NCBI GenBank assembly: GCA_946409435.1
Contig: CAMJWJ010000012.1
Coordinates: forward strand, 1-36,831
Reading direction: 5' to 3'
Source: an uncultured Prevotella sp.
GTDB taxonomy: Bacteria; Bacteroidota; Bacteroidia; Bacteroidales; Bacteroidaceae
DNA: 36,831 nucleotides
Notes under the pieces: model-generated
What the model was told of the DNA's origin: nothing
The model's input: only the letters and a program-made list of their open reading frames with translations
Database searches by the model: none
Position numbers and translations under genes: made by a program
Shown here: positions 1 to 36,831 of the stretch, piece after piece
Position numbering within the stretch: the first letter of the stretch is position 1
Layout of the letters: every line of letters begins with the position of its first letter

Positions 1-43
1 GCTTTGGAAGATGAGTGTCTCACAAAATGTTAAAACCGCCGAA

Positions 44-65
44 GTCAGGAAATGAGTTTCCTGAC
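44..65. other. Perfect inverted repeat (GTCAGGAAA-tgag-TTTCCTGAC) overlapping the rfbD stop codon
   Basis: 9-bp perfect stem with a 4-nt loop read directly; it spans the minus-strand stop codon at 45-47. No clear T-tract. Confidence 0.6.
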
Positions 66-899
66 ACACTCCTTTAAGGAATCCTCCCAGTAGGGCACCT
101 CAACACCGTAGGTTTGCTTGATCTTCGACTTGTCGAGCACAGAGTAATGGGGGCGGGCTGCAGGCGTGGGGTACTCTGCCGTATGCAGGGGGCGCACGTG
201 GCACGTGGTGATGCCTGCCAGCCGATGGATAGACTTCGTGAAGTCGTACCACGAGATGACACCCTCGTTGGAGAAATGATAGACACCGGGCACAATGCCC
301 TTGTTGATAGCAACAAAGATGACGGCAGCCAGGTCGCGGGCATAGGTTGGCGTTCCTATCTGGTCGAAGATGACGCCCAGTTCCGTTTTCTCACGTCCCA
401 GCCGTATCATGGTCTTTACGAAGTTATTGCCAAAGGTGGAATACAGCCATGCCGTACGGATAATCATAGAACGTTGGCAGAACTTCTGGACGTTCAGCTC
501 GCCTACAAGCTTCGTCTTGCCATAGACGCTGGCAGGACAGGTGTCCTCGTCCTCAGTATAGGGAGTGTGGTTGGTACCGTCAAACACGTAGTCGGTGGAA
601 ATCTGAATCATCCATCCTCCACGCCTTCCGATAGCCTCAGCCAGATAGGCGGGAGCCTCGGCATTAAGGCGAGTACATAGTTCCTCGTTATCCTCGGCTT
701 TGTCGACGGCGGTATAGGCGGCACAGTTGACGATGCCGTCGATGCTGTTGTCAACAACAAACTGCCGGATAGCCTGACGGTCGGTAATGTCTAACTCTGC
801 AACGTCGGTGTTAAAATAGCGATGCTGGGGGTGCTGCTGTTCCAACAGCTGCATCTCGTTTCCCAATTGTCCGTTGCAACCTGTAATAAGAATGTTCAT
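45..899 (-). CDS. rfbD: dTDP-4-dehydrorhamnose reductase
   Basis: N-terminal Rossmann motif MNILITGCNGQLGNEM, STDYVFDG and YGKTKLVGE motifs typical of RmlD/RfbD. Confidence 0.93.
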   Translation of the reverse strand: MNILITGCNGQLGNEMQLLEQQHPQHRYFNTDVAELDITDRQAIRQFVVDNSIDGIVNCAAYTAVDKAEDNEELCTRLNAEAPAYLAEAIGRRGGWMIQISTDYVFDGTNHTPYTEDEDTCPASVYGKTKLVGELNVQKFCQRSMIIRTAWLYSTFGNNFVKTMIRLGREKTELGVIFDQIGTPTYARDLAAVIFVAINKGIVPGVYHFSNEGVISWYDFTKSIHRLAGITTCHVRPLHTAEYPTPAARPHYSVLDKSKIKQTYGVEVPYWEDSLKECVRKLIS

Positions 900-904
900 G
901 GGGG

Positions 905-1450
905 TTATTCAAATTTCAGTCCTTCTTCTTTGTCTTGCTTGTAATAGTCGCTCAGCATACCCACCAAGGTGGTGATTTCCTTCACGGCATGCTGTGTACT
1001 GGGCGATATTTCGGCCTTCTTCAGACGTAGCATCATGACGCCGTAAAGAGCATTGAGGCAAGTCTCTATCTCATTTTCCTCCTTGTTGGCGCCACGATTG
1101 CGCAACTCAACGATATAGGGCAGTACCTTATAGTACTCAGCATTGTAGAACGGGAACTTAGGCGACGAGAGCAGTTGGCTGTGCAGTTCCTGCAACTGCT
1201 GGACGACAACCTTGTTGATTTGCAGATGCCCCTGTTCGCGGCATCCCTCGGAATTCATCATACGAACGAGATTGCCAAACCAGTCGGCCTCCTCTTCCTT
1301 CTGTTCGTCGTCGTAGTCGAAGCGGTCGATATACTCATGACGAATACGACTCAGCGAGCAACCGAAGGCACGGATGGTGTCCTCGACCTGCCACATATAC
1401 AATAGGTATTCTGCAATATTAGTCTTGCGTAACTCTTGTGCGATAAACAT
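905..1450 (-). CDS. DUF4924-like conserved Bacteroidetes protein
   Basis: 181-aa ORF beginning MFIAQELRKTNIAEYLLYMWQVEDTIRA, 5 nt from rfbD; family name from recollection. Confidence 0.7.
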   Translation of the reverse strand: MFIAQELRKTNIAEYLLYMWQVEDTIRAFGCSLSRIRHEYIDRFDYDDEQKEEEADWFGNLVRMMNSEGCREQGHLQINKVVVQQLQELHSQLLSSPKFPFYNAEYYKVLPYIVELRNRGANKEENEIETCLNALYGVMMLRLKKAEISPSTQHAVKEITTLVGMLSDYYKQDKEEGLKFE

Positions 1451-1462
1451 TCAACTATAAAT

Positions 1463-1525
1463 TGTGAACTATGAACTGTGAACTATGAACTGTGAACTAT
1501 GAACTATGAACTATGAACTATGAAC
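1463..1525. repeat. Heptanucleotide tandem repeat (TATGAAC/TGTGAAC), 9 units
   Basis: Nine consecutive 7-nt units counted directly, ending at the LysE-family gene's stop codon. Confidence 0.95.
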
Positions 1526-2190
1526 TAAAAAAAGCGGTACAAGTTGGTGACCGTTCCAAACAGCGAGATGACGGAGAAGATAATGACCGCCGCCCCGATG
1601 ATCTGGTTAATGATACGAATGCCCTGGTTGTCGAAGATAACGCGCACCTTGTCTACCAACCACGACAGCCCGTACCACCAGAGCAGTGCCCCGCCGACGA
1701 TGCTGGCAAAACCGACGAACATCTCGAACGGACGGTCGGGTATGACAAAGGCAAATTGTGCAAACAGGGCCATAAACAGGAAGATGATGAGCGGGTTGGA
1801 GAATGTCACGAGGAAGGCAGTCCACATGTTATACCAAAGTGAACCCTTCTTCTGACCAGACTGGTGGATGTTCTTCGTAGGGTCAGTACACCAGGTGTAC
1901 ACACCAAACGCCAACAGCAGCACGCTGCCAATGATCTGGAGGTAGAACTTGTTCTGCTCGTTGTTGACGAAATCCATGACGAAGGCCATACCGAACCCCG
2001 TGATACCGGCATAGATAATGTCGCTCGCGGCAGCACCAAAGCCTGTCACGAGTCCATACCAACGTCCTTTGTTCAGCGTACGCTGGACACAGAGCACGCC
2101 GACAGGCCCCATCGGTGCCGATGCTATCATGCCTATCAGCATCCCCTTGAACACCAGATCTACAATATTAATATGTAATGGAAATGGCAT
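1525..2190 (-). CDS. LysE/RhtB-type amino-acid exporter
   Basis: 221-aa multi-TM protein with ASAPMGPVGVLCVQRTLNKGRWYGLVTGFGAAASD, typical of LysE family. Confidence 0.85.
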   Translation of the reverse strand: MPFPLHINIVDLVFKGMLIGMIASAPMGPVGVLCVQRTLNKGRWYGLVTGFGAAASDIIYAGITGFGMAFVMDFVNNEQNKFYLQIIGSVLLLAFGVYTWCTDPTKNIHQSGQKKGSLWYNMWTAFLVTFSNPLIIFLFMALFAQFAFVIPDRPFEMFVGFASIVGGALLWWYGLSWLVDKVRVIFDNQGIRIINQIIGAAVIIFSVISLFGTVTNLYRFF

Positions 2191-2280
2191 ATCGGGTGCA
2201 AAATTAATAAATTTCAGAGAGTTTAAGGATTTTATGACGTTAAAGGGAGTTAAAGGGCACCGGTTTTACGAATAATTGCT

Positions 2281-2288
2281 TATCTTTG
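2281..2288 (+). promoter_or_regulatory. Candidate -7 element TATCTTTG upstream of the ROK kinase
   Basis: Matches the Bacteroidetes -7 consensus TAnnTTTG; no clear -33 TTTG seen. Confidence 0.5.
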
Positions 2289-2332
2289 CACGTATAAAAT
2301 GAAATATTCACAACTTAAAACATAAACAGATT

Positions 2333-3319
2333 ATGAACGAACAGCAAGGATTGAAGCCGTATGTCATCGGCTTGGACTTAGGAGGTACGAACTCCGTTTT
2401 CGGCATTGTTGATGCAAGAGGTGAAATCAAGGCTACCACAGCCATCAAGACTGGCGGCTTTGCCAACGTTGACGACTACGTGAAGGCTTGTGTCACAGCC
2501 CTGCAGCCTATCATTGAACAGGTCGGCGGCATTGAGAAGATCAAGGCCATGGGTATCGGTGCCCCCAACGGCAACTACTATAAAGGCACTATCGAGATGG
2601 CTCCCAACCTGCCTTGGGCACACGACTGCGTGGTACCTCTTGCACAGCTGTTCAGCGATGCCCTGGGTGGTATTCCCGTGGCGCTGACCAACGATGCCAA
2701 TGCCGCTGCTGTCGGTGAGATGGTCTATGGCGTAGCCCGTGGCATGAAGAACTTCATCGTCATCACGCTGGGTACCGGCGTAGGTTCCGGCATCGTTGTC
2801 AACGGACAACTGCTGTACGGCCACGACGGTTTCGCCGGTGAGCTGGGCCACGTAACCATGGTACGCGGTGAAGAGGGACGCAGCTGCGGTTGCGGCCGTA
2901 CAGGATGTCTGGAAGCCTACTGCTCGGCCACGGGTGTAGCCCGCACGGCACGTGAACTGTTGGCCAAGACGACCCGTCAGTCCCTGTTGCGCGAGATGAA
3001 TCCCGACGACATCACTTCGCTGGACGTCAGCATCGCCGCCGGCAAGGGTGACGAGCTGGCTAAGGAGATTTACGAGTTCACCGGCCACATGCTGGGCGAG
3101 GCTTGTGCAGACTTTGCAGCCTTCAGCAGTCCCGAGGCCTTCATCTTCTTCGGTGGTATGGTCAAGGCCGGCGACCTCATCATGAATCCCATCAAGGAGG
3201 CTTACGACAAGCATGTGCTGCCCATCTTCCGCGGCAAGGCTCAGTTCCTCGTCAGCGGTCTCGACGGAGCATCGGCTGCCGTGCTGGGAGCATCGGCTAT
3301 CGGCTGGGAGATTCAGTAA
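2333..3319 (+). CDS. ROK family sugar kinase (glucokinase-like)
   Basis: GLDLGGTNSVFGIVD, LTNDANAAAVGE, GTGVGSGIVVNG and the CGCGRTGCLEAY zinc motif. Confidence 0.93.
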   Translation: MNEQQGLKPYVIGLDLGGTNSVFGIVDARGEIKATTAIKTGGFANVDDYVKACVTALQPIIEQVGGIEKIKAMGIGAPNGNYYKGTIEMAPNLPWAHDCVVPLAQLFSDALGGIPVALTNDANAAAVGEMVYGVARGMKNFIVITLGTGVGSGIVVNGQLLYGHDGFAGELGHVTMVRGEEGRSCGCGRTGCLEAYCSATGVARTARELLAKTTRQSLLREMNPDDITSLDVSIAAGKGDELAKEIYEFTGHMLGEACADFAAFSSPEAFIFFGGMVKAGDLIMNPIKEAYDKHVLPIFRGKAQFLVSGLDGASAAVLGASAIGWEIQ

Positions 3320-3370
3320 ACACGCTATAGTGATGGGGAGTGAGCTTGCTCACTTCCCATTATTCATACA

Positions 3371-3458
3371 GCGAGGCCGAAGCACATTCGCATAGCGAAG
3401 CCGAAGCACATCCACACAGTGAGGCCGAAGCACATCCATACAGCGAGGTCGGTGCACT
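3371..3458. repeat. 24-bp tandem repeat, about 3.7 units (GCGAGGCCGAAGCACATYCRYAYA)
   Basis: Units at 3371-3394, 3395-3418, 3419-3442 and partial from 3443. Confidence 0.85.
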
Positions 3459-3473
3459 CATTATTCATAAAAA

Positions 3474-3501
3474 GAGGTTGGTGCAGGACGCTACCAACCT
3501 C
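3474..3501 (+). terminator. Perfect 9-bp hairpin GAGGTTGGT...ACCAACCTC downstream of the ROK kinase
   Basis: Inverted repeat 3474-3482/3493-3501 with a 10-nt loop; no T-tract, so terminator function is uncertain. Confidence 0.45.
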
Positions 3502-3642
3502 AACCTATGAATGATTGATAAGTGACGTGGCAATGGCCTACGTAAGGCTTATCGGTGGCAAATATAGAGATAAATTAGGAAAAAAGCAAATTTTTCCCTC
3601 AGTTTTTTTACTTTTACATTATTTTTGTTGTATTTTTATGTT

Positions 3643-4143
3643 ATGAAACATATTTCAACGCTCATCCTACTGCTCGTGGCGTTGCTGTTGGCCGGATGTG
3701 AGAAGAACATCACGGAAGAGGATAAGAACAAAGAAGAAGGCGGAGGCAACACTCCCATGATTGTCGTGGGCACCGAGGACGATGCTCCAGAAAACTACAC
3801 AACAGTGGCCGAGGCAATGGAAACAGAGATGGACACCTACCTCTGCGTCAAGGGATATATTGTTGCATCAACATATCGGAGCATGAACAATGCCTGTTTC
3901 GAAGCTCCCTTCAGCGGCTCGTCGGCCATCTTGTTAGCCGACACACCTGTCAGCGACACTGAAATGCCGGAACTGGTGATACCCGTATGCCTCACAGACT
4001 GCAGCAAAACCATACGAAAGAATCTGAACCTGGAAGACAATCCAGACAACTGGAACCACCTTATTTATATATATGGATACATGGACAGCTACCTGGGTGA
4101 GTTTGGTCTGAAAAGAGTACAGCAGTATATGCTTATTGAATAG
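3643..4143 (+). CDS. Secreted lipoprotein, possibly DUF6359-like
   Basis: Signal peptide with lipobox MKHISTLILLLVALLLAGCEK; start preferred at 3643 over 3625. Confidence 0.7.
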   Translation: MKHISTLILLLVALLLAGCEKNITEEDKNKEEGGGNTPMIVVGTEDDAPENYTTVAEAMETEMDTYLCVKGYIVASTYRSMNNACFEAPFSGSSAILLADTPVSDTEMPELVIPVCLTDCSKTIRKNLNLEDNPDNWNHLIYIYGYMDSYLGEFGLKRVQQYMLIE

Positions 4144-4232
4144 GCAGCTTGACGTGCTCATTCAGTAGGCAGCTTGACGTGCTGACTCAGATGGCAGCAG
4201 AGCTTGCTCACTCAGTAGGCAGCTGGACTGCC
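4141..4232. repeat. 25-bp tandem repeat running into the thioesterase 3' end
   Basis: Units 4141-4165, 4166-4190 and 4191-4215, then TAGGCAGCTGGACTGCC, which lies in the coding region of the minus-strand thioesterase. Confidence 0.85.
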
Positions 4233-4612
4233 TTGCGGTAGCCCATACCCGTCACATGACAAATCAGCCGGTTGTCCTGACTGGTGACACGCACCTCAAC
4301 GCTTGGAATCTTATGGTGGTCGCTGATGCTGACGGCCTCGGCGGTCAGCACATCGCCCTCACGAGCCGAAGAGACGAACATAATACTGTTGTGAATGCCG
4401 AAAGTCAGCTGTCCGCGGACGTTCATCAGTGCGGCAATAGCAAGGTCGGCGAGGGTAAACAAAGCACCTCCCTGACAGACATTTCCCCCATTGAGGTGCT
4501 CGTTGGTGACTGTCATGACCGCCACGGCATGCTGCTCGTCAACTTCTGTAATCTGACAACCCGCATGAGCAGCAAAGCGATCCGTCTTATTCAATATTTC
4601 CTGTATATTCAT
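4208..4612 (-). CDS. PaaI-like hotdog-fold thioesterase
   Basis: HLNGGNVCQGGALFTLADLAIAALMN motif typical of PaaI thioesterases. Confidence 0.88.
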   Translation of the reverse strand: MNIQEILNKTDRFAAHAGCQITEVDEQHAVAVMTVTNEHLNGGNVCQGGALFTLADLAIAALMNVRGQLTFGIHNSIMFVSSAREGDVLTAEAVSISDHHKIPSVEVRVTSQDNRLICHVTGMGYRKAVQLPTE

Positions 4613-4682
4613 TTACTTTTATGCTATTTTGCAGGCAAAATTACACTTTTTCGAGCAAAATATAAAAAAAATCGGGAAAAAG

Positions 4683-4714
4683 TTTGCAGATTATCATGAA
4701 AGTATGTATTTTTG
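4683..4714 (+). promoter_or_regulatory. Promoter of the trp operon (TTTG-N20-TATTTTTG)
   Basis: -33 TTTG at 4683-4686, -7 TATTTTTG at 4707-4714, 20-nt spacer; fits Bacteroidetes consensus TTTG-N19-21-TAnnTTTG. Confidence 0.75.
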
Positions 4715-4744
4715 CAGCGTAAATAAACAAAACTAGGCAAGACA

Positions 4745-4792
4745 ATGAAAGCAATGTTCAATATCTGGTGGTGGCGTAACTCGAGATTCTAA
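4745..4792 (+). CDS. trp operon leader peptide MKAMFNIWWWRNSRF*
   Basis: 15-codon ORF with TGG TGG TGG at 4766-4774, between the promoter and a terminator hairpin upstream of trpB. Confidence 0.85.
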   Translation: MKAMFNIWWWRNSRF

Positions 4793-4834
4793 CAGTCGCG
4801 AGAACGAAGCCATTATATATTGTCATTCAGATAG

Positions 4835-4867
4835 AGAGGCTCGTCGGCAACGCGACGGCCTCTTTTT
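4835..4867 (+). terminator. Attenuator terminator of the trp leader
   Basis: AGAGGC(T)CGTCG-gcaacg-CGACGGCCTCT stem with one bulged T, then TTTTT at 4863-4867. Confidence 0.85.
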
Positions 4868-4955
4868 CTGTTTACGGCGCTGCCCCTCGGCAGGAAGCCA
4901 CGGCGAAAGCCAAGAAAACAACAATAAGACACAACAACAGAAACTAATAAAATAT

Positions 4956-6164
4956 ATGAAAGAGAACTATTTTGTAGACGAGAAAGGCTACTACGGCGAA
5001 TTTGGCGGAGCTTACGTACCGGAGATTCTTTACGCTACCGTAAGGAACCTGCAGGAGGCTTACAGGCCGATAGTAGAGAGTGAGGAGTTCAAGCGCGAAT
5101 ACCACGCCCTGCTGAAAGACTACGTCGGACGTCCGTCGCCATTGTACTACGCCCGCCGGATGAGCGAGAAGTACGGCTGCCAGTTGTATCTCAAGCGCGA
5201 GGACTTGAACCACACCGGTGCACACAAAATCAACAACACCATCGGCCAGATACTGCTGGCCAAGAAGATGGGCAAGAGCCGCATCATTGCCGAGACAGGC
5301 GCCGGACAACATGGTGTGGCGACGGCCACGGTCTGTGCACTGATGGACATGAAGTGCGAGGTGTTTATGGGAGCCACCGACGTGGAGCGCCAGCACACCA
5401 ACGTCGAGCGCATGAAGATGCTCGGTGCCGAGGTACACCCTGTGCGTACTGGCAACATGACGCTGAGCGACGCCTGCTCCGAGGCCATCCGCGACTGGTG
5501 CTGCCATCCTGCCGACACCTTCTATATAGTCGGCTCCACCATGGGACCTCACCCCTACCCTGATCTGGTGGCCCGCATGCAAAGCGTCATCAGCGAGGAA
5601 ATCAAGTGGCAGCTGCAGGAACAGGTAGGTCGTGACTATCCTGACTATCTCGTCGCCTGCATCGGTGGTGGCAGCAATGCCGCTGGCACCATCTACCACT
5701 ACGTCAACGACGAACGCGTAAAAATCGTGCTGGCCGAGGCTGGTGGCCATGGCTGGCAGACGGACTACACGGCAGCAACCATCCACAAGGGCAGCACGGG
5801 CATCCTTCACGGTGCCAAGATGCTGGTCATGCAGAACGATGACGGCCAGATTGAGGAGGCTTTCACCATCAGTGCCGGCCTCGACTACCCCGGTGTAGGC
5901 CCCATGCACTGCAACATGGCCAAGAAAGGTCGCACACAGGTGCTGAGCATCAACGACGACGAAGCCATCTACGGCGGTTACGAGCTGACGCGCATGGAGG
6001 GCATCATTCCTGCCATTGAGAGTGCCCATGCTATTGCCGCCCTCAAGCATCTGACGTTCCATGCCGACGACGTGGTGGTACTCACCGTCAGTGGCCGTGG
6101 CGACAAGGATGTCGAGACGTATCTCAAGAACAAGCAAATGGCCAAGGAATACGGAAATTTTTAA
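4956..6164 (+). CDS. trpB: Tryptophan synthase beta chain
   Basis: KREDLNHTGAHKINNTIGQ PLP-lysine motif, AETGAGQHGVATA, GGGSNAAG. Confidence 0.98.
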   Translation: MKENYFVDEKGYYGEFGGAYVPEILYATVRNLQEAYRPIVESEEFKREYHALLKDYVGRPSPLYYARRMSEKYGCQLYLKREDLNHTGAHKINNTIGQILLAKKMGKSRIIAETGAGQHGVATATVCALMDMKCEVFMGATDVERQHTNVERMKMLGAEVHPVRTGNMTLSDACSEAIRDWCCHPADTFYIVGSTMGPHPYPDLVARMQSVISEEIKWQLQEQVGRDYPDYLVACIGGGSNAAGTIYHYVNDERVKIVLAEAGGHGWQTDYTAATIHKGSTGILHGAKMLVMQNDDGQIEEAFTISAGLDYPGVGPMHCNMAKKGRTQVLSINDDEAIYGGYELTRMEGIIPAIESAHAIAALKHLTFHADDVVVLTVSGRGDKDVETYLKNKQMAKEYGNF

Positions 6165-6196
6165 TTATTAATTATTAATTATTAATTGTTAATTAT
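6162..6196. repeat. Heptanucleotide tandem repeat (TAATTAT), 5 units
   Basis: Five units counted between the trpB stop and trpE start (6199); first unit includes the trpB stop. Confidence 0.95.
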
Positions 6197-6198
6197 TC

Positions 6199-7614
6199 AT
6201 GAACACCTTTCACTTCACAGCTACGAGCCGTACGATACTGGCCGACCTGTACACCCCCGTCGGCGTCTACATGCGACTGAGAGACCTCTATCCTCAGAGC
6301 GCACTGATGGAGAGTTCCGACTATCACGACTCCAACAACTCACGCTCGTTTATCGGACTACACCCGATGGCCAGTGTGGCTATCGGCCACGGTGTGGCAA
6401 CCGTCAGCTATCCCGACGGCAGCACGCAGCAGCGCGAGGTCAACAGGAACTATACGTCAGACAAAGCCATCCACGAACTCATAGACCACATCCAGGTCAC
6501 TGGCGACCACTCCGACATCTGCGGACTGTTCGGCTACACCTCGTTCAATGCCGTCCGCTATTTCGAGGACATCAACGTCAAGGACGAGACGCAGGCAAAG
6601 AACGATGCCCCCGACCTCCTCTATATATTATATAAGGTAGTCATCGTGTTCGACCACTTCAACAACACCCTCACGGTGGTATCGCTTGACGGTGAGGAGG
6701 AACTTGACACGATATTCCGTGCGATGAACAAAGCCAGCGTAAAGGCATATGACTTCCACCCCGTCGGCGAGACGACTTCCACGCTGACCGACGAGGAGCA
6801 CAAGGCCAACATCCGCAAAGGCATCAGACACTGTCTGCGCGGCGACGTGTTCCAGATAGTACTCAGCCGTCGTTTCGTCCAGCGTTACGAGGGCGACGAC
6901 TTCAAGCTCTACCGTGCGCTACGCAGCATCAATCCCAGCCCTTACCTCTTCTATTTCGACTTTGGCGGTTTCCGCATCTTCGGCTCATCGCCCGAGACAC
7001 ATTGTCGCATCCAGGCCATCCGGCAGGCAGACCGTCTGACCTACAAAGCATACATCGACCCCATTGCCGGCACGACCCGCCGCACGGGCGATGCCGAGGC
7101 CGACCGCAGGGGAGCCGAATACCTGCGCAACGACCCCAAGGAGAATGCCGAGCACGTCATGCTGGTAGACCTGGCCCGCAACGACCTAAGCCGCAACTGC
7201 CATGGTGTGAAGGTCGACTTCTACAAGGACCTGCAGTACTACTCCCACGTCATCCACCTCGTCTCCCGCGTCAGTGGCGAGCTTGACGAGGGTGCCGACC
7301 CCATCAAGGCGTTCATCGACACCTTCCCTGCCGGTACGCTGAGTGGTGCTCCGAAGGTTCGTGCCATGCAGCTCATCTCCGAGTACGAGCCTCACAACCG
7401 TGGTGCCTACGGCGGCTGTATCGGCTACATCGGCCTTGACGGCTCGCTGAATCAGGCCATCACCATCCGCACCTTCGTCAGCCGCAACGGCGAGCTATGG
7501 TTTCAGGCCGGCGGCGGCATCGTGGCGAAGAGCGACGAGGAGTATGAGTTGCAGGAGGTGAACAACAAGCTCGGTGCCCTCCGGCGTGCCATCCTCATGG
7601 CAGAAGATATGTAA
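6199..7614 (+). CDS. trpE: Anthranilate synthase component I
   Basis: Chorismate-binding motifs GDVFQIVLSRRF, SPYLFYFDFGGFRIFGSSPE, PIAGTTRRTG, PAGTLSGAPKVRAM. Confidence 0.97.
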   Translation: MNTFHFTATSRTILADLYTPVGVYMRLRDLYPQSALMESSDYHDSNNSRSFIGLHPMASVAIGHGVATVSYPDGSTQQREVNRNYTSDKAIHELIDHIQVTGDHSDICGLFGYTSFNAVRYFEDINVKDETQAKNDAPDLLYILYKVVIVFDHFNNTLTVVSLDGEEELDTIFRAMNKASVKAYDFHPVGETTSTLTDEEHKANIRKGIRHCLRGDVFQIVLSRRFVQRYEGDDFKLYRALRSINPSPYLFYFDFGGFRIFGSSPETHCRIQAIRQADRLTYKAYIDPIAGTTRRTGDAEADRRGAEYLRNDPKENAEHVMLVDLARNDLSRNCHGVKVDFYKDLQYYSHVIHLVSRVSGELDEGADPIKAFIDTFPAGTLSGAPKVRAMQLISEYEPHNRGAYGGCIGYIGLDGSLNQAITIRTFVSRNGELWFQAGGGIVAKSDEEYELQEVNNKLGALRRAILMAEDM

Positions 7615-7686
7615 TGACTGTTTAGAGACTTATGATTATACAAGGTCATCAGCCTATTGTAAATGACGAATAATGAATTGTGAGTT

Positions 7687-8250
7687 ATGAATATTGCAAT
7701 TATTGACAACTACGACTCGTTCACCTATAACCTGAGTCATCTGGTAAAGGAACTGGGTGCCGGCGTCACCGTATTCCGAAACGACCAGTTCCAACTGCCA
7801 CAGTTAGAGGCGTTCAGCAAGATCATCCTCTCGCCTGGTCCCGGCATACCTTCCGAGGCAGGCCTGCTGCTCGACGTCATCCGCACCTATGCCGGCCGCA
7901 AGCCCATCTTAGGCGTCTGCCTGGGTCATCAGGCCATCGGCGAAGCCTTCGGCGGCAAGCTTGAGAACCTGACGGACGTGTTCCACGGTGTGGCCACTCC
8001 CTGCCATATCGTCAGCGACGACGCGCTGTTCAGCGGCCTCGACCGTCACATCACGATAGGGCGCTACCACTCTTGGGTGGTGTCGAAAGACGGTTTCCCC
8101 GACTGTCTTGAAGTGACCGCCGAGAGCGACGAAGGCCAGGTGATGGCTCTCCGCCACAAGACGCTCAACGTCCGCGGCATCCAGTTCCATCCCGAAAGCG
8201 TGCTGACCCCCGACGGCAAGAAGATGCTGCAGAACTGGCTGTTTCTTTAG
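7687..8250 (+). CDS. trpG: Anthranilate synthase component II (glutamine amidotransferase)
   Basis: DNYDSFTYNL, SPGPGIP, GVCLGHQAIGEAFGG, GIQFHPESVLT. Confidence 0.97.
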   Translation: MNIAIIDNYDSFTYNLSHLVKELGAGVTVFRNDQFQLPQLEAFSKIILSPGPGIPSEAGLLLDVIRTYAGRKPILGVCLGHQAIGEAFGGKLENLTDVFHGVATPCHIVSDDALFSGLDRHITIGRYHSWVVSKDGFPDCLEVTAESDEGQVMALRHKTLNVRGIQFHPESVLTPDGKKMLQNWLFL

Positions 8251-8259
8251 GTTCCCTCA

Positions 8260-8363
8260 GTTAGGGGGCGAAAGGGGTCTGAACAAGCGCAGGCCCGCCA
8301 ACAAAAATAGTAATAACTTTAGAAGGAGTCTGATAGACGCTTGTTCAGACCCCATCCCCTAAC
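8260..8363. repeat. Long inverted-repeat element in the trpG-trpD gap
   Basis: 16-bp perfect arms GGGGTCTGAACAAGCG (8274-8289) and CGCTTGTTCAGACCCC (8338-8353), extended by GTTAGGGG/CCCCTAAC outside. Confidence 0.9.
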
Positions 8364-8379
8364 TTAGGGGGCAAGAACA

Positions 8380-9393
8380 ATGGGAAAACAGACAATGAAG
8401 GACATCCTGAACAGGATGCTAAACCACGAGGAACTGTCTCGTGAAGAAATGAAGAACATTCTGGTAGGCATCACCCAGAGTGAGTATCCCACGGAGCAGA
8501 TTACCGCCCTGCTGACGGCGCTGCAGATGCGCGGCGTCACCGTCGACGAGCTGTTAGGATTCCGCGACGGCATCTTGGAGACCGGCGTGCCGGCCATTCT
8601 CAATGCCGACCGCTATATCGACGTGGTCGGCACGGGTGGCGACCGCAAGAACACGTTCAACATCTCTACCACGTCGTGCTTCGTCATAGCCGGTGCCGGC
8701 TACAAGGTGGCCAAGCACGGCAACTACGCAGCGACATCGGTCAGCGGTGCCTCTAACGTCATCCAGCACCACGGCATCCGCTTCACCGACGACATCGACC
8801 GGCTGAACCGCTCGCTCGACGAGTCAGGCATCGTCTACCTCCACGCCCAGCTGTTTGCCCGTGCCATGAAGTTCGTAGGTCCCATCAGGAAGGCCCTGCA
8901 GTTCCCCACCATCTTCAACCTGCTGGGACCGCTGGTCAATCCCTCGCAGCCCCAGTGCCAACTGCTCGGTGTGGCCAACCTCGACCAGATGCGGCTGTAC
9001 AGCCAGGTGTACCAGAAGATAGGCATCGACTACGGCATTGTCAACAGCATCGACGGCTACGACGAGATCTCGCTGACCGGCGACTTCAAGGTGACCACGC
9101 GCAGCTACGAGCGCATCTTCAAGCCCAGCGACCTTGGCTTTGAGTGCGCCAAGCCCGAGGAACTGGTGGGCGGTGCCACCGAGGAGGAGGCTGCCGCCAT
9201 CTTCGACGCCGTGCTGGAAAACCGTGCCCTGCCTGCCCAGAAGAATATCGTGCTGGCCAACGCTGCCTTTGGCATCCAGGTGCTTGAAAGGGGCGAGAAG
9301 ACCATTGAGGAATGCATCGACATTGCCCGCGAGAGCATCGACAGCGGCAGTGCCCTGAGGACTTTCAAGAAGTTTGTCGAGCTGAACAGCTAA
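8380..9393 (+). CDS. trpD: Anthranilate phosphoribosyltransferase
   Basis: DVVGTGGDRKNTFNISTT, KHGNYAATSVSGASN motifs. Confidence 0.97.
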   Translation: MGKQTMKDILNRMLNHEELSREEMKNILVGITQSEYPTEQITALLTALQMRGVTVDELLGFRDGILETGVPAILNADRYIDVVGTGGDRKNTFNISTTSCFVIAGAGYKVAKHGNYAATSVSGASNVIQHHGIRFTDDIDRLNRSLDESGIVYLHAQLFARAMKFVGPIRKALQFPTIFNLLGPLVNPSQPQCQLLGVANLDQMRLYSQVYQKIGIDYGIVNSIDGYDEISLTGDFKVTTRSYERIFKPSDLGFECAKPEELVGGATEEEAAAIFDAVLENRALPAQKNIVLANAAFGIQVLERGEKTIEECIDIARESIDSGSALRTFKKFVELNS

Positions 9394-9420
9394 TCATACC
9401 AACAAAAACAGAATCCCACG

Positions 9421-10242
9421 ATGGCAGATATATTAGAAGAAATCATAGCCTACAAGCGCATCGAGGTGGAACAGATGAAGAGCGAACTCAGCGAACGGGA
9501 AATCCATCGCCGCGTGGCACCCCTGCTGAACTTCAGCGTGGCATCGATGGCTACAGCGCTGACCACCTCCGACACGGGCATCATTGCCGAGTTCAAGCGG
9601 CGGTCGCCCTCGAAGGGCTGGATCAAGGAGGACGGCCGTGCCGACGAAATCCCGCTGAGTTACCAGCAGCATGGGGCAGCGGCACTGAGCATCCTGACCG
9701 ACAGCCACTACTTTGGCGGCAGCGATGCCTTCATCGTGACCGCCCGCCAGACGGGTGTCAAGATTCCCGTGCTCTACAAGAACTTCATCATCGACGAGTA
9801 CCAGCTGTTTCAGGCCCGTCTGTGCGGAGCCTCTGCCGTGCTGCTGATAGCTGCCAACCTGACGATGCAGGAGTGCGGCAGCCTACTGCACACAGCCCAC
9901 GAGCTGGGCATGGAGGTGCTGCTGGAGATGCACGACGAGCTGGAGCTGGAGTACGCCGAACTGCAGCCCGACCTCTGCGGCATCAATAACCGCCATCTGG
10001 GCACCTTCGTCACCGACGTCCAGACCTCGTTCCGGCTGGCCGAGCGGCTACGCGACGTTTGTGGTTGTAATACAACCACATACAGGACTGGGCCTGTTCT
10101 GGTCAGCGAGAGCGGCATCAGCAATCCGCAGACCGTCCGCGAACTACGCCAAGCGGGCTTCCGCGGTTTCCTCATCGGCGAGACTTTCATGAGAACCAGC
10201 GCCCCCGGCAAGGCGCTCAACGACTTTATCAGAGAGCTATGA
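9421..10242 (+). CDS. trpC: Indole-3-glycerol phosphate synthase
   Basis: AEFKRRSPSKGWI, SILTDSHYFGGS, GINNRHLGTF, VSESGISNP motifs; contains an apparent in-frame insertion. Confidence 0.96.
   Translation: MADILEEIIAYKRIEVEQMKSELSEREIHRRVAPLLNFSVASMATALTTSDTGIIAEFKRRSPSKGWIKEDGRADEIPLSYQQHGAAALSILTDSHYFGGSDAFIVTARQTGVKIPVLYKNFIIDEYQLFQARLCGASAVLLIAANLTMQECGSLLHTAHELGMEVLLEMHDELELEYAELQPDLCGINNRHLGTFVTDVQTSFRLAERLRDVCGCNTTTYRTGPVLVSESGISNPQTVRELRQAGFRGFLIGETFMRTSAPGKALNDFIREL
10060..10080. repeat. 21-nt perfect inverted repeat inside trpC
   Basis: TGTGGTTGTA-A-TACAACCACA: 10-bp arms, 1-nt centre, coding CGCNTTT just before VLVSESGIS. Confidence 0.9.
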
Positions 10243-10862
10243 TCATAAAAGTATGCGGCATGCGCGACAGCGAGAACATCCGGCAGGTTGAGGAGTTGCA
10301 CCCCGACTGGCTCGGCTTCATCTTCTGGCCGAAGAGTAGTCGCTACGTCAGCGAATATCCAAAGTACATGCCCATCTACGCAAAGCGTGTAGGCGTGTTC
10401 GTAGACGAAGACATCGAGACGGTCAGACAGACTGCTGACGACTATGCCCTCGACATCATTCAACTGCATGGCCATGAAAGCCCTGAGTATGCTGCTCAAC
10501 TGCGCGAGTGGAAGATTGTCAAGGCCATCAGCGTCAGCAGCCGCGAGGACATCTTGACCTATAAAAGCTACGAAGGACTTGTGGACTACTTCCTCTTCGA
10601 CACCAAGTGCCAGACAGCAGGCGGCAGCGGCAGCAAGTTCGACTGGAGCGTGCTCGACGGCTACGACGGCCGTACGCCCTTTCTGCTCTCTGGAGGCATA
10701 GGCCCCGACGATGCTGCTCGCCTCCGTGACTTCCACCATCCGCGGTGTGTCGGCATCGACCTCAACTCGCGCTTCGAGACGGCTCCCGGACTGAAGGACA
10801 CCGGCCGCCTGCGCTGCTTCCTCAACGATATTAAGCAACAGAATCATAACAGCAAACAGTAA
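10239..10862 (+). CDS. trpF: Phosphoribosylanthranilate isomerase
   Basis: IIKVCGMRDSENI, DIIQLHGHES, FLLSGGIGPDDA; overlaps the trpC stop (ATGA). Confidence 0.96.
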   Translation: MIIKVCGMRDSENIRQVEELHPDWLGFIFWPKSSRYVSEYPKYMPIYAKRVGVFVDEDIETVRQTADDYALDIIQLHGHESPEYAAQLREWKIVKAISVSSREDILTYKSYEGLVDYFLFDTKCQTAGGSGSKFDWSVLDGYDGRTPFLLSGGIGPDDAARLRDFHHPRCVGIDLNSRFETAPGLKDTGRLRCFLNDIKQQNHNSKQ

Positions 10863-10869
10863 AAACATC

Positions 10870-11655
10870 ATGGCAAACAAGATCAACAAGCTCTTCGCCG
10901 AAAGGCCACAAGACAAGAAATTCCTCTCGCTCTACTTCTGTGCCGGCAACCCGACGCTCGACGGTACGGGCGACGTCATACTCACCATGCAACGCCGAGG
11001 CATCGACTTCGTCGAGGTAGGCATCCCCTTCAGCGACCCGCTGGCCGACGGTCCCGTCATCCAGACGGCAGCCACCCGTGCCTTGAAGAACGGCATGAGC
11101 GTCAGCCGCCTGTTCCAACAGCTGAAGGCCATCAAGGCCGACGTCCGCATACCGCTCATCCTCATGGGCTACCTGAACCCCATCCTCCACTACGGCATCG
11201 AGCAGTTCTGCCAGTCGTGTGCCGAGGCTGGCGTCAGCGGCATGATCATCCCCGACCTGCCCTTCGACGACTACCTCTCACAGGTGAAGCCCGTCGCCGA
11301 CCGCTACGACCTGCGCGTCATCATGCTCATCACCCCCGAGACCAGCGACGAGCGCATCCGCTTCATCGACGACCACACCGACGGCTTCATCTACATGGTA
11401 TCGTCGGCTGCCATCACCGGCGCCCAGCACAGTTTCGACGACGCCCGTCAGGCCTATTTCCGTCGCATCGACCAGATGCATCTGCGCAATCCCCGCATGA
11501 TTGGCTTCGGCATCAGTAACAAGCAGACGCTGGAGGCTGCCAACGCCAACGCCGCCGGAGCCATCATCGGCTCGAAGTTTGTCACGCTGCTCGACGAGGC
11601 CTGTGGCAATGCCGACCTTGCCCTCGACAGCCTGTTCGACGCGCTGCAGCAGTAA
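10870..11655 (+). CDS. trpA: Tryptophan synthase alpha chain
   Basis: GIDFVEVGIPFSDPLADGPVIQ, LMGYLNPILHYG, GFGISNKQT. Confidence 0.97.
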   Translation: MANKINKLFAERPQDKKFLSLYFCAGNPTLDGTGDVILTMQRRGIDFVEVGIPFSDPLADGPVIQTAATRALKNGMSVSRLFQQLKAIKADVRIPLILMGYLNPILHYGIEQFCQSCAEAGVSGMIIPDLPFDDYLSQVKPVADRYDLRVIMLITPETSDERIRFIDDHTDGFIYMVSSAAITGAQHSFDDARQAYFRRIDQMHLRNPRMIGFGISNKQTLEAANANAAGAIIGSKFVTLLDEACGNADLALDSLFDALQQ

Positions 11656-11668
11656 AGATACACAGCGG

Positions 11669-11704
11669 AGTGCACAGCAGGCTCGGCCTTACTGTGCACT
11701 TTTT
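11669..11704 (+). terminator. Rho-independent terminator of the trp operon
   Basis: AGTGCACAG ... CTGTGCACT followed by TTTT, 14 nt after the trpA stop. Confidence 0.85.
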
Positions 11705-11798
11705 GGCTATAAAATTGTCACCCTATAAACAAAAAAGTCCTGTATATAGTGACATCTGTATGCGTCGTCGAAAAAATGCGCAAAAAAAAGAATTAAAA

Positions 11799-11830
11799 TT
11801 TGGAAAATCCGCAGGTTTTTCGTAACTTTG
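11799..11830 (+). promoter_or_regulatory. Promoter of the glycosyltransferase cluster (TTTG-N20-TAACTTTG)
   Basis: -33 at 11799-11802, -7 at 11823-11830. Confidence 0.75.
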
Positions 11831-11897
11831 CATCAACATCGCACAGGAACGAGACAGGTGCCATTCTGCCTCGGAAACGTGCAACAACTCAGTACCC

Positions 11898-13073
11898 ATG
11901 AAACCCATATCAGAGACACAGGCCACCGACGCGCTGAAGATCGTCTACGTCACACCGGCACTCTACATGGCCGGCGGTGTGGAGCGGGTGCTGACGCTGA
12001 AAGCCAGCTACATGGCCGAGCATTATGGCTACGACATCACTATCGTGCTGACCGAAGGCAAGGACAAGCCGACGTTCTATCCCTTGTCTGACAAGGTGAA
12101 GGTAGTCAACCTGGACTTGAACTTCGAGGAACTCTGGCAGGCATCCTTCCTGAAGAAGACAGTCCTCTACCTGCGGAAACAGCACCAGTTCAAGCGACTA
12201 CTGCGAAAGCTGCTGATGAGCCTGCGGCCAGACATCACCGTCTCGCTGCTGCGACGCGAGATCAACTTCATCAACAGCATCCCCGACGGCAGCAGGAAAA
12301 TCGGCGAGCTGCACATCAACCGCAGCAACTACCGCAACTACGACGCCGAGGGTGGCAGCCGCATGAAAAGACTGTTTGCACGGTGGTGGTCGGCCAGCTT
12401 GGTGAGTCATCTGAAGCAGCTGGACAGGCTGGTAGTGCTGACAGAACGCGACCGCGCATCGTGGGTGGAGCTTGACAACGTCATGGTCATCCCCGACCCG
12501 CTGTCCTTCGTGCCCCTGCAGCAGAGCACCCTCAGCAACCGACGGGTAGTGGCTGTGGCTCGCTACTCCCACGAGAAAGGCATCGACCTGCTGCTGCAGG
12601 CATGGGCGCTGGTGGAGCAACAGAACGACGACTGGCAGCTGGACATCTACGGCGAGGGCGACCGACAGCCCTACGAGCTGCTGGCAAGCAGGTTAGGCCT
12701 AAAACGCTGTACGCTACACGGACGGACCAACGACGTAGAGCGTGCCTATTGCGAGAGCAGCCTCTTCGTACTCAGTTCCCGCTTCGAGGGCTTTGGCATA
12801 GTCATCGTCGAGGCTATGGCCTGCGGACTGCCCGTCGTTGCCTTCGACTGTCCGTGGGGACCGCGCAGCATCATCAGCAACGGCGAGGACGGACTGCTGG
12901 CCGGGCAGGGTGACGTCGCGGACCTGTCGCGCCTGCTGTTGTCGCTGATGGATGACCCTGCACGCCTGACAGCGATGGCTGCTGCTGCCGTCAGGAACGT
13001 CCAGCGATTCCGCATTGAGCGCATTGCCGAACAGTGGAAGCTGCTGTTTGATACCGTCAAGAAAAGTAAGTAA
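11898..13073 (+). CDS. Glycosyltransferase family 4
   Basis: GGVERVLTLKA N-terminus; VAVARYSHEKGIDLLLQAW; SRFEGFGIVIVEAMACGLPVVAFDC EX7E motif. Confidence 0.93.
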   Translation: MKPISETQATDALKIVYVTPALYMAGGVERVLTLKASYMAEHYGYDITIVLTEGKDKPTFYPLSDKVKVVNLDLNFEELWQASFLKKTVLYLRKQHQFKRLLRKLLMSLRPDITVSLLRREINFINSIPDGSRKIGELHINRSNYRNYDAEGGSRMKRLFARWWSASLVSHLKQLDRLVVLTERDRASWVELDNVMVIPDPLSFVPLQQSTLSNRRVVAVARYSHEKGIDLLLQAWALVEQQNDDWQLDIYGEGDRQPYELLASRLGLKRCTLHGRTNDVERAYCESSLFVLSSRFEGFGIVIVEAMACGLPVVAFDCPWGPRSIISNGEDGLLAGQGDVADLSRLLLSLMDDPARLTAMAAAAVRNVQRFRIERIAEQWKLLFDTVKKSK

Positions 13074-13081
13074 AAAAGCGC

Positions 13082-14251
13082 ATGAAGATACTATTCCTCG
13101 TCTATCACGGATTCTCGGAGCATAGCGGTATCTCGAAGAAGATACACTACCAGGTGAAGGGCCTGCGCCAGAACGGCCACGACGTGAGGCTGTGCCACTA
13201 TGGATTTGACGACCGCGGCCATCGCTGCCGCTTCGTCGACGGACAGGTCATCGAGGACTATGGCTCCGGTCCTCTGGCTGCTGCCCGGCAACGCACCAGC
13301 TACGGCTGCATCGGCGACTACTGCCGCCGCGAAGGCATCGAGATGGTCTACGCCCGCTGCTTCCAGAATGCCAGCCCCTGGCTGATACACCTGTTTCGCA
13401 GACTGCGCCACTTGGGCATCCGGGCCGTGACGGAGATACCCACCTACCCCTACGACAACGAGTTCTCCAGCAGCAGCGACTGGAGCATGCGCCTCGACCT
13501 GTGGCTGGACAAGCGGTGCCGCCACGCGCTGTACCGACAGATGGATGCCGTGGTGACCTTCTCCGACGAGGAGCGCATCTTTGGGCAACGCACCATCCGC
13601 ATCAGCAACGGCGTCGACTTCGACAGCATCCCGCTGCACCGGTTTGGAGGTGAGGGGTTAGAGGTGAGTGGTGAGCAGCCGCTCCACCTCATCGGCGTCG
13701 CCGAGGTACACTTCTGGCACGGCTTCGACCGGCTGATAGCAGGCATGGGCGAATACTACAGGAGCGGCGGGACGCGCGACATCGTCTTCCACATCGTCGG
13801 CGGCGTACACCCCAACTATATGCAGGACATCGCGCAGGCTCCCGGTTTCCAGACGCTCATCGACCGCTATGGACTGGCAGGCAAGGTCGTCTTCCACGGC
13901 ACCCTGTTCGGCAGCCAGCTGGACGACGTGTTCAACCAAAGCCAGTTTGCCATCGGTTCGCTGGCGCGCCACCGCAGCGGCATCACCGTCATCAAGACGC
14001 TGAAGAACCGCGAATATGCCACGCGTGGCATGCCCTTCATCTACAGCGAGCAGGACAGCGACTTCGACGGCCAGCCCTACGTGCTGAAGGCTCCTGCCGA
14101 CGAGTCGCCTATCGACATCCAGCGCATCATCGACTTCCTGGCCCACTTCAGCATGAAGCCCGAGGAAATCCGTAAGACGGTGGAGCACCTGGCGTGGAAG
14201 ATACAGATGCAGCGCGTCGTAACCGCTGTCGCCGACATCTCCAAACTGTGA
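13082..14251 (+). CDS. Glycosyltransferase (GT4-like, GT-B fold)
   Basis: MKILFLVYHGFSEHSGISKKIHYQVKGLRQNGHDV N-terminus; position in GT cluster. Confidence 0.7.
   Translation: MKILFLVYHGFSEHSGISKKIHYQVKGLRQNGHDVRLCHYGFDDRGHRCRFVDGQVIEDYGSGPLAAARQRTSYGCIGDYCRREGIEMVYARCFQNASPWLIHLFRRLRHLGIRAVTEIPTYPYDNEFSSSSDWSMRLDLWLDKRCRHALYRQMDAVVTFSDEERIFGQRTIRISNGVDFDSIPLHRFGGEGLEVSGEQPLHLIGVAEVHFWHGFDRLIAGMGEYYRSGGTRDIVFHIVGGVHPNYMQDIAQAPGFQTLIDRYGLAGKVVFHGTLFGSQLDDVFNQSQFAIGSLARHRSGITVIKTLKNREYATRGMPFIYSEQDSDFDGQPYVLKAPADESPIDIQRIIDFLAHFSMKPEEIRKTVEHLAWKIQMQRVVTAVADISKL
13647..13675. repeat. Degenerate heptamer repeat (GAGGTGA-like) inside a glycosyltransferase gene
   Basis: gaggtga ggggtta gaggtga gtggtga g, coding the low-complexity segment GGEGLEVSGE. 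Confidence 0.7.
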
Positions 14252-14295
14252 ACTATGAACTATGAACTATGAACTGTGAACTATGAACTATGAAC
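14247..14295. repeat. Heptanucleotide tandem repeat (TGTGAAC/TATGAAC), 7 units
   Basis: Seven units counted; first unit includes the preceding gene's TGA stop; same repeat as 1463-1525. Confidence 0.95.
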
Positions 14296-14299
14296 TGAT

Positions 14300-15451
14300 A
14301 TGCATATATTATATTTATATCCGGAAATAACCATCAAGGGTGGTGCCGACAAGGTAATCGCAGAAAAGGCAAACTACTTTGCCACCCACGGCTACGAGGT
14401 GACGCTGGTCACCGAGTCGCAGATGGGACGCGAGCCGTCGTTCCCACTCAGCGACAAGGTGAGGCATGTAGACATGGGGCTGGACTTCTACAAGCAATAC
14501 ACGCAAAACATCATCATGCGTGCCGTCACCTACACCACGCTGATGCGCAGCTACAAGCGGCAGCTCAGCCAGCTATTGAGTGAGCTGAAGCCCGACATCG
14601 TCATCACGGCACTTGGAAGGAGCATCGACATACTGCCTGCCATGAAGGACGGCAGCGTGAAACTCGGAGAGGCACACAGCGTGAGGGCACACCTGCGCAG
14701 TTTCTACCTGATAGAACAAAAGGGGTTCTTCTACCGTATGGCCGTCAAATGGATGAGGCGAAGCACGTATCGGAAGATCGCAAAGCTCGACGCATTGGTA
14801 CTGCTCACACCAGAGGATGCCGACAGCTGGCCAGAAGTGTCCTGTCGCTTCGTCATACCCAATGCCGCACCGCCACTGCCTCAGTCGGTGAGCACCTTAC
14901 GCCAGAAACGGGCTATCATAGCTGCCCGCTACAACGACGCCAAGGGGTATGACTACCTGATAGAAGCCTGGAGCATGGTACACCGGCAACACCCCGACTG
15001 GAAACTCGACGTATACGGCTCGGGAGAGTTGCACGATGATGTAGTGCGGCTCATCGAACAGCACAAGCTGACCGAGAGCATCATCCTGCACGAACCCGTC
15101 GACAACATCATGGAGAAGTATCTGGAAAGCTCAATCTACGTGATGAGTTCACGCTTCGAAGCCTTTTCCCTTGTACTCCTTGAGTCGATGGCATGCGGTG
15201 TGCCATGCGTGGCCTTCGACTGTCCCAACGGTCCGCGAAACATCATCAGGAACGGCGAGGACGGACTGCTCGTGGACTATCTGAATCCAAAGGCTCTGGC
15301 TGACGGCATCTGCCGACTGATAGACGATGAGCCGCTGCGCCACCGCCTTGGCGAGCATGCACGACGTAATGTGCAGCGATTCTCACGCGAAGCCATCATG
15401 CAGCAGTGGGAAGAAGTGTTCGACAAACTGACCAACGAGCGACATACATGA
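14300..15451 (+). CDS. Glycosyltransferase family 4
   Basis: GGADKVIAEKANYFATHGYEVTLVTE; IIAARYNDAKGYDYLIEAW; SRFEAFSLVLLESMACGVPCVAFDCPNGPRNII. Confidence 0.93.
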   Translation: MHILYLYPEITIKGGADKVIAEKANYFATHGYEVTLVTESQMGREPSFPLSDKVRHVDMGLDFYKQYTQNIIMRAVTYTTLMRSYKRQLSQLLSELKPDIVITALGRSIDILPAMKDGSVKLGEAHSVRAHLRSFYLIEQKGFFYRMAVKWMRRSTYRKIAKLDALVLLTPEDADSWPEVSCRFVIPNAAPPLPQSVSTLRQKRAIIAARYNDAKGYDYLIEAWSMVHRQHPDWKLDVYGSGELHDDVVRLIEQHKLTESIILHEPVDNIMEKYLESSIYVMSSRFEAFSLVLLESMACGVPCVAFDCPNGPRNIIRNGEDGLLVDYLNPKALADGICRLIDDEPLRHRLGEHARRNVQRFSREAIMQQWEEVFDKLTNERHT

Positions 15452-16554
15452 AGATCGTCTACATATATCCCACACTGGCCACATGGGGTGGCGTCGAGCG
15501 TATTCTGGTGGAGAAGATGAACCTGCTGGCAGACTACGACGGCTACGAGATACACGCCGTGACCTACAACCAGGGCGACCACCCGCTGTCGTTCCAGCTT
15601 GACAGCCGTGTACGCCACACCGACCTCCAGGTGCGTACCCATGCCATATACCGATACCGCGGACTGCGCCGGCTATGGGAGGAATGGAAGCGCTCACGGC
15701 TTTTGAGCAGCAGGCTGCGCGAAAAACTGGACGAGATAGCCCCCGACGTCATCGTGGCCACGACCAACGGCGAGCTGGCGCTGCTATGCAGGCTGAAAGG
15801 CAGCACACCACTCGTCGTGGAGTCGCACGGCGGTTACCAGCACCTGATAGACTATCCGCGCCTGTCGTGGCGCCACCGTCACGACATCCGCCGACGCTAC
15901 CGCCTGCTACATCAGGCCGATGCCATCGTCACCCTGACCGAGCAGGATGCCAGCAAGTGGCGCACGGACTATCCGCAGGTCCACGTCATACCCAACGTGG
16001 TACACCTGAACCCCACTGACAGACTGAGCACGCAGCAACAGAAACGTATCATTTTCGTTGGACGACTGGCGGAGCAGAAAGGCATACCGGAACTCATGGC
16101 CGTATGGCGAATGACGCACCGCCGCCATCCCGACTGGCAGCTCATGATGTTTGGCGAAGGAGACCATGACTATGTGCGCCGGCTGGCCGACGGGCTACAG
16201 GTGTCACCACCCGTCAAGAACATCTTCGACCAGTACTGTAACTGCTCTGTGCTCGTGCTGACCTCACGCTGGGAGCCTTTCGGACTGGTGATTCCCGAGG
16301 CGATGTCGTGCGGACTGCCCGTCGTGTCCTTTGAAGGCGACGGACCCAGCAGCATCATCACCGACGGGGTAGACGGATTCCTCGTGGCCAACCGCGACAC
16401 GGGCATACTGGCCGACCGCCTATGCCAGCTGATTGAGGACGAGACGCTGCGACGCCGCATGGGCGAGGCTGCCGTGCAGTCGGCCCAGCGCTATACTGCT
16501 GCCAACATCATGCCCATGTGGAAAGAACTTTTTGAAACTATCTGCCATTCATAA
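15448..16554 (+). CDS. Glycosyltransferase family 4
   Basis: Start at 15448 (MKIVYIYPTLATWGGVERILVEKMN), overlapping the previous stop; IIFVGRLAEQKGIPELM; EPFGLVIPEAMSCGLPVVSF. Confidence 0.92.
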   Translation: MKIVYIYPTLATWGGVERILVEKMNLLADYDGYEIHAVTYNQGDHPLSFQLDSRVRHTDLQVRTHAIYRYRGLRRLWEEWKRSRLLSSRLREKLDEIAPDVIVATTNGELALLCRLKGSTPLVVESHGGYQHLIDYPRLSWRHRHDIRRRYRLLHQADAIVTLTEQDASKWRTDYPQVHVIPNVVHLNPTDRLSTQQQKRIIFVGRLAEQKGIPELMAVWRMTHRRHPDWQLMMFGEGDHDYVRRLADGLQVSPPVKNIFDQYCNCSVLVLTSRWEPFGLVIPEAMSCGLPVVSFEGDGPSSIITDGVDGFLVANRDTGILADRLCQLIEDETLRRRMGEAAVQSAQRYTAANIMPMWKELFETICHS

Positions 16555-16572
16555 ACGGTAAACGATAAAGAC

Positions 16573-17442
16573 ATGTCAAACTGGTACGATAAATACATGA
16601 CCATCTACGGCCGCCCGTTCAGCGAGGTGCCGCAGGAGATAATAACAGGTACCCGTGAGCGGCTGGCCCGCATGCAGAGTAAGGAGCCACTGGCCAGCAT
16701 CGTGCTGATAGCATACAACGAAGAGACTCACCTGCAGGCCTGTCTGTGGGCCATCAGCGAGATACAATGTAAATACCCCGTGGAAATCATCGGCGTCGAC
16801 AACGACTCCAAGGACCGTACGGCTGAAATCTATCAGCAGGCTGGCATTCCCTTCTACACCGAGTACCAGCACTCGTGCGGCTATGCCCGACGGTGTGGCC
16901 TGCAGCACGCCAAAGGGCACTACTATTTCGATGTCGACAGCGATACGCTCTACCCGCCTCACTACTACGAGGTCATGCTCGAACACCTGATGCAGCCCGG
17001 CGTCAGCTGTGCGTCAGCCACGTGGAGCTACTTCCCCGATGCTAACCACAGCCGGCTCGGTCTGAAACTCTTTGAGATGACACGCGACCTCTTCCTGTGG
17101 ATACAGCACTTCAAGCGCCCGGAACTATCGGTACGCGGACTGGTGTTTGCCTACAATGCCGACTACGGCCGACAAGAGCCTTATCGCGTGGACATTATCC
17201 GAGGCGAAGACGGCTCGATGGCTATGAACCTCAAGAAGTACGGACGCATCGTCTTCGTCCGCGACCGCCGTTGCCGGGCCGTCACGGGCTATGGCACCAT
17301 CGGCCAGCAGTCGCTCTGGCACAGCTTTCTCGGCCATGCACGTATCCAGCTGAAGGGCATCACCCGTATCTTCCACCAGACAGATCACTATGACGACGAA
17401 GAGGATAATCTGGTGAAGGAAATGAGACATGACGAGGCGTAG
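16573..17442 (+). CDS. Glycosyltransferase family 2
   Basis: ASIVLIAYNEETHLQACLWAI, VDNDSKDRTAEI, FDVDSDTLYPP DxD-type motif. Confidence 0.88.
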   Translation: MSNWYDKYMTIYGRPFSEVPQEIITGTRERLARMQSKEPLASIVLIAYNEETHLQACLWAISEIQCKYPVEIIGVDNDSKDRTAEIYQQAGIPFYTEYQHSCGYARRCGLQHAKGHYYFDVDSDTLYPPHYYEVMLEHLMQPGVSCASATWSYFPDANHSRLGLKLFEMTRDLFLWIQHFKRPELSVRGLVFAYNADYGRQEPYRVDIIRGEDGSMAMNLKKYGRIVFVRDRRCRAVTGYGTIGQQSLWHSFLGHARIQLKGITRIFHQTDHYDDEEDNLVKEMRHDEA

Positions 17443-17498
17443 ACAACATAATATCTCATAAATAATGTAAAATAAGACGTAGCGTCATACTTTTTTTG

Positions 17499-17506
17499 TA
17501 TCTTTG
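17499..17506 (+). promoter_or_regulatory. Candidate -7 element TATCTTTG upstream of the GH28-GH105 gene
   Basis: Matches TAnnTTTG 21 nt before the ATG; no clear -33. Confidence 0.5.
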
Positions 17507-17526
17507 CACCAAAACTACTAAAACAG

Positions 17527-20500
17527 ATGAAAAATATGAGACTTTTACAGACATTACTGCTGTGCGTGATGACTGTCCTCACGGCACAAGCCAAGGGATG
17601 GAACCAGCAGGAGTACAAGCAGATTGAGCAGAGCATACGCATGCCGCAGTTTGCTGACAAGATGTACGACATCACCAAGTTCGGAGCCAAGACCACCAAC
17701 ACAGCTGCCAAGAACCAGCAGGCCATCCAGAAGGCCATCGACAAGTGTTCGAAGAAGGGCGGAGGCCGCGTGGTCATTCCTGCCGGACAGAAGTTCCTGA
17801 CAGCTGCCATTCAGCTCAAGTCGGGTGTCAACCTCGTCGTCGAGGAAGGCGCCGTGCTGGAGTTTGCCTTCGAGCCGGAGCTGTACCCCATCGTGCCTAC
17901 ACGCTGGGAGGGACTGGACTGCTGGAACCTCTCGCCACTGATCTACGCCTACCAAGCCAAGGACATTGCCATCACTGGCAAGGGTACCATCGACGGTGGC
18001 GGTTCGCGGGAGACTTGGTGGCCGTGGTGCGGCAGCAAGAAGTTCGGCATGAAGGAGGGCGGCATCGGACAGAATATGGGTGCCCGTGCCCGTCTGCTGA
18101 AATATGCCGAGGACGGTGTGCCCATGGACGAGCGTCGCTTCGGCCCGAAGGACGGACTGCGCCCGCAGATGATCAACCTGAACCAGTGCGAAGGTATTCT
18201 CATTGAGGGCGTCACCCTGCTGCGCTCGCCATTCTGGGTCATTCATCCTCTGCTGTCGAAGGACATCACCGTGCGTGGTGTGCACATCAACAATGACGGT
18301 CCCAACGGCGACGGCTGCGACCCGGAATCGTGCGACCGTGTGCTGATAGAGGGGTGCTTCTTCAACACTGGTGACGACTGCATCGCCATCAAGAGCGGAC
18401 GTAACAACGACGGACGTGAGGGCGGACAGGGCAAATATGCCGGAACACCGTCGAAGAACATCATTATCCGCAACTGTAAGATGCAGAACGGGCACGGAGG
18501 CGTGGTCATCGGCTCGGAAATCAGCGGCGGTTGCCAGAACGTCTATGCAGAGAACTGCGAGATGGACTCTCCCTCGCTGGACCGTGTGCTGCGTATCAAG
18601 ACGAACTCCTGCCGTGGCGGCATCATCGAGAACATCAATATGCGCAACGTCACCGTCGGACAGTGTGGCGAGGCTGTGCTCAAGCTCAACACCGACTACG
18701 AGCCACGCGAGGTGTGCTGTCGCGGTTTCTATCCCACCATCCGCAATGTCACGATGGAGAACGTCACTTGTAAGAAGTCGAAATACGGTGTCATGATCGT
18801 CGGTTACCAAGACCCGAAGCTGGCCAACACCATCAACAACATCACCGTCAGGAACTGCCAGTTCGACGGCGTCTATAGCAAGCCCATCCATCAGGTCGGA
18901 CTGGCTCAGGACGTCACCTACGACAACCTCACCATCAATGGTTCGTTGGTATTGCAGAACCCGCCATACAAGCACTACTCAGAGTGGCTGACCTACTCGG
19001 AGATGAAGCGCGTTCCAGAGTCGTACATGCTCGATTTCGCCACCAAGCCCAAATGGAGCTACGTCATGGGCATCGAACTAGAGGGCATGCTCGACACCTA
19101 CCTGCGCTATGGTGGCGAAGACATCCGCAAGTACTGCCAGATGTACACCGACAAGATGATCGACGAACAGGGAAACATCACCGGCTACAACATCCTGGAC
19201 TACAACCTCGACAACATCCGCACAGGACACTTCGTCACACGCATGTACCAGAAGTGGCCGGAGCCAAAGAACCTGCTGGCTATGAAGACCATGATGAAGC
19301 AGCTGCAGGACCAGCCGCGAACCATCGCCGACAAGGTGTTCTGGCATAAGGCCATCTATGCCTATCAGGTATGGCTCGACGGCATATTCATGGGACTACC
19401 CTACCGCTGCCTGACGGCACCCATCACGGAGAAGGTAAAAGATGTAAAAGGTAAAAAAGTAAAGAAAGCCAAGACTGACCCCGTCATCGACATCTACGAC
19501 GATGCCGTCAACCAGCTGAAGATTACCTACGAGCGTACCCTCGACCATAAGACAGGACTGAACCGCCATGCCTACGACGAGACACGTAAGACATTCTGGG
19601 CTGACAAGGAGACCGGACTCTCACAGCATTGCTGGGGACGCGCTCAAGGATGGTACACCATGGCTCTTATCGAGGTGCTTGACGCACTGCCCGACGACTA
19701 TGCCCGAAAGCAGGAGGTCATCGACCTGCTGGTGAAGGACTTCGACGCCATCCTGAAGTGGCAGGACAAGAAGAGCGGTGTGTGGTACCAGGTCATGGAC
19801 AGCCCCGACCGCGAGGGTAACTACCTTGAGTCTACCTGCTCGGCCATGTTCACCTACGCACTGCTGAAAGCCTATCGCAAGGGATATGTCGGTGCAAAAT
19901 ACCGCGATGCCGGCATCAAGGCTTACAAGGGCATGATCAACAACTTCATCCGTGTGAACAGCGACAAGACCATCTCGCTGACCAACTGCTGCAGCGTGGC
20001 CGGCCTCGGACCTGCTGCCACACCAGAGGTGGAGGCTGCCCTGAAGAAGGTCAACCCCAAAGGCAGCGTCAAGGAAAACAAGCGCCGCGACGGAGGATTC
20101 AAATACTATCTGAGTGAGCCTATCCGCGACAACGATGCAAAAGGTATCGGCCCGTTCATCTGGGCGTCACTGGAAATGGAAATGCTCGGTTATACGACAG
20201 AAAACACAACAGCCTCGATTGACCGCGAGGCTGTTCTTTTTCGCAACAACCCGATAATTACTGCTGCTGACCCGCTAGCATCGCTGACCGTCGGCAATGG
20301 CCACTTCGCCACCACCGTTGACGTAACTGGCATGCAGACCTACCTTGACGACTACAAGAAAGGCATCCCCCTTTGTGCCATGAGCGACTGGGGATGGCAC
20401 TCGTTCCCCAACATACAGGGCCTTAAGCCGTCAGACAGCGAGAAGATATTCAATCTCGGCCACGGACATCCTGAGGTCTATGCCATAGAATACAAGAGCA

Positions 20501-22395
20501 GCAAGGGTGATGCACCCCGCAACGTGGCTGCCACGGAGTATCTCCGCGTCAACCCTCACCGCCTGAACCTTGGTGCCGTGGGTATTGCCCTGCAAGATGC
20601 CAACGGACAATCCATTGCGTTGAAAGCACTTACTGACATCCACCAGCAACTGGAACTGTGGAACGGACAAATCATATCCAACTACAATGCCGATGGACAA
20701 CCCGTCAGCGTGACCACGCTCGGAGTACACGACCGTGATGCTGTAGCCTACCGCATCAGCACACCACTGCTGAAGAAAGGACAGGCTGCTGTCACCATCC
20801 ATCTGCCCTATCCTACTGGCAAGCATGCCGACGATGCTGCCGATTGGAGCAGTATCGACCGGCACTCCTCTCGTATCCTTCTAAACAAGAAAGACGCTAA
20901 CTTCGCTGAAATTGAGCATAAGATTGACTACACCACCTATTATTTATTTATAAGGTGGGAGGGTGATGCCCAACTGACCGAAGCTACCCCTCACGGCTAC
21001 CTGCTTTCCACCAACAACGACGTGCTGGCTTTTGAAGTGGAATACCTCAGCAAAGAGCGTGCAGAGGCTCGTCACGTCGTACTTCCCTTCCGTTTCTCCG
21101 ATGTCCAAAAGGCCACCCAGAAGTATTGGCATAGTTTCTGGACAGAAACCGCGTTTGTCGATTTCGGCCAGTGTACTGACCCACGTGCCAAGGAACTGGA
21201 GCGACGCGTGGTATTGTCGCAATACCTCACGCGCATCAACTGCGCCAACAACATGCCGCCACAAGAGACGGGCCTGACCTACAACTCATGGTTTGGCCGT
21301 CCGCATTTAGAGATGACGTGGTGGCATGCCGTCGATTTCGCCCTCTGGAAACAGCCAAAAGTGGTTGAACGGATGCTCGACTGGTACAACAAAATAGCCT
21401 ATCCAGAAGCCAAAAAGATAGCACAACGCCAGGGATTTAAGGGAATACGCTGGATGAAGATGACAGACCCGTGGGCGGGCGAGGCACCTTCTAATACCGG
21501 TTCGTTCCTCATCTGGCAGCAGCCACACTACATCTATATGGCTGAGGAGATGTACCGTGCCAACTCCAGCAAGGAGACACTCGCAAAATATGCTAAACAG
21601 GTGGAAGAGACTGCTGACTTTATGGCCGACTTCGTCAGCTACGACAAGAAGTCCGGCAAGTATTACCTGCAGGGAGCTACCGCCATGCAGGAGTCCATGT
21701 CGAAGGACTTCTCGTACAACCATCCATTCGAGCTGGCCTACTGGCAGTACGGCCTCAGCGTAGCTAACCAGTGGCGTGAGCGTCAGGGCTTGGAGCGCAA
21801 CGCTGAGTGGGACAAGATAACAGCCAACATGGCACCCCTACCTCTGACAAAAGACGGTATCATCACTGCCGGCATGCCCAAGGGAAAGACTGACAACCTA
21901 AAGAGTTTCGACCCCTTCGATGCCGTGGCCAGCGGTGCCAAGCCTGCCGTCAGCACCGAGACTTTCGCAGAAAAATGCCGCAACGACCACCCCGCCTGTC
22001 TTGGCGCCTTCGGGCTGCTGCCTGCCAGTGCGGTATGTTGCGACTCAGTCGCAACAAACAAAACGCTAGACTGGGTGATGCAAAACTGGAACTGGGCCAC
22101 TACATGGGGCTGGGACTACGGCATGACAGCCATGGCGGCTGCAAGACTGGGCCAGCCAGAGACAGCCTTAAAGGCCCTGCTCATTGACACGCAGAAGAAC
22201 ACCTACCTGAAGAACGGCCACAACTTCCAGACCGCCGACCGTCTGCGCCTCTATCTGCCTGGCAATGGTGCCCTGCTCACGGCTGTCGCCATGATGTGTG
22301 CTGGATGGGACGGTTGTACTGAACCGCTGAATCCAGGATTCCCGAAGGACGGCCGTTGGAACGTACGCTGGGAAGGTATTCAGCGCGCACAATGA
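17527..22395 (+). CDS. Multidomain secreted pectinase: GH28 polygalacturonase + GH105 unsaturated rhamnogalacturonyl hydrolase + C-terminal uncharacterised glycosidase-like domain
   Basis: GH28 motifs GPNGDGCDPESC, TGDDCIAIKSG, GHGGVVIGSE, RIK; GH105 motif HCWGRAQGWYTMALIEVLD and terminal GPFIWASLEME; third region begins IDREAVLFRNNPIITAADPLASLTVGNGHFATTVDVTG. Confidence 0.9.
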   Translation: MKNMRLLQTLLLCVMTVLTAQAKGWNQQEYKQIEQSIRMPQFADKMYDITKFGAKTTNTAAKNQQAIQKAIDKCSKKGGGRVVIPAGQKFLTAAIQLKSGVNLVVEEGAVLEFAFEPELYPIVPTRWEGLDCWNLSPLIYAYQAKDIAITGKGTIDGGGSRETWWPWCGSKKFGMKEGGIGQNMGARARLLKYAEDGVPMDERRFGPKDGLRPQMINLNQCEGILIEGVTLLRSPFWVIHPLLSKDITVRGVHINNDGPNGDGCDPESCDRVLIEGCFFNTGDDCIAIKSGRNNDGREGGQGKYAGTPSKNIIIRNCKMQNGHGGVVIGSEISGGCQNVYAENCEMDSPSLDRVLRIKTNSCRGGIIENINMRNVTVGQCGEAVLKLNTDYEPREVCCRGFYPTIRNVTMENVTCKKSKYGVMIVGYQDPKLANTINNITVRNCQFDGVYSKPIHQVGLAQDVTYDNLTINGSLVLQNPPYKHYSEWLTYSEMKRVPESYMLDFATKPKWSYVMGIELEGMLDTYLRYGGEDIRKYCQMYTDKMIDEQGNITGYNILDYNLDNIRTGHFVTRMYQKWPEPKNLLAMKTMMKQLQDQPRTIADKVFWHKAIYAYQVWLDGIFMGLPYRCLTAPITEKVKDVKGKKVKKAKTDPVIDIYDDAVNQLKITYERTLDHKTGLNRHAYDETRKTFWADKETGLSQHCWGRAQGWYTMALIEVLDALPDDYARKQEVIDLLVKDFDAILKWQDKKSGVWYQVMDSPDREGNYLESTCSAMFTYALLKAYRKGYVGAKYRDAGIKAYKGMINNFIRVNSDKTISLTNCCSVAGLGPAATPEVEAALKKVNPKGSVKENKRRDGGFKYYLSEPIRDNDAKGIGPFIWASLEMEMLGYTTENTTASIDREAVLFRNNPIITAADPLASLTVGNGHFATTVDVTGMQTYLDDYKKGIPLCAMSDWGWHSFPNIQGLKPSDSEKIFNLGHGHPEVYAIEYKSSKGDAPRNVAATEYLRVNPHRLNLGAVGIALQDANGQSIALKALTDIHQQLELWNGQIISNYNADGQPVSVTTLGVHDRDAVAYRISTPLLKKGQAAVTIHLPYPTGKHADDAADWSSIDRHSSRILLNKKDANFAEIEHKIDYTTYYLFIRWEGDAQLTEATPHGYLLSTNNDVLAFEVEYLSKERAEARHVVLPFRFSDVQKATQKYWHSFWTETAFVDFGQCTDPRAKELERRVVLSQYLTRINCANNMPPQETGLTYNSWFGRPHLEMTWWHAVDFALWKQPKVVERMLDWYNKIAYPEAKKIAQRQGFKGIRWMKMTDPWAGEAPSNTGSFLIWQQPHYIYMAEEMYRANSSKETLAKYAKQVEETADFMADFVSYDKKSGKYYLQGATAMQESMSKDFSYNHPFELAYWQYGLSVANQWRERQGLERNAEWDKITANMAPLPLTKDGIITAGMPKGKTDNLKSFDPFDAVASGAKPAVSTETFAEKCRNDHPACLGAFGLLPASAVCCDSVATNKTLDWVMQNWNWATTWGWDYGMTAMAAARLGQPETALKALLIDTQKNTYLKNGHNFQTADRLRLYLPGNGALLTAVAMMCAGWDGCTEPLNPGFPKDGRWNVRWEGIQRAQ
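20208..20241 (+). other. Terminator-like hairpin plus T-tract inside the CDS at the GH105/third-domain junction
   Basis: AACAGCCTCG (20208-20217), 8-nt loop, CGAGGCTGTT (20226-20235), then CTTTTT. Confidence 0.85.
22036..22056. repeat. 21-nt perfect inverted repeat inside the GH28-GH105-X gene
   Basis: TGTTGCGACT-C-AGTCGCAACA, 10-bp arms and 1-nt centre, within the segment SAVCCDSVATNKT. Confidence 0.9.
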
Positions 22396-22416
22396 CTCAC
22401 AGACTTAGGTGACACC

Positions 22417-22428
22417 GTAAACGTTTAC
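22417..22428. promoter_or_regulatory. Palindrome GTAAACGTTTAC, LacI/CcpA-family-like operator candidate
   Basis: Perfect 12-bp palindrome with central CG, in the gap between the two pectinolytic genes. Confidence 0.5.
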
Positions 22429-22457
22429 AGGGGAATTAACAGGAGTTATTCCCCTGT
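22427..22457. terminator. Hairpin ACAGGGGAAT...ATTCCCCTGT between the pectinolytic genes
   Basis: 10-bp perfect stem, 11-nt loop; only a weak T-run follows. Confidence 0.5.
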
Positions 22458-22473
22458 TCTCATGTAAATTACC

Positions 22474-22481
22474 TATCTTTG
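22474..22481 (+). promoter_or_regulatory. Candidate -7 element TATCTTTG upstream of the pectate lyase
   Basis: Matches TAnnTTTG, 29 nt before the ATG. Confidence 0.5.
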
Positions 22482-22509
22482 CAGCAGAAAACGAATCAAA
22501 TATACGACG

Positions 22510-24255
22510 ATGAAAAGACAACTACTCTTTCTTTTTGCCACAGTGCTGTCGCTGATGGCTTATGCCCAAGACCAAGTTCCGGCATTCCCAGGTGCTGAAG
22601 GCCACGGCCGCTACGTCACTGGCGGACGAGGCGGTACGGTGGTACACGTCACCAACCTGAAGAACAGCGGCACGGGGTCGTTCCGTGCAGCAGTCACCGG
22701 CGGCTCGAAACGCATCATTGTCTTCGACGTGGCAGGTGTCATACCCCTGACCAGCGACATTACGTTCAAGGACAACATCACCATCTGCGGCGAGACGGCC
22801 CCCTACCCCGGCATCACGCTACGTTACTATACGGTGCGCCCCGGTGCCAACAACATCATCCGTTTCATCCGCTTCCGTCGTGGACAGGAGAAGGACATCA
22901 ACGACGGTGCCGACGCCACATGGCAGCGCAACAAGACGGGCATCATCTTCGACCACTGTTCCTTCTCGTGGAGCATCGACGAGGTAGCATCCTTCTACGA
23001 CAACAACAACTTCACCATGCAGTGGTGTACTGTAGGCGAGAGTCTGGTGGATGCAGGCCACGGCAAGGGCGCCCACGGCTATGGCGGCATCTGGGGAGGC
23101 AAGCTGGCCTCGTTCCACCACAACCTGATACTGCACGTTGCCAACCGCTCGCCGCGTTTCAACGGTGCCCGCTACAACTGGACGGGCTATACCGGCAACA
23201 AGCTGTACAGCCAATACAACTGGAAGAACGCCGTACAGGCTGAAAACGTCGACTTCCGCAACTGCGTGGTCTACAATGCCAACGGATGCTACGGAGGACC
23301 TGGCGGTGGACAAATCAACATGGTGGGCAACTACTACAAGAGCGGTCCTGCTGCCAGCGTAACCCGACTGACCACCGTCAGCATCGGCAACAGCGGTAAT
23401 TCAAAAGACAATGAGACATTCTGGGACATGACCAGCCGCTACTTCCTCGACGGCAACCAGATAGACGGCAAAGATGCCAGCTGGGAGAAGATGTCATACG
23501 ACAGTGGCATACCCACGCTGAACGGTCAGCGATATACCAACGACCCCAACCACTACTACGGCGAGGACCTCACCTACACACAAATTAACGGTACTGACTG
23601 CCTGCCCATCAAGCTGGACGACGCTGCACCTATTGGCGAGATGACCACCCACACGGCTCCCATCGCCTTCGACAAAGTGCTTGACTATGCCGGTGCCTCG
23701 ATGTATCGTGACGAGGTGGACGAGCGCTATGCCAACGAGGCACGCACTGGAACAGCTACCTACAAGGGATCTGTCACCAACAAGTGGGGACTCATTGACG
23801 TTGTGGCCGACTGCGAAGGCTACACCGAAGCTAACTTCCCCACCGGCCAGCGCGAGGCAGGCTACGACACCGACGGTGATGGCATACCAGATGAGTGGGA
23901 GGTGGCCAACGGCCTGAACCCCAACCTCAAGAGCGACGGTGCCAAGAAGACGCTCGACACCGAGCGTGGATGGTACACCAATCTGGAAGTCTATCTCAGC
24001 TCCATTACCGAGGACATCATGAAGGCTGGCAACGCCGACGGTGACAGCAACTTCACAGAATACTATCCGAGTTATAAGAAACCTGGCATAAAGGGTGACA
24101 TGAACGGTGACGGTGTAGTCAACGCACTCGACATCCAGATCATCATTAATGCATCAATTGAAGGCTCTACTGATGCGATGTTCGACATGAATGGTGACGG
24201 CATAACCAATGCGCTTGACATCCAGACAGTCATCATGATGGCCGCCGAAGTTTAG
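22510..24255 (+). CDS. Secreted PL1-like pectate lyase with thrombospondin-type-3-like calcium motif and C-terminal dockerin-like module
   Basis: PAFPGAEGHGRYVTGGRGGTVVHVTNLKNSGTGSFRAAV; DHCSFSWSIDE; DTDGDGIPDEWE; two DMNGDGxxNALDIQ repeats at the C-terminus. Confidence 0.9.
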   Translation: MKRQLLFLFATVLSLMAYAQDQVPAFPGAEGHGRYVTGGRGGTVVHVTNLKNSGTGSFRAAVTGGSKRIIVFDVAGVIPLTSDITFKDNITICGETAPYPGITLRYYTVRPGANNIIRFIRFRRGQEKDINDGADATWQRNKTGIIFDHCSFSWSIDEVASFYDNNNFTMQWCTVGESLVDAGHGKGAHGYGGIWGGKLASFHHNLILHVANRSPRFNGARYNWTGYTGNKLYSQYNWKNAVQAENVDFRNCVVYNANGCYGGPGGGQINMVGNYYKSGPAASVTRLTTVSIGNSGNSKDNETFWDMTSRYFLDGNQIDGKDASWEKMSYDSGIPTLNGQRYTNDPNHYYGEDLTYTQINGTDCLPIKLDDAAPIGEMTTHTAPIAFDKVLDYAGASMYRDEVDERYANEARTGTATYKGSVTNKWGLIDVVADCEGYTEANFPTGQREAGYDTDGDGIPDEWEVANGLNPNLKSDGAKKTLDTERGWYTNLEVYLSSITEDIMKAGNADGDSNFTEYYPSYKKPGIKGDMNGDGVVNALDIQIIINASIEGSTDAMFDMNGDGITNALDIQTVIMMAAEV

Positions 24256-24278
24256 GTCTGGCTGCTAATAAGCTCACA

Positions 24279-26897
24279 TCAGAACATCATGGTAAAGCCG
24301 AAGCGGACGCTATTTTTGCTACCGCGTACCGGCTCGTTATAGTTCATTCGACGCACATACTCTATCTGGAAGAAACGCAGGATGCCACGCACACCAGCTG
24401 AGATCTCCCAATAGGGTATGCGCGGATTCATGATACGCGTATCGTCGGGCAAGTACATGAGTACACGGCTGTCCTGATTGCGCTCCAGCGTAGGATTGTT
24501 CTTGTCAGAAAGTGCACCCCACAGCATCTTTACACCGATATACTCGCGCAGTCGCAGCTTCTTGATGAGCGGAATGCGGTTGAGTATCTTTCCCTGCATG
24601 TCCCAGTTCAGGTCGACACTGACGAAGCGGTCGTTGAGGAACTCCATGTTATAAAGCATGTTGAACATCTGCTTATGACTGAGGTACGACAGGTTAGAAG
24701 CTGGCATACACAACAGTGGGAACGGAACCTGACTCCACTGCACACCGCCTCGCGTGTAGAAGTCGATACGTCCCCAGCTGCTAAGCCACAGACGCTTGAA
24801 AATGCTGGCCTCGGTATAGTGGTAATGATAGTCGCCACCTAAGAAACCCTTGATACCCATTGTGTGACTCAGCGTCAGAATAGGAGCCTCGCGGTTGACT
24901 TTCAACCGGCGCTGCTTGGAGTTGGTATACAAAGCACCAGGGCTGTACTCTATCTCGGCACGCAACTCGGTAGTGCGGAAACTGATAGACCGCCGGTCTG
25001 CCAATAGTGGGTTGTCAGCCGACAATGGTGAGTTGTCAGCTGGTAATGGTGAATGACAAACTGGCACAAAGGCCATATTGCCTGCCGCCTCGTTCTTTTC
25101 TGCCTTCAGACTGAGCAGGGTGCGAAATCCCCAACGCTCCTCACGCTCGAAAGTCAGCTGCTGACGGTTGTAGAACTGCATCTTGTCGACCTTGGCCCAC
25201 TTCAAGGCGGTAAACATATTATCCTTGTCGGTAGTCAGGAACTTGTCTGACGGTGCATTGACGTCGTATGCTGTCAGAAACGAGATGTTACGCCGGGGAA
25301 ACTCGTCTGGCAGGTATTTCTTCCTATTCAGCGACCATGTCAGCAAACTACTGTAATAGGTTTTATGGCTCTTCCATCCTCGCGCCACGAAACCTTTCCA
25401 GAACAAGTGTGGAGAAAGGTTAGCCGTGGTCTGGGCCCCGATGCGGGTGCGCAGTCCGTCAATGAAGTTACTACTGATCATCGAGGTCACGGGACCAATG
25501 TCCACCTTGCTTTCCTCTCCTGTCTCGATGAAGTTCTCAGCCAGTAGTTTAAATCCCCAGAGCACAATCTTAAAGCCGGGCACCCGCTGCATTCTCTTCA
25601 GAAATTCATCCATCGAGCCTTCACTCTTCGTCAGTTCCACCTTACGATGCTGCTGCCAGAAAGCGACATCGCGTTTTCCTGCATCATGTTCCACAACGGT
25701 CTTCTCACGACCCTTGAACAGATCGTCGGGAATCTCGTTAAACTGATAGTCCGACAAGCGTGTACTACGGATAGCGACACCCTTCTGAATGAAGTCGAAC
25801 AGTACCAGCTCGACTATCATGTCGTCAACCGTCAGCACCCATTCGCCAGTAGGCAACTGGCTGAACTCCTGCACAACCTTCAAGCCCTCGACAAAGTTGA
25901 CGTCGGTCTGGTTAGGCAGGATCAGCTCGCAGCGCTTCACCTGGAACGAGGAGTCCTTCAGGATGTACAGGTCGCCACGAAAGCCAAAGTCCTGCTGGTT
26001 GTTGGGCAGGAAGTGCACATGAATACACGAGTCACGGTCAATCTTCAGCGTGTCCTCGATATAGTAACGGTAGAAGCTGATGGCTCCGCTGCCGATAGGC
26101 GACGTGAAGGGATGCTGCAGCAGACGTACCTGGTCGTCGTAGATATTAACGTCGGTGAATACGTCTTTAGACATTGTATTGAGTATGTCGCCTGTCTGGA
26201 AGAAGTTGTTGATGCCCACCGACTTCTGTCCCGTGACAATATTCTTCTCGTCGTGCGGACTACGCCGGTAGATACGCTTCGTCACTGTCTCGTCGACACT
26301 TGCAGGCAGTATCAGTTTGCCTGTCTGCTCGCACTTCTCCACCTGATTGGTCAGCCACTTATGCTTGCCAAACTTCTCGACCTGCTCGGGTTTCACGTCG
26401 TTGAGGGCCAGCGTCAGCTTTTGATACTTGGTATATTGGTAGTAGTCCCGGTTCGACAAGTCCGTGCGCTTTTTCTGCGCTATCACGTTACGCATCAGTT
26501 CTACGGCCGGATTGTTCTTGCGACTGTAGCGGCGGCGCTTGGCTTTCACCGTCACCTCCTTCAGTGCTCGCGTGTCCTCGCGCAGCGACACAAACAGGTT
26601 GTGGGTATCGGCCCCGATGTCAAACGTACGTGACCTATAGCCCAACACGCTGACCGTCAGTCTTCCGCCCTTGATATGCCGGATGGTGAAACGCCCGCTA
26701 TGGTCGGCGACTGTAGCCGCCTGCTTGCCCTTATACTGTATGCTGGCAAAACCAATGCTCTGCCCGCTGGCCTCATCCACCACATGTCCTGTGACTACCT
26801 GTTGAGCCACTACATTTACAGGCAGAATGGCAAAAATGATAAAAAGTAAAAAACATCCTACCCACTTGGGTACCATATTATAAAAACAGCTTATCAT
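24279..26897 (-). CDS. DUF5686-like outer-membrane protein with N-terminal carboxypeptidase-regulatory-like domain
   Basis: QQVVTGHVVDEASGQSIGFASIQYKGKQAATVADHSGRFTI (CarboxypepD_reg-like); long beta-rich C-terminus ending VRFGFTMMF. Confidence 0.82.
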   Translation of the reverse strand: MISCFYNMVPKWVGCFLLFIIFAILPVNVVAQQVVTGHVVDEASGQSIGFASIQYKGKQAATVADHSGRFTIRHIKGGRLTVSVLGYRSRTFDIGADTHNLFVSLREDTRALKEVTVKAKRRRYSRKNNPAVELMRNVIAQKKRTDLSNRDYYQYTKYQKLTLALNDVKPEQVEKFGKHKWLTNQVEKCEQTGKLILPASVDETVTKRIYRRSPHDEKNIVTGQKSVGINNFFQTGDILNTMSKDVFTDVNIYDDQVRLLQHPFTSPIGSGAISFYRYYIEDTLKIDRDSCIHVHFLPNNQQDFGFRGDLYILKDSSFQVKRCELILPNQTDVNFVEGLKVVQEFSQLPTGEWVLTVDDMIVELVLFDFIQKGVAIRSTRLSDYQFNEIPDDLFKGREKTVVEHDAGKRDVAFWQQHRKVELTKSEGSMDEFLKRMQRVPGFKIVLWGFKLLAENFIETGEESKVDIGPVTSMISSNFIDGLRTRIGAQTTANLSPHLFWKGFVARGWKSHKTYYSSLLTWSLNRKKYLPDEFPRRNISFLTAYDVNAPSDKFLTTDKDNMFTALKWAKVDKMQFYNRQQLTFEREERWGFRTLLSLKAEKNEAAGNMAFVPVCHSPLPADNSPLSADNPLLADRRSISFRTTELRAEIEYSPGALYTNSKQRRLKVNREAPILTLSHTMGIKGFLGGDYHYHYTEASIFKRLWLSSWGRIDFYTRGGVQWSQVPFPLLCMPASNLSYLSHKQMFNMLYNMEFLNDRFVSVDLNWDMQGKILNRIPLIKKLRLREYIGVKMLWGALSDKNNPTLERNQDSRVLMYLPDDTRIMNPRIPYWEISAGVRGILRFFQIEYVRRMNYNEPVRGSKNSVRFGFTMMF

Positions 26898-26909
26898 AGT
26901 TCTCTCAAC

Positions 26910-27596
26910 TTATAACAATTCTTTCAAATCAGTAATGATACGGTCAGGCACGGTCTCGTCAACAGGAGCATCAGTCCATTGTTCACCTCGTAACCAAACG
27001 GTGCGACAACCCACCTGACGGGCTGGCATAATGTCGCTTCCGAAACTGTCACCGACCACCGTTACAGCATCAGGCTCACACCCCAGACGGTCAACAGCCA
27101 GCCGGAAGATCTGAGGGTCGGGCTTGCGCACTCCGACGACAGCACTCTCAACTACATGGCTGAACAGTCCGTCGAGGCGGAACTCACGCAACACGGTCTG
27201 CAGATTACCATAGTAGTTGCTGACCAGTGCCAGCGGATAGCGCTCGTGTAACGTCATCAGCACGTCTCGGCTATGAGCCATATGCTGTACCGTTTGTTCG
27301 TAGACCATATCAACAAGCTGACTGATGTATTGCGGCTGTCCTACCCTTTCAAGCTGCAGGCTTAGTTTAATGAGCAGTGTCCTGTGAAACGTATCCTCAG
27401 GTATCACTACGCCTGGCTGGGCCATGTAACGCTCGGCGTAGACGTAAGCTTCGCGAAACGTAGCCTCGTCTGCCGGCACGCCGGTCTCCTTCCAACAGCG
27501 CCACAGGACCTGTCCCCAATGGTTGCCACCCGTATCGAGCGTGCCGCCATAGTCGAAGATGTACGCCTTTATATCATTATCTATCTGATGTCTCAT
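26910..27596 (-). CDS. HAD family hydrolase
   Basis: IKAYIFDYGGTLDTGG, LALVSNYYG, VGVRKPDPQIF, TVVGDSFGSDI: HAD motifs I-IV. Confidence 0.9.
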   Translation of the reverse strand: MRHQIDNDIKAYIFDYGGTLDTGGNHWGQVLWRCWKETGVPADEATFREAYVYAERYMAQPGVVIPEDTFHRTLLIKLSLQLERVGQPQYISQLVDMVYEQTVQHMAHSRDVLMTLHERYPLALVSNYYGNLQTVLREFRLDGLFSHVVESAVVGVRKPDPQIFRLAVDRLGCEPDAVTVVGDSFGSDIMPARQVGCRTVWLRGEQWTDAPVDETVPDRIITDLKELL

Positions 27597-28438
27597 TATT
27601 GTCTCATTATTGTCTCGTACTTCTCACCTCTTATTATATCTCTCACCCTCGCAGCAATGGCTACTGCAGCTTCTTCCCTGCATCGTGAGAAAGTCGGCCA
27701 GTCGTTGAGGTCTATCAGCACCGACTGACCGTCGGGACGAATGATACAGTCGCCGCCATAGACATCCAGATGGATAATTGCCGCAGCCTCGTCCATTAGC
27801 TCGTGCAGCCGTACGGCATCATACGCATAATGATGAGGACGCCCGTTCCGGGCCTCGTCAGGAAACTTCCAGTCACCGTCGTCGCCAGGATAGTAGTAAC
27901 GGAAGAAGTCGGTGCCGCGGACACCATAGAACTTGACCAAATCGCCCGAGACGTGAGCCCTGACTTCAGTCACAAACACGCCACGAGCCATCATCTCATC
28001 GCTCTTGCGACAGGCTTCCTCGTAGTCCGCAGCGTACTGCACATCCTGTTCCGTCTCGCTGCTGCCGTAGCCGCGCTTCACCCAGTAACCATCATCGCCT
28101 ATCCGTGGGGGGACGGGCACATCCATTCCTTCCAGGATGCTCATCTGTACGTTTCGCATGTTACACAGCATGACGCTTGCCGTACAATTGACCACGGGTA
28201 TCTGCTCGCGTTCAAAATTTCCCAGCCAGTTCAGGGTGTCCTGCTTGCGCCCCATCGACACATAGGCATCAGCCTCAACAATGTCGCGAGGTATGTCTTC
28301 CACCACAATGTCCGCACACTTATAGCCCATCAGCTGCAACTGGCGACGAACAGCCGCCAGTATTGCCATGTCCTTACCCACGCTGTTAGGCGAGAATCGG
28401 GAAGCCCTTGCAATAAATGAAATCGTCGTCTGGCTCAT
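27596..28438 (-). CDS. ATP-grasp-like (RimK/glutathione-synthetase-like) protein
   Basis: YWVKRGYGSSETEQDV, VKFYGVRGTDFFRYYYPG, GDCIIRPDGQSVLIDLNDWPTFSRCR resemble ATP-grasp ligand-binding segments. Confidence 0.65.
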   Translation of the reverse strand: MSQTTISFIARASRFSPNSVGKDMAILAAVRRQLQLMGYKCADIVVEDIPRDIVEADAYVSMGRKQDTLNWLGNFEREQIPVVNCTASVMLCNMRNVQMSILEGMDVPVPPRIGDDGYWVKRGYGSSETEQDVQYAADYEEACRKSDEMMARGVFVTEVRAHVSGDLVKFYGVRGTDFFRYYYPGDDGDWKFPDEARNGRPHHYAYDAVRLHELMDEAAAIIHLDVYGGDCIIRPDGQSVLIDLNDWPTFSRCREEAAVAIAARVRDIIRGEKYETIMRQ

Positions 28439-28450
28439 CTTCTCCGTATA

Positions 28451-29713
28451 TCACTTCAAGGGGAGGTCTACCCAGAAACACGAGCCCTTACCGAATTCTG
28501 ACTCTATGCCGACCTTCCCATCTATACTGAGAGCCAGACTACGGCAGATACTCAGTCCGAGGCCTGTACCTGGCACAAAATCGTCGACCTTGACAAACCG
28601 TTCAAACAAGTGGTCATTACAATCTTTCTGTGCGATACCTCTTCCCGTATCACGAACCCATATCCGCAAGCTGTCGTTCCTGACATCATACCCTAACGTC
28701 ACGCTGCCCTCATCGGTAAACTTGATGGCATTGTCTACATACTGGTTCAGTATTTCGGAAAGCCTGCGTCGATCCGTCACCGGCATCGGGTCAACGGGTT
28801 TCAGTTCAGTCTGCAGTGTCAGTCCCTTGCTGGTGGCCTTTTCGCTGAAACGATCGGCCACCTCCGCCAGCAACTTGTTCAGTTCAAGACTCGCCATATT
28901 TGCAGCCTCGTCGCCAGCCTCCAGTTTCGACATGTTCAGCATGTCGTCAAAGAGTCTCAGCAGCTGCGCATTGTTCTGCTTAATCAGCGTCACTAACTGG
29001 TCGCGCTCCTCTGCCGTTTTCGCCATCGACAGCACTTCGCTGAACCCGACAATGGCATTGAGCGGCGTACGGATCTCATGACTGACATTTGCCAGGAAAG
29101 CCGACTTCAAGCGGTCGCTCTCTTCGGCATGGTTACGGGCGTCTATCAGCGCCTGCTCTATCTCCTTCTGACGGTCTATCCGCATAGTCGTCCCCACAAT
29201 GCTTACCACGTTGCCATTCAGGTCACGCTGGTCAACCGTAGCATATAGCTCGCCCCAATAGCAACGATCGCTATGAGGTATGCGCATCTTGTATTCCATG
29301 TGGAACTCATCCAGCGTTCCACTGATGAAGCCCTGCAGGCCACGGTCCAAGTCCTTACGGTATTCTGGCAGCAGGTGATCAATAACAACACTCAGCGATG
29401 TGCCAGGAGGCAGCGACAGGCTGTTAGACATGTCACGATAGTCACTCTCAAAAGAAACCGTTAGCGTAGGCATGTCAAGACGCCACACCGACAACTTCAT
29501 CGTCTTCATCACCAAGTCGTACTCTATAGTGTGGCCTTTCACTTTTGCCAGATATTCCAGCTGGCGCTTCTGCCTGTGTATGTTACGCAGCTGGACATAA
29601 ATGAAAAAGAGTGCCAGCACAACCAGTGGTACAGCTATGATCCATACCAGAATATCAAGGCGTAACAGGTAGCCAAGATACATGAGAAATAACACTTTCA
29701 TCGTCGCCATCAA
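28451..29713 (-). CDS. Membrane-bound sensor histidine kinase (PAS-like, HisKA, HATPase)
   Basis: FLANVSHEIRTPLNAIVGFSEVL H-box; VDNAIKFTDEG N-box; VRDTGRGI; GTGLGLSICRSL; N-terminal TM segment. Confidence 0.95.
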   Translation of the reverse strand: MMATMKVLFLMYLGYLLRLDILVWIIAVPLVVLALFFIYVQLRNIHRQKRQLEYLAKVKGHTIEYDLVMKTMKLSVWRLDMPTLTVSFESDYRDMSNSLSLPPGTSLSVVIDHLLPEYRKDLDRGLQGFISGTLDEFHMEYKMRIPHSDRCYWGELYATVDQRDLNGNVVSIVGTTMRIDRQKEIEQALIDARNHAEESDRLKSAFLANVSHEIRTPLNAIVGFSEVLSMAKTAEERDQLVTLIKQNNAQLLRLFDDMLNMSKLEAGDEAANMASLELNKLLAEVADRFSEKATSKGLTLQTELKPVDPMPVTDRRRLSEILNQYVDNAIKFTDEGSVTLGYDVRNDSLRIWVRDTGRGIAQKDCNDHLFERFVKVDDFVPGTGLGLSICRSLALSIDGKVGIESEFGKGSCFWVDLPLK

Positions 29714-29737
29714 GGATTATGTTTGCTCGTATGGCTG

Positions 29738-29990
29738 CAAAGTTACGAAAAAACGAGAGAAGAGCAAAATAAATTTATTTATTTTTTCTTCCGAGTCCTC
29801 AGTAAGTTCGTCACGGAGTGACAAAGTTACGAAAAAACGAGAGAAGAGCAAAATAAATTTATTTATTTTTTCTTCCGAGTCCTCAGTAAGTTCGTCACGG
29901 AGTGACAAAGTTACAAAAAACGAGAGAAGAGCAAAATAAATTTACTTATTTTTTCTTCGAGTGCATAGTAACGTTGCCACAGAGTGGCAT
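29738..29990 (-). repeat. 84-bp tandem repeat array, each clear unit carrying a minus-strand promoter motif
   Basis: Units start at 29738, 29822 and 29906 (third diverged). Minus-strand TTTTG-N19-TAACTTTG in units 1 and 2; spacer 18 in unit 3. Confidence 0.92.
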
Positions 29991-30046
29991 TGTTTCGTAA
30001 AATGTACTTTCGCTCGACAATAAAAACAAAAAAAATGTTTTTTTGT

Positions 30047-30077
30047 TTTGTATTGTTCTCGCTTATTCGTACCTTTG
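30047..30077 (+). promoter_or_regulatory. Promoter of the rlmL-like gene (TTTG-N19-TACCTTTG)
   Basis: -33 at 30047-30050, -7 at 30070-30077, spacer 19 nt. Confidence 0.8.
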
Positions 30078-30101
30078 CAACAGATTTCTATATAATACAT
30101 A

Positions 30102-31646
30102 ATGACACAACAATTTGAAATGATCGCCAAGACATTCATGGGCTTGGAACCCGTCTTGGCGAAGGAACTGACCGCTTTGGGCGCCAGCGATGTGCAACCT
30201 GGACGTAGAATGGTTTCGTTCACTGGCGACAAAGAGCTGTTATACCGCGCCAATTTCCAACTTCACACCGCTATTCGTATCTTAAAACCCATCAAGCACT
30301 TCCATGCGCTGTCGGCCGACGACGTCTATGAGGCTGTCAAGGACGTTGACTGGAGCCAGTATCTTGCACTTGACAAGACCTTTGCGGTCGACTCGGTGGT
30401 ATTCTCCGACGAGTTCCGCCACTCGAAATTCGTCGCCTACAAGGTCAAGGATGCCATCGTAGACCAGTTCCGCGAGAAGACTGGCCAGCGGCCTAACATC
30501 AGCATATCGAACCCCGACATCCGGCTGCACATCCATATTGCAGAGGATGACTGCACGCTCTCGCTGGACTCCAGCGGTGAGTCGCTGCACCGCCGCGGCT
30601 ACCGGCAGGAGTCCGTGGAGGCACCGCTGAATGAGGTGCTGGCCGCCGGCATGATACTGATGACCGGATGGAACGGCGACACCGACTTCATTGACCCCAT
30701 GTGCGGCAGCGGCACGTTGTTGGTCGAGGCGGCACTGATAGCCCACAACATGGCCCCTGGTTTGTTCCGCAAGGAATATGCCTTTGAGAAATGGCCCGAC
30801 TTCGATGCCGACCTTTTCGACCAGATATACAATGACGACTCCAAGGAGCGTGAGTTCAAGCACCACATCTACGGTTACGACGTCGACATCAAGGCTGTCA
30901 ACACTGCCCGTCTGAATGTGAAAGCAGCAGGACTCAGTGCCGACATCACCGTTGCCGAGCAGGACTTCAAGGACTTCACACAGCCTAAGGAGAAGAGCAT
31001 CATGGTGACCAACCCGCCCTACGGCGAGCGCATCTCTACCCCCGATCTGCTGGGCACGTACAAAATGATTGGTGAGCGGCTGAAGCACCAGTTCATCGGC
31101 AATGATGCCTGGATCCTGAGCTACCGAGAAGAGTGCTTCGACCAGATAGGCCTAAAGCCCAGCATCAAGATTCCCGTGTACAATGGTTCGTTGGAATGTG
31201 AGTTCCGCAAGTATCAGATGTTCGACGGCAAGATGCGTGAGTTCCGCTCCGAAGGTGGTGTCGTCAAGACGGAGGAAGAGAAGCGCCAGATGGCTGAGCG
31301 CCGCCGTTTCAAGCAGAACCGTGAGTTCAAGAAACGCCTTGACGAACAGGAGGAGAATGCCGAGGCGGACATTCGTTCCTTTAAGTTCCGCTCGTTAGAG
31401 AAAAAGGAGACACGTTCCAGGGATGCCCGAGACGCTTACGACTCCAGGGAAACTAAAGGTTCCAAGGGATTCAGGGATTCCAGAGATTCCAAAGGTTTCA
31501 GAGATTCCAAAGGTTTCAGAGACTCCAAAGGTTTCAGAGATTCCAAGGACTCAAGATACTCCAAGGACTCGAGGAAGTTCAATAAGGGCGGCCGTGATTT
31601 TGGCAAGAAGAATAATCATAGATTCCACGACGATGAAGACGATTAA
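30102..31646 (+). CDS. rlmL: THUMP-domain class I SAM-dependent RNA methyltransferase (RlmL/YcbY-like)
   Basis: DFIDPMCGSGTLLVEAALIAHNMAPG and MVTNPPYGERI motifs; charged repetitive C-terminal tail. Confidence 0.88.
   Translation: MTQQFEMIAKTFMGLEPVLAKELTALGASDVQPGRRMVSFTGDKELLYRANFQLHTAIRILKPIKHFHALSADDVYEAVKDVDWSQYLALDKTFAVDSVVFSDEFRHSKFVAYKVKDAIVDQFREKTGQRPNISISNPDIRLHIHIAEDDCTLSLDSSGESLHRRGYRQESVEAPLNEVLAAGMILMTGWNGDTDFIDPMCGSGTLLVEAALIAHNMAPGLFRKEYAFEKWPDFDADLFDQIYNDDSKEREFKHHIYGYDVDIKAVNTARLNVKAAGLSADITVAEQDFKDFTQPKEKSIMVTNPPYGERISTPDLLGTYKMIGERLKHQFIGNDAWILSYREECFDQIGLKPSIKIPVYNGSLECEFRKYQMFDGKMREFRSEGGVVKTEEEKRQMAERRRFKQNREFKKRLDEQEENAEADIRSFKFRSLEKKETRSRDARDAYDSRETKGSKGFRDSRDSKGFRDSKGFRDSKGFRDSKDSRYSKDSRKFNKGGRDFGKKNNHRFHDDEDD
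31474..31562 (+). repeat. 18-bp in-frame tandem repeat coding KGFRDS in the rlmL-like tail
   Basis: AAAGGTTTCAGAGAYTCC at 31491-31508, 31509-31526 and 31527-31544, with degenerate flanking copies. Confidence 0.9.
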
Positions 31647-33855
31647 TACCCTGTCGCTACTACTGCTACTGCTTATCATTCCCGTTTTGCCTATGACTGC
31701 CCAGGAAAAGAAGTTGTTTACCCTCGAAGACCTGAACTTCGGCGGCTACAACTACCGCAACCTGCAACCCGAGAATAAGTGGCTGACATGGTGGGGCGAC
31801 GAACTGATACGCACCGACGTTGAGGCGTGCTACACCATTGACAAGAAGACTGGCCGCGAGACGGTACTCTTTACCCTCGACGACATCAACAAATGGGCTG
31901 GCAGCAATGAGGATGAGAACCGCTACGTGCGCCATCTGATGAACGCCACCTTCCCCTATGCCGACCAGCCGTTGGTGGCTGTCGGCAACAAGCAGGCCTA
32001 TATCCTGGTCGACTTCAAGAAACATCAGATCGTATGGCAGGACAGCATTTCCGGACAGGATGCCAACGACTGGAACAAGACATCGCGGGCTACTGCCTAC
32101 GTCAAGGGCTGGCAGCTCTATGTGACTGATGCCGAAGGCCATAAGCACCAGCTGACCACCGACGGCAACCGCGAAACGGTCTACGGCAAGAGCGTTCACC
32201 GCAACGAGTTCGGCATTGAGAAGGGGACATTCTGGAGTCCCGACGGCCAGCGGCTGGCTTTCTACCGCATGGACCAGAGCATGGTAGCCGACTATCCGCA
32301 GGTAGACCTCTTCCCAAGAGAAGCCACCTACGAGCCAGACAAATATCCGATGGCCGGCATGACCTCACACAAGGTCACCGTGGGTGTCTACGACATGACC
32401 ACCGGACACACCGTCTACCTGAAGACACCAGTATCGAAGGACACCGAGGCGGTGATTAGCGGTACCTCTGCCGACAACCTGCCCGCCTACTTCACCAACA
32501 TCGCATGGAGTCCCGACAGTAAGACCATCTATATGTTTGAGGTCAACCGCGACCAGAATGACTGCCGCCTGGTGAGCTACGATGCCGTAAGCGGCGAGCG
32601 GCTTGCAGAGCTGTATCGCGAGACGAGCGAGAAGTACGTTGAACCGCTCCACCCCATCCAGTTCTTGCCGTGGGATGCCGACAAGTTTGTCATACTGAGT
32701 CAGCGCGACGGTTACCGGCACCTTTATTTATATAATAAGGAGGGACAACTGCTGAGCCAGCTTACCAGCGGTCCGTGGGTGGTACAGGAGGTGTTAGGGT
32801 TTAACGAGAAACAGAGGAGCATCCTCATCACCTCCAATGAAGCCAACCCCATCCAGCACAACACCTACGCCGTCAACGTCAAGACGGGCAAGCGCACCCT
32901 GCTTGACAACGGGCGCGGTTCCCACCGTGCCGTACCATCTACTTCTGGAGAGTGGATATACGACAAGTACACGGAGCCTGACGTGCCGCGCAATATCGAC
33001 ATCGTCAATGTGAAGACAGGCAAGGGGCAGCGTCTGCTCACTGCCGAAGACCCGTGGAAAGACTATCAGCAACCTATCTTCGAGAGTGGCACCATCAAGG
33101 CTGCCGACGGCACCACCGATCTCTACTACCGCATGGTGAAGCCCAACGACTTCGACGCTACGAAGAAGTATCCCACCGTGGTGTACGTCTACGGCGGTCC
33201 TCATGCCCACAACGTCGAGGCTGCCTGGCACTGGTACAGCCGCTCGTGGGAGACCTATATGGCACAGAAGGGCTACGTGCTGTTCATCCTCGACAACCGA
33301 GGCAGCGAGAGCCGTGGCCGTGACTTTGAGCAGGCCACTTTCCGCCAGTTAGGGCAGGTGGAGATGCAGGACCAGATGAAGGGCGTAGAGTTTCTGAAAT
33401 CCCTGCCATACGTCGATGCCGACAGACTGGGTGTCCACGGCTGGTCGTTCGGTGGATTCATGACCATCTCGCTCATGCTCAACTACCCCGATACGTTCAA
33501 GGTCGGTGTGGCTGGTGGCCCCGTCATCGACTGGAAGTGGTACGAGGTAATGTATGGCGAGCGGTACATGGACACCCCCGAGCAGAACCCCGAGGGCTAT
33601 GCCAAGGCCAGTCTGCTCGACAAGGCCAGCAACCTGAAAGGCCGTCTGCAGGTCATCACGGGCTACAACGACAACACCGTAGTGCCGCAGCATTGCCTGT
33701 CGTTCCTCGACGCCTGTGTGAAGGCTGGCACGCAGCCCGACTTTTTCGCCTACCCCGGCGAGGAGCACAACATGCGCGGCCATGCATCGGTTCACCTGCA
33801 CGAGCGAATCACCCGCTACTTTGAGGACTATTTGAAATTGAAAATTGAAAATTGA
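31633..33855 (+). CDS. S9 family peptidase (dipeptidyl peptidase IV-like)
   Basis: Signal peptide MKTINTLSLLLLLLIIPVLPMTAQ at 31633; YVYGGPHAHNV; HGWSFGGFMT catalytic Ser; EEHNMRGHASVHLHERI. Confidence 0.93.
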   Translation: MKTINTLSLLLLLLIIPVLPMTAQEKKLFTLEDLNFGGYNYRNLQPENKWLTWWGDELIRTDVEACYTIDKKTGRETVLFTLDDINKWAGSNEDENRYVRHLMNATFPYADQPLVAVGNKQAYILVDFKKHQIVWQDSISGQDANDWNKTSRATAYVKGWQLYVTDAEGHKHQLTTDGNRETVYGKSVHRNEFGIEKGTFWSPDGQRLAFYRMDQSMVADYPQVDLFPREATYEPDKYPMAGMTSHKVTVGVYDMTTGHTVYLKTPVSKDTEAVISGTSADNLPAYFTNIAWSPDSKTIYMFEVNRDQNDCRLVSYDAVSGERLAELYRETSEKYVEPLHPIQFLPWDADKFVILSQRDGYRHLYLYNKEGQLLSQLTSGPWVVQEVLGFNEKQRSILITSNEANPIQHNTYAVNVKTGKRTLLDNGRGSHRAVPSTSGEWIYDKYTEPDVPRNIDIVNVKTGKGQRLLTAEDPWKDYQQPIFESGTIKAADGTTDLYYRMVKPNDFDATKKYPTVVYVYGGPHAHNVEAAWHWYSRSWETYMAQKGYVLFILDNRGSESRGRDFEQATFRQLGQVEMQDQMKGVEFLKSLPYVDADRLGVHGWSFGGFMTISLMLNYPDTFKVGVAGGPVIDWKWYEVMYGERYMDTPEQNPEGYAKASLLDKASNLKGRLQVITGYNDNTVVPQHCLSFLDACVKAGTQPDFFAYPGEEHNMRGHASVHLHERITRYFEDYLKLKIEN

Positions 33856-33865
33856 AAATTGAATA
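33831..33865. repeat. Heptanucleotide tandem repeat (TTGAAAA), about 5 units
   Basis: tttgaaa ttgaaaa ttgaaaa ttgaaaa ttgaata; covers the final codons of the S9 peptidase (LKLKIEN*). Confidence 0.92.
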
Positions 33866-33907
33866 ATTAGCCACCGCCACCAATACGGTGACCAAAATAC
33901 TACCGCC

Positions 33908-35137
33908 ATGAAAGAAGAACAGATATTAGTACGCATCACGGGTCAGGACCGCCCGGGACTGACAGCCAGCATCATGGGTATACTGGCCCGCTACGACGCT
34001 CAGATATTGGACATCGGTCAGGCCGACATCCACTCTACCCTCTCGCTGGGCATCCTCATCCGTATGGACGAGATGAAGAGCGGACTGGCCATGAAGGAAC
34101 TGCTGTTCAAGGCCACCGAGCTGGGCGTCAACATCGGCTTCTCGCCCATCACCGACGATGAATACGAGGACTGGGTGGGCCATCAGGGCAAGAACCGCTA
34201 CATCCTCATGGTGCTGGGACGTCAGTTAGAGGCACGACAGATAGAGGGTGCCACCCGCATTCTGGCTGACCAGGGACTGAACATCGACAGCATCCTCCGT
34301 CTGACAGGCCGCAAGAGCATCAAGCAGCTCAACCAGCACACCCGTGCCTGCATCCAGTTCTCGCTGCGCGGCGAGCCGACCAACCGCCAGGAGATGCAGT
34401 CGAAGCTCATGCAGCTGTCGCAGGAGATGGAGATAGACTTCTCCTTCCAGCGCGACGACATGTTCCGTCGCATGCGCCGTCTCATCTGTTTCGATATGGA
34501 CTCGACGCTCATCCAGACGGAGTGCATCGACGAACTGGCCGAGCGCAACGGCGTGGGTGCCGAGGTGCGGGCCATCACCGAGAGTGCCATGCGCGGCGAG
34601 ATAGACTTCAAGGAGAGTTTTACACGGCGCGTGGCCCTGCTGAAGGGACTGGATGTCAGCGTCATGCAGGACATTGCCGAGCACCTGCCCATCACCGAGG
34701 GGGCAGACCGGCTGATGCGCGTGCTGAAGACCTGTGGCTACAAGATAGCCATCCTCTCCGGCGGATTCACCTACTTCGGCGAGTACCTACAGCGCCGCTA
34801 CGGCATCGACTACGTCTACGCCAACGAGCTGGAGATTGGCGACGACGGCAAACTGACGGGACGCTACGTCGGCGAGATCGTCGACGGTCACCGTAAGGCC
34901 GAGCTGCTGAAGCTCATCGCCCAGGTGGAGAAGGTCAACCTGGCGCAGACCATTGCCGTCGGTGATGGTGCCAACGACCTGCCCATGATCAGCGAGGCTG
35001 GCCTCGGCATCGCTTTCCATGCCAAGCCCCGCGTGGTGGCTAACGCCAAGCAGTCAATCAACACCATCGGACTGGACGGTGTGCTCTATTTCCTCGGTTT
35101 CAAGGACTCTTATCTCGGCGAACAAGGCAAACTGTAA
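33908..35137 (+). CDS. serB: Phosphoserine phosphatase with N-terminal ACT domains
   Basis: ITGQDRPGLTASIMGIL (ACT); ICFDMDSTLIQTECIDELA; ILSGGFTYFGEYL; AVGDGANDLPMI. Confidence 0.95.
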   Translation: MKEEQILVRITGQDRPGLTASIMGILARYDAQILDIGQADIHSTLSLGILIRMDEMKSGLAMKELLFKATELGVNIGFSPITDDEYEDWVGHQGKNRYILMVLGRQLEARQIEGATRILADQGLNIDSILRLTGRKSIKQLNQHTRACIQFSLRGEPTNRQEMQSKLMQLSQEMEIDFSFQRDDMFRRMRRLICFDMDSTLIQTECIDELAERNGVGAEVRAITESAMRGEIDFKESFTRRVALLKGLDVSVMQDIAEHLPITEGADRLMRVLKTCGYKIAILSGGFTYFGEYLQRRYGIDYVYANELEIGDDGKLTGRYVGEIVDGHRKAELLKLIAQVEKVNLAQTIAVGDGANDLPMISEAGLGIAFHAKPRVVANAKQSINTIGLDGVLYFLGFKDSYLGEQGKL

Positions 35138-35149
35138 AACAGTAGTAAG

Positions 35150-36268
35150 ATGATTATAGGTATTGAGGCACAGCGGATATTCCGCAAGAACAAGCATGGC
35201 ATGGACTATGTCGTGCTGCAGGAAATCAAGGAACTGCAGCAGATGGACACCACCGATGAATACTACGTGTTCGTCAAGCCCGGCGAGGACCGCTGTGTCA
35301 CAAGTACCAAGAACGTACATGTGGTGGAACTCAGTTGTCCCTCCTATCCGCTGTGGGAGCAGTGGGCGCTGCCACGTGCCGCCAAGAAGTACGGTGTACA
35401 ACTGCTGCACTGCACGAGCAACACGGCTCCCATCTGGTGCAACATACCGCTGGTACTGACGCTCCACGACATCATCTTCCTTGAGCCGCGCGACAAGCAG
35501 AACCACTCGCTCTACCAGAACATGGGGTGGCTGTACCGCCGGCTCGTCGTCCCCCGCATACTGGACAAGTGCCGCCGCATCATTACCGTGTCGAACTTCG
35601 AGATGCAGAACATCATCACGAAGCTGCACATCCCCCGCGAACGGATGGCTATGATATACAACGGCTACAACGACTGGTTCCGCCCCATGACTGACACCAA
35701 GGGTGTGCAGCGAAAGTACATCGGTGAGGACGGCTACTTCTTCTTCCTCGGCAACACCGACCCGAAGAAGAACACCGAGCGCACGCTGGTGGCCTACGCG
35801 AAATACCTCAGCCAGTCGGCCGTGAAGCGCAACCTGCTGATGGCCGACCTCGACCGTGACTACCTCGACGGCATCATCCAGCGCAACGGCATTGAGATAA
35901 TCCGTGAAAAGATTGTCATGCCGGGCTACATCGTCAACAGCGACCTGCCCTACGTCTACAATGCCGCCTTTGCCTTCCTTTACACGTCGCTCCGCGAGAG
36001 TTTCGGCATCCCGCTGCTCGAAGCCATGGCCTGCGGCACCCCCGTCATCACCAGCAACACGTCGTCCATGCCCGAGATTGGCGGCCCGGACGCTATCCTC
36101 GTCAATCCCGAGAGCAGCGACGAGATAGCCGCCATGATGCTACGCTTAGAGCGCGACGCAGACTTCCGAAAGCAGCAACAGCTATTAGGTCCGCAGCGCG
36201 CCAGCCTCTTCTCGTGGCGCAAGACCACCGAACAGCTGCTGGAGGTGTACAGAGCAGTCAACCTATAA
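35150..36268 (+). CDS. Glycosyltransferase family 4
   Basis: MIIGIEAQRIFRKNKHGMDYV; FFLGNTDPKKN; SLRESFGIPLLEAMACGTPVITSNTSSMPEI. Confidence 0.93.
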   Translation: MIIGIEAQRIFRKNKHGMDYVVLQEIKELQQMDTTDEYYVFVKPGEDRCVTSTKNVHVVELSCPSYPLWEQWALPRAAKKYGVQLLHCTSNTAPIWCNIPLVLTLHDIIFLEPRDKQNHSLYQNMGWLYRRLVVPRILDKCRRIITVSNFEMQNIITKLHIPRERMAMIYNGYNDWFRPMTDTKGVQRKYIGEDGYFFFLGNTDPKKNTERTLVAYAKYLSQSAVKRNLLMADLDRDYLDGIIQRNGIEIIREKIVMPGYIVNSDLPYVYNAAFAFLYTSLRESFGIPLLEAMACGTPVITSNTSSMPEIGGPDAILVNPESSDEIAAMMLRLERDADFRKQQQLLGPQRASLFSWRKTTEQLLEVYRAVNL

Positions 36269-36398
36269 CACGCAGTATCCTAAGTCAGCCGAGCAAAAGT
36301 AAGATTATTCTGCATGGAAATGTGACAAATGGTACGGAATCTCCGTTAAACTTTGTAGATTTTTCGGGCGGGATGGCGAAAAATTGCTAAATGTTTCG

Positions 36399-36406
36399 TA
36401 TCTTTG
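36399..36406 (+). promoter_or_regulatory. Candidate -7 element TATCTTTG upstream of the antitoxin-like gene
   Basis: Matches TAnnTTTG 26 nt before the ATG; no clear -33. Confidence 0.45.
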
Positions 36407-36432
36407 GGCTGTATTTATAAATCGACGACGTT

Positions 36433-36693
36433 ATGACGGCAATTACAATCAACATCCCCAACCGCGAGGTCAGCTTCTTCAAGAAGATGATTGAGAAAAT
36501 GGGCTGGACGTACACCGTGGCCGGCGAGGAGGGCACGGTGGCGAAGAAGTCACGCCTGTACGACCCGGAGACGGGCGAGTACCTCAACGAGAAGACGATG
36601 AAGGCCATCGAGGAGGCTCACGACGACATGAAGCAGGGCAGGCTGAAGTCGTACGATTCGGTCGACGCAATGTTCCAGGACTTAGGCATCTGA
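36433..36693 (+). CDS. Small antitoxin-like protein (type II TA antitoxin candidate)
   Basis: 86 aa; short N-terminal beta-strand MTAITINIPNREVSFFKKMIEKMGW and C-terminal EEAHDDMKQGRLKSYDSVDAMFQDLGI resemble Bacteroidales RelB-like antitoxins. Confidence 0.5.
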   Translation: MTAITINIPNREVSFFKKMIEKMGWTYTVAGEEGTVAKKSRLYDPETGEYLNEKTMKAIEEAHDDMKQGRLKSYDSVDAMFQDLGI

Positions 36694-36831
36694 GCGCGTA
36701 TGAAGTACATCGGAGACCCAACACTTTGTCGATAACGGAGCCGACGTAACGGGAAAAAAGCTCTCTCACATGAATAATCCTCCAAAAGGAGTGATTTTCT
36801 CAGATTTTATGCTTACCTTTGCCATGTCATT

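Follow-up and report, generated by a model that had tools for sequence, protein, structure and literature searches.

The trp leader of Escherichia coli (trpL) has a four-segment logic, in which tandem UGG codons lie within strand 1, the stop codon lies near segment 2 and the terminator carries a U-tract. Trp-codon leader peptides preceding the trp genes are also known in the Actinobacteria (PMC1262725), which belong to another phylum than the organism studied here and are likened to it by description alone. Naville and Gautheret, writing in 2010, knew of no leader-peptide system outside the Proteobacteria and Actinobacteria. The closest described element is Bacteroid-trp (RF01692), presented as a probable cis-regulatory RNA of the Bacteroidetes, and not as a switch (Weinberg et al. 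2010, PMC2864571). The Bacteroid-trp of Flavobacterium psychrophilum was discussed as a trp attenuator in 2019 and compared there with the E. coli leader (PMC6414381). The descriptions of Bacteroid-trp in the papers searched are computational ones only, and we found no experimental trp leader from the Bacteroidetes in the literature on attenuation and leader peptides; there may be an earlier prediction (Lopatovskaya et al. 2010). The first-pass annotation was unsure how far such leaders had been described in this phylum, and these two reports of 2010 and 2019 settle the matter.

The window analysed here is a stretch of 36,831 nucleotides from an uncultured Prevotella sp. Its segment 4683-4955 holds a promoter, a leader ORF, a terminator and a competing antiterminator, all 5′ of trpBEGDCFA. 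The leader is very probably the site of ribosome-mediated transcription attenuation of this operon, homologous to the Bacteroid-trp leaders. As read from the sequence, it has the following features.

4683-4714, plus strand: Bacteroidota-type promoter (−33/−7 type), with −33 TTTG at 4683-4686, N20, and −7 TATTTTTG at 4707-4714
4745-4792, plus strand: leader ORF (trpL) of 15 codons, MKAMFNIWWWRNSRF, with ATG at 4745 and stop TAA at 4790-4792
4766-4774, plus strand: three tandem Trp codons (TGG TGG TGG), the predicted stall site, conserved in relatives
4761-4820, plus strand: 1:2 hairpin (anti-antiterminator), z −3.2, with covariation of its leader-tail part
4795-4811, plus strand: antiterminator segment 2 (GUCGCGAGAACGAAGCC), from fold and covariation
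4828-4870, plus strand: intrinsic terminator, core 4833-4840 with 4858-4865 and 4842-4846 with 4853-4857, U-run to 4867
4838-4856, plus strand: antiterminator partner, running from the terminator 5′ arm through the loop into the first part of the 3′ arm, from fold and covariation

The element is a divergent homologue of Bacteroid-trp that has the same working parts and falls below the threshold at which Rfam would list it. At the gathering threshold Rfam finds nothing in the window, and the novelty that this suggested was overturned by a search on E-value, which returned RF01692. That model gives the window copy 34.4 bits (E 0.013-0.041) against a gathering cut-off of 49 bits, and for this reason the copy is not listed. 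The same model scores 50-78 bits on Bacteroides-like and Flavobacteriales-like copies from the Bacteroidales and Flavobacteriales, and its cut-off is exceeded in 21 of 121 sampled genomes of the window's own family, the Bacteroidaceae. A covariance model trained on Bacteroidales and Flavobacteriales copies of that kind, with no Prevotella among them (R2), gives the window copy 52 bits (E 4.5e-8) as the sole significant match in the window. Like the window element, RF01692 lies upstream of trp genes in Bacteroidetes and has a Trp-codon leader and a homologous 1:2 hairpin; its consensus, in which UGGuGGUG and AAagUCgUaAG occur, can be aligned over its full length to 4725-4845. Unlike our description, the Rfam model stops within the 5′ arm of the terminator, and so lacks the antiterminator and the rest of the terminator. 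A rebuilt model that included the terminator would recover the missed Bacteroidaceae copies.

The E. coli attenuator (RF00513) shares with the window the four-segment logic, the tandem UGG codons within strand 1, a stop codon close to segment 2 and the U-tract terminator, whereas the operon order differs and the antiterminator of the window runs through the terminator loop into the 3′ arm. The RF00513 model has no match here at E up to 10. The E. coli leader peptide, of 14 residues, resembles that of the window. A meaning for the shared letters (MKA.F) was considered and rejected; the likeness is probably a coincidence, because most relatives do not begin in this way.

The promoter is of the Bacteroidota −33/−7 type, and transcription is expected to start near 4720. 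The pattern TTTG-N19-21-TAnnTTTG recurs at 117 of 157 related loci, where the expectation is 0.05, and no further promoter of this type occurs from 4600 to the end of trpA. The first-pass annotation had called this a consensus promoter. The promoter stands, but it is not a sigma-70 consensus: a sigma-70 scan has no match at 4683-4714. The annotation's seven-gene operon headed by trpB is borne out by family models, in both gene identities and order.

4956-6164, plus strand: trpB, the first gene of the operon (TIGR00263)
6199-7614, plus strand: trpE (best match TIGR00564, 406 bits, under the curated cut-off of 517.7)
7687-8250, plus strand: trpG (TIGR00566)
8380-9393, plus strand: trpD (TIGR01245)
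9421-10242, plus strand: trpC (NF001377)
10239-10862, plus strand: trpF (best match NF002298, 152 bits, under the curated cut-off of 215)
10870-11655, plus strand: trpA (TIGR00262)

The genes are co-directional with intergenic gaps of at most 129 nt, and the leader would be expected to control all seven. Two further hairpins were noted. A perfect 16-bp inverted repeat at 8274-8289 and 8338-8353 (GGGGTCTGAACAAGCG and CGCTTGTTCAGACCCC) fills the gap between trpG and trpD with no U-run behind it, and is perhaps an mRNA-stabilizing or processing hairpin. At 11670-11704, 3′ of trpA, a stem read by eye (GTGCACAG and CTGTGCAC, with a loop of 14 nt) is followed by TTTTT and is likely to be the operon terminator. 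Downstream of the operon, 11898-16554 holds a series of genes that look glycosyltransferase-like from their ORFs.

The ORF of 15 codons with TGG TGG TGG is found exactly where it was first described, and its context is conserved. Searches with trpB yielded about 175 upstream regions from the Bacteroidales, in nearly all of which a short ORF encoding WW, WWW or WRW occupies the same position before trpB; about 160 relatives retain both a WW(W) leader and a terminator. The leader takes a WWWRNSRF-like form in rumen Prevotella, the nearest relatives of the window, and an NTYWWRxLQLxKS-like form in Bacteroides and other genera. All 129 aligned leaders have two to four Trp codons. In 83 of the 129, 20 nt separate the final Trp codon from segment 2a, and in 109 the stop codon lies at −6 to +14 nt from the start of that segment. 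There is a minority of trpB loci with no recognizable leader, including the Prevotella-like L014, L015, L017, L106, L108 and L111, and the leader is missing at some loci because trpB does not head the operon there. In L111, whose trp genes are divided, the leader stands in front of trpD on a different contig (L254).

Folding of the entire leader gives z −5.3, and none of 200 shuffles folds equally well. The terminator hairpin, first placed at 4835-4867 with a bulged U and a U-run, is present with a core of 13 bp at 4833-4865, U4841 bulged and the U-run following; for the region 4828-4875 the folding energy is −26.6 kcal/mol (z −6.4). An automatic scan finds a strong terminator hairpin in 158 of the Bacteroidales trpB upstream regions that carry the ORF. 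A covariance model recovers two leaders that the ORF scan had missed (L028 and L136), and has a match in L060 as well, whose upstream piece is truncated. The 1:2 hairpin is formed by pairing 4761-4764 with 4817-4820, 4766-4772 with 4809-4815, 4775-4777 with 4804-4806, 4780-4783 with 4799-4802 and 4785-4788 with 4794-4797, so that the Trp codons fall inside its 5′ strand. In the alignment of relatives, 90.7% of cells are paired in the terminator and in the leader-tail portion of the 1:2 hairpin, against at most 50% when the pairing is slid. These helices contain 115 double-change cells against 33 on shuffling, a count that overstates significance because the alignments, the larger one also examined among them, include related sequences; more weight attaches to the slid controls and to the repeat, given below, on a clade-independent alignment.

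The antiterminator is more extensive than was first noted. The alternative pairing of 4802-4811 with 4838-4845 is real, yet it is not the whole antiterminator. It lies inside a longer helix, in which the fold pairs 4795-4800 with 4851-4856, enclosing 4805-4807 with 4844-4846 and 4808-4811 with 4838-4841, and the shorter version has been replaced accordingly. Across the alignment 92.5% of cells are paired between segment 2a (GUCGU[A/G]AG) and its partner in the terminator, the loop with the 3′ arm (CU[U/C]ACGAC), against at most 49% when slid, with 27 double-change cells against 7.3 on shuffling (0 of 500 shuffles). When Prevotella is left out and the Flavobacteriales are added, 91.4% remain paired and there are 16 double changes against 4.9. 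Segment 2 pairs with its own terminator at −17.5 kcal/mol, against −14.9 kcal/mol with the terminators of other species (z −10.7), and a subgroup with GGCUCGUCGCGAC terminators makes the same pairing in a shifted register. We incline, by a modest degree, to a general model of the Bacteroid-trp antiterminator whose architecture the Rfam model does not contain: segment 2 mimics the 5′ arm of the terminator and pairs with the loop and with the 3′ arm where it begins, and this pairing encloses a second one to the 5′ arm. In the same model some Bacteroidales families also use the module in tandem before trpE, and it is attached separately to detached trpD, trpG and trpB2 units.

Alignment of the relatives thus shows that the Trp codons, the reading frame, the 1:2 hairpin, the terminator and the antiterminator are conserved, with compensatory change. 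The first-pass annotation held that the case would fail if Trp codons and hairpins were not conserved in relatives; it does not fail on this ground, since all of them are. The classical ribosome-stalling architecture that the annotation proposed is supported in its leader ORF, terminator and exclusive antiterminator, and the switch may be envisaged as follows. When Trp-tRNA is ample, the ribosome would pass UGG UGG UGG and reach the stop codon at 4790-4792; there it would cover segment 2 (4795-4811), allowing the 3:4 terminator (4828-4870) to form and transcription to end before trpB. When Trp-tRNA is scarce, the ribosome would be expected to stall on the Trp codons and block strand 1 (about 4761-4788). 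Segment 2, so freed, could pair with 4838-4856 while the terminator is still incomplete, and RNA polymerase would enter the operon. If the leader were untranslated, the 1:2 hairpin would sequester segment 2 and termination would be the default. The conserved spacings are those required for this scheme, as they would place a stalled ribosome over strand 1 with segment 2 free, and a ribosome at the stop codon over segment 2. By sequence and covariation the antiterminator is mutually exclusive with the terminator, and it would be freed when a ribosome covers strand 1. In the window the terminator, at −26.6 kcal/mol, exceeds the antiterminator (about −19) in stability, so the switching must be kinetic, as it is in other attenuators.

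Could the same locus be explained otherwise? The short ORF might be incidental and the hairpin a constitutive terminator or mRNA stabilizer, with any regulation left to a DNA-binding repressor. The string TGGTGGTGG occurs once in the window and at least once in 30 of 100 shuffles, so that the run is weak evidence by itself and its chance occurrence is not improbable. Against this, a frame with two to four Trp codons is conserved, three mutually exclusive helices covary, and the position of a terminator immediately before the first gene of an operon is sensible only if it is regulated; we regard this explanation as very unlikely. We give even less credence to control of the terminator by a T-box, binding tRNA, or by a Trp-binding riboswitch, with the ORF not acting as the sensor. 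Switching between terminator and antiterminator is common to those systems, but the features conserved here are the Trp codons and the distance between them and segment 2. Moreover, the leader has no T-box or riboswitch match in Rfam 15 at E up to 1, and the T-box model has none at E up to 10; a weak match to PreQ1 (E 3.1) covers the 5′ end of the leader alone.

A different suggestion is that the products of the leader, either its attenuated RNA or its peptide, act in trans as well as in cis. Trans action is reported for the leader peptide peTrpL of Sinorhizobium meliloti (PMC7298713). Termination at about 4867 would free an RNA of ~150 nt, and the peptide is conserved beyond the Trp run (WWWR.LQL.KS), though base pairing of the same nucleotides explains this. 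We consider a role in trans highly improbable at this locus. Attenuation in cis by a translating ribosome is the reading that we adopt.

How widely is the element distributed? A covariance model built from 47 sequences (R1) finds a single copy in the genome to which the window belongs (78% complete). Its matches throughout the Bacteroidales (trpB-first or trpE-first) and the Flavobacteriales (trpE-first) lie where the trp operon begins, the names of the orders being inferred from gene order, trpB identity and kinship labels. Outside the class of the window, the Bacteroidia, there are marginal matches only. In four Bacteroidales families, two R1-matched Trp leaders stand in series about 140-160 nt apart upstream of trpE (L276, G256:C131; L277, G422:C20; L278, G437:C1; L279, G411:C46), and by their sequence each such pair is a putative tandem double attenuator. 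Extra copies precede detached trpD (L254, L289, L290 and L294), trpG (L287) and a TrpB-like gene, trpB2 (L291), and the module thus follows each split trp transcription unit. Weak R1 matches away from trp genes (L280-L284 and L295, E about 1e-3 to 1e-5) were rejected as terminator look-alikes, with no Trp leader before a pathway gene.

The evidence supports well a real element that is conserved across the Bacteroidia and is for the most part ordinary. Attenuation as a principle has been known for half a century, and this family has been in the catalogue since 2010. The additions made here are modest: the anatomy of the antiterminator, a wider taxonomic map, the tandem double attenuators and the detached copies at trpD, trpG and trpB2. 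At the level of sequence, the analysis confirms a complete Trp attenuator in a rumen Prevotella, where the Rfam cut-off misses one. It provides a testable model of the antiterminator and a much wider map covering the Bacteroidales and Flavobacteriales, and aids the annotation of trp regulation in the Bacteroidota of the gut and rumen.

Follow-up and report, generated by a model that had tools for sequence, protein, structure and literature searches.

The histidine kinase gene of an uncultured Prevotella sp. is probably served by three head-to-tail copies of a dispersed, palindromic promoter cassette of the sigma-ABfr type. The repeated unit is a dispersed, structure-conserved cassette with a predicted promoter, and the array before the kinase gene, found in a stretch of 36,831 nucleotides (the window), is one case of a genus-wide family.

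The array was located at positions 29738-29962 by TRF (period 84, 2.7 copies, 97% matches, score 429). BLAST comparison showed that units 1 and 2 (29738-29821 and 29822-29905, minus strand) are identical, and that the diverged unit 3 (29906-29996, minus strand) shares 87% identity with unit 1 over positions 29906-29986. The earlier note had described a three-unit, 84-bp array upstream of a minus-strand kinase gene, and this array is real. A covariance model of the unit matched positions 29738-29830 for unit 1 (E 3e-21), 29822-29914 for unit 2, and unit 3 with an E-value of 3e-12. The downstream target is the kinase gene itself (28451-29710, minus strand; HisKA and HATPase_c domains), which by translation has its ATG at 29710, with a TTG in the same frame at 29713 and another ATG at 29701.

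Each of the three units carries a putative promoter on the minus strand. In unit 1, the proximal cassette that is predicted to drive the kinase gene, TTTG-N19-TAACTTTG occupies positions 29738-29768, with the -7 box at 29738-29745 and the -33 box at 29765-29768. A pattern search placed the same TTTG-N19-TAACTTTG promoter at 29822-29852 in unit 2 and a counterpart with N18 spacing at 29906-29935 in unit 3, so that the proposal of a Bacteroidetes promoter in every unit, with N19, N19 and N18 spacing, is borne out by the sequence. The pattern TTTG-N(17-23)-TAnnTTTG occurred seven times in the whole window against 0.28 expected, and none of 100 shuffles reached seven. The sigma-ABfr (RpoD-type) promoters of Bacteroidetes have a Bacteroides consensus of TTTG at -33 and TAnnTTTG at -7 (PMC7366714). 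The window units share with these promoters both boxes and their customary spacing, and a gene begins about 25 nt further on; they differ in that the published consensus consists of two boxes only, whereas here the boxes belong to a conserved, palindromic, dispersed and tandemly multiplied cassette.

A fourth unit in the same intergenic region points the other way (29997-30077, plus strand; covariance model match E 1e-7), and its spacing, like that of units 1-3, is N18-N19, in keeping with the roughly 19-20 nt between the boxes of sigma-ABfr promoters. It comprises TTTG at 30047, TACCTTTG at 30070-30077 and a palindrome at about 30016-30058, and would serve an RlmL-type methyltransferase gene (30102-31646, plus strand; Pfam UPF0020, THUMP and RlmL_1st) that is divergent from the kinase gene. 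This plus-strand unit, the palindromic nature of the unit and its genome-wide dispersal had all escaped the earlier note. The 3' end of the rlmL-like gene also contains 18-bp repeats (31455-31564) that give a low-complexity C-terminal tail. Separately, arrays of 7-bp repeats lie in or near the gaps between long ORFs of the window: AACTATG at 1453-1527 (10.7 copies) and 14244-14296 (7.6 copies), AATTATT at 6156-6197 (6 copies) and AAATTGA at 33835-33868 (4.7 copies).

It had also been suggested that the 84-bp period, equal to 28 codons, keeps open a minus-strand frame encoding a repeated 28-residue peptide. A stop-to-stop frame of this kind does exist (29717-29941), but it has no ATG and does not run the length of unit 3, in which the frame is broken. 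Array periods across the genome range from 52 to 104 and are divisible by 3 in nine of 29 cases, which is the chance level and removes the basis of the codon argument. A translated upstream ORF or repeat peptide was accordingly rejected, as it fails on both the start codon and the keeping of frame across copies.

The 84-mer matched many places in its own genome by BLAST, often again head-to-tail. Of 60 related genomes, 24 also gave matches, and apart from one weak match these lay within the genus. An exact core pattern was present at 21 loci among 84,980 species genomes; the hosts were Prevotella or Prevotellaceae MAGs, many from the rumen, plus one carrying the label Bacteroidaceae and a single isolate, Prevotella sp. 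tf2-5. The covariance model (R1), built from 28 units, gave at least 143 matches at E ≤ 1 in the 2.76-Mb own genome. At E ≤ 0.01 there were at least 121 units, typically 75-90 bp long, in at least 92 arrays (66 single, 23 double and 3 triple), such that 26 places hold two or three units head-to-tail. At the same threshold, and among up to 150 candidates scored per genome, other genomes of the genus gave between 0 (G012, G016 and G029) and 104 units (G032), and three genomes of other families gave none. No Prevotella start-site maps or papers on this repeat were found in the open library searched.

The orientation of the cassettes relative to genes was assessed on stretches taken around the model matches, in the 62 own-genome arrays with enough flanking sequence. 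A gene start was scored where an ATG lay no more than 130 nt away and opened a frame of 60 codons or more. In the promoter direction such a start followed 58 of the 62 arrays, at a median distance of 24 nt; in the opposite direction it was present in 20 of 51. One of the four exceptions precedes a tRNA-Leu gene, two are followed by another unit of their own array, and the fourth by GTGAAAGAACGG..., with a possible GTG start. This suggests that the cassettes are placed as ordinary gene promoters, and the reading of the kinase array as a multiplied Bacteroidetes-type promoter is backed by the same count. Position and sequence together give good support to the predicted promoter role. The genes served, as far as can be told from the downstream sequences, look mixed, and hence no obvious regulon emerges.

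Read in the promoter direction, each unit consists of a far box, CGAA(C/G)TTAC, followed by CTCGG, palindrome A, CTCG, a T-rich spacer and the near box GTAACTTTG. Palindrome A of unit 1 lies at 29759-29791 on the minus strand, with the -33 box in its 3' arm, as judged from sequence, fold and compensatory changes; its counterparts are at 29843-29875 (unit 2) and 29926-29958 (unit 3). Palindrome B spans the junction of two units, where the near box of the first and the following unit's far box enclose a small hairpin. At 29802-29830 (minus strand) it joins units 2 and 1, combining the unit 2 -7 box, the hairpin TCACtccGTGA and the unit 1 mirror box; it too is backed by sequence and compensatory changes, and has counterparts at 29886-29914 and about 29968-29996. 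A cassette variant was seen at L008 and L013 (G000:C125 and C70), in which palindrome A is enlarged by an inserted hairpin-like stretch (GAAGATTTTGATTAGATTAACAATCAAAATC).

Both palindromes were recovered by RNAalifold. In the named structure 96.4% of cells are paired, with 68 both-side changes where shuffles give 19 ± 4, and pairing falls to 45-55% when the partner is slid by 1-3 columns; these controls are strong, not absolute, since the copies share ancestry and the alignment itself supplied the structure. The variable base of the boxes covaries, GTAAC occurring with GTTAC or CTTAC, GTACC with GGTAC, and GTATC with GATAC. Complementarity at this base was found in 40 of 46 own-genome units (shuffled 18.6 ± 3.1) and in 63 of 69 units from other genomes (shuffled 43.8 ± 2.5), giving 103 of 115 units with complementary near and far boxes. 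The conserved unit ends are these GTAxC/GyTAC boxes, and the unit has terminal inverted repeats of the kind expected of a MITE. The arms of palindrome A paired with their own partner at 9.8 of 13 positions, and with that of another unit at 8.0 and 8.5.

Taken as a model, each cassette would constitute a complete sigma-ABfr-type promoter (TTTG-N19-TAnnTTTG) arranged as an extended, imperfect palindrome, in which the far box is the mirror image of the -7 box, the large AT-rich palindrome A holds the -33 box, and the near -7 box would drive the gene, with the small palindrome B joining successive units. The proximal unit would start most transcripts of the kinase operon, about 20 nt before the ATG, the start position within the unit following from general knowledge of -7 boxes. 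Units 2 and 3 would provide extra start sites gained by tandem duplication, and unit 4 would serve rlmL in the other direction. The conservation of the palindromes exceeds what promoter function by itself needs, so that this model does not fully explain palindrome B. The palindromes may reflect a two-way promoter ancestry, a template-switch process during replication, or a structural need.

One explanation of the palindrome is that RNA polymerase starts from the mirror box as well as from the near box, each cassette firing in both directions; we regard this as possible, if on balance unlikely. The mirror box matches the variant of the -7 box; read outward, it is a -7 box with TTCG in place of TTTG, and one cassette with both boxes intact (L022) sits between two divergent gene starts. 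However, 80 of 115 units have CGAA at the end of the mirror box and just two have the perfect CAAA, and in many arrays no gene begins on the far side, as the count of 20 in 51 indicates. Since the mirror box is a -7 box altered at one base, a cassette would be mainly one-way, and could be two-way when both boxes are intact. What tells against the one-way promoter cassette itself is that TAnnTTCG is retained in the mirror box, although a second promoter that had only been weakened could be expected to decay. Bidirectional, pseudo-symmetric bacterial promoters have been described that arise from the symmetry of the core boxes themselves (PMC10268837, PMC12825309). The likeness lies in the mirror-symmetric boxes and in L022, the single intact two-way cassette, whereas the boxes here end a palindrome of roughly 70 bp and covary.

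A MITE-like origin, in which the unit is a non-autonomous mobile palindrome, its outward promoter is incidental and its placement at gene starts results from selection or survival after insertion, is a reading that we doubt. It would account for the dispersal, the inverted ends, the near-identical copies at unrelated places and the very uneven unit numbers between species. The 77 identical bases shared by two unrelated places (L003 and L004) point to recent copying, and count in favour of the promoter cassette model as well. Against it, flanking direct repeats were near the chance level, so that no target-site duplications were apparent in a small sample of 23 single units; no Y1 transposase tracks the family; nearly all copies are aimed at gene starts; and the inter-unit palindrome B also covaries, which insertion into a target does not predict. 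BrickBuilt of Porphyromonas gingivalis is a MITE/minisatellite with a 23-nt spacerless repeat, a leader and a tail, IS5-like ends and 19 copies; it has promoter activity in both directions, its unit number varies between strains, and its authors liken it to putative mobile promoters (PMC4596501). It too is a dispersed intergenic repeat with tandem units, from the same bacterial order. In contrast, the units described here are palindromic, typically 75-90 bp, each with a whole predicted promoter, and are nearly always directed at a gene start.

REP elements fall into the GTAG and CGTC superfamilies; those of the GTAG type go together with RAYT transposases, and no core promoter role is described for them (PMC3733652). 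A REP has a GTAG or CGTC tag at one end of a palindrome of 20-40 bp, and the conserved ends seen in the cassettes are GTAxC/GyTAC boxes. They resemble the cassettes as short palindromes in many copies, single or grouped, with pairing kept; they differ in that the cassette family is not tracked by RAYT and has a promoter-specific placement. The Y1/RAYT transposase domain PF01797 was found neither in the own genome, at 78% completeness, nor in G009, with 80 units and 99% completeness, and Y1 transposases are present in unit-poor genomes such as G010 and G016. A REP/RAYT mechanism was judged unlikely, since the presence of PF01797 does not follow unit number. The cassettes may have been copied by recombination or gene conversion, or by an enzyme other than RAYT. 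A bolder and distinctly improbable extension is that of a genus-specific, self-spreading promoter family, copied by a non-RAYT route and supplying the core promoters of a few per cent of genes, whose hairpins (as cruciforms or single strands) would be needed for spread or for promoter control.

Two further sequences were seen next to cassettes. A conserved element of ~170-200 nt lies directly 3' of a cassette in several species, 75-95% identical and in 1-5 copies per genome (L003 1329-1499, i.e. G000:C74:2026-2196; G000:C71:79-278; C139:6495-6583; L035, L041, L074 and L084). It is often near contig ends, has no Rfam match and, in the reverse reading, has its own TTACCTTTG and a strong hairpin; it could be a noncoding RNA of a new type or the end of a mobile element. 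In addition, in two genomes GGGCCCTGCAAAATTCG followed by TTACTCGG stands at contig ends next to cassettes that belong to different subfamilies (L012 1-30, the L008 contig end, L118 1-50, L083, L087 and L090), as if an insertion sequence targets one fixed point of the cassette.

The palindromes could also be kept by mutation, if template switching during replication repairs imperfect palindromes and so produces apparent compensatory changes. This seems to us unlikely to be the main explanation. The inner stems of palindrome B change freely in sequence and yet pair in most units, as template switching predicts; the near box, however, is under promoter constraint, and the mirror box keeps its specific one-base difference, which repair to a perfect palindrome would erase.

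The compensatory changes, together with folds for units 3 and 4 that are more stable than those of shuffled sequences (z -3.6 and -3.8), are compatible with a structured RNA, read-through transcripts carrying hairpins A and B as terminators, processing sites or a small RNA. This is very unlikely. A transcript initiated by the cassette's promoter would begin within B, which leaves read-through as the only source of the complete hairpin; the T-run after A is missing from other subfamilies; there was no minus-strand terminator call and no Rfam match; and units 1 and 2 fold only modestly beyond shuffles (z -2.2). An intrinsic terminator was rejected, as there was no minus-strand match and the T-run is not conserved, and a known RNA was rejected because no Rfam match reached the gathering score, chance matches alone lying below it.

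Finally, the locus was compared with that of 13 further genomes of the genus that have an orthologue of the kinase, one genome per species. A kinase-directed array of the own type was absent in all 13 relatives. Twelve have one TAnnTTTG box directed towards the kinase; G032 has two such matches, one of them inside the palindrome of an opposite array, and its units of the same family are aimed at rlmL, none at the kinase. In three close genomes (L077, L081 and L091), the downstream genes are 99% identical and the sequence upstream of the proximal unit differs. Array content thus differs from one species to another, with arrays peculiar to particular lineages. A dedicated switch, with units gained or lost within the species to tune or phase-vary kinase expression, would fit these differences and the recent duplication implied by two fully identical units, but it is improbable, given that such arrays stand before about one in four of all cassette-bearing genes, whose functions are mixed, and so do not mark the kinase as special.

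The usual picture of a promoter is a pair of short boxes that evolves separately at each gene. In this genome, about 90 places, nearly all of them gene starts, hold near-standard cassettes with a covarying, mirror-image structure, and the cassette family is plentiful in some Prevotella-type species and missing from others. If transcription confirms the predicted promoters, the family would offer a natural setting in which to study the copying, multiplication and loss of promoters, and would caution against taking a single tandem array for a dedicated switch.
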